Source: Phorcus lineatus
Lineage: Eukaryota > Mollusca > Gastropoda > Trochida > Trochidae
NCBI GenBank assembly: GCA_921293015.1
Contig: OV121094.1
Location: 33,168,054 to 33,232,053 of the forward strand
DNA: 64,000 bases
Direction of reading: 5' to 3'
The position numbers and the translations under genes are program-made. How positions within the stretch are numbered: the first letter of the stretch is position 1; every line of letters begins with the position of its first letter. Positions 1 through 64,000 of this stretch are shown here, in pieces. The notes under the pieces are model-generated. The model did no database searches. It saw only the letters and a list, made by a program, of their open reading frames with translations, and was not told the DNA's origin.

Positions 1-2626
1 TTAACATGGGAGTCCATGGGGATATGATGACCTTTTCGGAGAAATCCTAAATTTTAATTAGTTCCTGTATTAAACTTTTTTTAATATGAAAACATGTTAG
101 AGTTAATATAATCTTCTTCCAGAAAAAAAGTAAAAAACATATATGGTAGTGTGGGTTTTAGCCGCTACAGCACATCATGTATTCAAACATTTCAATTAAA
201 TTATCAACATTCAAACATGGAACTTGCAAAATAAAAGTTACAATTAAAATTGCTGAGTCAGCAATATTGTGAATAATTTCAAAATGAAAATACTATGTTT
301 CTTTATTTTGACGAATATTTTGTCTGAAATCATCAAAATTGAGAAATTACCGCTTCAATTTGGTTTATTATATAAGAAAATTATGATTTAAAGGTATTTG
401 AATTGTGTAGCTCTGACTGAGGAGCGAACATCCTTAATTCAAATGTCTTTCTTTACTGTGGCGGATCGTCAGATCACGAGATTTTATTATTATGCATATT
501 CTATTGCATTGTGTTTTATCAGAATTTGCAATTTTGAAGCTTTACAGAACTATACATAGTGACGTTTGAATAAAGGGCAGACATTAGAGTTTGACCAGTT
601 GGCTTGAAATAATTGAAAGAACGTTACATGACAATTACTGATATTCACATTTCTCAGTATAAAATAACATGTTCTTGGACATCTAAACACCATCATTTTC
701 AAAATACGAATATCAAAAAAAAAAGAAGCAAATAGTTTTTCAAGTAAAAGTTTTGTTTCTACATTATGCTATCAAACCTAAAGCAGTAAAACGCGACGAT
801 AAGTGAAATGTTTCAGCTGAATTGGAAAATGCATACTGATATTCAAGAGAAGGGATTTACATTCTACAATTTATATCCTATAGGACTCTCCCGGATATTT
901 TACACCATATCTCATATAAGCATATATCTTATTCCGTGTCACTGAAGGGTGTAACAGTCTCTTGTGGATGGCAATGCTGTACCCGAGCCATTGTGAGATT
1001 CAAGTGGCGCCCTCTGTGCCCTACCCAGGTTTAACAAGGGCCAAGACACAAAGGGAAATAATCAGCGCGCTAGATTTCTGTATTAGCCCATTAAAAAAAA
1101 CCAACGAGTGCTCTTAACAAGTGTTTGTAAATTCCATCTTCACAATTATCCAAACTACTTCACAGAAACGGAATTCCAGTATCCTTGACAACGAGGCGAA
1201 AACAATGATCTTTCTTTACCATTTGGACTACGTTACCTGAACCACTTTTATTCTGATGAATATACTAATTTACTAAAAATTCATTTTAAGCTCAAACAAA
1301 CCATCAATGTTATTCACAAAGCGTAAACTATTTAAAATACGTGAGAAGGACTTCCATTATGTGATACGACGATATTAATATATGGACCACCGAGAAGTTG
1401 TAAATGTAAGCAATTTGATCCCCGCAAATAATGTTATGACACAATGTAAATAATTACTGATTTATAACTTACTTCACATGCCTACCAATTATACACTGAA
1501 TTGATATGTTAACACTTCACATACTCTCTGGTACTTGTTAGAAAACGGTCGCTGCTGTAAGTGACCGCTGTTTAGATAACAGGCCCTCAACAACAGGGAG
1601 CTTAAGGGACTTGACGGTTGGGTTGGGTTGGGCCAGCCTCAACACTTTTCATGACAAACCCAACTTGATTAAATTATATTCAGTGTCTATCCGTTAAGGC
1701 CATATAACAATTTAGTCATGAAGACCAACCAAAAGAAAAATTATAATTTGCCACCTCACCCACTTCCCCCACCCACCCACCTGTCTCTGAAATTGTTGAA
1801 AAACATGGTTAGTCATATGTCATATGGCTCTGAAAAATAATCGTTATTTAACTTGCATAGAGGCTGGTATGGACGTCAAAATTTAACCGAGAAGATACAT
1901 ACGATTGTTTTAATTATTTACAATTTGCATCAAGGAAGTCTCTTAGATACGATTATTTTATCTATATACATGGTATAAATCAGCAAATATCCCCATTTTA
2001 ATTTCTTTTTCTAAAAACTACTGTCCCTTACATACTACCTTTGTAGAAGATGACACGTTCAATGCCTTCAGTTTTTCTACGATTTACTTCACTTGCTGAG
2101 ATAATAAATGTGTTGATTAAGACTGATTTATTTATTCATATATTTTGTTTTTAGCATTGCACACAATTTCTTCAAAAAATTATCCTTCTTTCTCGGTGAT
2201 GATGTCGTGTGAAGGGAACATATTGTGTTGACGTATGACAGACAGTGTCATCACATTTATAATGATAATGAAATTGAGTTTATTTTCTGTACATAGATTT
2301 CCGTTCTTTGGTAAAAGTTGGTGCCTTGTTGAAACAACTTTGCTGGAGAAATGCTGGTGAAAACTCGTAAGTTGTCTCCCTTTGTAGAGAAGGCGTTTAA
2401 CGTGGCGCTAAAATAGCATTGCGTCACTTCAAATGACATTTGTCAGCTTGAAACCATCATAAAATCGGTAGTTTAAAATTCAAATTGACATAGAAATCGT
2501 CTTCGACGAGAAAATGCCTTACCCGTGTACCGTACCCATAAAACAACACTTGGTAAACATGTTGATCTTCTGAGGACGGTAAAAAAAACAATGAGGTAAT
2601 CAGTCAGTGTAATGAAATTTATGAAT
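1..2626. other. Gene-free AT-rich sequence
   Basis: Only short A/T runs and a small GGGTTG run near 1617-1632; no coding signature, RNA gene or repeat recognised on either strand. Confidence 0.5.
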
Positions 2627-2637
2627 TTAAATTTAGT

Positions 2638-2909
2638 GAGGTGAGGTGAGTTGGTGGTTAACGCCGCAAGATTATTTCACTTATATCGCGGCAATTAGTA
2701 TTATTGCAGGGAGAAAGCCCGCAACACTATTGTGGCTATGCATTGCGGTGAAACCTGCGAGCGTCGGCTGGAACTAGCGAACCATGGGTGGTACTGCACC
2801 GAATTTCAGTGAAGCATTGCACCCAAACGTGACTGCGTGTGGAACAGTTCTCTACTGCAGACAAAGTTACCGAGCACCTGGCGGGATTCGAACCACGGAC
2901 CTCCTGAAC
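2638..2909 (-). mobile_element. SINE copy with 11-bp target-site duplication
   Basis: Same family as 15769-16044 (TTTAACGCCGC-like, AGAAAGCCCGCAACAC, GGGATTCGAACCACGGACC). Flanked by TTAAATTTAGT at 2627-2637 and 2910-2920. It has GAGGTGAGGTGAG at its tail end and is truncated in the tRNA-like head. Confidence 0.88.
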
Positions 2910-4073
2910 TTAAATTTAGTAATGTTACACTTATTTCTGTCGTTTTGTTTGATAAATATATACATGTGATGAAATTACTATGATTGCGGTATTTCATCTC
3001 AAATCATGTATAAGATCATGGGTTGATATCTAGATCTTTGGCTGAGACATGATGTGATATGAAAACATCCATATAATACTATCTTCATTATTCTGTGCCT
3101 CTTGTGAATTATCAGGCGTAAACGCATAGACATGTATACAATGAATCGTGTTATCCCTTTGTTTATTGAATTAATCTTATGATACATAACTTTGTCCATT
3201 TAGAATAATTTACATAACATGAAATGGCGCCTGATTCGGTTATATATGCGATTGTATCGTAATTGTCCGATGGCTCCTAGCGGTCATATATTCAAAAACA
3301 AAAGTATCGTTTATTTAATAGTCCCCGACGTTTTTGACTACGCTCCCGTTTACTAGAACTAATCATGGGTACTCAACTCTATGAGGTCCTGTGCTTCCTG
3401 TAACAATTGTTGGTCTTTCAGAATTGAGAAAGGCACATTGTAACTCTACCCGTCCTTTCGCAGTAGCTAACCCAGGGGGGATTGAAAGGAGGGATTCCAA
3501 ATGGGTTGGGAGGGTGGTCACGATCTAGGGACCTGCAACCAACCCCCCTTTAAACCAACCCCCCAACTTTAGATCCGCCTTGCTCGGTATATGGGCATGG
3601 TCATTTGAGAACCTCCTGGACTGTCCACCCCATTATCGCTGACCACATACTGCCAAGGACAATAGCCCATGGCTGAAGACGCTCCAGAGAAAAACATCTT
3701 GAGAATAGCGGTTAATAATCTTCAAATAATACTGTTTGTTCAGTGGGAGGGATAAGCAGCCTATTGTTGCATGTTTACGAGCTCTCCAGCCATAAATCTG
3801 ACCCAGAATGACCCAGATTATTTGTAAAAGGAGTATTTTGTTGACATAATTATATAAAATTACCATTTTACAAAAGGGTTTCTTCATGGAGAGAAAATGA
3901 CAGGCGTTATGGAAAAGCCAAACTTCAGTTGAAAATTGTAGAGAAAGCTCTTGATGTAGTTTGATGTATCATATTGTTATGTTGGGAAAGATATTTTAAA
4001 TGATTGTTTTTAGACAAGCGAGAACAGTTATCTCTTAATCGATTATTTGATATACTTGACAAACTACATAGAG

Positions 4074-4228
4074 GATATTTGACATTTCTAGTCGAAAACC
4101 ATGGATATCTCATCGAGTGAAGTAGAAATTTATATTTTCACGAGTGGCGTAGCCACGAGTGTAAATATATGATTTTCTACTTCACTCGATGAGATATTCA
4201 TGGTATTCGACGAGAAATGTCAAATGTG
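4074..4228. repeat. Fold-back palindrome (arms about 70 bp)
   Basis: 4081-4148 and 4152-4221 are imperfect inverted copies with only about 3 bases between them; for example CTCATCGAGTGAAGTAGAAA against TTTCTACTTCACTCGATGAG, and ACGAGTGGC against GCCACGAGT. Two CRE palindromes follow at 4316 and 4337. Confidence 0.85.
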
Positions 4229-6933
4229 CTATTTATTATGTTTCCCAAAACCCCGTAAATGACCCTAACTATATGAATTGAGAAGCTCAAACGCTTCGCT
4301 AGCGCGGCTGTTGCATGACGTCATTCAATTGTTTCATGACGTCACATACGACGTCATATGATTGTTGCATCATTTTACAGAGTAGAATACCATTTTTATT
4401 TCACTCAGTGAAAATACGGGTTTATTTTCACCGATAAATAGCATATTTCACCATTCGAAATATTATAAATCAAGCCCTCCAAGATTAAATAAAACAAACC
4501 TTTATTATACACATATACCTCATCTAAAATTGCACTTCGTTTCGCATTGTGACATCACTGTCTGAGATGAAAAAAAGTATGCAATCTTTGAACATATAAA
4601 ACTTTCATTCCTTAAATTCTCTGTTACATGACTTTCTATATAAACACAGTAAATTTCATGTATGCACTTAACGTTATCGTCCAGGATCGAATGAGCTAGA
4701 ATTCAACATGGCAACCATGACGTGTTGAAAAGGTAAAACAAAATGTTTTATTCTCAGGAATACAGCTGCATTAGTCTGGTTAAATGGGAACGGGTAATTA
4801 TAACTTCTCCGATAGGGAACATTGAGTAACATATTCGAATTGATTATTCATATACTAAAATGCATTTACTGTAATTATCTCAGTCTAATGTCGTTACACT
4901 CAGCAGGTATTTGCGTTTCCGTCTGCCCAAATGTTACCCTTGATTGTTGACGTCGTATCAACTTCATGTATAATTATATACTAAAAAGTGATCATATCTC
5001 ATGTCAAACATATTTATAGAAATTAACAAACAAATGTAGACTAGAAGCTAACAGAAGGCTCCTTTTATGAATTCAAGCACAGTTAGGAGATAGATATCGC
5101 ATAAAGGCACTCAGTAGTGGCATTATATATTTGTGTTCGTTCCATTTCCCATTGAGGAATCATTCCAAAGAAAATGAAAAACTTCATAATTATACTAGAT
5201 AAAATTACAAGTATGTGCTTTTTGAATAAAGATTTACATATTACGACTTGATCATATTCAACAAAGGAAATTGAAAGATTCGAATGATGGTAGTTCAGTT
5301 TAAATACTATCTAATATAAGCTTTTATAAAGGAAGTTGATTGTGTTTGTTATCGAATTCGAAACATTGATAAATGTAGAAAGTATAGATACTGTTAAGAA
5401 ATAAATTGGACAGATGAAATGCTTATTACAGTGATAAGTGATTCAAGAGAAAACACTTTCACTTACATCTCTTCCACTTAAAATGTAATATTTTATCAGC
5501 TGAATTTAAGCTCAATCACTATGTTCATATTTCGATCGTGGATTCAAACTGAAATTTGAAGGGTTATGTTAAAGATAATTTCTACTTTGAATGGAAATGC
5601 TATGATATCTATGACAGCAATATCAGTAAAAAAGCCTACAAACAAAATCAGAAACTTATAGCCCCAAGAATTACAACAATTACACTTTTTAAACAGTTAA
5701 AACATGTTTAAGTTTAAATAAATTTAAGATTTTATTTTAAAAAATACTGCTACTTCAGTGATACATTTCTTAATGTGTTATTTCCTTTTCTTGCATTGCA
5801 TATGGTATATTTTAGTCACACACTGTGCCTAGATCTACAAAAGATATTATGGTTATTCTTATCATTCTGATATATACATGTATAGAAAAAAGTGTATCAT
5901 TGCATCAACGTTATCCATATTAGTTATACGTGTCGGAAATTTCGAAACGTTTGCATTCTTGTCACAACAAAGATCCATTTAGCCGATTCAAATCATCACG
6001 TGTTTGAAATGTCTCCTGATTTCAAGCAATATCCTGTCTGTATAACACTGTAAACACTAAGTTTCTTTGTCGCGAGTTGAATTTTATGATTGAACAAAAA
6101 GGGTAAATGTTCTCCCACCTCTAGCTGTCTGTTGCAAATGGATAAAATAAATGCATCCTCACAAACGGCTCATTGTGCTGGACTACACATGTACAGCTCT
6201 TCACAATATCATTATGAAGCGCAGACTGTTATATGTTTAAACATAACGATTTCATTTCCATTATAGAGACACAGCTATAAGTGTTCCAGCACATTTTCCC
6301 ACGCCTTCCGGACAAGGTGCGATTTGTCGAGAAGCGTACAAAGCAGAAATGTATTTTCATGAAGACATTAAGTTAATGTCTCTTTATCATGAAGTACGGT
6401 AGCCACAGTGACATAACGGCTGTGTCAACAGATTGCCTTATTCAATCCATCGTGTCAGTTATGTCAAACTTGAAATGATCGTTTATTATAAAGCTGTGGA
6501 TTCCTTCAAATGAAATAACAGTTTTTATCTTAGTATTTCTATGAATTGTTACCTACGCAAAATGTCATTTGCCATTAAATTGCAAAACTGCTTTGCCATG
6601 GACCATGAAACAATTAAACTATAAGAATGCATGCCTTCTTATGAAATTTGATTATAATATGAAAAATGACATTGTGTATTGAAATGTTGAATTTGTGTTG
6701 AATTAACATTCATATGAATCATCGGCTCTCTGTGCTTTGAATTATGAATTTATCAAAGTCTGTTTTACACAGAATGCAATCAATCAAAAGTTATGGAATA
6801 TGGATAAGTATATCCCCTTCCCTATACCAAAGAACAACAGGACTAATCGCAATGTCTTGAAATTTCTCAAATCATGACCTGGCTCGATAAGTTGGTTACC
6901 TTAGTCGTAGTTTTTGCCATGTGCAATAACTTA
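4229..6933. other. Gene-free AT-rich sequence
   Basis: Two TGACGTCA palindromes at 4316 and 4337 close to the fold-back; otherwise nothing recognisable. Confidence 0.5.
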
Positions 6934-7245
6934 CATAGAGGATATCAAACGACCTTCCGTTTGATACTATTTCTTATTGTTTCTGTTATTGAGTTGATGA
7001 GTTCATATAAAACGAGCGAAAGCGAGTTTAATACCAGATCATTAACTAGTTTGATACAAATAGTCAAGTGTTATGCATTACTCGCCCTCATAAATCTTAC
7101 AAGATTGCCGATCGTTATCCGAAACTAAAAACGTGGACAAGGCTGCAATTGTGACGTCACTACTACACACTATTGTGACGTCATACACTCAGCGGTATTA
7201 CACTAGTTTGATACCTCAATATAATACCGCGAGTAATAGTGTTCT
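6934..7245. repeat. CRE-bearing dispersed repeat, copy 1
   Basis: CATAGAGGATATCAAACGAC, a small hairpin (ATCAAACGACCTTCCGTTTGAT), ACGAGCGAAAGCGAGTTTAA, two TGACGTCA palindromes (7152, 7176), and TTACACTAGTTTGATACCTC at the right edge. The edges GAGG(A)TATCAAAC and GTTTGATACCTC are inverted, hinting at a MITE or fold-back element. Confidence 0.65.
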
Positions 7246-7326
7246 TTAGTCACCAGGTAGCATAGCTATCGTATGTCGTTACAGATTCTCGTTAGTGTAT
7301 TCACTCATATGCATACTGCTTACATT

Positions 7327-7348
7327 ATGATGATGATGATGATGATGG
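7327..7348. repeat. (ATG)n microsatellite
   Basis: Seven uninterrupted trinucleotide units. Confidence 0.9.
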
Positions 7349-7640
7349 ATATTTCTTGTGCGCCAGTGTGCATACTCTAAAACTATGTACAATTAGAAGA
7401 GAGAATTTCAGTTGAAAGCTTTTTTGAAGAGGTGTGTTTTCAGAGCTGTCTTGAAAGCATCCAAAGATGGTGAAAGTTTGATGTTGAGTGGCAAAGCATT
7501 CCATATCATTCCATAGGACAGGGAATTATTGAAATGTTTTGAACTCTGAATGTTGTGAAAACTGTGAGAATATCAAAAAGTTATTAGTCTGGTGTGAATG
7601 AGCGTTGATATGAACTGATATTCTACTGTTCAAAAGTGTT
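7349..7640. repeat. Probable dispersed repeat beside a GAT microsatellite
   Basis: Contains TTTTTTGAAGAGGTGTGTTT, TCAGAGCTGTCTTGAAAGCA and GGCAAAGCATTCCATATCAT, which resembles a widespread invertebrate interspersed repeat ('aagaggtgtgttttcag' type) that I recall. Its right edge is vague. Confidence 0.4.
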
Positions 7641-9637
7641 TTGATGAGAACCGTGGATAGTATTAATCTCTAATTAAAGTGGTTTAATTTAAACTATTAT
7701 CAAATGTGCTAAGTGTTGAATGTTGAATGATGCAAAATGTACTAAGAAATAAACTTTATGTTACTAATGCCCATTTAGAAGACTAGTTATTCAACAGTCC
7801 TTTATACTTGAAGTGATTAAATGTGAACATTTTGAACTATGCTACTGTTGTCCTTTAATAAACTACGGTAAGTCCTTTATATAACATGTGAGCTTGTAAA
7901 AAGCGTCAATATGGTTAACAACAACATGGATAGTTTTGCTGTAAATGAAAATATGTTTGATGTAAATTAATCAATCAACTTTAATAAAGCATATGCTGAG
8001 GAGCTTTTAAAATGCCTCATATATGTCTCAATAAAAAAGTAGCAATTTAAAGGTTCCGTAACACATGTGAACTGATCATAGAGGCATATGATACCTTTCA
8101 TTTGAGTGGACGATAACTGAGCTTATAACAAATCTTTTAATTCATAACGATATGGATAAAATTATCAAGGTTAAAAATCATATTCTGCTAAAAAGATAAA
8201 GAATTGATCTAAAACAAGGTGAATATATAGACATAGAAACATGTCATTATTCTTGCTGGTTTAAGGTACAAATATCATTAACTGTTCATAGATTTTCATC
8301 TATTAATATTTTGCAACATAAAGATAACTTGAAAATGAATTACTAATGTCATACTGAAATGTCAAGTTTATCATTTTTCAACAACATTAAAACGAATATA
8401 ATAAGCATAATTCACATTCCTGATTGTTTTTTTAATTCAAAGTAGACGATTTTCTTTTTCAATTAGACATGAACTTCGAATACTCTATGCTTTATGGCAG
8501 GCCTTTTATATGAAAGACCTGGTTTCTTATTGCATTAATCTGCAAATAAAGTTATAAATCATACATCTAATAAAGATGATAAACTGGAAATGCCTTACAT
8601 CAAGGACTCGAAGTGCCAACAAAGTCATAAACCTTATTTGATTAAATTTTCACTTTCGATATTTCCAAAAAAAATCTATCCTTGCGTATAACGATCAAGA
8701 AGGCAACAAGATTTACACAGTTTTACAACACTGCTTTACATTTTTAACATTTGTTTGATGAATGTGGTGATTCGACAACTTGACACCTGTTTACGAGGAA
8801 ATCATTGAAAAGGACACCCTCTGACACAACGTAAAGGAACTGTGTATTTACATGATTAACTTCAAAAGACTGATAGCGATGATAAGAAGCAATACAGAGG
8901 GGAAGATAAAGCCAGTGTGTTTATTTAGCTCACGACCATCTTAACCTGTCCGACCATGCCTTGGCAATCAAAGAAATTCTTTCCACCCAGCTGAGCAGAA
9001 TTTCAGATATTTCCCCCGACAGAAATCAAGGTTGATCTGTGACAGTGAGTGAGGTAGGGGATTATATACGATCCCATAATAACAGGCCTAGGGTTCCAAG
9101 CGTGTGAAGGGATATATTGAGGGGCTGAAGCCAACCCCCTACTGACAGGAAGATATAACTTTGGTTTACGATTTTCAGTTGCGCAGCACGCTGCATGTTG
9201 GATATGAACGTTAACCAATGGGCTTTTGATTCTTAGTTAATCCACTTTATTAGAACCGTATGTTTGAGTAGAATATTGTGTTGAAGTTTAAGTTTGCCAG
9301 TCTTTTTCTCGTCTTGTGACTGCCACCCAATATCACCCCTATATGCTCCGCCCCAACCCCAACCCAAACCTCTGTTTTCACTCCCACATTTTCATGAAAT
9401 GATACAAGTAAATGTAAACATATCCAACGTCTAACTTGGGCAAAAGCTTCATCACTTTCATTTTTCACTTGATAAAAAAGTTTTTTGTCAGTCGAGGACA
9501 CGTTCTCATACAAATTGTTGAAAACAATATCGTATTACAAAGTTTTTGTGAACAAAGCGTTTTTATTATACTTCAAGGTATGTTTTCAACCTGAGCAGAT
9601 GCATGTCAAGTAAAATGATATATCAATGTATTTTAAT
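7641..9637. other. Gene-free AT-rich sequence
   Basis: No coding or repeat signature recognised. Confidence 0.45.
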
Positions 9638-9940
9638 GTACGTACATGTCTTTCAACTTCCAATATGAATAATCATGGAGAGATGATATGTCCTTGTCGA
9701 CGCAAATGTGTAAAATAACATGTAAGATATATAATACTAAGCTACCAATTCTCACGCTATGAAGTTTCCTATACTGCAATTAATCAGTGTACATCTCTTT
9801 TAACTTCCAATATGAATAATCATGGAGAGATGATATATCCTTGTCGACACAGTTGTGTAATATAACGTGTAAGATATATAATGCTTACCTACCAATTCGC
9901 ACGCTATGAAGTTTCCTATTCTGCAATTAATCAATGTACA
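9638..9940. repeat. 147-bp tandem duplication
   Basis: CTTCCAATATGAATAATCAT at 9658 recurs 147 bases later, through CTATGAAGTTTCCTATACTG; the two copies are highly similar. Confidence 0.92.
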
Positions 9941-10164
9941 CTTACAGGTAAATCGTTTACTAGACACACAGCTAACAAAGAACGCAAATACTGTTGCCAA
10001 CAAATTCTAAAAGAATGTTTAAAAAACATAATTTGTTAAAGTTTGAAAGACGTTCTCAAGTGTTTATGTTTGTGCTTGTACAGGTCTAAATGTTGGAACT
10101 CCCTGTAAATCAACTGAGTCTTACGCAAAGTGGGTCTAATAAAGCTTTCTCTTGTGAGATGAGG

Positions 10165-10341
10165 AGATGTGATTTGGGTTCAACACCCTTTTGAAGAGTA
10201 TTCATATCACAGCTATTATTGCAGGGAGAAAGCCTGCAACAACATTTTGGCTGTGCAATGCGGTGAAAATTGCGAGCATTGGCTGCAACTAGCACACCAT
10301 AGGTGGTACTGCGATGAAATTCAGTGTAGAGTTGCACTTTT
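10165..10341 (-). mobile_element. Degraded partial SINE
   Basis: Shares TATTATTGCAGGGAGAAAGC, GCAATGCGGTGAAAATTGCG and ATAGGTGGTACTGCG with the SINE family, but the tRNA-like head is absent and divergence is higher. Confidence 0.75.
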
Positions 10342-11512
10342 CTTTTGTAAATTTTTTATATAACTTTGAGAGAGGGTTTTACATTTTTTTTCAAATTCAC
10401 AAATCCATAGGCACAACTTTGAATTGTTATTTCAAATTTGTGATAATCAATTTCATTTACTTTTAATTTCAATTACGCTGCCATCTATGAAATCTCTTTG
10501 GTTAAAGAAAACACAGTTGAGGTGACGGCAATTCGTTAAAGGCGTCACAGGAAACGTAAACGAGAAGAAAATTTATTGGTACCGAGGCAAAATGATGTGT
10601 GTCAATGTGCACATGCATTACATATTGACTTGATATATTTAACAAATTGGTAACTTGAAATGTAAAGATCTGATTTATTTCTTGAAGTTCGTTTTCCACT
10701 AAAATATACGTATTAAACAATATGATATTATAGATTATCTTTTTTCCACCTTGCAATAAATATGTGCAAATAATATTATTTGAACGCGGTTCATTATACC
10801 AACAAGACTGATGTAGGAATATAATGCTAAACAATAAATCGTAGATTTGTTTTGTATACAGGCGTGTAAATAATGACCCTTGTCAAAATGGTTTATAAAA
10901 CATTTAAGGTAATGATAATGGTGATGACTTTCCCGCCTTAGAACGCAGTTAATTCACATATACGGCCAAAAAATCTTTTCCCGTCATCCCAAAAATCATC
11001 ATGTGTGATAAAATGAGCAAGACCAGCTTTGCTTGTAGCACAGTTCATGAATATTGTTTGACCCTTTGTGGCCTCATAAACAGTGTACAATAAAAAAAAT
11101 CCTTGAGAAATCTGGCGCCATACTACGCGGTCAGTCGTGGTCAAAATCTGTATACAGTAGTGCCGACCGTATGTATATACATGGATGTTGTCTACTGTCA
11201 GCCACTTAATGGTGACTTAACCTAGCGACCTTATGATTAGTGTTAAGACGCTTGGTATAAATGTCTGATATTTATGTGGTTCGAAAGATACAGGTAAATA
11301 TCTGTAATATCAAACATAAAATATAAAATAATAATAATATATAAAATAATAAGTATAAAATTAATAATAAAATAATCATCCATACGACACATTATGAGTC
11401 TAGTGTCTGGTCTATTGATTATCGATTAAAAATCGATGAAACAGTTGACGCTCACTGTAATGAGTGAGTAAATATATACTACATGTTGTAACATGGTTTT
11501 GTTGTATAATAA
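10342..11512. other. Gene-free sequence
   Basis: A 110-codon minus frame (10834-10502) has no recognisable domain or splice context. An ATAATA-rich tract is at 11315-11375. Confidence 0.45.
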
Positions 11513-11825
11513 TATGTCCATTTATATAGCGCTAAACTCCACTATAACGTGCTCATAGCGCATACAAGAGTCATGGATCATTATTATTACCCTGGTCTAA
11601 CCCAAGCTGCCGATTAAGCGCTTAAAGGTCATCGCCAACACAATCTACACCAGGTACCCAATTAGTGCTGCTGGGTGAACAGAAGCACATTTTGAAAAAG
11701 GTCCCTTGCTTAAGGAGACACCACAATTTTCTCAGCTCGTGTCTCAGTGTGGGGCAGGGATTAACCCTTGAACTCTCAGTTAATACAGCAACGATCGAGT
11801 AACCCACCTATCCGGCGAGCCACGC
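11513..11825 (-). repeat. Dispersed tRNA-like repeat ('TTTATATAGCGC' type)
   Basis: Runs from ATTTATATAGCGCTAAACTC through CGTGCTCATAGCGC, GGTACCCAATTAGTGCTGCT and GGGTGAACAGAAGCAC to a degenerate tRNA-like end on the minus strand (TGGCTCGCCGGATAGGTGGG, then AGGGTTAATCCC). This arrangement is familiar from dispersed repeats in molluscs and other invertebrates; I rely on recollection for that. Confidence 0.6.
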
Positions 11826-14373
11826 CAGATGTTGCTGACCACTGATTGCGGTCAACTGAGCTACGCACAGGACCACGTGCCACCACGTGTGGGGTATTCA
11901 CGATTATTATTATTTATTAATTCATCACCCGCAAATTAGCTAAGGCGAATCATCACGATTTAATATCATATTCGCTTGATTCGGCTGCGACTCAATTTTT
12001 TTCTTTCCTTCTTTCTTTAAAAATTCGTGCCGTACTCCAAATTTGCAGTTTTCATTGGAATTTCTTAGATTGTGTGTAGCGGTAGATATGACAAATACAT
12101 CTCAATATGATTTATCTTTTAAGAACGAAAATATTTTCAACTGGCTAACTTAGTCCACGTTTGCTGCTTTGTTTCATGCGGCCGCCTCCTTTCGAATGCC
12201 GTTCACATGGTATGACGTAACAAAGGCCAACCATTTTGATGTCACAATGTTGGCGTCACTATCACAATGGTCTTGGGCTAGTTTAATACTTTTGTTCTTA
12301 GGGTTTTACAATATTTGTCGATGAGCTTTATAAGTGTTTATTTCGTTGTAAAATTAAACAGGTATGTTGTAACATCTCGCTGTTACGAATGCAATTTGGT
12401 ATTATTTGTACGGCGTTTTTAATGTTAACTATGGCGGGAATTCACATCAAGTTATATCTCACCACACCTCATGCAAAAATAGAACAATCGAAAAGACCTT
12501 TCCACACAGAAATAAGTTCGCTCTTTAACTTCTCATAACTAACTGTCATGTTACAATAGCGATTAATAGTTTCGTTTGTAAAATTTCTGGGATTCATTAT
12601 TCAGCACTTGCAAATTTAGATTAAAACCGACGGCATCATCAGTTAATGGCATCACTGAGAACACTGATGAGAACGCTATGACGTCACAATGTTACGACCT
12701 CAGTCTTGAAGATGCCTATCCTAACCGATGAAAAATGATTTTGGATGATAAAAAAAATCTCACCCGCGTGTCATATTAAGAAAATATTTGTCTGTATAAC
12801 TTCACATAATTCACATTTTTATTTTTGCACCGGTGTCGTGTTTTCTGTACCAATAGGCCTGCGGCCTTATAGTATTAGATAAAAGAAGATTTGAAGATTT
12901 GATTCAAGTGTATTCTAAATTGTATTTTTGTGATATACATTTTAACGTTTTATATTTATCTATCAAAAATTGCCTTGTCACATTTGACAGTAATCTGGAT
13001 AAGGTTATGAAAAATGGCAGTAAGTGACGTCAACCTTATCTTCATTATTGGAAACTAGTCCACTCAAAAACACAAAGACGAACAATGGCGTATATATCTA
13101 GGGCATTTCACAGGATTATTCTTGTAATTTTTATTGAAATTTCATACAGTTTTTTTTGGGTATTGTTACACCCCACGCCTCATAAGAAACCCGAGAAACG
13201 TTTATCACCGACTATAAGATTCTCTGGCTTGTGTGAAAAACCTCAGAAAAGCCGTCCCATCAGATATATAGGTAACGCAATGCCTTCTGTTGACAGAAGT
13301 TGGTAAAGGTCTAGCCGTCCAGTAAGCGATTTCATCAGTTTATTTGGAAACAAAAAAGCCATGAATACTTGTTACAGATTTTACTAAGATATGATTCTAA
13401 CTTCCAAAGGGTTGATAAAAAAAATCGCGATGTTGGGAAAAAATATTATCATATTACTTTTTTAATTAAAGTTGAATTGTATTCAGTTTAGAAAACCTCC
13501 ACTTGAATATGCGTGTAGAAAAATGAAAAAAGTACGGTAATTCTATATTATTACTTATTAAGTAACAAATTGTGTTATTGCAACAGAAAAAATCCAAACT
13601 GCTTAAATCATCATGATTTGAGCCACACATCGTGGATATTAATATTCGTACTAAAGCAATTAAGTTAAATAATATAATCTACTATCCCTTTGTTACAACA
13701 AATTCAATCATTGACATACATGATAAATCATAAACATGCCATCCTGCGATGGCCGAAACTAAAATATTTTCTACAGTTTTACCATTTTTTGCAATTTGAA
13801 AATTTATTTCATACTCACCTCTGGTTGGTGTCATTTATAAGTGAAAGTAGATGTGCCGGAAAAACTATAAATAATGAAATTTTAAAGTTTTTTTGGTGAA
13901 GGTGTACAAAAATGTACATGTTTACAGATTTTGAACATAAACATGCTAATCTTTAAGAGTGATGTGGTGAAGCAGGGATTCAGTCACAACCAACGGACGA
14001 TTTCATGAAAGCTGTTCCAAATTTGTTGATGATTATATCTTTTTAATAAAGACTATAATTTCAGCGTATATGTATCAACTATGTTTTGAATCAATACCGC
14101 TTGACAATATATAATGACCATCTGTCTCAAATGGGATGTAGTATAAAGTATTGTAAAGTGATATGAATTGCAATCACAAAACTTAAATTAGACGTGATGA
14201 TTTTCATAAGCCCTTTTTGACACAAAATCGAAATTGAAAGGAATGCCCTAAACGTAATTGTAATTCAAAGAAAATCACAACACGTACTAATTTAAACTTC
14301 CAATTCCAAAAGATCATCTTTTTTAAAATTACAATGAAAATCTGGAAGATATTGCAATGCACTTTGGGTATTA
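11826..14373. other. Gene-free sequence with scattered repeat traces
   Basis: Weak trace of the CRE-bearing repeat at about 12190-12290, CRE palindromes at 12679 and 13025, possible LINE tail at 12845. No gene recognised. Confidence 0.45.
12845..12895 (+). mobile_element. Possible LINE 3' tail
   Basis: GGCCTGCGGCC (12856-12866) followed by TTATAGTATTAGATAAAAGA resembles the tail of the 38.7 kb LINE. No ORF remnant was recognised upstream. Confidence 0.3.
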
Positions 14374-14510
14374 ATCTCATGGCTTCAAACGGATCTTCCC
14401 AATGCATCGTTTACTCAACAACAAGTAAGAATAAAGTATATATCTCATGGCTTCAATCGGATCTTCTCAATGTATCTTTTACTCAACAACAAGTAAGATT
14501 TTCTTCAATA
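14374..14510. repeat. 68-bp tandem duplication
   Basis: ATCTCATGGCTTCAAACGGA at 14374 and ATCTCATGGCTTCAATCGGA at 14442, both continuing to TTTACTCAACAACAAGTAAG. Confidence 0.9.
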
Positions 14511-15755
14511 GATTTTCTACTACAGTGATAGACGTTTTCGTAGAGCAACATTACAATGTAAGCCTAAAACGATGAACTGATGCCCAAACGTTATCCCCGC
14601 GTCAAAATTCAAGCGGATCGTCAAGACGTAATTTTTGTTTAGTCTCAATAACAAACGCCATAAGTAGGAATTGCATTAAAATCACTGACATGATTTAAGA
14701 TTTTGTTATATACATTTTCGAGAAAAATACATTGTAAATCTAACAGTGACGAAAAGCTATCAGTATTTTATGCTCGTGGTGACAAGGCGATGTGCAAATG
14801 GATCCTAAAAACAAAATTTCTACTCAATGACTAAGCCAAGAGTATCTACTTGAAATTCCTTCAAATGATTATCTTGAAAATAACACTGTAAACCTAAACA
14901 TGATTGAATAAATCCTGGATCATTATTCTTAATTGATGACCAATACCATAACTACGGAATCCAAATTCCAACAATTTCGATAACGGTAGTATACATTACC
15001 ACTGAATTTATCAAGAAATTTCAGTCATGAAATTTTTCTTGATCTGATCCCAATGCAATGGTGGAAAACTGATGTCCAAACGGGGCCAAAACAGAAGTTC
15101 CTCTTAACGACAAACCAATGCGATATAGCATCAATGCATTAATGTATAAATACAATATTAACATAAAAATGAGGAAATCCTCCCTGTCGGAGCCTTGTGG
15201 TGCCACAGTGATGGTCTAACTAATTTTCCTAAACTAATTGTCTATCACTAATATGTCACTAGTGCCGGAATACATGTGTCATTGCTATCAATGCATTTGA
15301 GCCTGAAATAGAATACGTGATTCCTGTAATTCATTCTCTTCTATTGGAAATCAAAAGGTTTTTCTTGACATAATCTAAACGAAGGATGTCCGTTAGGAAT
15401 GTGACGTCAAGTTGTAAACGATACAAATTCAGCCTTTATAATATTTGTATTTCATTCCAATTATCTTCAAACTTTCGGGAAATTTGTTCTATTATATTTC
15501 AGTATCGTCATGATCCTCATTCGTGCAAGCTCTTATATTGGTACCATCCGAAAAGTTTAAATAAGCAATAGATAAATAACAATGCTTGGGAAGCATAATA
15601 TTAAATGCAATTATTATAGTCTATAGAAAAGTTTGAAATTCACTGCAATGTATTGTTGACGTTAATGCATACAGACACGCGGATAAACACTACATGAACT
15701 TATTAAAGCTTCAACCCCCTTTATCTTTACCAAGACAACTTCTTTGCGAGACACT
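14511..15755. other. Gene-free sequence
   Basis: Nothing recognised except a CRE palindrome at 15402. Confidence 0.45.
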
Positions 15756-15768
15756 ACTCATCACGTTA

Positions 15769-16044
15769 GGTGAGGTGACCTGGTGTTTAACGCCGCATTC
15801 AAGATTATTTCACTTATATCGCGGCTACTAGTATTATTGCAGGAAGAAAGCCCGCAACACCATTGTGGCTATGCATTGCGGTGAAACCTGCGAGCATCGG
15901 CTGGAACTAGCGAACCATGGGTGGTACTGCGCTGAATTTCAGTGTAGCATTGCACCCAAACCTGACTGCGTGTAGAACAGTTCTCTACTGCAGACAAAGT
16001 TGCCGAGCCCCTGGCGGGATTCGAACCACGGACCTCCTGATCCG
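15769..16044 (-). mobile_element. SINE copy with perfect 13-bp target-site duplication
   Basis: 276 bases flanked by ACTCATCACGTTA at 15756-15768 and again at 16045-16057. On the minus strand it begins inside a tRNA-like head with a B box (GGTTCGAATCCC) and ends in CACCTCACC-type repeats. The A-box half of the head is missing, so it is 5' truncated. The perfect duplication indicates a recent insertion. Confidence 0.9.
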
Positions 16045-16057
16045 ACTCATCACGTTA

Positions 16058-16960
16058 TGACGACTGTATAATGACGACTTTATAAAAGTAATCCTAAAAT
16101 GATGAAATGTTTCCCGTATCTAATCCCCATGGTGCCAAAGAGATGTTCTGGCTGGTTTTCCTGACCTAATTTTTCCTCGCTGACCAGCACTAAGCACTAT
16201 GTCAGATCGTTCTCAATGGACTATGTCCACTTGTATACGTTGGGGGATAAGGCAGAGCTTTGATCCTCGAAGCGTTTTTGTTTCTTTTGTTCCATTCAAA
16301 TAAGTTCAATACTTTCCCTTTCCATTTGGCCCGTCCTCTTTCGGAGGGGGAACTTGGCGTTAGAAAGGGTAAACACTTGAAGAAGACTGTCCAATATCGC
16401 AAAGATATATGATCAGCCTTTCCATGACATTGCTTTTCAATTGCTTTGACCTCAAACCTTGGCAAAGAATAAGAAGAGGTGGACCGTTGGCTTAAGCGAT
16501 AACCTGGCCGGAATGTATTGCCTTGATAAAGAAAATATGAAAGATGAACTTGAGTAAATAGAGCTAGTTTTGCAAACAAATCGTGTCAAGTTATACCAAC
16601 TCAAGGGTTTACCACCCTAGTAGGACTTAAGGCTGGTGGTCATGTCGAAACATACTTCAGAAATATTTGATACTCCTAAACAGATGTGAATTAGATATGA
16701 CTTATTGGTTTTTTTATCAAATGGAACCAGGAACACCGTGCATGGCTACGGCCGAAGAACATATTCGTGGTCATAATTCGACGTTCATTAAACGTTAGAT
16801 TGTTGAATAAATAAGGTGAAAAATACCATTAACCCAATCTTGATGGTGTAATCTGCTTTATGTATGAATATATATGTAATGCTTATTTTCAATACTTCTC
16901 CTTTATCTACTGTTGATTACTTCACTTCAAAACGTTAAGATCAGTTAGCTGTAAACGAAA
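16058..16960. other. Gene-free sequence
   Basis: Holds a 125-codon minus frame (16579-16202) without any recognisable domain; treated as chance. Confidence 0.4.
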
Positions 16961-17281
16961 TATACTATTTCAAATTATATGTTCAACAAATAAGTGAATT
17001 CCTACCCTTGCAATATAAAAGTACCTTATAGTTCGTTATCTTATAGTTTGATGAACATAACGCATGTATACTATTTTGAATTATATGTTCAACAAATAAG
17101 TGAATTCATACCCTTGTAATATAAAAGTACCTTATAGTTCATTATCTTATAGTTTGATGAACATAACAAATGTATACTATTTCAAATTATATGTTCAACA
17201 AATAAGTGAATTCATACCCTTGTAACATAAAAGTACCTTATAGTTCATTATCTTATAGTTTGAAGAACACAACGCATGTAT
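16961..17281. repeat. 106-bp tandem repeat, three copies
   Basis: Copies start at 16961, 17067 and 17173 (TATACTATTTCAAATTATAT) and differ at only a few positions. Confidence 0.93.
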
Positions 17282-20200
17282 TGAAACTTCTTACATTTGG
17301 TTGGTACTTGTTCCATCCTTCTTGAGCAAACGTATTAATTTTTCTTTCATAGGAACCAATAGTGCCAACCATAATACGTCCTCGGTCTAACATTTGATCA
17401 ATGATATCTATAGTGACCTAGGACATATTGTTATTTGCGATACAAATCCCTGTGTTTTGGCTTTTATTTCTTAACACAATTGCTACTTACCTATCTCTGT
17501 TTATACTGCATGTACATGAAATATAATTAAAATCATTTTGTTTCTCATTATGATTATATGAATTTTCAACTTGCAGGTTGATGAATGCAGTTTATCATTT
17601 CAGTGAAAGATCAAGCCTTTCTTATTTGAGCAGTATACACCGTTGTTTCCATAAAAAGCACAAAAAACTAATCACACCTGCTTTGGAAATGAAATAGCCT
17701 TAGCACTGGAAATCGTTTGTCTAAGGTGCAAAATTTTCATGGATTCTTCATTGGCGAATAAACTGTTACAACTTATTTTGTCTGTTGGCCAAGACATTAT
17801 TCTAAACATTTGTCACAGTCCCTAAAGTCCTGCATTTTAAACCATGTTGACTCGTATATTGTGACAGCAGTTGGGAAACACTCCCCCTAACAAATTATTC
17901 TCGTAGTTAACCCATTATGATGATACAAAACATCGCTACATGACAGTTTGCAAATGGTTTCTGTTATTATATATGCCGTGGCAACATTCCAAGGTTAAAG
18001 TTATGTTATATAACTTCAAAAGTGACAGGATTGATGTAAAATTTTAGTTCAGAAGAGTTTAATAGAGATAAGAACCAAGTGAAAGGGAGACTCTCACGCT
18101 CCTGGTACCCACAGCCGTAATCCCTTCAACAATGTCACGTGACCGAACGTTAAAACCTTCCTTATGATATGTCACAATAATGAAATTAAAAACGCCATCA
18201 GCTTTTCACGCGACCACGATGTCAACTGAAGGCAATAAATTGTCTGGGGTGATAATGTCTTAATGTTCCTTAAAGATGCACGCCCCATGGTTGAAGGTAT
18301 ATGGAAGACATATCATCGTAAACAATGACAAGGATCTGTATTTTAAGTAAACGTCTTCAGGGTAGAAGAGCCACTTTTCTTGTTGCATGACAAAGCGTCC
18401 GGCCTCCCGCTTCCGGTGTCCATTGTAAGCTCGTCCCAATTTTCAATATTTCGTCATCCAGGGAATGTGAAATTCTTTTTTTAAACTTTCTTACGCTACA
18501 CCCTAATTATTGAACTTTGATTCGTGTTTCAGAGATCCTACCGCAAGCTGTCAACGTTTCTATAACATCTATCAAAGATTAAAGTCATCGTCACAACTTG
18601 GCAGGGAAAACCTTGGAACTTTAAAGTTAGTTAGATAAAAATCTTACTGAAATAATCAAAAGTTTAGAGAAATGTGAAATACACATTTAGATACGTCAAA
18701 CAAGTTTTATGAACGCTGCTTTCTAAGGCTTTATTTCCGTTATGGACCAGGATGTCGGGGTAAAAGATTCTAGATATAGTGCCTCCATCGTTAGAATATG
18801 ACCAGACGGTTAAAATAAGACTGACCAATGCATAAAGTTTAGAGGCAATCTTCTCGCCAATGCAGCCAATTGCATGTATCCGCAACTATTACTTTCGATA
18901 AGGTGGAATGCTACAAAAAATTACCTGGTGGGGGAGATCAATATTGAGGACGAGAATGCACGCAAATATCTGTAAGTATCTGTAAAATTCAGAGGAAAGA
19001 CTTTTTGTCATACGTGCATAAATATTTAACTTGAAAAAAATACTTTTAAAATTTTGTTGTTCTCAATCAGAAGATACTTATAACTATTATCAGAGCATAC
19101 AAACAATATGTGCACTTATGTCACATACCTTAAGCTTTTCACTACCTGTAAAAACCGTTGTCTTCATACGTGTTTTCGAACTTCATTCGAAGCCGTTGCA
19201 AAATTAACTTGTCGTATCCCTATTTCTTATAAAATTTGGAGTAATTTCGGGCAGGGAAAGTGTACCAGTCACGACAGTGTACATGTCACAATTTCATCGA
19301 TTCTTTGTCAACTTGCACGGAATTTCCGAATATATAGTTCAATTTTAACTAGATACGTCTGTAAGAATTACGATGGAGCTAAGAAAGCCTTTATCGTTCA
19401 AAAACGTATCTAAGGACCCGTAGAGGGTCAAATGTAAGTTTTTTTAAAAAATGAATATTATCTCGTTGTCACGACTTGGTATCTCTCGGTCTCGTCTTAT
19501 CTTCAAGTGGCCACTACTTAATATTCATATTGTCTAAAACCTCAGTCGATGTCCCCTCTCTATCTACATGTATGTGAGGAATTAGTTTGAGCGTGTCATG
19601 AAAAATTACTGCGCACGTCAACATGTCTCCTAACATGATATACATGTACTGTCATGGGTCAGTCTTTTAGCACCTCCTTTTTCTACAGAACACCTTCTGT
19701 CTTCAAAGAGACAAAAATAATCAATGTCTCCCAAGTCACACATGATAATATATTTTCCCATTTATAACATCTAACATATATAATTTGAAATGATATGTAT
19801 ATATATGTAGAATATAGAAGCCAACTATTAACAAAAAATATTCATGACGTAATAAACGACGAAATACGCGTTTCATTCAAACAATTGTTGCCGGGAATAA
19901 GTGGCATGTGGAGACATCTGTGGGTATATTTTTAGGTGTTAAACAAATATATTTGATACCGTTTGTAAAGCTGCCTGTTTATATTTCTATTTGAATTTCA
20001 ACAATTAAAAAGAACAACTTCAAAACACTATGGTCCAAGTTTGTTTCAAACATGATATTTCCCCATTTCATACGAATTGTTATCACAAAACTGTCATCAT
20101 ACATTAACAATATATTAAGATGGTTATCACGATATTTCTCTTAAAACAATATCTGATTAATGTGTCATATCAATCAGGACGACTGAATATTAATACATAT

Positions 20201-20628
20201 TTGTCATGATGATGTCAAAGGGCATTTATAAAGACACAAGTCAATATTCATAAATCCTCTTTATATATATTTATATATGTAAGTAAAGAAATAAACATAT
20301 TTTTGTTCAGTTAACATATTCAATGATCACAGCGGTTATTATGAACAATTTATATCAATAAGTACATAGACCTCTGACAGTATTCGCACCAACTTTTGAC
20401 AGCAAAGAAAATAACGTTTATGTACACAACTGAAATAAAGTTAACGTGTAAAAACAACTCTTTAAATCAATATAACGTCAAATTTTATAATTGTATCCAG
20501 GCGGTGATAGTTAACGGGTTCTTCTCAGAATATGAGTTTTTTTTTATCGTTTTCCTTTTTTCGTTTCACTATCACATACTTCAATTGCTACTGCTCTCGT
20601 CATAAGACTATACAAAGTCGCAATGACG
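17282..20628. other. Gene-free sequence, includes HES-like 3' flank
   Basis: The 3' UTR of the HES-like gene must begin just below 20629, but I see no convincing AATAAA on the minus strand to end it. A 101-codon plus frame at 19108-19413 has no recognisable feature. Confidence 0.4.
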
Positions 20629-21380
20629 TCACCACGGCCTCCAAACCATATCCTCATGCGCATGTCCATTATCTGGTCTCGAACAAGAATTTCCATTCCC
20701 AAAATTAGGTTTCTCAATGACGTAACTGTTCGCGAAAGATTTTTGTGAAACAGCTTTGACAGGGTTCACGGTCGCGCAGGGCAGATAACTCTTGTCTGTC
20801 CCTGAGGATATGACACATGATTTTGGGAGGTCTGTATGAACTGTTGCTAACAGACCATTGTCTACAGACGTTGTCTGCATAGAAGGCACGGTGCACATTT
20901 TCGTACCTTGAGGTGAGCCAGTAAACACAGGTATCACAAAACCAGGGGTTGGAGTTGCCCGTACAATGTTCGTGGGTAAGACAAAGGCAATTTCACCGGA
21001 AGGAAGTTGGGTAGGAATAACCTGCAGTCCACTGAATACGTTCCCGGATTTGACAGTCTCCAGAGATGGCATGGCGGCGACGTTATTGTTGACGTCAACG
21101 TGTATTGACGGTTCACTACGCGGCGACCAAGAGCGTGAAGTACCATCTTCAGCCGTAACAGACGAAGGCTGTATTTTTTCAGATGACGGCTCTGTTGGTT
21201 TGGATTTGGTATCCTTTTCACCTGCTCCAGATAGACATACGGCAATGTGGTCTAACAATCTTGTCTGCAGGTCGGTGTCGCAACTGTCCATAGACGAGAG
21301 AAAGCGTTTAACTTCCTTCGCACACTCATTGAAACCGAGGCGGTATTTGTTCAGTACAGAAGGGTCTTCCGCAGCTGCTG
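20629..21380 (-). CDS. HES1-like: HES-like exon 4 (Orange domain, tail, WRPW)
   Basis: Acceptor TTTGTAG at 21387-21381. It encodes the Orange domain ([20 protein letters not shown]..., [11 protein letters not shown]), then a low-complexity Ser/Thr/Val/Pro tail with [13 protein letters not shown], and ends [11 protein letters not shown]. An open frame could start at 21390, but its first three codons (MFV) are intron. An antisense frame over 20966-21424 is a shadow. Confidence 0.95.
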
Positions 21381-23249
21381 CTACAAACACAATAAATTCG
21401 ATTATATGTATTGTATTATGTTAAAGAGTTTTCTTTATCTTTTAATGTTAATAGATGTCTACTGAGTGGTCTCTTAAGATTTAACATATACATGTACATG
21501 CAACCATTAAGAATTCATTATTACACTTAATGTCTTTGTCTTAATTAAATGAAGGAGACGATAGGAAAGCGTGATAAACATGCACATGTAACCTTTGAGA
21601 TTTAATCACTACACTTATGATGACTTAAGAGTTTTCACTTTTATATAGATCTGTCCATCAAATATTTACATCGGTCTCATTTTCATCCAAACATCCTAAT
21701 AAATGGCACTTATTACTATTCAATGAACATCGAAAATACTCTTATATAAGTCTAAAAGCCAAAATCACGATTACAGTTAACATAACAAATATTTATATAA
21801 CTTCTATATAAGATCACCTAAAATATATATGTTGCTTGCTTTAGATAAGTTTCCAAAATCACGACTAATTGACGCGCGTCCGGATTTCGATCAAAATGGT
21901 AACTTTATACCTGATTCTCTCGGATTACTTTCTTAAAACATTCCTTATCCCCTGAAAGACATGTTGTCGACATTGGGGTGATTTAAAGATAAATTTGAGT
22001 GTTTTTCGTATACATGTGTTCTGCCAAACACCAATCGCTATAATTTGTAGGCAAATACTCTACTGTATAAAAATAATCAGGGAACTAAAGTTTTTTATAC
22101 TTGTCACTGCAAACGTGACATTCTCACTACAATGTTCTTTTGCAGATTTTCAAAATTCATGAGATTACTAAAGGTATTGTAATCGAGTTGCACTTTACAG
22201 AGAAATCTTTCATTCCTCTTGGCTATTGTAAACACGAGAAAGAACTTCAAGTGCAATTTGATAATACCGTAATGCATTGGCCGTTTTCACTTTCTCAAAA
22301 CTTCTAAGCATAGCCCGAATTCCTTTATAAATTGAATTTCGAAATAAAACCTAATACCTCAAATCCATTTAAACCTTTGAGTTTGCGACAGCGTTATTTC
22401 TCCTTTTAAAGACTGACCTAACCACTCAATAGTGCGACCACCAAGCGCTCTCTGCACAGATCAGGTCACGTGGTAACAGGTACGCTTTTCTTTGATCTCG
22501 CCGTTCATCTCACCTGTAAACTGCTGTCTCTGTATTTGACGTAGATGTTTCACAGTCATTTCTAGGATATCGGCCTTCTCCATCTTATTGTGTCGAGTAC
22601 CCTGGCAGAAGTGAATCGAGGACATGAGAGGTCATTCAGAAAAACCACTGCGCGTTAGGGCTTATACAAGCAAAGCGTGGGAACAGAAAACTTTGAGCTA
22701 TCAGTAGATATACTGAACCTATGTTGATAAGTATTGTGTTGTTGATACACTTATACCCGTACATTCCACGATGGATAATTAGATGTAAATCCGAGCATGC
22801 ACATACATATAAGTAAAGCGGATTATACATAATGTTAAGCTGAAATGAGAATACTGATTCATAAATGTAAAGTGGAAAACGCAAACAGTGACAGATATAT
22901 GAAATGCTTAGCATGTGAATAGTGATAGATAGATGTCAAGCTAACGAGTATAGGCACATGGAATGCCAAGCATGCGATCAAGGATATATTTGTGTATGGC
23001 TAAACTCTGAAAGAGTGAAAAAGACGTGTAATTCCGAGCCTGCACATATGGATATTTTCCTGTTAAACCAAGCAAGAAAGCAGTGCTTGATTGATGTAAA
23101 ACCAAGCATAACAGTGCTAATAATTGTAAATCTTAGCATGGGAAGAATGATAGAAAGATGTCAATTTAAGCAAGCGAACCAGGATGCATATATGTAAAAG
23201 AAGGCATTCGAACATAGAGAAAAACCTAAGCATAGATAGATAGATAGAC

Positions 23250-23286
<37 letters not shown>

Positions 23287-24112
23287 CATACATACATACA
23301 TACATACATACATACATAAACATATATATTGATAGCTAGATAGTGTTAGATAGGTGTAAAACCAAGCATGCGAACATTGCTGAATACATGTAAAGCTGAG
23401 CGTTGCAACAGTTATACTAACGTGTACAACCATCTATCAAAATAATGTTTTTGATACGAACAGGGATTGAATCACGTAGTTACACCTATCAGTAAAATTT
23501 ATACTGTTTGGGGGAAATTTAAAAGGGAAGTGTAATTTTAGAAACAGGGCTTATGTAAACAATCAAATATACTAAGTGTATGAGAAAACTTCGCGATTAG
23601 GGAAAGTGAAATTCAAGGGATATGATAGAAAAAGATGAAAATGGTTCGATAACTAAAGTTAAAGATGATGAATTATAACATTGTTGAAGTGGGTATAAAC
23701 ATCATCTAAAACCATAGGATATTTCAGCTATTATGTTTATTTAAGTTCTTAATATTCTAAACTTATTTATAAAGTGTCTTCAGACAATGCAAATGTGTCT
23801 TAAACATCCTATGAATATGTAGTTATGTTTTGTAGACGCTCAATTCTCACCTCCTTTTTGATTGCTTCGATTAGCAGGGACTTTAATTCCGTTAAAGAGG
23901 CGTTGATTCGAGCTCGTCGTCGTTTTTCCATGATTGGCTTCGTAGTCTGAAATAATTCCCAGAAATTATTTTACCTGATTAGATTAGATTAGAAAGACGA
24001 TGATGAATATCATTCGATGAACATTATTATTATGTGTATTATCGTTATACTTATCACCCACCTTTCGATCTCGCGGTTCTTGGTCTGTTGAAGAACCATT
24101 TTCCGAATGCAT
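20629..24112 (-). CDS. HES1-like: HES/Hairy-family bHLH-Orange transcriptional repressor (four exons, complete)
   Basis: Joining 24112-24062, 23946-23851, 22601-22514 and 21380-20629 on the minus strand gives a 987-base coding sequence (328 residues plus TGA). All three introns are GT-AG (115, 1249 and 1133 bases). The protein starts [17 protein letters not shown]. The basic region follows, with the family's proline in [13 protein letters not shown] (residues 20-32). Helix-loop-helix runs to about residue 75, the Orange domain spans about 86-125 ([14 protein letters not shown]...), then comes a long Ser/Pro/Val-rich tail, and the last four residues are WRPW, the Groucho/TLE-binding motif. Exon organisation, including a 96-base second exon, matches HES1/HES4-type genes as I know them. 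Family knowledge: nuclear dimeric repressors that bind N-box or class C sites and usually act downstream of Notch. Inferred: same role here. Which HES paralogue it is cannot be settled without a tree. Confidence 0.95.
21381..22513 (-). other. HES-like intron 3
   Basis: AT-rich intron. Its stretch about 21830-21910 (...GATAAG TTTCCAAAATCACG..., GACGCGCG, then TTTCGATCA) is clearly similar to 35965-36040, inside the TTAA-bounded MITE at 35734-36190, so it carries a piece of that family. A CACGTG E-box lies near 22468. No coding content was seen. Confidence 0.6.
22514..22601 (-). CDS. HES1-like: HES-like exon 3 (helix 2)
   Basis: 88 bases encoding [20 protein letters not shown] and RQIQRQQFT, the second helix of the bHLH domain. 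Acceptor is GCCAG at 22606-22602; donor is GTGAG at 22513-22509, phase 1. The spliced codon G|CA (Ala) continues into AAAEDPSVL of exon 4. Confidence 0.93.
22602..23850 (-). other. HES-like intron 2, minisatellite-rich
   Basis: Holds a degenerate minisatellite from about 22900 to 23400 (recurring AAGCATGCGA and GTAAA-containing units spaced by tens of bases), into which a GATA/CATA microsatellite (23232-23318) is embedded. Open frames here on both strands are repeat-driven. Confidence 0.6.
23232..23318. repeat. Compound (GATA)n-(CATA)n microsatellite
   Basis: About 13 GATA-type units (one GACA interruption) run directly into about 8 CATA units. Confidence 0.95.
23851..23946 (-). CDS. HES1-like: HES-like exon 2 (basic region, helix 1)
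   Basis: Exactly 96 bases (32 codons), acceptor TTTCAG at 23947-23952, donor GTGAG at 23850-23846, both phase 0. It encodes [18 protein letters not shown] then the start of helix 1 and the loop ([13 protein letters not shown]). The basic residues and the proline are typical of Hairy/E(spl) factors. Confidence 0.93.
24062..24112 (-). CDS. HES1-like: HES-like exon 1 (coding part)
   Basis: Seventeen codons, ATG at 24112-24110, ending ...PRDRK and a phase 0 donor (AAG|GTGGGT). It is too short to stand out as an open frame. It was found by reading upstream of exon 2 for a phase 0 donor; the RDRK ending before the TTKPIMEK start of exon 2 resembles the EHRK/SSKPIMEK junction of vertebrate HES1. 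The ATG has an A at -3 (AAG ATG C). The intron to exon 2 is only 115 bases. Confidence 0.82.
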
Positions 24113-24239
24113 CTTTAGAAACGGTTATATCCAGGCTTCTTCTCTTAAAGGGTGTAATATTTGGAATAGAGACAGTAAAACAGATAAGCTGTATACGTAC
24201 TCATCCCATGCAGGGAATCTTGAAAATGATCTGTCAATC

Positions 24240-24420
24240 ATAACAAAATAGTCCCGCCTACATTTGGGTTTAATGTGTCTGATTGGTTGAAAGTAACATT
24301 CTCCCTGGCGTCATGCCACTCAACACTTGAGGCATGCGCCGGACGGTTCGCGTGCGAAGCGAGAACTTCGTGGCACGCGACTAAATGATTATAGGGATGT
24401 TGGGAAAACCACGCCCCCTT
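24240..24420 (-). promoter_or_regulatory. Probable HES-like proximal promoter with Hairy/HES class C boxes
   Basis: Immediately upstream of HES exon 1 and noticeably richer in CpG than the flanks. Seen: inverted CCAAT box (ATTGG, 24282-24286), GC box (GGCGGGAC on the minus strand, 24251-24258), a weak TATTTTGT (24244-24251), two CACGCG class C boxes (24349-24354 as CGCGTG, 24374-24379 within GGCACGCGAC), and an imperfect CSL-like GTTGGGAA (24399-24406). Family knowledge: Hairy/HES proteins bind CACGCG and N-box sites and vertebrate Hes1 represses its own promoter. Start site and function are inferred; no TSS evidence is available. Confidence 0.5.
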
Positions 24421-24784
24421 GTAAGTTCTCAAAATATTCGCTTACTTGGACTATTTCATTACGCATCAGTCCTTTTTCAGTTGTCGATTTTAAGATGTCG
24501 GACTGATACTTTCCTATCAATACCTTAAAATGTCCATTATACATGTATATATTATGAAACATATTTTAAATCATTTTAACGTTAACAAAACACTCAAAAG
24601 AAAGTTATTGTGGGTACGGATTGCTTAAAAGTTGTTTTGAATTCTTAGTGAATAATAATCTCAAGAATCAGCGTGTTTGATATATTCTTTTGTTTTATCA
24701 GTCAAATGAGTGGCCACCAATATTCCGTACATAAAACAAATGCACCAAAAAATGTCTCGATATTACTACCGATCCACGCCCAGG

Positions 24785-24916
24785 TGATTTACCTTGTAAG
24801 TTATTCGACATATATGTACGTATGTAGGCTATAAAGTTGATTCTCAAAGACCGGAAGTGTTTTATATAACTTTGCATTAAATACCCATAAACTATGATAT
24901 CGGAAATATTCAAATT
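24785..24916. mobile_element. Fragment of the TTAA-bounded MITE family
   Basis: Matches the interior of copies A and B over TACCTTGTAAGTTATT, AAGACCGGAAGTGTTTTA and AACTATGATATCGGAAATAT. The terminal repeats are absent. It lies about 0.7 kb upstream of the HES-like gene. Confidence 0.65.
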
Positions 24917-26178
24917 CAAACCGTCTGCTAACTTTACAACTTGTTTCCATTTATTTAGGAAGATCAACAACATGTTTAGGACTGCTTGTAAATGAGAGGA
25001 CGGGTGTCTTCAACAGCGGAAACTACGTAAGTGATGATCCTTTGCAAGGCACGGAGATCGCGTGCAGTGCACTCACAAGTCGCGTGCTAGCTTGGTATTT
25101 TCTGCAGGTCGAAATTTGAGTGGTAGATTTGCAGTGCAAGTGCACAAGGATAAAAACGTATTATAACATACCCGATAATTGAGCGTAAGGCATATAATCA
25201 AAATGAAATGTGGAATATGTTATGAAAATTCAAAACTTCATAACTGCAAAATTCATGACGTCATACATTGATTTTTATACTCGTTGCTCGTTGATTCCCT
25301 TTTCATAAAAAAATCCTGCTCCTCATGCAAACCCCTTTACTTACATGTCGACAAAGTCCTTTAGAAGAGAAAATGCAGTACAAATCTGCAAGAAAGAATC
25401 AAAGCTCGATGGGTTCGTTCTCGACGATCATTAAGCATACAAGCAGGAGAAATGACTCCAAGTTAAAAACATTTTAATGTTGTCAGCGTTCGTGATTAGT
25501 AGATTAAAATCAAGTAGCTTAACATTAACTGAAATCAAATGCAATATGTGGATTAAAAAGATAATTTGCCACCAATCAATTAATCCAGCAACTCTTACAG
25601 GTATTGGTACAATAAATGCAAACATCAGATGATTAAAAAATGAACTACTCGAGTTATATCTCGAATAGCCAAATGAAATTGGCCCGGATTGAGTGACAAA
25701 TACCGCAAGTGACAACAGGCGTTTTAAGTTTACGGAACATCTTGCGGAGCGGGGCGAGCGGGGAGCGTGGGAAAGCTTCTCTTCTCTCCAGTTATTTGAT
25801 AAATTGTCGAGTCTACATGGCGCTGCCTTGTGCTGTCTGAATACTAATGAAACCAGCTGATAAATGGCCCCTTTAACTGTTAAAGGGCCCACTGGAATAT
25901 CTCAATCCCACATGATGACTCTTTCGTAAAGTTGTGTGTAACTTCTTCGTATGTAATGATCAAACACTCAGTTCTAAAACATTTGCGTAATCGTAATAAA
26001 TCATTGGTTGATTTTAAAAGTAAGAGGTATCTGTCATACATACTTTTACATAGTTATTGATAGTGATTCAATTGAGGCGAGGGTATGTTAAATGTAGATT
26101 ATTTTTGTGATGTCGATGTTGATATGAATGTATTTGTCGATGCTGCTGTTGTTTTTATGACGATGATGAATGCAGTTG

Positions 26179-26216
<38 letters not shown>

Positions 26217-28797
26217 CTGATGCTGATGACGATGATAATAATACCGGTGGTGGTGTTGAAATAATTTTGATGATGATAGTGAAGATGTGATGAATATGAT
26301 GCTGGTGAAGAAAATGATGACGACGACGGTGATACTACCGATTATGGTAATGGTGATGAAATTAAAGAAAGATCAACATATATTGAAATTAATCAGTGTG
26401 TTCCTTGGTTCGGGTTGTTATTAATTGTTAGAAATGTTGATAAGTGCGAGAATCATTCTATACGACACTGAAAAAGTGTGTTAAGTATTCAAATTGTTCA
26501 TACCATGGCCATACAAATACCAACACGACAGAAGAAGCCACGTTATGACACCATAGCGCTTACAATATCATTTATCAAACTTCACGAGCACATTCAATAG
26601 TCATATGAACAAATACATCAGATTCTGTATTCATTTTCCTCTCCATTGATGTACGATTCTTTAAATCCAAAACATGATTTTCAATGACACACAATATAAC
26701 TCTTAGCACACAAAAATGTTCATTTTTAAATCCCTCAGATATGGAAAAACTAGGATAAATGGTTAATTTATCGTAAAACGAGCTCATGTATAGACCAGAT
26801 GTTCAACTATTAAACTCCTTTCGTATTTAATGTGATAGCGTCTTAGGGTATTAAGAAGCCATTAAACTACCTGTCGCGCAATATGTTAAATTTATAGTGT
26901 AATATTAAAAAGCCATCTTTTGCCAGTGTGATTACAAGTGTTTATAATTTCTAAACGAAAAGGAATGTTTTGAAACATTCACACCGTGGAGCGGATGCCA
27001 AGTGACTGTTGTGCCTTATCTGATGTAAAATGGATCGTTAGAGGTAACTGCCCCTCCTTGTACAAAGAAGTATCTTACCCGTTCACTGTGAAGTCCAATT
27101 ATTTCGTTATGAACGATTACGCCCACAATAACACATTTCGTTTGATTTTTACACAAAACATGCTATTGGCGAACGCAAGCGTGGGAAAATTGATGTTGTG
27201 ATAGAAGTTAGCTAGTAGAACGAATCACATTTTTTAGCCCGTCGGGCAATCATGCCTTCACAATTTTGTACAAGAATGCAAATATTTGAAGCAAAGGGAA
27301 AGGCGGTTTTGGATGGGTGAGGTTATTGTCATTATTGTTATCATTATACCGAAAAGGTATGGGTTGATGATATCTTCCTAACAACTTGGTGGTTGATGGT
27401 CTTGAGAGATAAAATGACGTATTGGACGTTTTCAAGCTATATGTGTTTTGGGGAATAGATATGATGGTTTAAGTCGGTTTTTTATTAAGATGAAATATGC
27501 ATTCCATATTTATTTATCTATTTAGATAGATTAAGATTTATTCCATTACATAATTTTGGGTGTATGAAAGTTAGTGACAGATTTTATGATGATGGTTATA
27601 GCGTTTAAGACAGTCACCACGAAGGTCGTAATATTACGTAAGACAGCAATTACCAAAGTTTAGATATAAAATGCGGCCATTATAACATAATTTATGTATC
27701 AAGACATTCAAGAATACATACATGTATGCATTCTTGTACAAAATATTAACATGATTATGATTAATTTATAATCATATTTAATACATAGTGATGCCATTGG
27801 CTTAACATTCAAAACAGAACAATAAATTGTTCAACTTCAAATAGTATCAGGTTAAACACAAGCAGTGTTCTAAGTCTCATCTGCATATGGCATTTATTCT
27901 AAGGAACATTATTTATCGTGCGTGAAGTCATGAAACAATTTAACATGACTAACACGATGTCTGCTAACTAACTAACTAACGTGATGTCATGAAACAATCT
28001 AACGTGAAGACTAAAACACGATGTCTTCTAACTAACATACTAACGTTATAAGGTTATTTTAGAATTTTCGAACTTGAATAATGATGAATGTAGACTTTTA
28101 CGATTAACACATTAAAATCTATGCAATTGAATGTTTCGACATAAGTTCTAGTGCCGTGTGATAGGCTAGCGTTTCATGGAAGGTATTATAGCAGTGTATG
28201 ACATGTTAATAAAAAAACCCAGATGAGGATCATTTGCAATTGAGTTTGTTTCTACAGTATATTAAGTGCCATTACATTGATAAGAAACAAGACAAAACTG
28301 ATCTACATTGGATTTGGATTATTATCTAAAGAAAAATTGGCCAATTAAAACGAAGAAGTTTTATAAACACTAATGGTCCTCACTCTTTTTTCATATAACT
28401 TCTAATATACCAATACAAGAATTCTTAAATGTTCTTTGTTATTCTATTTACATTAAACATCATTACGTGAAGTTAAAATGGAGGGCCATAGCATAATTCG
28501 AGCACTTGGTTTAGAGAATCATTTCAACAGGAACATGTATTATTTATTTTATATTATAAGCTCGATAAATTCGCGTTGATACACTCGCTTTCATCAACAT
28601 AATAATCAGTTTGATATGATCAATGTGAAGTTTTTTATGATATGCATGTATAGCAACAAGTACAGCCGTTGATACCACGCACAGGTTTTGTCCACAAGAT
28701 ACCCTAACGTAATGTTCCCATGAACAATCAAACATTTCACACAATTTCAAAACCAAAAACATATAAACAATAGAACTAAACAGATATCATCCCGATC
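24917..28797. other. Intergenic, upstream of the HES-like gene
   Basis: A short CpG-rich patch at 25735-25785 contains CGTGGGAA (25766-25773), a perfect CSL/Su(H) core; another lies at 27180-27187. A 153-codon minus frame (25892-25431) shows no domain. GATGAT-rich tract around 26110-26360. Confidence 0.4.
26179..26240. repeat. (GAT)n microsatellite
   Basis: About 12 GAT units then GCT/GAC variants, inside a wider GATGAT-rich stretch from about 26110 to 26360. Confidence 0.92.
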
Positions 28798-29070
28798 ATA
28801 TTTATCATGAACACTCGATCCTTTTTATCATGAACATTTGATCCTTTTATTATGAACATTCGATATTTTTTATCATGAACATTTAGTTCTCTATATCATG
28901 AACATTTGATACTTCTTATCATGAATATTCCATACTTTTTATCATGAACATTCCATCCTTTCATCATGAACACTCGATACTTTTTATCATGAACACTCGA
29001 TACTTTTTATCATGAACACTCGATACTTACATGAATATAGATCCTTTTTATAATGACCATTCAGACCGCT
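28798..29070. repeat. 23-bp tandem repeat (about 12 copies)
   Basis: Consensus TTATCATGAACATTCGATAC plus CTTT-type filler; neighbouring copies at 28965-29025 are almost identical. Confidence 0.9.
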
Positions 29071-32000
29071 CACATAATTTCAGAATGAAAGAGACAATAG
29101 CCCGGAAAATAAGATATCTAGCTATTCTTATTTTCATCTTAATGTCTTCCCACGGGTATTGAACTGTTCTTCTTATATGGTTCAGGTATGGTTAAAAAGA
29201 AGTATTAGCACTTTTATTTAGCAGCGATGACCAGTTAGGAGGTCAACTGAGGTCAATTGTTGTCAAAACGCTTGAGTGGACAGGGTCAATGGAGTGTAAC
29301 TGGACGTTACAGCTGAACGAAGCCTTACATAGGCATAGGGAAATTAATCCAAGCGTAGAAACGGTAAATAGCTGGAGAGGAGCTGTATATTCACGGAGTG
29401 AGACACAATTGTCTCAGATGGGCTGGATTCACAAAAGAGGCAACAAGTGGAATACGATTCAGTGATACGATTAGGGGCAGAAGAACTGTAATTTGTGTCA
29501 CAATATATCATCCTAGAATGCTTATTAAGACATCCAAGTTTAGAAGTCTTTTCTTGGTGGTCGGTCCCGAAAATAATTTCTTGGTGTCAGCTTGACAGCA
29601 TCTAGAGAAGAGAAGTAATGCGAAACGGAAATTGTTCCCCATATGCTTTTTTACAGGTGAAACATAAGATTTTGATGTAAATCCTCTTCGGTGAACCATT
29701 GCCTTTGATATATGGTCTATGACCTAACCTTTGACGGGAAGATTTAGCAAGAGTTGAAACATTGTGAACATGTTCACTGAGCAATAACTACAACAATGAT
29801 TAGATTTTTCAAACCTAATGGAAAGGCATACTTTAAGAGTCAGTTAAATCCAGGAAAATTGGTATGTCCCTTTGCCTAAAGCAATATAGTTATACCAATA
29901 CGTGGAATAAATATGAGTGAAAAATATACGTTTTCCAAATGAATCGATAGTAGGTATTTTTTCATCAGGTTATATTGCCATAACGGTCTGAACAAGTTCA
30001 AGATCCTCTTTGCAAGACAAATCCCACTATTTCATTAGTTGAATGTTTACGAGGGTATATCGACATCGAAATCCTAATGTAAGCAGAATTTCTGCAACTT
30101 ATGGATGAAGAACTTAACAAAACATACAGAGAAAGAGATTCATTTCATGTATCTATACCTTGGTTCATCTAATAACAAAGCCTTGATCAATAAACACGTT
30201 TCGAATTATATGCAACATATCTCAATTTCAGAACGTACTATAAGAAACCATTTAAGATTAGCAAATATCTCAAATGATGAAGGAAGCATGTGACTCTCAT
30301 GTGTCTGTAATTTTTTACATTTTTATGTTCTTCTCTGTCTTTAAAACTATTTTAAAACAATCTTAATTTTCAATTTGAATAAAGTACACTTGTGATTAGA
30401 AAGTCCTTTTTAGTTGATTCTATCATTGACCTAAAAACAAATTTCTTCATATATGATTCGACACTGATAATAATAACTCTACACTAAAGTCGGATATACA
30501 AGTGTTTTCAGGATCAACTAACGCCTTAACGTTAAATCCAATAAAACCTTTATGTTGATTTTTACCTGTTATGTATACAATAGATTTATGGCAAACCGTT
30601 GGTGCTGAAAGTTTTCTTTTTTACATGCTTACAAAGGTACATCACTGTATGTAAGGGCTTGCGACAAAGGTTAAAGATTTACCTCGCGGGTTGTCTGAAC
30701 TGGACATCAAAGGTCACTATTGGGGCAGAAAATATGACCAATTTATTCTAATGTCCATTAAGCCAAGAGTAAGCTTCTCATTGGCTTGACCGCCCTGCAC
30801 AGTAGGAGGTCACTAGAAGATTGAATATTTAAGTCAATGTACGATACATACCTTAGCAAGCATTGCCTTAAGTCAACGAGGCTTATGACTCTAACGATGT
30901 GACCAACAATGGCTTTGTATCAGTTTTGAACAGCTCCTATTTTCATTTTTTATGCCAATATCTTTTCAGTATAATGCTAAATGTCTTGAAAACTATGGTA
31001 ATCTTTTAAGAGGTATTCTCGTTTGCCCTATCGATTTATGTATTGGGCGGAAAAGGAGCTATACTTCAAAGATACCGAATGTAGGTTTTGTGTCAACATA
31101 GATCCTAAGAATGAAACGCTTTTTAACTTGCTTTTGTTATCAAAATGGTATGCTGTTTTGTAATGCGAGTCTGAATCCATGCTCATTAAAGTCATTTTTA
31201 GAAGGAATTTCAAAATTCTATATCATTGATAAACTGGCAAAATTGAATGAGATCAATATAACTTTTGAAGTTTCTATAATTCGAAACCCCTTTCATGATG
31301 CATTTTTATGCACATATTTAAAAATCTTCTGAATTCATTAAATGCAAATGAATACTTGACAATGGTCTTTCTAAAGCCTAATTTAATTTAAACCCAGATC
31401 TAACATTTGCATCATGGAAAAATTAATGATTTGATATTCATATTATCAGGGTATGCATGCAAATATCTTGTTATAATATATCTTGCATTGTATTTTATCA
31501 TAATCTTATGCTAAATTTGACAGGATTTACGTTATGTCACACATGCTGCATTTTTAAAACTGTGATATAATTTAACGACCATAATGAATTTATGAAGGTC
31601 ACACTTTGTATGAAATAACCATGAAACACGGACGATGCTAGAGACACTTTTAGGTCGTGAGATAAACACGTTTAATACCACAAGAAAGGCTATATCTCAA
31701 AGAACGTGTCTTAACAAAGTTTTACCTGAATAATAATGAAGTTCACACACTACCATAACATTTTTTAACTATGACATTTCAAGGACCTGTGAATTAGCGA
31801 GCTTGTGCTATGGGCTTAGGACACTTTAGTGCCTGTTACTGAAAAGGAGAAAACGAGGAGTGAAGATTCTCACCTGTAATTCAAATCACTTACGATAAAG
31901 GATCTTCAACAGGAGGTATACAGATAATATAAGAGTTTAATTATATATATATTTCTCATATATACGACAAAAATCCAACGAGAATCTTTTTACAGCCGTG

Positions 32001-32167
32001 TCATTAAAATTATGAAATAGTCACAAATAAAAGAAAACCTGCTATAGCGTGATACAAGCGGCTGTTAATACACCCTGAGATGACGATACAATGAGAGGAT
32101 GTTGTACCCCGACAGGGTAATACACAGGAAAGATATTTTTCACAAGGAGAGGTCCATGAAGGAAGGT
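29071..32167. other. Gene-free sequence
   Basis: Several 60-75-codon frames (for example 30105-30293, 31111-31332) without recognisable features. Confidence 0.4.

Positions 32168-32226
<59 letters not shown>
32168..32226. repeat. (GAT)n microsatellite
   Basis: Nearly 20 uninterrupted units; the minus strand reads as poly-His or poly-Ile in overlapping open frames that are not genes. Confidence 0.95.
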
Positions 32227-32267
32227 TTGCAATGAATGCAAAAGCAATGAATATAAGCGAATTGTTC

Positions 32268-33372
32268 TATACACATATAAAGATAATACACATATAATGC
32301 TCGATAGACGTCGAGAGATCGATACACAGGAAGAGGTTGTAAACACTAGGTGACTTACAACAAAAAAGAGGCTCATACACACGAAGAGACATGTACACAC
32401 GAAGAAGTTCATACACAGAGAGAGGATGATACAAGAGGAGAGGTTGGTATACGGGCAGAGGTTGAAATACAAATGAGGTTGATACTCGCAATACTCACAA
32501 AGAGGATAAAACGGGGAGAAGAGGGCGCACGCAAGAAGATTTATTTCTGAGAGAAGGAATGCCGCGACTTTCAAGGTTTCCAATCGCAGGTTAGTAAAAG
32601 TAGAAGTTATTTTCCAAATAATCAACCGTTAATAACCGACAATAAATAATATCAATACAAACACGCCATTTTGAAATACATTAAAAGGGTTAATACACAT
32701 GCAAAGTTTACTACACACGAAGAGGTTGACTGACAGGGAGATTAATACACGAGAAGTTAATACACAATTAGAGGCTGATACACAATGAGGGGTGTATACC
32801 AAAAAAGAGATAAATACGTGTACACAAGCTTAGGTTCCGTTCATACACAATGAGAGTTTGATACACTAGGAGATCATAATAGACACTGATAGGAATTCGA
32901 AGGTAAAACCGATGGATTGATACACAACAAGAGGTTGATACACAATGAGAGGTCAACAAACCGAGCTACGTCAATACACGATGAGAGGTTGTGTTGCAAA
33001 TAGAATGAGCGAAACATACGCAGAGGCTGAAACATTGGCGAGGCTGAAACATTGGCGAGGCTGAATCTCAAAAAGATGTCATACACAATAACAGATCAAA
33101 ACACTGGGTGCAGTTGATAAACAACGAGAGGATGGTACAAAAAGAGAGGTTTATAAATACAGAGAAAGTGGTACAAACATGGAGACACGCACCTTCGAGA
33201 GGATGATACATACACACTGTGAAGTTGACACAGACGAATAGGTTGATACAAATATCAGGCTTAAAGCACATACAGACATTGATGAAAAGTGGAGCTTGAT
33301 ACACACGAATAAGTTTATACACAGGAGAGATTGATACACACGAATAATTTTATACACAGGCGGATCTTGATA
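32268..33372. repeat. Degenerate minisatellite, about 1.1 kb
   Basis: Units of roughly 20-24 bases built on GATACACA...GAGAGGTT recur throughout with heavy divergence. The overlapping Cys/Leu/Val-rich minus-strand frames come from this periodicity. Confidence 0.8.
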
Positions 33373-33616
33373 CCTTTTACTCATGTGTCTCTATAGACAA
33401 TAAACGAAGATTTTTAATTAATCCTAAATAATTCACTCAAATAAAAAAAAAACTTTTTTGTCTAACAGATTTAAATAAGAGTCTGTGCTGTAATTTGTGT
33501 TCATTTTGCAATGATTAGTTTTGATTAGCTTTAGTTTCAGTCTGCTTTTTTCCAATATAACAAATGTAAGTCATACTGAAGGGCATAGACAACACATGTT
33601 TAAAGTTGTGTGTTAG

Positions 33617-33722
33617 CTGAGGTGAGGTGATTTGGGGTTTAACGACCGCAACAATATTGTGGCTATGTATTGTGGAGAAACCTGCGAGCATAGGCTGAAA
33701 CTAGGGTGGAACTGCGCTGTAT
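33617..33722 (-). mobile_element. Short degraded SINE fragment
   Basis: Contains GAGGTGAGGTGATTTGGGGT, TTTAACG, CAACAATATTGTGGCTATG and GGTGGAACTGCGCTG in family order with an internal deletion; no head is left. Confidence 0.7.
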
Positions 33723-33974
33723 TAGAATGTCTCTGTACCTCTGTATTTGGATAAATTCTAACCGCAGTAGCAATTTGTCATTCAAGGTTCGGAATGCGCT
33801 ACATTTTTCTAGGAGAAAGTGTCTTTGGATTATGTTTGCAGATGTATTAACGTCAAGTGAGTTAACACAGGATATGTCTTATATTCAAGTGTTGCATTGG
33901 TACACTTAAGATTTAGTGTTACAACAATAACCGAAGTAAATGTGTCTTTATCTGTCTCTGATAACATAAGCCTA

Positions 33975-34215
33975 TTCGGATATAAGGAAAATATTTCTTG
34001 ATAAATATCTTAAACATCCAATTTCACAATACACTTTTGTTAATCTTATGTCATCAACAGATAAAGATGTGATTAACAATTTATGTCTATTTTTATGTCA
34101 CGTCAGGAAAATAAGAAATTCTAGTGATTTTCTATAACGTTCATGCAATATTTACCTGCTTATGACTGTATTATGGGCCAGTGGCCTTTTACTGAATAAA
34201 ATGTCTGTCTGTTTG
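33975..34215 (+). mobile_element. LINE 3' remnant, same tail type
   Basis: Reading 33980-34137 gives SDIRKIFLDKYLKHPISQYT, then FVNLMSSTDKDVINNLCLF and VRKIRNSSDFL-stop. This aligns with the C-terminus of the 37578 element (IKKYFYKHPDINKFISLMNN...). It is followed by GGCCAGTGGCC (34176-34186), AATAAAATG and (TGTC)n. The relationship is clear by eye although the copies have diverged. Confidence 0.7.
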
Positions 34216-35337
34216 TCTGATAACATAAGATGGTTTTAAAATTACTTATCCCTATTTCACATTCTTTGGTATAATGAACAAAGCAAACGACGTATTTTTA
34301 TTGTTTCTTTCATCGAACTAATATTCAAAGTATTTTTCACATAGGAGATCATTTTTCTTTCAATAAATTGAACATCAAAGACGTGACAAAGTTCCTTCCA
34401 TGAAAATGATAACAAAATTGGTAATTTTTCAAGGACTACCATAACAATTTGTTGAGTTTCCAACTATGTACAACACTCAGGAACAACAAAACACTGTGTA
34501 AGCGTCCCATAAACAAAACAAAGCCATTCAAGTAAAGAAACAGCCTCATAAATATTCCACGTTGCCGCAGTTGAAAGAAAAAGGTACATAACCAAAAAGG
34601 ACAGTATCTTAATTATCGCACCCTTGTCACTAACTGAGAACAATCGTTACGTTCTGAACAGAAAGCAATTGTTCCCAGATCGGACTCTTTTGTGGTGGTT
34701 GGGGTGTCTTCTTTATGGACATTTTACAGGTAAGTCAGACGAAGATGTGTTTATTATCCTCGAATTTCCTCTTTGGGGGTAAACAATTGAATAGACACTG
34801 CCCTCAATAAGCGAACCGTACCATTTACCTCTTTCCAGTGTCGTGGGAACGATATATTCGGGAGACTAAATTGAAAGATGATGAGATTTTCGTGACATAA
34901 TGTCAACATCTTTATAAAAATGTCTTTTCTAAAGAGATTTCTCTCGAGATTGCTTTGTGAGGGTAGATTATGGTAAACCTTTTTCTCATTTAAAAATACA
35001 TTACTGTTGGCTATGTATGATAAACTTGACGTCCTTATTCACTTTACTTATGTGGTTTTGAACAACCTAGGATCGGAACAGGTTTTGGTTCCAAACGGCT
35101 CCTCCTCTGAAGAAGAGAGCGAAAGAGAAAGAGATGCATATACCTTTGATGTTTATCTCATCAATTTTTTTTTCCAATTTCATCTACCTAAGTAAGCCTA
35201 CAAAAAATTATTTGTATTTCACAACGAGATTCATTTTCGTAGAGCTGAAATATAACGTTTTCATGAAGTTCTATTTGATTTCCAGAAATCAAATTTCAGT
35301 TTATTGTACAATATCACGAAAACAGGTATCCTTAGGG

Positions 35338-35465
35338 ATAGAGAGAGAGGGCGAGAGAGTGAGATGGAGAGAGACACAGAGATAGTGAGAGAAAGTGAGA
35401 GAGAGCGAGAAAGAAAGACAGAGACAGTGAGACAGAGACAAAGAGAGACAGACAGAGACAAACAG
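35338..35465. repeat. GA/GACA-rich microsatellite
   Basis: Purine-rich AGAGAG/GAGACA low-complexity tract; Ser-Leu and Arg-Glu repeat frames on the two strands are shadows. Confidence 0.9.
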
Positions 35466-35733
35466 GCACACAGAGAATTTCTCCTTAACTATATGACCGC
35501 TTTGTTTTCGAGATTATTAATAGGTTGTTGTTCATAAAGCATCAAAATAAAAGAAGTGGAAAGACGAGTAAATATCGATTCAGTGTTGAGATGGGGAAAG
35601 ACATTGGCGAATGAGTGAAAATGAGATAATGTGTGTAATGCATTGGAAAAGCTAAATCTGTAGAGAAAGGGTTTTGAATAGGGCAACTTAAAGGTGACCA
35701 ATGTTATAGCTGCAAAACGATTCATACATACTC

Positions 35734-36190
35734 TTAAAGAGCCACTCCGTGATTTTCATAACATATAATTTACCTTTGATACGAACCTAGATGTCATATG
35801 TGGTGATATAAAATCTAAACATCTTAATATCCAAAAGACTTATATATGACAATTACAATCTAAAAACAGCCATATAAATGCAAAAATGTGTAGATATCAC
35901 ATCCTATATACGTGGATACTAGTTATATAACCTAACAAACACTATCAACTCCTAACTGCCCTCCTGGCTGTTTTAGATAAGTCTCCAAAATTACGTTTGT
36001 CTATTTGACGCGCGCCACTGTCCGGTTTTCGATCATAATTGCGACGTTCTACCTTCATATTGTCACTGTAAAAAAAACAATAAGCTTTAAAATGTTTATT
36101 TTTGGTAACAGTCGATACTTCGCGATCAAATGACCCCATTGATGGAGTTTGGCATATATGACTCCAACAACTCACGGAGTGGCTGTTTAA
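35734..36190. mobile_element. TTAA-bounded MITE with AGCCACTCCGTGA inverted ends
   Basis: Left end TTAAAGAGCCACTCCGTGA; right end is the inverse of TTAAACAGCCACTCCGTGA (18 of 19 matching). TTAA at both sides. 457 bases with no transposase. An internal stretch (35965-36040) recurs in HES-like intron 3 near 21830-21910. Confidence 0.8.
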
Positions 36191-37194
36191 CGTCTCACTT
36201 TAGATCAAAATATTTGCAGAAAAGTGGATAAAACGTTTCAACTATACAGCAGGAGTACAGGCTACGTTTACTAAGTGCAGAGTTTATCGTGAATTTAAAC
36301 GGGAGGATCAATGGGGAGATAAACCCCTGGTATTATATTATCATCGCCTTTTGTGTAATTGATTTTAGCGTGAAGGTGCTACGCCGGAGCCTCAGCGTTT
36401 TGTTACCTAACTTGACTTTCTCTAACCATTGTAAAACGAGGTCAATTCCACACGTTCAAATTCTTTTGAAAAACGAGAAAGTGGAAAATAATCCCTCCTC
36501 CGATCAATTTAGATGAATTGTTGTGCACAAAAGGTGTTAAATACAGACAATCCTAGGTAATTTTTCTCGTCCCATTTAACAGTAATGAGGGTATGAAAAG
36601 GCAAAGGTCATATCAAATATTTACCCATGCCATCAAAATCTCAACACGACATGTCGTTTGAGGAGGCTACTAATATAGTTATTGATCTTAATTAGTCGTC
36701 TGGACACGAGCATCTCTATAAAGCCACAATAAACAGAGCCTACTCTGCAGTTCCAAGACAATACCTCTGCTATAGAAAGTCAGTCGTGCGGAGAATATTA
36801 CCGAGTACATCTTAAAGCTTTTAAACAGTTTTCATATTTCATTACAATGTTAGAATCACGATAATGCTGTTGGAATATTTGCTGTGTAAACTGTGCTCCC
36901 TATTTCGGGGTACGCGGTGCATTGGTTAGCTAATATTGTTCAGGTTCAAAAGAACATTACGAGAGACTGTCTTCTTACGACTGATTCACAGCTCTGCTTA
37001 ACAGTATGAGGCAATCGTTGCTCGTATAACTCCGGGATAGCATGAAACAGGACACACGCTTCCAAGGAGAATTAAACGGTTAGCTGACATAAACGAAGAG
37101 AGGCAATGGGGTTTTTAGGCGAGATATATCGGGAATATCGGAAAAGACGTGAAAGGTAGTTGAAACATGGATAGGAAAAGGATTGCACATCGGA

Positions 37195-37375
37195 GAAATG
37201 TGTGAGACTAAATTAATAGTTTATAGTTGGAAAAGGAATGAGGTAAAGTTTGAAAAGGTGGGTTTTAGTTGGAAAAGGGATACGGTATGTTGGAAAAGGT
37301 GATGGCAAATTTGGAACAGATATACGGTAGGTTTGAAAGGGGAGGGCAAAGTTGAAAAAAGGTAAAGACGAGCTG
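37195..37375. repeat. Degenerate TTGGAAAAGG minisatellite
   Basis: GTTGGAAAAGG/GTTTGAAAAGG-like units recur seven or more times with irregular spacing of about 20-25 bases, just upstream of the LINE. Confidence 0.7.
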
Positions 37376-37577
37376 AAAATTGTGTTAAAAAATTGTATAG
37401 ATGATGTGGGAAAGATTTAGGATGGAATTTAATTCAAAGAAGAAGTAGAAAAGTGCTTTAAAGGAAAAATGGTATGAGTGATACTAAAATGTATAGATTT
37501 ACAGGCAGAGAAACAAAAGAACCATTGTAAAGGTTTATTCAGGTTCAGTTGATGGACAGGAAACAAATGTTCACTAA

Positions 37578-38712
37578 ATGAATACGGATGAGTATAGTAA
37601 CGAAAAATGGTTCTATAAAGGAAATAGATTTGAGACAACAACCTCATATAAATACTTAGGTGTACATTTTACGAATCATCTTTCTTGGTCAATACACATA
37701 TCACAGGCATCTATGCAAGCAAAGAAAATATTGATAGGTATCATTAAATACATAAATATTTTGGGTATCTTGTCTTACAATTCGTTTTTCAAAATTTTTG
37801 ACACAAAAATAACCCCAATATTGTTATATGGTGCAGAAGTCTGGGGCTTTAAATCATTTGATGTTTTAGAAAAAGTTCATTTGTATGCTTGTAAGAGATT
37901 TCTAGGTGTAAAAACCGCCACATCTAATTGTATGGTTTATGGAGAATGTGGGAGATACCCATTATATATCGAATCAAACATTAAAATCATAAGGTACTGG
38001 TTAAGACTGTTAACAATGCCGTCATACAGATTACCAAGAAAATGTTACAACATGATGTTACTATATGATAGCCACAGTAAACATAACTGGGTAACACACA
38101 CTAAACAATTATTATTTTCTATCGGCTTCGGTAATGCTTGGCATAAACAATTCGTAGAATCGCACTCCCGTTTTATTTGCCTAGTTAAACAAAGACTTAA
38201 AGATATATTCCTACAAAACTGGTCAGCTAGTCTGTCACTATCTAACAAATGTTTCTACTACAAAATGATTAAAGATTCTATCTATTCAGAACATTACCTT
38301 TCGGTCTTAACGATAAGAAAATACAAATCTTCACTAGCAAGATTACGCTGCTCTTCTCATGATTTATATATTGAAACTGGGAGATACCAAGGAATCTTAA
38401 GAGAAAACAGAATATGCCAAATGTGTGATCTAAATAAAGTCGAGGATGAATATCATTTTTTATGTGTTTGCCCAGCATACAATTCTTTAAGAATTATGTA
38501 CATAAAGAAATATTTTTATAAGCACCCTGATATTAATAAGTTTATATCTCTTATGAATAACCAAAGTAAATCACATTTAGAAAATTTGTCCATTTATATA
38601 CACAAAGCGTTTATGTTTAGAAAGAATGTGTTACTACCTGTAAATGTATAACTATGTACTATGTACTACAGGCCTGTGGCCTCTCAGTATGGAAATAAAG
38701 TTATTAGTTATA
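37578..38712 (+). mobile_element. 5'-truncated LINE: C-terminal part of reverse transcriptase ORF plus 3' tail
   Basis: An uninterrupted 357-codon frame (37578-38651) encodes the thumb and C-terminal region of a non-LTR retrotransposon ORF2. Seen: SYKYLGVHFTNHLSWSIHI, ILLYGAEVWGFKSFDVLEKV and RFLGVKT, all typical of this region, then a zinc-knuckle-like C-x2-C-x9-H-x2-C around residues 280-296 (RICQMCDLNKVEDEYHFLC). The 3' tail has a GGCCTGTGGCC hairpin (38671-38681) and an AATAAAG. The fingers/palm catalytic motif and endonuclease are missing, so the copy is dead on arrival, but the open frame suggests a fairly young insertion. Jockey/CR1-like affiliation is likely, not proven. Confidence 0.85.
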
Positions 38713-40309
38713 TTCAGGAAACGCGTTGAATTTTCGTGTTGACATCTTGTCATAATTTTTTAAGTATTTTATATCCCTGACACAGCGTCTTAAAGGAACA
38801 CTAATGTATAGACGGGGAATAACATGTTCTCATCGTTCCGTATTCCGACTTATGAGTAGTTCTGATGAGATAATGTTTTTTTACACTTTAAGTGGACATT
38901 TTGATTTCCATTTTGTCGTGATAAGCTTACAGAATTGCCCGCTGGGGTAACAAAGTTGACGGAATGATAATGTTAGAACTAGAACCCCTAGATATCTGGC
39001 ATGAGTGTTTCATCTTCTTTTTTAAAAAAGTATAAATTACCTAAAATGTTACTTGGTCAAAGGTTTACACAAAATAAACAGCGTCTCAATACCGTCTTGC
39101 ACCTTGAGGAGTCGAGAGATGTGAAGAACCTAGTTCTCGTGATAAAAGTACCTCTAGGCAATTGCCATTAAATGACCCTTGACTTGTGTCTTAATACCAC
39201 CTTTAGTATTTCAAGAAAGCGACTCTTATCCATGTTATTATGAAAATATCTTTTTTATTGTTGAAGGTGACAATCACGACTTAATGACCCTGAACAGATT
39301 TAGGACCCTATTTCATTGAGATCTCGAGTAGATATCATTCTTCTTCTATAATACATTTAATCTTTATAGACCCTCGAAGAAATACTGTCAAATGATGCCG
39401 GTAAAATGCTGATATTGCAGTATTGTTCGGGTCCATCTCAATTATAGCCGATTGTCCTTCGGCGAATATTTTAAAAGAAAACTTAACTTTCGTTTCAAAT
39501 TTCAACTACTATTGTCAGTTCATCTACACTGTTGAGGTGTCGACTTTCAACCTTTCTTAGAAAGCCTATCTTGGCTTTTCAATAGCAACACTTGATACGA
39601 CAGCTTTGAAAAGACAGGCGTGATCAACGAGTTTGAAATTAACTCTGTATTTTAATAGAGATATTCGAGGGTCTTACTGGCCACGTGGTAAAAAGTGTCA
39701 GAGCAAATGCTAAGACGAACCCACCACTTTGACGAGCGGTCATTTGTTCTGATATACATTGTGATCGTGAATAGCACGTTGTTACTTTCTGTGAATGATG
39801 TGTTCTGGTGTGATGATTGCTGGATTTAGGGATAGCTTTTGAAAGCTTTAGAAATCATTAAGAGATAAAAGGTCAAATTACGGCAAGTGAATTAAAAATG
39901 AAAGGCTATTGTTCTAAAATGATAATACAACTTACAAAATTCACAAAATAACGATCATACTCATCAAACTGACATTTACTTTCAAAAGGCACTTTCATTG
40001 AGATATGTAGTGACATTTAGTTAGTTTGTGAAGTTTTGTTAGCCTAGATGGCAACGCCAACTGGTAAGGCCGATATTTAGGCAACGTTATATAAATGTGT
40101 TGGTGACCATTGGTAAACCCATTTTCAAACTTCACCTGGGAATTTTCTCTCCATAAGGTTCCTAAAATTCCTGATAATCTTCACGGCAATTCCCACTGAA
40201 TTTGGAATTGAGCACACTTGAAAATGATTTCTGTTTCTCAGGGAAACAAATGCGCAATTGAATATAATATACATTTGATCAATCTGTTGTCTCCCAGTGG
40301 CTTGGTCTA
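38713..40309. other. Gene-free sequence
   Basis: Nothing recognised on either strand. Confidence 0.45.
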
Positions 40310-40665
40310 TATTCGTTTACATTCGTACAAGCCACAACTTCGTTAACATTCGTACATGTCATAACTGAGTTGACATTCGTACATGACATAACTGAGTTGA
40401 CATTCGTACATGACATAACTGAGTTGACATTCGTACATGACATAACTGAGTTGACAATCAAACATAACACAAAGTCCTGTACAATCGCACGACACAGGTT
40501 CGTTAACATTCGTACATGACACAACTGAGTTAACAATCGCACATGTTAACAATCGAACTTACTACAATGTAATTAACATTTATACATGACCCAACTGAGT
40601 TAATATTCGTACATGACATTAGCAATACCACCGAACATACCACAACGTCAGTACATTCGCACATT
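40310..40665. repeat. 27-bp minisatellite
   Basis: Four near-identical units of ACATTCGTACATGACATAAC + TGAGTTG at about 40350-40458, with decayed units on both sides. The 27-base period is divisible by three, so the minus strand reads as a repetitive peptide (TNVNSVMSC); no start context, signal or domain supports a gene. Confidence 0.9.
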
Positions 40666-41040
40666 GGTAAAGAACAACCAATCAAAAGCAATGAAAATGT
40701 TTAACTACCCTGTGTCCGTCTCTCCATATTTTTCGGTTAGTTATATATTGATCATGAAAAACCACATCAAAATATTTTTTTTATTTACGTAGAATCTAAA
40801 AGCAGTAATTGCATGGATACCATCAGTATTCTTATCAATATGAAAATTGCTTTACATCTTAATTTATTTCAGGAAATAAGTGACCATCCTTTAGATAAAA
40901 GAACTTAATTTTAACGGGATACTCTCTTGGAAACAACGATGGCGATTTTACAGGTAACTGCACGCCCGTACATGTAGTACCGATTTGAGTAGTTTTTTTG
41001 CAGTTCTGTGTTGGGGTTCCTATTTACAGACTATTTGCCT

Positions 41041-41670
41041 TTAAACGCACTAGTGCACACCGATATTTCTTTAACACAACGAATGCACAGATACTGCATA
41101 TCTCTCGATATTATTCAAGAACCTCACTCAAATAATCTACCTCGTAAGTTATTTAACGAATATTTACGTATTCAGGTAGTAAAGTTGATTTTTGAAGACC
41201 GGAAGTATTTAATGTTACGGTACAATAAATCCGCATGAACTACGATATCGGAAATATTAAGATTTTGCTTATAACCAAAAAAGCAGAAACGGCAGCCGCT
41301 TTGGTCAATCTAATAACAATGCTAATACCGTGTTATCAAATCGGTTAATTTACAACATTGCTTTCATAAAACATATTTCATGATTTGTTCTCAGTTCAGA
41401 GTTTAGGTAAATTCAACAGCTGCACATAATAAGTGTTCAGCCGCTTTCAACTGTCTATAATTTATCCGTTTAGTGCACAGCTAACCTTAGATTTGTTATA
41501 TGTCCAAGCCGACAGCGGCTGCCTAAATTTTTTCATTGTTGATTGCAGGTCAATTGTAAAGAATTTTAAGTATTTCATTGCATCGATAGAAAGCTTAAGT
41601 GATTGCATAAGTCCTCTTAAACCTTAAAATAGCCAATTTAAACCGTAAAAGCGTGCACTAGTGCCTTTAA
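41041..41670. mobile_element. TTAA-bounded MITE, copy A (630 bp)
   Basis: Begins TTAAACGCACTAGTGCAC and ends GTGCACTAGTGCCTTTAA; the terminal inverted repeats match at 17 of 18 positions. TTAA at both ends fits a piggyBac-type target duplication. There is no transposase frame, so it is non-autonomous. The interior (GATATCGGAAATATT, CAAGCCGACAGCGGCT) is shared with the 60 kb copy. Confidence 0.8.
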
Positions 41671-42065
41671 TAATAAAACTTTAGAAATAGGAGGATTGTT
41701 CTGTTTGTCAGCTCAGTGGATGGGTGGTTCGGGGTTTGATTTTTATGGGAATTTCGGCTGTTATGATCGTTTTACTTTAGACCCGAGGAGCTCAAGACAC
41801 CAAGGTCTTCTTGGATTTTATCATGTACATTGTGGTTATTAAAAACGGCGAGCCATCTGCTGCTACTGGACTGAACTTTGATTGCAACCAATCAGAAGCT
41901 TTCATTGCTATCACATGATTTAAATAGTGGTCACGTGAAAAGAAAATACTTTGCATTCTGAATTTTGCATGGATATACTACCAAAGCTGAATATTGATAA
42001 TTCCTTCCAACAGGTCTCTTATACTTTCTGAATGTAGATACAAGTAAACAAAAACGTTATCATCC

Positions 42066-42092
42066 TCATCATCATCATCATCATCATCATCC
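42066..42092. repeat. (ATC)n microsatellite
   Basis: About nine ATC units. Confidence 0.92.
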
Positions 42093-43559
42093 TTATTACA
42101 ATTCTGACTGTTTATGGGAGTGTCCGTTAATACGAAAGAGAAGCTGGTATGTGGCATTGATCATTTATAAACATATGAATTCATTTCTATGCTCTGGTCG
42201 ACAACACTTCTCCAATGAATACTTAACATACTGTTGGATAAGATACGTTTATTTTGATTTTATGAATATTGAAAAGTGTAAAAATTGCTCAAAGGAAAAC
42301 AAAAACTAAGATGGGAACTACGATATTCCATGAAAGTAAATACATGTAATCCCCTAATCAAACCGATTCGAGAATATACTATTCAACACTGTAAACAATT
42401 TAACTAAAGTAACTATTGGAAAACATGAAACTCTCAAAGTGTCAGTTTAAATTGTATGTCTCTACAACGTTGTAAGAAGAAATTCATTTCTGATATAAAC
42501 TTACACAACTTGAGTTTTAAAACATGCAATATTTCAACAATAGTGATCGGAATTTGAAAACAACGTATATCTCCTTGTGGTTATAGAGATATTATGAGCG
42601 CTTCTTACTCTACTAGGTTCACAGAATTTGAAATATAAGCAACTTGCACGTTTTGAAATAACATTCTCTCTCAAGGCATAAATCATGACCTATTCAGTGT
42701 TTGAATACGAGCACTAATATAGCTCCTGACGGGTTGATATAACGGAAACAGTCTAAAAGTCATATTCAAACAGAGGTTAGGTGAGGATTTTGACTCACGA
42801 AACTTCAATTTACAAATCAAACCTTCGCTGACGTCATGTGACCATGATGTCTTGTACGCACTTGTATGTAAGTGTGTTTCGAATCGATGCATGCATGCAT
42901 ACATGTAGATATTTCTTTTACACCCATTCGTCTTTAAGATACTTAATCAGCGAACATGAAAATATGTTTCGAACAAGGTAGTCATATTCAAATCTGGATT
43001 TTGACTACCAGAAAAGGATTTTGTGAATCAGAATAAACAAAGAAACTGATAATGTACACATCTTAACATCCATTTCGTTTGGATTTACAAAACTGCATTA
43101 CTCTTATTACTTATTTTCAGTAAATGATTTAAAACTTTTATCTCACCGACTCACTTCTAGTCTATATGCTACTATTTTACGACGTTTAAAAATGAAGTAA
43201 TACGATGCATTCATTAATAGCTTCCCTTTTGCAAAAATTGGGAGAAAGGCGAAAAACGCCCATTTATTAATTACAAGCTTGAATGTTTGATTTAAACTTC
43301 CCTGAGCAGAGGAGATAAGAAAGGGAAACAACATGAAATACGCCCGTTTATTACGTGATATTTCTTACTTGTTTTTTTTAAGTGTATCCAAAATCCCTCG
43401 TAATAAAATTCTCTGAAAGAACTAACGGCTGGAACATTATTATTATTTTTACATGCCAGATTTATAATTCGTTAACATCTAGTTTTTTTTCATTAGAGAT
43501 ACATGCAATTTCAAATGCTATATTTTGGATCACATTATCTGCAAGTATTAAATTATAAC

Positions 43560-43730
43560 ATATCATAATAGATCATGTCATATCATACCATATCATATCA
43601 TTACATTACATTACATTACATAACATTATATTATATTACATTATATTATGACCTGTTATGTTACATTATATTAATTTGATATTACATTATTTTATATTAT
43701 ATTATTTCATACTGTTTTATCATTATACAT
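43560..43730. repeat. ATATC/ATTAC pentanucleotide-like tract
   Basis: Runs of CATAT and ATTAC units grade into TATTATATTAT; an interrupted low-complexity tract. Confidence 0.8.
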
Positions 43731-44767
43731 GTAGTACAATTTCTAGTACTCTGATGGTGTGGGTTCGAATCTGAAAGGGATTCGACACGAAAAAAGAACA
43801 AGAAAGTTTAGTATAGCAGATAGTGTGATCCGAATATAATAATGTTACATCTAGTTTTCTAGTGTCTACAGTTTGTTTGAGACACAAATCTACTACTAAA
43901 TATACAAACTTGTCTATCGCTTACATGGCTGTTGTAACTGGTTGTCACAGAGCGTAAATATCTTCTTAAAATAATTGTGTTTATTTTGACTATTTTACTT
44001 TGTTGACAATTTTACAATAACAATTGTCAGCGTTGGTAATGGTTGGTGTTGTTTTGGGTCATTTACGGTCATTTGTTTTTGAGTATAATTCATAAGGGGA
44101 TTTTGGTCTCAAACGGACTGTAAAGTGCAAGGATCATGTTCGTTGTAGATGGAACAATAACTTGTTCAGGTCAAATGAACAAGCAATGTCCACAGGCTTT
44201 ATTAATTAATCGATCGCGCTACATCAATATTATTATATATTAGCTTCAGCGCTAGTTACGTTTGTCGTATAGTTTAGAACGTTATGTTACCATTGATCGT
44301 AACGTCACTATTGAAGGCAGTCGCCAAGGGAGCAGGCCCTTTCTGGATATTTCCGCGCAATTCATATTGAATAAAATCGTTAATGAAAATTATTTCTTAC
44401 AAATGTATCATCATTCTCTCCCAACAAAGGTAGCTCCGTCTTAAATTCCTGTACAATCTCTGTCTTAATTCGAAGGTATCTTGTTCTAGAAATCAGCAAT
44501 CAGCGACGCCGTTTCAAAAATTATCATTCGGATCGCCTATAAGCTATTTCCATAAGCTTTCCAAAAATAATGTTATACATGCATTCGGTGTTTTCATTGG
44601 CTGAAATATTGCCAGGTAGTCTAAGTTGCAATATTGTCCCGTTAAGAGAAACTGCCGGATGCCCGAGAAACCTTCGTATTAAGACAGATGTTGTGTAGGA
44701 GTTTATGACGGAGCTCTCTGTGAGGAGAGAATGGTGTATCATTTGACTTTCGAAACTCAAATCAATA

Positions 44768-45087
44768 TACAGCTGCATGCCAAAAGTTTGTTCACATACC
44801 TGAATATACTAGTCCAATATCATGTAAATTGAGATGCCTTTGAGGTATCGTAGCATTGCGAAAAAGAAAAAAAAACGTATAATAATGAATTTTCAATAAG
44901 GCAAATGTTTATCGTACCCCCACAATTACCCGTAACAGTTTTGGCAGGCCATTGAAGTGACCAGGGGTCAAAATTCCGAAAACACTAATTGTCATTTTTC
45001 TCAATAAAATCGAAACGAAACCAAAGTTAAATGATATTTGCACTACGATTAAGTGGTAAGTGAACAAACTTTCGGTATGAAGCTGTA
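44768..45087. mobile_element. Tc1/mariner-type MITE, short copy (320 bp)
   Basis: Starts TACAGCTGCATGCCAAAAGT and ends with the inverse (ACTTTCGGTATGAAGCTGTA). A TA dinucleotide at each end and CAG-starting inverted repeats fit a Tc1/mariner target duplication. The interior (CGTAGCATTGCGAAAAAG, CATTGAAGTGACCAGGGGTC) is shared with 57170-57799. The minus-strand open frame over this element is fortuitous. Confidence 0.75.
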
Positions 45088-46825
45088 AGGCCCATGATCT
45101 CGCTCTGACAACACTCATTTCGGAAACGTACGCGTCATATGACACAATTCCTCGGGTAATAATCTCAATGTATCGTATGTCATATGATTTAAAGCATATC
45201 CGATCATCAGAGAAATGAAAATGTATGATAGCATCGAACGAACAGGACACTGAATATTCTGCAAACTATGTTTTGATATCCCTTTGGGCAAGTTTACATA
45301 GGTTATTTTGACACTGACTATTCATTAACCACGTTTATGTAATTTCGCAATTTTATACTGCTATGTCACCAAATAATCGCGGCATATGTACACTCTAATC
45401 ATATCATATATACCATAATATACGGTCCTCATGCAGTGTATTTGGAACCCTTTTGAAACAGTACCACACCTCCTTCTCCGCACACCAATGGAGGTCTCGA
45501 TCTCCTCTTTCATATTTGTTAGTGAGTAAAATCTCAACGTAATGTTTTAGTTTAAGAATTGAAAAATTTAGAATCTACAAAATGTAAACGTTCTTTAAGT
45601 AACAACCCCACATCCCGCCCAAATTTACCCGAGCTCTTAACTAATAGGGAAACAGTATCATCTTGTTGTCAGGGTTCGACATGGGGCCCTTTGATTCTTT
45701 TATGACTGGAATATGCCATGTTGTATATCATATGAAATCTTAATGCAAAAACTGATGAAACAATTTCCAATTTGATAGATTTCTACCAAGTGACACTATA
45801 AAATTACTGGAGCGGAGTGTTGGATTTCTCATATATAGTACAGGTTATTTACTCACATCAATAAACCCCAAGTGATTAGCTTTGGTTCTCGTATGTCGGT
45901 TTTGAATGATCAAAGGGTTTGTGTCAGGGGTATTTCTTACCTTTGTTTTTGTACAGTGTCTTTGTTACGTGAATAAAGATACAGCTTTTGAACCTAAGTT
46001 TGTTCCACTGCTTAAATCCAATTTATAATCATCATTTTTCGAAAATTTGAATAAGTAAACATTTCTTACCAAAAAAAAATTCAAAAGTTTAAGATAGTTT
46101 TCTAAAGGGATTAGTTGACACTACATAAACAAGGGACAGGTATTGAGAAAAATGGATTGCAAGGAACAATTTCGCATTCCAAAAAGGGGACATGAGGTCT
46201 GAAAGAGAAATGTTATATACTGTTTTATCTGTAATCAAATATGATTAGAAAACATTTTCAAATGGATCACATGGGGTAACATTATTATATATCGTACGTT
46301 GTTTCAAAAATTATTTTGAAATGAAAATGTAATATAAAAAAATGAAATCGAAGTGTTTGCATTTTGGACCCTAGTGTTTCATTAATTCCTGCCAAATATG
46401 TTTCTGCAGTTCAATGAGAATGTTCTTCAAGTACGTGATAGTAATATGTTTCTTCTTCACCTTCTAAAGCAAACGATGCATGATGCTTGTATTAGTCGAT
46501 CTTAAAGCACCGTTTTACAAGATATTTTCACTAGTTTGAAAGCAAGGGAGAATAAATTTGTTAAGAAAACGCAGTGCCATTAGAATTCATGTTTGAAGAC
46601 ATTTGCTTGAATTAACGGTTGTTTTTTTCGTTTATCATTTTGAACAGTGAAGGGTTGGGTATTTGGAAATATACATACATTCAGTGAACAATGCTAATTC
46701 TAGAGGAATTCTTGTTGTGAAAGGTAATGAACGGCTATCATTTAATTCAAGTTGGTATGATGTTTTGGGATTCAAAGCTGCTTTCTTTGATGAAAATCAC
46801 TCATTTCTTAAACTAGGTAATTATG
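45088..46825. other. Gene-free sequence
   Basis: A short frame at 46663-46872 ends in the fold-back at 46826 and may be part of the same mobile element, but no protein family is recognisable. Confidence 0.4.
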
Positions 46826-46976
46826 AGGAAGACAAGGAATTTTATGGATTATCAACTTCTTTATTGTGCTGACAGCGACGTTTCGGTATAGCTTCTTATA
46901 CCGCTTCAAGTTATCAAGAAACGTCGCTATCAGCACAATAAAGAAGTTGATAATCCATAAAATTCCTTGTCTTCCT
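46826..46976. repeat. Near-perfect 59-bp inverted repeat, Penelope-like terminal structure
   Basis: Arms 46826-46884 and 46918-46976 match at 58 of 59 positions around a 33-base spacer. The spacer itself contains a GGTATA/TATACC hairpin. On the minus strand the spacer ends ...CTATACCGAAACGTCG, followed by CAATAAAGAAGTTGATAATC. The layout resembles the degenerate hammerhead-ribozyme terminal repeats of Penelope-like elements. No reverse transcriptase or GIY-YIG frame was seen nearby. Confidence 0.6.
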
Positions 46977-47160
46977 TATACGTACAACTTCTAGAATGCC
47001 CCTCAAACAGCTCTAGGTAATTATGATTTAGAAGCAAATGCAAAGAAATCCTTAATGGGTAACAAACTTAAAATAAGGGACCAACTTCGATACAAATATT
47101 TCGAATCTAAAACGTGTTGATGTTGTATCCCGCTTTCATTTAAGCTTGTTGGTATCTGTA

Positions 47161-47573
47161 GGTGAGGTGATATGGTGTTTAACGCCGGTCTCAAGAGTAT
47201 TTCACTTATCGCGGCTGCTAGTATTATTGCAAGGAGAAGCCCGCGATACCACTGTGGCTATGCATTGCGGTGAAAACTACGAGCACCGGCTGGAACTAGC
47301 GAACAATGAGTGGTACTGTGCTGACTTTATGGGGGTAGTGCCATGGGAGAAAGCCCGCAACACCACTGTGGCTATGCATCGCGGTGAAAAATGCGAGCAC
47401 CGGCTGAAATTAGCGAAACATGGGTGGTACTGCACTGAAAATCACTGTATCATTGTACCCAAACCTGACTGCGTCTAGAACAGTTTTCTACTGCAGACAA
47501 AGATGCCGAGCCCCTGGCGGGATTCGAACCACGGACCTCTTGATCCGAAGCCGAACGCGCTAACCACGGCCCA
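47161..47573 (-). mobile_element. Full-head SINE copy with internal duplication
   Basis: Flanked by TGTTGGTATCTGTA (47147-47160) and TGTTGATATCCGTA (47574-47587), a 14-base duplication with two differences. The minus strand shows the whole tRNA-like head: GTGGTTAGCGCGTTCGGCTT (A box side) and GGTTCGAATCCC (B box). The middle of the element (CCCGC...CACTGTGGCTATGCAT...GGTGGTACTG) is present twice in tandem, at about 47248-47320 and 47352-47430, making this copy about 130 bases longer than its relatives. Confidence 0.85.
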
Positions 47574-47587
47574 TGTTGATATCCGTA

Positions 47588-49750
47588 CATTTAGCAGATG
47601 TTGACAAGTGCCAATGGCTGTACCTTGTTGTAAGCCACTCGAGAGTTTGAATTATTAATTAAATACTTATCATTCGGGATTTATTGTACGTTGTATGTAC
47701 CACGAGACCATCGTCTCCACGACTCAGTACCTATGATGGTGTTTGTTCGAAGTTTACGACACTGCTTTGTATGAATATTTGCATGAATGTTTGCAAAATG
47801 TTAACACGAAAAGATGAAATCTTATTATCATGAAGATTGTACTGTAATGAAACGGTTTTGAAAAGTTTTCATGTTAAAGTTTTCATGATGTTCGTATGAA
47901 GGTTCTATCTAATATGGTTAAACATAAGCTGTGTAATATTTTCCATATGTGTACAAGCGCACATGCAAAGTTGTGTACATGAATTAACCTGAATTATATT
48001 TTGCTTGTGTGATTATGGTGTCAAACGTGATGGAACGAATAAGCTCAAATTTCTCCATTAAAAATTTCCATTTTTAATAATATTTTTAATTTTTAAATTG
48101 AATTCAACCAATTTTGTTAGAATGCATACATAGTTCCTCTTGAGTTATCTATTAATGTCACTGTGCGTTTTTCTAAACAAGTAGAAGGGAGAAATTTTTC
48201 AAAATATAAAAAGATTGAAAACATTTTTTCATGTTGTGTAAACGTTAAAGTCTACACGATAACAATTTAAAGTACGATATGAATGATGAATTGTTCAATT
48301 ATCACATTTTCTAAAACCTAAACCACTTGACAAAACTTTTACAATAAACATTAAGGTTTGAAAAGGATATCAGAACAAGAGAATCGCTTTATTTATACAA
48401 TGGAACTTGATAAACTAAGTACAATAATTACAATAACCTAATGAATAAACCTATTTGATGCTTACCTTAGCATTTAAGTGTCACATCGTCCACATCATCT
48501 TGTGAATAATTCATTTACTCTTTTGGTATCTAAATGCATGAAAAACTTAGAATTCTTTACAATCAGGCGTCCCACAGGATATGACCAGAATAAATGTTAA
48601 CACAATTTGAAATAAATATATTCATACCAGGACCATGGAGGCTAATCTATTACCATCTAATTTACATTCATAATGTTGAGGAACTGAGTAACCAAAACTA
48701 ATAATTGAGTGAGTGAGTGAGTGAGATCGGGTTTTACGTTTTCAACATTATTTCAATTACTAACGACGTGGATGGAAATCATCCAGTAGAGATTGGTCAG
48801 ATCAGGGAGAAAATATATCGAAAGGTTTAGCTAAAAGACGTAATGAAAGGCATAGTGACAGACACAACACGCCAAACACTACACTACGATAAGGGTTTGA
48901 ATCATGTGGTTGGCAAAAAATAATGACTTTTTAAACTTGATTTGTTTAGATGAATGTTATAGCAGAGTTGCCATTTCATTCGATTAATCATTACCCGCAA
49001 GTTTTGTTATGGTCTGTAGCTGCTCGTTAATATGAATATAGTGGCAATGACATTGCTATATATTGTTATGTAAGGATCCCATGCAATATATGAGTTTAAC
49101 ATTGGTTGAGATTATACTCTCAAGAAACTTTCCATGTTCATTAAGACTGTTTGTAACCACTTCGATTGTTAATCTAATTCATTCAGTTATCTTGATGTAC
49201 ATGTTAAAATGTTATATTTGTTTACTCATGTACCACTGAAGGTGGATCATTTTTTAGTAATAAACGTGTGATGATGATGTATGAATTGTCATAATATATC
49301 TATGAAACAATGAAGCCATATGCATGAAATCAAACACAAAACAAAAGATAATAATCTCCTACTATTAGAATAATTAATGTTCTGTGAGTGTACGAGATAC
49401 GTTAAGCGTAAACGTCACACATCAACTGTTAGCACTAACAAATAACAGTTCCCAGTTGACAACGCCTTCTGGTATTGATATACTATTTCAGATAGAACAT
49501 TAATAATTTCATGTACTCACAGTTGATCTTGTTGATCAAGAGTTTTAGATGTGTATACATTCACGTGACTTCAAAGGATACCTTATATGATAAAAGTTTC
49601 AAAAACTTGAAACACTCCAAGACGTTGAAAGTTTGGTCTTCAGTTGAGGGTGAAGGGAATTTAGCGTCCCTGGATATTTTTTCATGTTTAAATGTGATCT
49701 TAATTATAATGATGCAGGAGCTTAAAAAACTCCGATATTGAAATCCTGAG
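47588..49750. other. Upstream flank of the PAN-GON gene
   Basis: Contains the GAGT repeat at 48708. A 76-codon frame at 49511-49741 ends just before the PAN exon frame; no evidence it is coding. No convincing TATA box was identified. Confidence 0.4.
48708..48925. repeat. (GAGT)n start of a possible degraded SINE
   Basis: TGAGTGAGTGAGTGAGTGAG followed by ATCGGGTTTTACG resembles the common gastropod repeat opening (GTGAGTGAGTTT..TTTTACG). The rest is too diverged to place. Confidence 0.35.
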
Positions 49751-49792
49751 ATGAAGTTGGTGAGACCTCATGGAAGAATTCCTGCTATAGGA

Positions 49793-50108
49793 ATGAGGAA
49801 AGTTTTTCTGGCAGTTTTTGTTTTTTCACATATGCTGGCTTTGGCAGCTTTGGACAGCATTAACATGCAATTCGATAAGGCAGGTGATTTGCTTCATCCA
49901 CAGACCGCTGAGGGTTTTGTGAATACTATTGCTATAAGAGCAGATTGTGCCTCCAAATGTTTCAGGAATGTCAGGTGCTGGAGTTTCTACCACAACCCAT
50001 CAGATGATACCTGTTTCCTCGCCAACCCTGACCAAGTCGTCGAACCTGATACAAGCTTTCCTGACATTGCGTCAAATAGGTTTGATTACTACACAACCCC
50101 TACAACAC
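49793..50108 (+). CDS. Signal peptide and PAN/Apple-like domain exon
   Basis: An open frame starts at 49751, but the ATG at 49793 gives a standard signal peptide (MRKVFLAVFVFSHMLALAA); I prefer it. The mature part begins LDSINMQFDKAGDLL and has four cysteines in DC-x3-C-x5-C-x11-C spacing with the WSFYHN...DTCFL pattern of PAN/Apple domains. The exon ends TACAACAC|GTGAGT, phase 1. Residues 15-33 of the longer frame equal the signal peptide, so the longer start would bury it behind 14 residues. Confidence 0.78.
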
Positions 50109-53100
50109 GTGAGTTTTCTTAAGATCATGGAATAGACACTTTTGGAATTTATTTTTGTTACTACATACAAATATGAGGAAAGCTCACGTACCCCCGCACC
50201 AGGATATTTGTCATAGGACATAGATTAATTTGTTATTTAAATATCGATACACAATTCGAAAAAGAAAATCCTTATTACTACCAACATCGGAAATTTTATT
50301 CCCTTATATTCAACCGTCTAATTGGCAATCATACCTGGCATTTGCACCAAGTTAAATCACAGATTCAAAGGCAATTAATTTGTAAAAATTACGTTTACAT
50401 CGTAATTCAAACTCAAAATTATATTCACTTGCATGTAATATTTTCAGATATTTTTTGCTAAACTGGAACATAAGACCAGCAATTCGCATCAAGTGCAATT
50501 TAAGCTGCAAGTACCACAATTCTGCGAAAATGATATTTTTGAATCGGCTTTCAATTTCAATGACGATCGAGAATATAGTCAGGTGTATGAACAGTCTAAT
50601 TTCCGTTGATATAGTTTCAGTAGTTTTCGAGAATACTTGTCCCCATTGAAGCGTTACACCAGTACACCATGCACTTTACAATTACAGCTAACTCATGATA
50701 CACAAGTGTGCAGGTTCAGTTGATTTACACCTGATGGTTTTACGAAAATTGACCGGACGGAAGGACGAAGGGACGGAATAACTGCTTTTATCGTCGGTTA
50801 AGATTTCACAGCACTCTTGTCTTAGTGCTAAGATGATACCATACGTAAATGTAGTGCCCATACATAAATGTAGGCTTACCACTCTCTTAGTGCTAGTGAC
50901 CCAAGCGAGTAATTCAACAAGTTTAAACTCCTATTAGGCACGATGTTTTTTCCACAACTGATCTACGGTTGAGCAATGTCTTTTGGTATAACTATTGATT
51001 AAACAATCATCCTTTTATCTTAAAAAAGAAAACTATCAATCGTTAATGTAATAATGCCAGTGTAATAACATTATGTTACATTCAACATTCAACGATTTAC
51101 CTTCAGACCTTTTGTTTGTTTTGTTTTTATATCTAAAGAATCTCACCCAAGTTGTCTTTTAATATACTTTTAAGTAATCAAGAATTACAAGTAAGATAAG
51201 ATAACAAACAAAAATAGCTTCCCGAGGATTGTATTTCAACTTTATTCCACGAGTGTCAATATACATGTACTGACAAAAGTTTGTAACATCACTTGTAAAC
51301 TTTTTTCCCCTATTTTCTCAGTTCAAAGATAATTTTTTACAAGTCTTTACAATCATTCAAATAAACTTTAATCTGTCTTCATTTCTACATATGAATGATA
51401 CTTGTCATCCATAATGTACACATAGATTGGGATTTCAGATAATTGTCCTTCATATTATTGATGGTCTATAATGATATAAAGATTGATACTACCCTTGCAA
51501 ATCTTTCACCTTTGGTGTCGATGTTTGTTTAATACAAAGTATTTGTTGTTTTTGGTTTTTCTCTATTTTTATTATCTCTTTTAGAGATTTGTTAGAATTT
51601 TTAAATGTAGGAATTTTCCTTCTTATCCTCATATAATGTATGTATTTCTTGACTTGTAGAATAAAATTGCTAAAAATGTAATTGGAGTCTTGTAAGCCCA
51701 AAAAAGACTATAAACTTAGTGAAGACAAAATCGGGTATTTTGTCTTTTTAGAACATTTCTAATCGAGACCAGAATTTTTTATTATATGCTTACAATAATA
51801 AAACATTTTCTTTTTCTTCCATACAAAACTAACATATATCTTCATCAACAATTTTCATGTACAGCAACTCACGCTTGGTGTAAATTTTCTTATGAATTGA
51901 TCCGTATTGGAAATCAATCAGTTTACATCTTTTGTACGTTTTCTAAATCTAGCAAATACACATTTTCAGTTAATCGTTTCAGGAAATTGGGTTTGCCATT
52001 TAACACTGACTTTTGGTATATTGTCTTTCTTTATCAAGATGTCATAAAAGCATCTACAACTAAGAGGTTTAAGCATTTCCCTAATGATTCTGAAATATTA
52101 ATATTTTCATTTAAGAAAATATTAACATTTTATATTAATGTGAAAATTTAGTATAGGGCCTTTCAAATCATATTTATTTTTCAATTGTTCATTTGACGTG
52201 GATTTGTGAAACTTGTGTTCCAAAATGTTAAAACTCAAGAAGTATTGTCTTCTAAAATATTCAGTTTAGAATAAGTTTGTCTGTAATGAACAATACATAT
52301 CTCATAACGTGGCTCATCTTTGTCGAAATACTGCCGGATACGAGTTTAATTGATATGTTATTGTAGAAGTATGAAAATCTTAAAATATTTATTTTGACCA
52401 CCATGTTTCAAGGCATATGCTAGAATTGTCTGCGGCCAAACGAACATGTGTTTACCCTGTAAATATTGAGTAACTTTGAAGCTTTTACGAAGCCTATACG
52501 AATATATGAAGCCCATAAAAAAAGTATCGTCTATAAGGTGTTCTGAAAAGAAATTGGGCCTTTTACAAAAAATCTATGAATGACGATTTTACATAGGAAC
52601 TTATGAACAGTATGAACAACTTTTGTTGAGCAGTTGTATTTAATTTCAGGAAACACGCGAGCAATATTCTCTGTATCAACAAAATTCAGCGTTCAAGAAT
52701 TATCACAAATATAATGAATCTTTTACCATGATTTCGTCATTAGGATTCAAATCTCATTGAAATCAGGTCGAAACTTGTCTCTCGTACCTCGCTGCGAAAT
52801 GCGAAAGGCAGCGAGGTACAAGAGACAAGTTTCGAGCTGATTTCAAAATGGATTGTTAGGATTTTAAGCAGTGAGCTCATACATTACATGTAGGTAGCTT
52901 TGTAAGGTGATTATGACGTCAATGCTTGTTAGGTCGTCAACTTCGTGACGTCATCTCATTGTTTTGTGTGATGATGCAAAGCGTTATGATACTTTGAGTG
53001 TTACCTGCCGTATCTACAATGTATATATCGTTTGTAGATAACGTTTGAAATGAGTTGGTCTCATACAAATGAATCTACTGTTGAAGCCAGTTTTGGATGA

Positions 53101-54692
53101 TGAGTTCATATATGACAAACATATTATAGTTGTTTTTATAAAAGAAAACTATCAGTCCAATCAATTAAGGTGATGCAACCTACATTGTTTAATTATGGTG
53201 GAAAAAAACTACAGTTTAATTTTTGTCAAATAACACAAGGATAAACACATGCTTGAAAGAGTGGACCGCTTATTATACACTGCTTTTCATTACTGAAAAA
53301 GATATACATTTTACTTTACTTACATACTTGACTTTACGGTACTTGTGAAACCTTCTAAACGCTCAACCCCAACCTAAGCACATTGAATTAATTATTCATA
53401 GTCAAATAACGTTATATGTAAATGTAAACATCTTTATTTGTAAACATTTTCTATCTTTTCATCAATATTCATTGGCAAAATTTACATACCAAAGTCATTA
53501 GAATACAATTATTAACTTAAGCTGTTGTTGTTCGCTTTTGAACGTCATCGAAGCGACCAAAACTGATAAAGATTGACTCACAATGGTCATATCTCGGGAG
53601 AGGGTACTTCTAAATCTGTACGATAATTTAGAAAAGCAAAGTTACCGAAGGATGGATAAATAACCTTGTTTTATCTAAAACATACTTAACACTTATCGAT
53701 ACGCATGAAATTAAAGGTATTTTCCGAAACTGGTTTCGATCAAGGAAGAAATCAATTTGAATAGAGAACAAGTTATATGGATTTACAACTTCATTATTGC
53801 AGGATCTACACCGAAATGTCGCAATCCTGCAATAAAGAAGTTGTAAATCCATAAACTTGTTCTCTATCCATAAACTTGTTCTCTATTCATCTCACCAATG
53901 CAACATCTACGTGCCTCTCAAAGAAGTCAGAAAAAAATTTGCAAACTTGTGTCATTGGGTATCGAATGCAAATGAGATGCACATGATGTAATATCGCATA
54001 TGCGCAAACTAGGAGTATTCGAAACGCACTGGGCTGCTGACTAAAGTAACCTAATGCTGAATGTGTCGATGCCCTTCACATGATATATACAACCCCTGGG
54101 ACTATTCATCAGGATAGTTTGTACTCAAACTACACGCACTTTGTCATGAAACAGCAACCAAATGAGACGGAGAAAACATGAGTTGTTGAATTGTAACCTA
54201 TCCTTTACAGCGCATGCTAAGGGACTTGCGTATAAAATTTCAATTCAACGTGAACACGATAGTGAGAGCTTAAAATTTGGATTTCAAAAAATGTCTCAAC
54301 ACAAGATTAACAGCCATGGAAGTAGTAATGATATTAATAGTAGTTTTAGTAGTAGTAGGAGTACGTAGTAGTAGCAGCAGTACTAGTAGTACTAGCAGTA
54401 GTCGTATTTGCAGTAGTAATTAGTCGTAGTTGTAGTAGTAGTAGCAGGCAGGAGTTGTAGTAGCAGTAGAAGTGGCAGTAGTAGTAGTATGAGGAGTAGT
54501 AGTAGAAGCAGAAGTAGAAGTAGTACTAGTAGAAGCAGTTGTAGTAGTAGAAGTAGTAGAATCAGTAGTAGACGTAGCAGTAGTAATAGTAGTAGTAGAA
54601 GCAGTAGTAGAAGTAGCAGAAGTAGAATCAGTAGTACAAGTAGTAGTAGTAGTAGTAGTAGTAGAAGGAGTAGTGGACGAAGCAGCAGCAGC

Positions 54693-54724
<32 letters not shown>

Positions 54725-54873
54725 AATCAGTAGTAGAAGTAGTAGTAGTAGTAGAAGGAGTAGTGGAAGAAGTAGCAGCAGCAGTAGCAGTAGTAGTAGT
54801 AGTAGTAGAAAGAGTAGGAGTAGTAGAAGGAGAAGTGGAAGAAGCAACAGCAGTAGTAGTAGTAGTAGTAGGT

Positions 54874-54913
<40 letters not shown>

Positions 54914-54983
54914 AAGCAGTAGTAGTAGTAGTAGTAGTAGAAGAAGGAATAGTAGAAGGAGCAGTGGAAGAAGCAGCAGCAGC

Positions 54984-55021
<38 letters not shown>

Positions 55022-55107
55022 AAGCAGTAGTAGTAGTAGAAGTAGAAGTAGTAGTAGTAGTAGAAGCAGTAGTAGTAGTAGTAGTAGAAGTAGTAGTAGA
55101 AGTAGTT

Positions 55108-55138
<31 letters not shown>

Positions 55139-55188
55139 AAGTAGTAGTAGTAGTAGAAGCAGTAGTAGTAGTAGTAGTAGTAGTAGAA

Positions 55189-55270
<82 letters not shown>

Positions 55271-58200
55271 AAGAAGAAGGAGAATGGACAGGTCGTCACA
55301 GAAGCAGTACTATATAGATTTAGTAAAGATTTAAAAGAGAGAGTTGCACTGTTTTAGGTTACATGAAGTGTTTTAATCAGATGCACTGTTGAAACAACTG
55401 AACAATGATCAGTTTAGTTAGGCGAATCAAATTTTCTATGATGAATATATGAATATGATATGCATGATTGAAAGGACCTGGTGTTCACACAAAAACCGCC
55501 TCTAGTTATTTTTTCTTGATACTTGATAACCCACGCATGATTGGGTTGAGTAATGAGACGGGTTTACCCTCTGAAAATTATACCTTAGACATAAACAAAA
55601 GGTTATTGCGGAATATTTGAAGCAATTAATCGTTCAAAGAACTTGCTACCTCCCCTTTTCATAGAAAACGTCGTGAAGTTATTTGCCTTGCCTTGCCTTG
55701 TATGGAACAGTCAACAAAAAAGCTCAATTTATAATGTTATAAGGTCTACACAAAAGCACATCGAAAATAATAAACCGTCGACCATTCCTATTAAATAGAA
55801 ACGGCTGCAGTAAGAGCCCTTTTCCTGTTTCCTTTATATGAAAAACACTATAGACTATTAAAACTAAATACTTAAATAAAGAATACTAGTCACCACACGA
55901 TGAGCATGATTATAGAACCAATATCATCCATCGATTCATTTTAGCAACTTATATCTAATACCTACTTGAAAGAGAATACTTTTTGACGTTTAAGACATGT
56001 AACATTTATAACTAGATTAATAAAATCAATACTGTTAATGCCAAATAATGGTAATATATATAAGATGCCTCCGAGGCAGTGCATTTCTAATCGCCCAACG
56101 TCTCTATTGTTGCAAACAATCCGAACGATTCGACTCGCCAGGATAGACGAATTCCACAATGAATACCTCGTTGGTGTTTGTAGCTGATCAAGCTGCACGA
56201 AAGCAAATGAAATATTAAAAGGAAAGATAATTTATCAAACATATCGTAGGCAATAGGTTAGTTGGTGTATTTACATGCTTTTTCAACACAATGCTTTAAA
56301 CATATAAGATAGCAATCAAACAAAAAATAGAAAATCGGAACTCGATATCAGGATTAATCAAAGGAAAAGGAAAAATGACTTTGTAAAGTCATAGAGGATA
56401 CTTAACGACCTTCCATTTCATACTATTTCTGTTAAACTAGTTAATTATTAAGTATAAAACGAGCGAAAGCGAGTTTAATAAAAGTAGTGTTTAATTGAAG
56501 GAAGTTTAGTATTCTCTTTATTTCTTGACCTCAGTTATCAAGCATGATTGCCGAAAGTGTACTGAACAAAACATTTCCGCGACTTGGCCAACATTGTGAC
56601 GTCACAACCACACTATATTATGACGCCATACTACCAGCTGGATTACACTAGTTTAATATCGCCGTAAAAATATTACACCGCAGTATCCTACACGGTCGAG
56701 TGAAATTAGAATTTAAAATAATAATGAAAGTTATAATGTACATGCAAATTCATTTATATATTCTACTTTGGGGGATGGGGGTGTATTGGAAATCTTGCTA
56801 GGAAGTTAATCAAGCTTTCGTTTGGCATTGATGAAACCTGGCAACGCGTTCCTGATTCCCAGATGAGTTAGCTTCTTCTGCCTTTGTTCTAGACAGGTGA
56901 TTCGGAATGGTGAAATAATGGTAGGAACTTGAGATTTAACGCCTCAATGATCATTCATACATGTATTTGTTTATTTTATGTTACGAACAGTGTACAAAGA
57001 TTAGCGCAATATTTGTACATATTCCATTTCAAGTTCATGTTATTTATCGCACGATTCTTTAAGTTCTACATGATAAGAGTTGTATACAACAGGTGGATAT
57101 TGAATGTGTATTGAGGCCAAGAAAGGCATACAATGAGAAAAATAAAATTCAAATCAAGTAAGATAAATGTACAGCTGCATACCAAATGTTTCTTCATATA
57201 CCTGCGCATCGTAGTGCAAATATCATGTAAATTTGCATATGATGAAGCATCGTAGCATTGCGAAAAAGAAACGGATAATTTAAGAATATTCAGTAGGGTA
57301 GTGAAGATCCACTGCACCTTAACGCAAGCGTATGCCATACCCAACAATTAACCTTATTAGTTTTTGCCAGGTCATTGAAGTGACCGGGGGTTAAAATTTC
57401 GAAAACAGTAAATTTTATTTCCCCCTACAAAATCCTTTATAAGTGATCAACAGCTTTAAAAACAAGTCATGTCTGTTTCGTTTGTATCAAGTCAATTATG
57501 ACTTTGCTGAATGTTTTCTCAGAGAGTCAAACTGGAATATTTTAATCGAAATTTAAGGAAATCGTATTTTCGAAAATGTGACCCCTTCTGTCTTTTTAAT
57601 GACGCAAAAATTCGAATTTTGGCATGAGAGACTAGAAGATCCCAGAATAAGTTAGGCAATGGCTATTTTATACATTTACAATTGGAGATTCTTTGTCATT
57701 TCTGCTGATGTTTTATTGACGTTCGACCCAAACCCAAATTTCATGATAATTGCGCTAAGATACAGTACTATGTGAACAAACTTTTGATATGCAGCTGTAT
57801 ATTGGTGTTATAAAACTTCATTCGTACTCAATCGATTGTGGATTAAATATCTGGACGAGGATGTGATTGGAAAGGTCAGATTTAGGTGAGAACACTTAAA
57901 ACATTTCGGTTCCATTTCATTTGTATATGATACAATGCGATTTCAAAATGAATTGTTTACGTTTTATACTTAGCTTGTATCCAGATCAATACAAACCTGC
58001 TTGAAATTTGACATAAAAGTATATAAATTTCAACAGTTTTTTCAGAATCCAGACCTAAGCATAACCCTCTCGAAACCTTACAAAGCCAATTGCAGTGTTC
58101 ATTTCGTACTTCTGGCATCTTTTAACAGGCTTGGGGTTTTCCATTGGAATAGCGGTTAATAAAACAACACCATCATCGAACAATATCTTTATTACAACCA

Positions 58201-61200
58201 TAGAAAACAAAAGTTAGTGTGTAAACAGGCGGTTTGAGAGGGAAAAGAGTGCAATAGTGCCTATGACTATCCACAATCACATCATGCCTAACAATCTTTT
58301 GTTGCCTCGTTATGGCTGTGCAAACCTATCCTTCTGCTTACTCATATTCTTTCTCAATCCGACCGTTGTGTAGCTTTTGCTTTCCTCTAGCTCCTTAGCC
58401 CTGATAAGTCTATCTCATTGCATGAAGACAATAGTTTTCTTGCTATATTAACAAGATGTTCCCATTATGCTGAAATCTTTTCTAGCGCCAACATCCTGCC
58501 TTGACGTCCAGAACTTTGGAGTAAACGTCGACGGGGAATACTGGCTGTACCCCAGTAGTACTGAAGGTCGCGGGTTCAAGGTCTACTGTCATGGGATGGG
58601 GACGGGGTCACCGACAGAATACATCTCTTTATACACCGAAAACTTTGGGGATTACCCCCTAGAATGTAATTTAAACTGCAATGGAGAGAAAACTACCGGG
58701 TGTCCGTCTGGCGACGTTGGGCACGTGGAGTATCGAAAAATCAGAATTGATATAACGGTGAGATATTACCTTTGAAAAAGATTCCTTTGACATATTTTGT
58801 AAAATACTGAATGATAAAAAATAGAATTTCTACTCATTGTGATGAAAGAACCATGATATGATTCTTAAAGTGGCAGATGATTGGGTATTTTTCTTGAAAT
58901 ATTCCCCCATTAAGGAAATGTTCATGCCAAATTTATCTTTAGACATGTCAAAACATTTCATTACTCCGACCAATCATCCTTAGATGTAGAGGAAATAATG
59001 AAACATCAGGCAAATACCACTGGCAGCAATTTGTATGAACACGTTTTAATCATTTGAGTTAGTAAAATGGGCTTGCATAGCTTAACCGATCATGGTATGT
59101 TCTTAATTGCTTCTTCTGATAAAATAACATCGTCTTGAAATTTGAAACATTTTTTTCGAATCATGAGGTTAATTTATCGATCTAAAACACGAACAAATGT
59201 CCCTTTAATGTCCAAATTATCAATGGAGTATTCAGATCGCAATATTTATCTATGACGCCCTCAGATAAGAAATTTTTCCCTCTTTGAAAAACGGATTTTA
59301 TCCTCATTGTGTGTCTCAAAAATATTGTATTCTTGTAGACAATGAACGTTGTGAGAACAGACAAGACGTTTGCCAGTGGTACAGGGGTATTCGCTGATTA
59401 CGGAAGTGCAAAAGACGCTTATAATACCCACTGGGGGTCGAGAAGCCCGCCCTACCCATGTGGACCCAAGGGACAATTCCAGATGGACCTGACAGGGACA
59501 AACTTACGCTTCAATGACCAGGTTTGCATTCACATGGTTTCTTTCAGAGAGACGTAAGCTATTGTCTTGAACATGTAGGTTAAAGGGGCATTAGCAAGTT
59601 TTGTTAAAGATTCATTTCTTCTTTTTTTCCGAATAAACATCAGTCTTTGTCAAATGTATCATTTAAGGAGGGTCAAAACATTTAATTACTCAACCGAATC
59701 AGCCGTATTTGCACAGTAAATAATCAAGTATCAAGTAAAAGCCACTTATTTTCAGACAAAACAACAAATGCGATTTTTAACCTCTTGATCAATGACACAA
59801 ATTCTTAAACTAACAACTTTTTTGTGCTTTTTATAATATATATTCAAACGAGTTATATTTCATTTATTAAACTATATTCAGACGAATTGAGAAGTAAAAA
59901 TACAAAGAGAAATATCACGATGTGAGTCAAAAAGCACAAACGTTTCATTAAGAGCAATGACCACTTTGTAATGAGCGTAAAACTCCTTACTTTGTACTGG
60001 CGATGCTGTATCTTAAATTGAAAAGCAATTGTCAAGCGTCAACGGCATATTTTTTCGTCATACTGTATTCATCATCCAAATCAAACAAAGCCTTTCAAAG
60101 TAATCACCATTAATAATGTCACAGCTACATGTATAACGCATGTTTGATGTTAAACGCACTAGTGCACACCAATATTTCGTAAACACAACGAATGCACAGA
60201 TACTGCATATCTCTCGATATTACTCACGACCTCACTCAAGTAATCTAAATCGTAAGTTTTTTAACAAATATTTACGTATTCAGGTAGTAAAATTGATTTT
60301 TAAAGTTTTTAATTCAACGTAACTTTAAATACGCATGAACTACGATATCGAAAATAATAAAATTTTGCTTATAAACAGAAAATCGGAAACGGAAGCCGCT
60401 TTGTCAATGTAATAACAATGCTTATGTGCTGTGTTATTAAGTCGGTTTATTTACAACATTGCTTGCAAAAAAAACATATTTCATTCTTTGTTCTCAGTTC
60501 AGAGTTTAGGTAAATTCAATAGCTGCACATAATACTAGTTCAGTCGCGTTCAACTGTCCATGATTCATCCGTTTTGTGCACAGCTAACCATACATTTTTT
60601 ATATGTCCAAGCCGACAGCGGCTGTCTAAACTTTTTCATTGTTGATTGCAGGTAAATTGTAAAGAATTTCAAGTATATTTCTTTGCATCGATATAAAGCT
60701 TAAGTGAATGCATAAGTCCTCTTAAAGCTAATTTAAACCGTAAAAGCGTTCACTAGTGCCTTTCAAATTTTAAGGCAATTTACCAAGCCTTACTGCGAAT
60801 CTCGAGTATGAATTTTCTACTTTTAGACCACGTGGACTGCATATGGTTACAAGACTTTTAAGGCAGTTACATGGAACAACGGAGGCAGTACAGTTCATGT
60901 ATTATGCGGTGGTTGGAGTGGTGGATGTACACCCAACTTCATTAAGTTGGAAATCAAACCTTTAGCACGTGAGCACTTTAACTTTGAGTAAGTGACTTAT
61001 TGTTCAGTGCCGTTTTGGCAACAATTTAGCCCTAAGCGGAGTGAAATCCAAAGAAATTGAAATGTAAAAATAAAATTTTTTTGAATTTGTATGTAATATG
61101 TAAAAGGTAAAAAGGTGCAAACTTATGTCATCCAATGTGCATATTCGTAGGTAAAAGAGATTTGTTTTTATTACTCATTAAGTAGGTCAGCCATTCGTCA

Positions 61201-63134
61201 CCATCAAGTAATCATCTTAAAAATTGGCGCAAGACTATTCAATGAAGTTAGACAAATCAGTTATATCTTGGCTAAGATAATTGAATAATCTATGTGATGA
61301 TGTGTGAACAAAAAGGAAACATGAATGAAGAAGAGTTTTTAGCTTATGAGGTTAGCAGTTCAAATATTAGGACACGGGTCATTGATCATCGCTCTTCGGT
61401 CTCTCACACCGGCTTATAGTTGCGGTTTTGGGTGAGGGGAATTTTTTTTACAAACGGTCAATTGCTTGCATATTGCGCAAAATGGAATAAAATAAACGTT
61501 TGTGGTTTAACAAACATTTGTATATATACTACACTTTACAGTCTAGTTTTATTACAGACAGACAGACAGACAGACAGTATTCATTCAGTATTTAAGGCCA
61601 TGGCCCAAATTACAATAACTATTACAAATCCATTTGCTGCTGGTAAACTTGTAACAAGATACAAGTTGCAGGAATTGGACAAGCGTCCGTAAAATACCTG
61701 GAAGATTACATGGAAAACATATAAATTTAAAGGCTACGATTAGATGCGATGCGTTTTCCGTCGACGCCAAATCTCGATCCATTAGGTTTTGCGGTATTAT
61801 TACAAAAATAATCTATAAGCAGTAGAATGATTCCATAATACCCTGAGACTTCCCTGGTATCGCTATAAATAGATATTCAATGAAATTCCAGCAATTTTGG
61901 CAGTTCCCGGAAGTAAGGTCCGTTAAGTTCGGGATATTATGCCTGCAAAACGACCTTTTCTTGGCTAAGCTTGTTGAATATAACGATGGGTAGCCAGTCG
62001 TCAGCGATGCGGTTAAGGCTATAAGGGAATTAAAGGAAACTAATATGTATAATGCCCTGATTGAGTTAGATAAAAATAACATGTATGTCCGTCCAGTTAT
62101 ATTTATATCAATCAAAATATGTATACCCAGTGCCTAAGACGTGTCTGGAAGTGAAGACCTGTGGCAACACAAACGCCAATGGCGAGTACTGGATCAACCC
62201 AAGCATCTTAGGAGAGGCACAGATCAAGGTTTATTGTGATGGTATGGACACCGGGACACCTAAAGAGTTCATCACTCTACACAACAGCAACTTCGGCGAC
62301 TACCCGCCGGAGTGTAACCTCAACTGTAACGGCGAATCTACCTCAGGATGTCCTTCCGGCCCTGTCGGACATGTTGATTACTCCAAAATCAGGCTGGATG
62401 TTTCCGTAAGTTACAATGAAACACCCCCCCGCAAGACATCTCAATCACTGGCGTAGTGCAAGGACTTACTGCTTTTCCTCTACTTTTCGTTGTACGCTCT
62501 TCAGCCTACTTTAGCTGAGCTTGATAGTGGATAGAAATATTCTTTTGGCGTAATGCAGCAATGTGCATAAGCCAGTGAGGGAGAAGTATTCTTTACATCG
62601 AGACGCTCAGGTGATCTTTTCATCAAAATCCATGTAAATACTGTTTTAGTTAATGGTAGCTTTATACTATAACATTTCGGAGAACGAACATCTTTCTTGC
62701 AATATCTTTCATTATTCTGATGCAACTCCTCTGCTGATTAAAATTCTCTAGTTTCAGTTTTTGTAGTTTCTGTGTAGTGTTGGTGGCGGGATAGCATAGT
62801 GGTAGGCGCGTTCGGCTTCGGATCAAAGGGTCCGGGGTTAGAATCCCGTCAGGGGCTCGACATCTTTGTCTGCAGTAGAGAATCACTCCACTGAATATCA
62901 GTCCAGCACCACCCATGATTCTCTCGCATACAGTTCGTATTTTCTTCACAGGATATGAATGTGATAAAAACCGATAAGACCTTTACATCTGGTACCGGTG
63001 CCTTTGCCAACTATGGGGAAATCAGGGACTGTTACAACACGATATGGGGAACGCCCAGCCCTCCTTATACTTGTGGGCCAAAGGGGGAGTTTCAAATTGA
63101 TGTCACAGGCACAGGGTTAAAATTCAACGACCAG
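49793..63134 (+). CDS. Secreted PAN/Apple-GON-GON protein (six visible exons, 3' end outside window)
   Basis: Proposed join: 49793-50108, 58486-58757, 59339-59521, 60827-60968, 62131-62405, 62952-63134. All junctions are GT-AG and in frame, giving at least 457 residues. Order: signal peptide (residues 1 to about 19), PAN/Apple-like domain (about 25-100), GON domain 1 (about 106-304), GON domain 2 (about 305 to beyond 457). The GON domain is best known at the C-terminus of ADAMTS9/ADAMTS20 metalloproteinases; no protease or thrombospondin repeat is visible here. PAN domains bind proteins or glycans. Inferred role: extracellular adhesion or matrix protein. The 8.4 kb first intron could hide a missed exon, or the PAN exon could belong to another transcript; matching phase 1 ends favour one gene. 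Confidence 0.75.
51235..51700 (-). mobile_element. Probable LINE 3' remnant
   Basis: The minus frame at 51700-51489 (GLQDSNYIFSNFILQVKKY, then IHYMRIRRKIPTF...LKEIIKIEKN) resembles the extreme C-terminus of CR1/jockey-type LINE ORF2 proteins (a K-Y-I-x3-R-x4-IP-F pattern). On the minus strand it is followed by a noncoding stretch ending GGAATAAAGTTGAAATAC near 51240. It is truncated upstream by a stop. Assignment is by pattern recollection only. Confidence 0.45.
52758..52845. repeat. 38-bp inverted repeat (hairpin)
   Basis: Arms 52758-52795 and 52808-52845 match at 36 of 38 positions with a 12-base loop (CTCGCTGC / GCAGCGAG at the stem top). Not obviously related to the 46.8 or 53.8 kb palindromes. 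Confidence 0.85.
53759..53890. repeat. Inverted repeat related to the 46.8 kb element
   Basis: Left arm 53759-53805 and right arm 53824-53867 are near-identical inverted copies (GGATTTACAACTTC against GAAGTTGTAAATCC). The central ACACCGAAATGTCGCAATCC and CAATAAAGAAGTTGTAAATC match the 46.8 kb copy. A CCATAAACTTGTTCTCTAT unit is duplicated at the right end. Confidence 0.6.
54320..55275. repeat. Long AGT-type trinucleotide array (about 0.95 kb)
   Basis: Almost every triplet is AGT, with scattered AGC, AGA and TGT variants and a pure stretch near 55195-55265. Long open frames on both strands (poly-Ser/Arg, poly-Val, poly-Leu, poly-Tyr) are artefacts of the repeat. It is intronic in the PAN-GON gene. 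Confidence 0.97.
56390..56690. repeat. CRE-bearing dispersed repeat, copy 2
   Basis: Same order as 6934-7245: CATAGAGGATACTTAACGAC, CCTTCCATTTCATACTATTT, ACGAGCGAAAGCGAGTTTAA, GTGACGTCAC (palindrome at 56597) and TTACACTAGTTTAATATCGC. A looser third trace appears at about 12190-12290 (GTCACAATGTTGGCGTCACT, CTAGTTTAATAC). Confidence 0.6.
57170..57799. mobile_element. Tc1/mariner-type MITE, long copy (630 bp)
   Basis: Starts TACAGCTGCATACCAAATGT and ends ACTTTTGATATGCAGCTGTA. It shares its left half with the 44768 copy (CGTAGCATTGCGAAAAAGAA, CATTGAAGTGACCGGGGGT) and has about 300 extra bases. No transposase frame. It sits in the PAN-GON first intron. Confidence 0.75.
58486..58757 (+). CDS. GON domain 1, first exon
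   Basis: Acceptor TTTTCTAG at 58478-58485; starts phase 1 (C|CG = Pro when joined to the PAN exon). It encodes TSCLDVQNFGVNVDGEYWLY, then KVYCHGMGTGSPTEYISL, NFGDYPLECNLNCNGE and GHVEYRKIRIDIT. Conserved GEYW, VYC-x-GM, C-x3-C pairs and the Y-x-KIR-x-D motif mark the N-terminal half of a GON domain. Donor GTGAGA, phase 0. Confidence 0.88.
59339..59521 (+). CDS. GON domain 1, second exon
   Basis: 183 bases, 61 codons, phase 0 at both ends (acceptor CTTGTAG, donor CAG|GTTTGC). It encodes TMNVVRTDKTFASGTG, YNTHWGSRSPPYPCGPKGQF and MDLTGTNLRFNDQ. It has the same length as the second exon of GON domain 2. Confidence 0.9.
60150..60765. mobile_element. TTAA-bounded MITE, copy B, inside PAN-GON gene
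   Basis: Same family and orientation as 41041-41670, starting TTAAACGCACTAGTGCACAC and ending GTTCACTAGTGCCTTTCA, so the right end has decayed. It fills nearly half of the intron between GON1 exons 2 and 3, which explains why that intron is long. Confidence 0.8.
60827..60968 (+). CDS. GON domain 1, third exon
   Basis: 142 bases; acceptor CTTTTAG at 60820-60826, donor CAC|GTGAGC, phase 0 in and phase 1 out. It encodes TTWTAYGYKTFKAVTWNNGG, then VHVLCGGWSGGCTPNFIKLE and IKPLA, which is the C-terminal part of a GON domain with its last two cysteines. It has no ATG, so it was found by eye between the two modules. Confidence 0.87.
61548..61610 (-). mobile_element. LINE 3' tail fragment (hairpin plus TCTG repeat)
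   Basis: On the minus strand: GGGCCATGGCC (61606-61596), CTTAAATACTGAATGAATAC, then (TGTC)n and AATAAAAC. This is the same layout as the tail of the 34 kb LINE remnant. The GACA microsatellite at 61556-61577 is part of it. It lies in the PAN-GON gene between the two GON modules. Confidence 0.55.
62131..62405 (+). CDS. GON domain 2, first exon
   Basis: 275 bases, acceptor TATACCCAG, donor TCC|GTAAGT (phase 1 in, phase 0 out). It encodes PKTCLEVKTCGNTNANGEYW, IKVYCDGMDTGTPKEFITL, NFGDYPPECNLNCNGE and DYSKIRLDVS. Clearly homologous to the 58486 exon, with more than half of the residues identical by eye, so an intragenic duplication that is not very recent. Confidence 0.88.
62783..62925 (+). mobile_element. 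SINE fragment with tRNA-like head, opposite orientation
   Basis: On the plus strand: GGCGGGATAGCATAGTGGTA (A-box-like TAGCATAGTGG), GCGCGTTCGGCTTCGGATCA, GGGGTTAGAATCCCG (B box with one change), then CATCTTTGTCTGCAGTAGAG. It is the same family as the 47 kb copy. It lies in the intron between the two visible GON domain 2 exons. Confidence 0.82.
62952..63134 (+). CDS. GON domain 2, second exon
   Basis: 183 bases, acceptor CTTCACAG, donor CAG|GTAAGA, phase 0 at both ends. It encodes DMNVIKTDKTFTSGTGAF, CYNTIWGTPSPPYTCGPKGE and IDVTGTGLKFNDQ. The matching third exon (about 142 bases) is not seen in 63135-64000 and should lie to the right. Confidence 0.88.
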
Positions 63135-64000
63135 GTAAGATGTATTTTGTATTTATCATTATTTTCTAATGTTCGTTTACTGATGGTTGGAAAATTTTAA
63201 CTTTTTTTCGATTCTCGTGGTCTTTACTATTAACCTTGATTATTATTTTCACAATCTTTGACAGCATTTAGGATTAAGGATTAAGATTAAGGAATATTAG
63301 TAAAATATATGAAATGGTACCATAAACAGAAAAACAACTTTTTATAAAACAAAATTCCAAAGATTATCGTTTACATGTCGTGTTTTTCAAAAAGTTTTTT
63401 TCACTCCAAAATATTAAAAGGGGTTTAAATTGTGACGAATCCAGGGACCATTCGACATAGAAAAACATTTTAACCAGAGCTATAGTAATTTCCACATTTG
63501 CGATGATTGGGTAATACATCCATAGGGGGAAACTGTTTTGTTGTACGATACAAACTCACTCCTTAACTTATTTGGTATTAGATATTTTTCTTAATTCGAT
63601 TTCAATTAAATTTTGTATTACCATGTTAGGGGGGTCACGCCCAGGGTGCATTATACAAGTTGATTATAGTGAGCAGCTGCACATTCATAAATGAAATATA
63701 TCATACAATTATTTTCAAAGTGGCGAGTATATACACAGTGCACAAGTGATACATCAGAAACAGATATGATAACAAAGTGGTGAATATGATGGAGTTATCT
63801 CCCTTCCATCAATACACGGCTGAGGAATGCAATCAAGTAAAAACAAGATGTAATGCTTACGTCCTCTAAGTCCTACATTCCGAATCAAGAGGACGTTGGA
63901 ATTCCATCTAGTTTAACTAGATTGATTAGGAGTAAGGATTTCTGATTAATGGGTTATGACGATTGACTCCAAGTTGTTGATCGGCTAAAATACTTTGTTG
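63135..64000 (+). other. Start of the intron after GON domain 2 second exon
   Basis: AT-rich with no recognisable third GON exon (no TTW/GGWSGGC-type coding stretch) and no repeat I could identify. The gene continues past the window. Confidence 0.5.

Follow-up and report, generated by a model that had tools for sequence, protein, structure and literature searches.

The GON domain is familiar chiefly from ADAMTS9/20-type proteases (PMC4349717), which it caps and which belong to a matrix-remodelling family. In C. elegans, a signal sequence joined to GON, without the protease, corrects the defective secretion and insulin signalling of gon-1 mutants (PMC4517882). The PAN/Apple domain, in turn, is organized around 4–6 core cysteines (PMC9249922). 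Here, we analysed a 64,000-nucleotide stretch of the genome of the gastropod Phorcus lineatus (the window), for which a sequence-only reading had proposed exons joining in frame into signal peptide, PAN/Apple, GON and GON, with no visible protease or thrombospondin repeat (TSR).

The proposed exons do join: the six exons inside the window (Table 1) form a single frame of 1413 nt without a stop, with end phases 1/0/0/1/0/0 for exons 1–6, that encodes a putative signal peptide, PAN, GON and GON. A Pfam search of the 471-residue conceptual protein, suggested in that reading as a check, placed both domains above their gathering scores: GON (PF08685) at 186.9 bits against 22.6 (5.2e-55, in two stretches, GON1 covering profile positions 2–190 of 199) and PAN/Apple (PF00024, PAN_1) at 30 bits against 21.4 (9.2e-6; 4.8e-7 for exon 1 alone). 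The gene does not end at 63134, as had been supposed; a third GON2 exon lies past the window edge. No stop or frameshift interrupts the seven exons, and an in-frame stop stands just 5' of the ATG. Exon 3 forms part of a 4e-32 Pfam GON match once the exons are joined, and exon 4 scores 1.9e-10 with a custom GON model that includes its own row. Against a generic splice consensus, the splice sites vary in quality: the acceptor ahead of 62131 is poor, with 52% of window AGs scoring equally well, and the donor that follows 62405 is mediocre (10% of GTs). Downstream, no Pfam domain was found in the 8 kb 3' of GON2. A Thr/Pro-rich linker lies between PAN and the GONs. The tRNA and Rfam scans returned no features.

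Table 1 Exons and first intron of the PAN-GON-GON gene, in window positions
Feature	Position	Strand	Details
Exon 1, putative signal peptide and PAN/Apple	49751..50108	+	start codon 49751 or 49793; phase-1 donor ACAC/GTGAGT
Intron 1, 8377 nt	50109..58485	+	contains TAG-triplet array 54338-55270 (TRF)
Exon 2, GON1 first half, fibrinogen/COLFI-like N-terminal motif	58486..58757	+	phase 1 to 0; Pfam GON 2e-11
Exon 3, GON1 middle	59339..59521	+	phase 0 to 0; Pfam GON 2.4e-4 alone, just below cut-off
Exon 4, GON1 last part	60827..60968	+	phase 0 to 1; Pfam GON 2.1e-3 alone, below cut-off
Exon 5, GON2 first half	62131..62405	+	phase 1 to 0; Pfam GON 9.7e-12
Exon 6, GON2 middle	62952..63134	+	phase 0 to 0; Pfam GON 2.8e-5
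Exon 7, GON2 last part	64776-64917 in the window frame, past the edge (C29:33232829-33232970)		142 nt; phase 0 to 1

The PAN cysteines are Cys 66, 70, 76 and 88 of the joined protein. Exon 1 scores 1.1e-13 with a custom PAN model (which includes its own row), and a PAN exon 45% identical to it was found at C29:14.887 Mb, likewise 5' of GON exons. The putative signal peptide was judged by eye from a hydrophobic stretch (Kyte-Doolittle mean 2.26 over 10 residues), which appears as a helix in a low-confidence, single-sequence AlphaFold model of the PAN exon (pLDDT 61). A phmmer search of the PDB with the PAN exon gave one weak match (0.7).

The two GON modules agree in exon length (272/183/142 for GON1 and 275/183/142 for GON2) and share 96 of 151 aligned residues; exon 5 alone matches exon 2 in 54 of 91 alignment columns. 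The modules are sisters in the tree (support 100/99). Their nucleotide differences fall at third codon positions in 98 of 170 cases, with pN 0.23 and pS 0.90 (pN/pS 0.25, an average over the whole time since duplication), a pattern by which the copies are judged to evolve as protein, under protein-level constraint. The introns of the modules, in their window portions, lack extended similarity, with 17 bases as the best match. Each GON is a three-exon, phase 1-1 module, GON2 having probably arisen by an old internal duplication.

A search of the 958 Mb host genome recovered at least 98 GON matches. Some copies are broken, since 13 of the 98 carry internal stops and at one locus (L007) PAN is split between two frames. 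The PAN-exon/GON-exon splice phases of the window gene recur at three loci, L047, L048 and L050, with PAN-to-GON introns of 363, 2947 and 1570 nt; with exon edges picked by eye at GT/AG sites, a PAN exon ending in phase 1 is followed by a GON exon that begins in phase 1 in all four of these short-form genes, and no convincing exon after GON is common to the window gene and L047. Two further loci, L049 and L051, are long multi-exon forms. PAN-GON is not universal, because at eight multi-exon loci (L021–L028), where the GON exons found are cut at the same positions as those of the window gene, the 9–10 kb fetched revealed neither a PAN nor an EGF or Sushi exon. Among 33 intronless GON frames, Pfam detected GON in 33, Sushi in 32 and PAN_1 in 29; many of these PAN-EGF-Sushi-GON genes look retroposed. 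A same-strand PAN lies within 2 kb 5' of GON at 24 of 77 GON units and within that distance on the 3' side at none. Within 15 kb, PAN accompanies GON at 29 of 77 units (random mean 0.17, maximum 4 in 1000), 23 of the 29 being closer than 1 kb and mostly intronless paralogues, which are not independent events. In all 11 chosen intronless pairs, dN/dS is below 1 in both parts, and neighbouring paralogues appear to have exchanged segments. No GON-like gene was confirmed in viral or prokaryote contigs.

The expectation that a free-standing multi-GON protein would be an unusual architecture holds in one respect: a double GON behind a single PAN was seen clearly only at the window gene, and it is this doubling alone that is unusual. 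The gene is not an isolated oddity, because the PAN+GON architecture is recurrent and expanded in the same genome. On its sequence, it belongs to a large family of GON proteins that lack a protease, a family apparently not yet described; literature searches gave no description of a protease-free PAN-GON family among the matches listed. This family would take in PAN-GON genes that are short and multi-exon, multi-exon genes of the PAN-EGF-GON and PAN-EGF-Sushi-GON types, and numerous PAN-EGF-Sushi-GON genes without introns.

Over its first ~40 residues, GON is similar to the N-terminal motif of fibrinogen and collagen propeptides, as judged with two HMM libraries and with the PDB, and the Cys...GEYW...VYC element of the fibrinogen/COLFI superfamily is present in GON. 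Pfam COLFI matches the joined protein above its cut-off (2.4e-6) and exon 5 alone below it (8.2e-5), while NF040941 matches exon 2 (2.4e-4) and exon 5 (9e-7), both below its curated cut-off. Among the 33 intronless relatives, COLFI was found in 5 (best 2.2e-5) and NF040941 in 22 at E up to 0.01, below the curated cut-off where bits were shown. A 26-row GON profile matched a collagen III propeptide in the PDB (3.1e-4); the GON-to-PDB alignments stop near residue 45, covering ~40 of 200 residues. GON1 alone, queried with phmmer, gave only weak oxidoreductase matches (best 0.23), and the sequence searches of the PDB found no GON domain among solved structures.

Might the PAN exon and the GON exons be parts of separate genes, or might GON be part of an ADAMTS? 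Intron 1 is 8.4 kb long, and matching phase-1 ends would by themselves arise by chance one time in three. Nevertheless, L047, L048 and L050 repeat the order of a PAN exon followed by GON exons in the same phases, and a search of intron 1 at strict thresholds turned up no other exon that pairs a signal peptide with a phase-1 donor (a weak test, as the control strand also gave none). A Pfam scan of the + strand for upstream ADAMTS parts covered intron 1, where no domain exceeded its cut-off in the three frames, and 29.8–49.75 kb, where again no domain exceeded its cut-off and no protease or TSR was found; two sub-threshold matches, to a shieldin OB fold in intron 1 (0.0025) and to RXT2_N upstream of the gene (0.034), were taken as chance. 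No zinc-protease motif occurs in the six frames of the window by pattern search, and the 12 spacer matches in the genome include none on C29. The scanned ranges offer no metalloprotease, spacer or TSRs upstream of GON that would make this gene an ADAMTS9/20/GON-1 protease; an upstream ADAMTS as the source of these exons was rejected on these scans and the spacer positions, and the absence of a visible protease or TSR was borne out over the scanned ranges. An ADAMTS-type GON locus lies elsewhere in the genome, on C11, where it has TSRs, a spacer and introns at other positions. We consider a wrongly joined model extremely improbable. A decaying pseudogene is likewise very improbable: the two weak splice sites at exon 5 and the GON matches with stops elsewhere would fit decay, but seven uninterrupted exons argue against it, as does the strong constraint on protein sequence between the two GONs, although it is averaged since duplication.

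We therefore read the window, with a probability of about 0.6, as holding most of a functional gene for a secreted PAN, Thr/Pro linker and tandem GON protein without a protease, a member of a large family whose PAN and GON domains would bind outside the cell. The exon structure, domains, selection, family and N-terminal resemblance are established by sequence; we infer the secretion, binding and ligand class of the protein. The product is most likely a secreted binding protein with a presumed role in recognition or matrix. Once secreted, the PAN and GON modules, both rich in disulphides, may serve as binding heads for extracellular glycans or proteins; GON starts with the element that resembles fibrinogen and collagen propeptides, and two GONs in tandem could provide bivalent binding. 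More tentatively, GON may be a diverged fibrinogen-type recognition domain and PAN-(EGF-Sushi)-GON a lineage-expanded, segment-swapping secreted recognition repertoire, a counterpart of FREPs and ficolins, of which the window gene would be a bivalent form. A structural component of extracellular matrix, mucus or shell matrix, in line with the matrix or mucosal role suggested in the sequence-only reading, seems rather doubtful. The putatively secreted, cysteine-rich, multidomain protein, the occurrence of GON in ADAMTS9/20 and a linker that could, by eye, be O-glycosylated are compatible with it, yet the joined 471 residues hold no N-glycosylation sequon and, by eye, no collagenous, low-complexity or acidic stretch, and an expanded, diverged family would be less typical of a structural component. 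The worm rescue construct would favour a protein that carries the known activity of GON-1 without its protease, in which GON serves ER-to-Golgi transport inside the secretory pathway and PAN does no more than space or sort; this is unlikely, as housekeeping transport hardly explains so many GON matches, many of them diverged, with variable Sushi and EGF additions, or segments seemingly exchanged between neighbouring paralogues.

Dozens of natural protease-free GON genes, one of them with a double GON, are material for asking what GON does without a protease and for testing its ligand and fold, for which the fibrinogen-like start offers a concrete structural hypothesis. Were the recognition-repertoire reading true, protease-free GON would be the common state in this lineage, not the exception. 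Automatic naming may label such genes 'ADAMTS gon-1', which would mislead functional readings; a gene so named is reported in a clam GWAS (PMC12123719).

Compared with described systems, the window gene shares with ADAMTS9, ADAMTS20 and nematode GON-1 the GON domain as a C-terminal module of a protein that is secreted, here putatively so, but it has PAN at the front and two GONs, no metalloprotease, disintegrin-like, spacer or TSR parts were found, and its intron positions differ from those of the ADAMTS-type GON locus of the same genome. With PAN/Apple proteins (HGF, plasminogen, prekallikrein/factor XI and nematode PAN proteins) it has in common PAN_1 with four cysteines, without the kringle, serine-protease or other partner domains of those families in Pfam. 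Fibrinogen-related proteins and fibrillar collagen C-propeptides (COLFI) match the ~40 residues starting GON through the Cys...GEYW...VYC motif, whereas the remaining ~160 residues have no detectable similarity to either. The PAN-EGF-Sushi-GON genes read at 31 intronless loci of this genome differ in lacking introns, in carrying EGF-like and Sushi domains in between and in having a single GON; as in the window gene, PAN comes first and GON last, and many have the fibrinogen-like GON start.

Six forward-strand exons of the window join into a stop-free frame of 1413 nt with end phases of 1, 0, 0, 1, 0 and 0. The sequence-only reading had predicted from them a conceptual protein with PAN and two GON stretches, and a Pfam check bore this out: the joined 471 residues matched GON in two stretches (5.2e-55) and PAN_1 at 9.2e-6, or 4.8e-7 when the PAN exon was queried alone. 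Taken singly, all five GON exons matched GON (2e-11 to 2.1e-3), with two falling short of the cut-off. An in-frame stop lies directly 5' of the first ATG; by eye, the hydrophobic N-terminus looks like a signal peptide and a Thr/Pro-rich segment separates PAN from GON. Scored against a generic consensus, the splice sites are mixed, with a poor exon 5 acceptor, a mediocre exon 5 donor and the remaining sites among the better-scoring GT/AG sites of the window. Intron 1 carries an array of about 310 TAG triplets (54338-55270).

Exons of the predicted PAN-GON-GON gene; window positions unless a contig is named
Feature	Position	Strand	Remark
Exon 1 (PAN)	49751 (or second ATG 49793)-50108	+	joined open frame
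Exon 2 (GON1)	58486-58757	+	joined open frame
Exon 3 (GON1)	59339-59521	+	joined open frame
Exon 4 (GON1)	60827-60968	+	joined open frame
Exon 5 (GON2)	62131-62405	+	joined open frame
Exon 6 (GON2)	62952-63134	+	joined open frame
GON2 third exon	C29:33232829-33232970 (window-frame 64776-64917)	+	142 nt, phase 0 to 1

A genome search located the window at C29:33168054-33232053, which opened its right flank to reading. The third GON2 exon, past the window edge, resembles exon 4 of GON1 in length and phase, so that the module exon lengths are 272/183/142 nt for GON1 and 275/183/142 nt for GON2. On its 3' side, a donor-like GTGAGT is followed a few codons later by an in-frame stop, and either is possible. 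GON2 is probably the final domain, because the proteins of intronless relatives in the same genome end soon after the corresponding point of the alignment, one subgroup within about a dozen residues and the other after about 20-30. Downstream of the gene lie tandem open frames with SAM-like ends (positions 407-861 of the flanking stretch L010, with similar frames in L010 and L011); the SAM-like stretch in the L010 frames scores 0.011 for SAM_2, below the Pfam cut-off.

Elsewhere in the window, a 263-aa open frame (20632-21420, minus strand) matches Hairy_orange (Pfam, 5.8e-13) and is a predicted exon of a HES-type transcription factor. A 357-aa open frame (37578-38648, plus strand) resembles by eye a LINE reverse transcriptase in its C-terminal part and has no Pfam match. 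An 84-bp inverted repeat (47484-47567 and 62799-62882, 89%) has by eye the look of a tRNA-derived SINE; ARAGORN called no tRNA in it.

Within the window, the link between PAN and GON exons consists of order, strand and phase fit, the last expected by chance in one case of three. Intron 1 yielded no domain above the Pfam cut-off in any of the three forward frames and, at strict thresholds, no further signal-peptide exon with a phase-1 donor (the control strand likewise gave none). The assignment of both to one gene, as first proposed, is upheld because the same exon order and phases recur at other genomic loci, and this evidence is decisive. A genome search with the PAN exon matched only itself and C29:14887092-14887334 (45% identical, 4.4e-18), where GON exons start 363 nt further on along the same strand; PAN and then GON exons likewise occur at C29:17.32 Mb (L048) and C37:9.81 Mb (L050). 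In all four short, multi-exon PAN-GON forms read, exon edges having been picked visually at GT/AG sites, a PAN exon with a phase-1 end joins without a stop to a first GON exon that runs from phase 1 to 0; the count comprises these four only, and the PAN-GON neighbourhoods at C37:37.91 Mb and C29:17.34 Mb lie outside it.

GON1 and GON2 are identical at 96 of 151 aligned residues, differ at 40, 32 and 98 nucleotides in codon positions 1, 2 and 3 (pN 0.23, pS 0.90), and share 54 identical alignment columns between exons 2 and 5; their introns, over the part compared within the window, have no extended similarity. This is the pattern of an ancient duplication maintained by protein-level selection. 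A tree of 42 GON rows makes the two sisters (support 100/99) and, with several long branches, gives no settled placing of them with respect to the ADAMTS group or to the multi-exon and intronless groups. In a hand-picked set of 63 rows from the genome's GON matches, 12 same-strand neighbours are spaced by 15 kb or less, and the window pair is the closest spaced except that at L002, which looks broken and whose first GON is incomplete. The other neighbouring pairs that were read have their own PAN, their own intronless frame or, in an array on C25, their own end. Just 3' of the intronless PAN-EGF-Sushi-GON gene at L029 is a partial GON match with a stop (C25:20516298-20516597, minus strand), possibly the remnant of a further double GON.

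Searching the genome with PF08685 returned at least 98 matches at E <= 1e-3 (a lower bound, counted per exon), 13 of them with internal stops; merging within 4 kb on one strand leaves 77 units, a figure that need not equal the gene number. At 31 loci, we read 33 GON-containing ORFs with a length of 200 residues or more. By our own models, built partly from these same rows, 28 of the 33 hold PAN and GON in one frame, each over more than half of the domain model, two have a partial PAN or GON and three lack PAN; Pfam, independent of our models, found GON in 33/33, Sushi in 32/33 and PAN_1 in 29/33. As read, the intronless ORFs start with a signal peptide and PAN, continue with an EGF-like segment and between one and four Sushi, and end in GON; "EGF-like" is our own label, backed by a Pfam EGF domain in just one member. 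Since multi-exon forms exist, with PAN, EGF-like, Sushi and GON each on separate exons (L051) or with PAN, EGF-like and GON (L049), the intronless genes look as if they had arisen by retroposition from an L051-like gene.

A same-strand PAN lies within 2 kb 5' of GON in 24 of the 77 units and 3' in none; within 15 kb the counts are 29 on the 5' side, 8 on the 3' side and 7 on the opposite strand, the 29 comparing with 0.17 on average, and never more than 4, over 1000 random placings. These co-occurrences are a lower bound, PAN scoring having covered 150 of 907 candidates (the window PAN exon not included), and are non-independent, 23 of the 29 being closer than 1 kb and mostly intronless paralogues. 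At L007, PAN is divided between two frames. Eight multi-exon GON loci (L021-L028) gave no match to PAN, EGF or Sushi over the 9-10 kb retrieved; six of them (L021-L026, C25 13.49-13.66 Mb) form a tandem array with identical intron positions. A repeat of about 630 bp, found in the window at 41041-41668 and 60150-60763 (86% alike) and also at L022 and L046/L047 (84-85%), is an interspersed element within or beside several GON genes.

In 11 chosen intronless pairs, dN/dS stayed under 1 (0.19-0.85) for the N-terminal part as well as for GON. L003 and L008 are nearly identical in the N part (dS 0.07) and not in GON (dS 1.15), whereas L005 and L008 have the opposite pattern (0.30 and 0.055); from this discordance, segment exchange or gene conversion appears to have occurred between these neighbours (C15 40.25-40.28 Mb).

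The first 40 or so residues of GON carry the pattern Cys...GEYW...VYC..M. Pfam matched COLFI at the start of GON2 in the joined protein (2.4e-6; 27.5 bits, cut-off 26.2) and in 5 of 33 relatives, and did not list it at E <= 1 for GON1 queried alone. The NCBIfam fibrinogen-like GGGWT motif matched the window GONs at 2.4e-4 and 9e-7 and 22 of 33 relatives at E <= 0.01, scoring below the curated threshold of that model in the rows shown. A 26-row GON profile searched against the PDB gave the collagen III (3.1e-4) and collagen I (1.1e-3) propeptides. The similarity ends near residue 45; these matches support a common N-terminal element of GON and fibrinogen/COLFI, not yet a common fold. A literature search pairing GON with fibrinogen terms returned no match.

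Judged by sequence, the PAN-GON-GON gene of the window is under constraint and belongs to a large family of protease-free genes. The product of the window gene would be a secreted protein that binds through GON as its head, and two heads could confer avidity. It may serve in the matrix or in the secretory pathway; in a study of worm secretion, GON with a signal sequence functions without the protease (PMC4517882). Recognition is our first choice of role, because of the family's expansion and divergence, the segment exchange and the fibrinogen-like GON start.

An ADAMTS-type locus of the same genome allows comparison. On the minus strand of C11, a spacer (29.817 Mb), four TSP1_ADAMTS stretches (about 29.785-29.788 Mb) and GON exons (29.776-29.784 Mb) follow the canonical order; among the genome's 12 ADAMTS spacer matches, none lies on C29. 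The C11 GON has introns near profile positions 64, 105, 140 and 169, unlike the GON of the PAN-GON family, with introns near positions 100 and 153.
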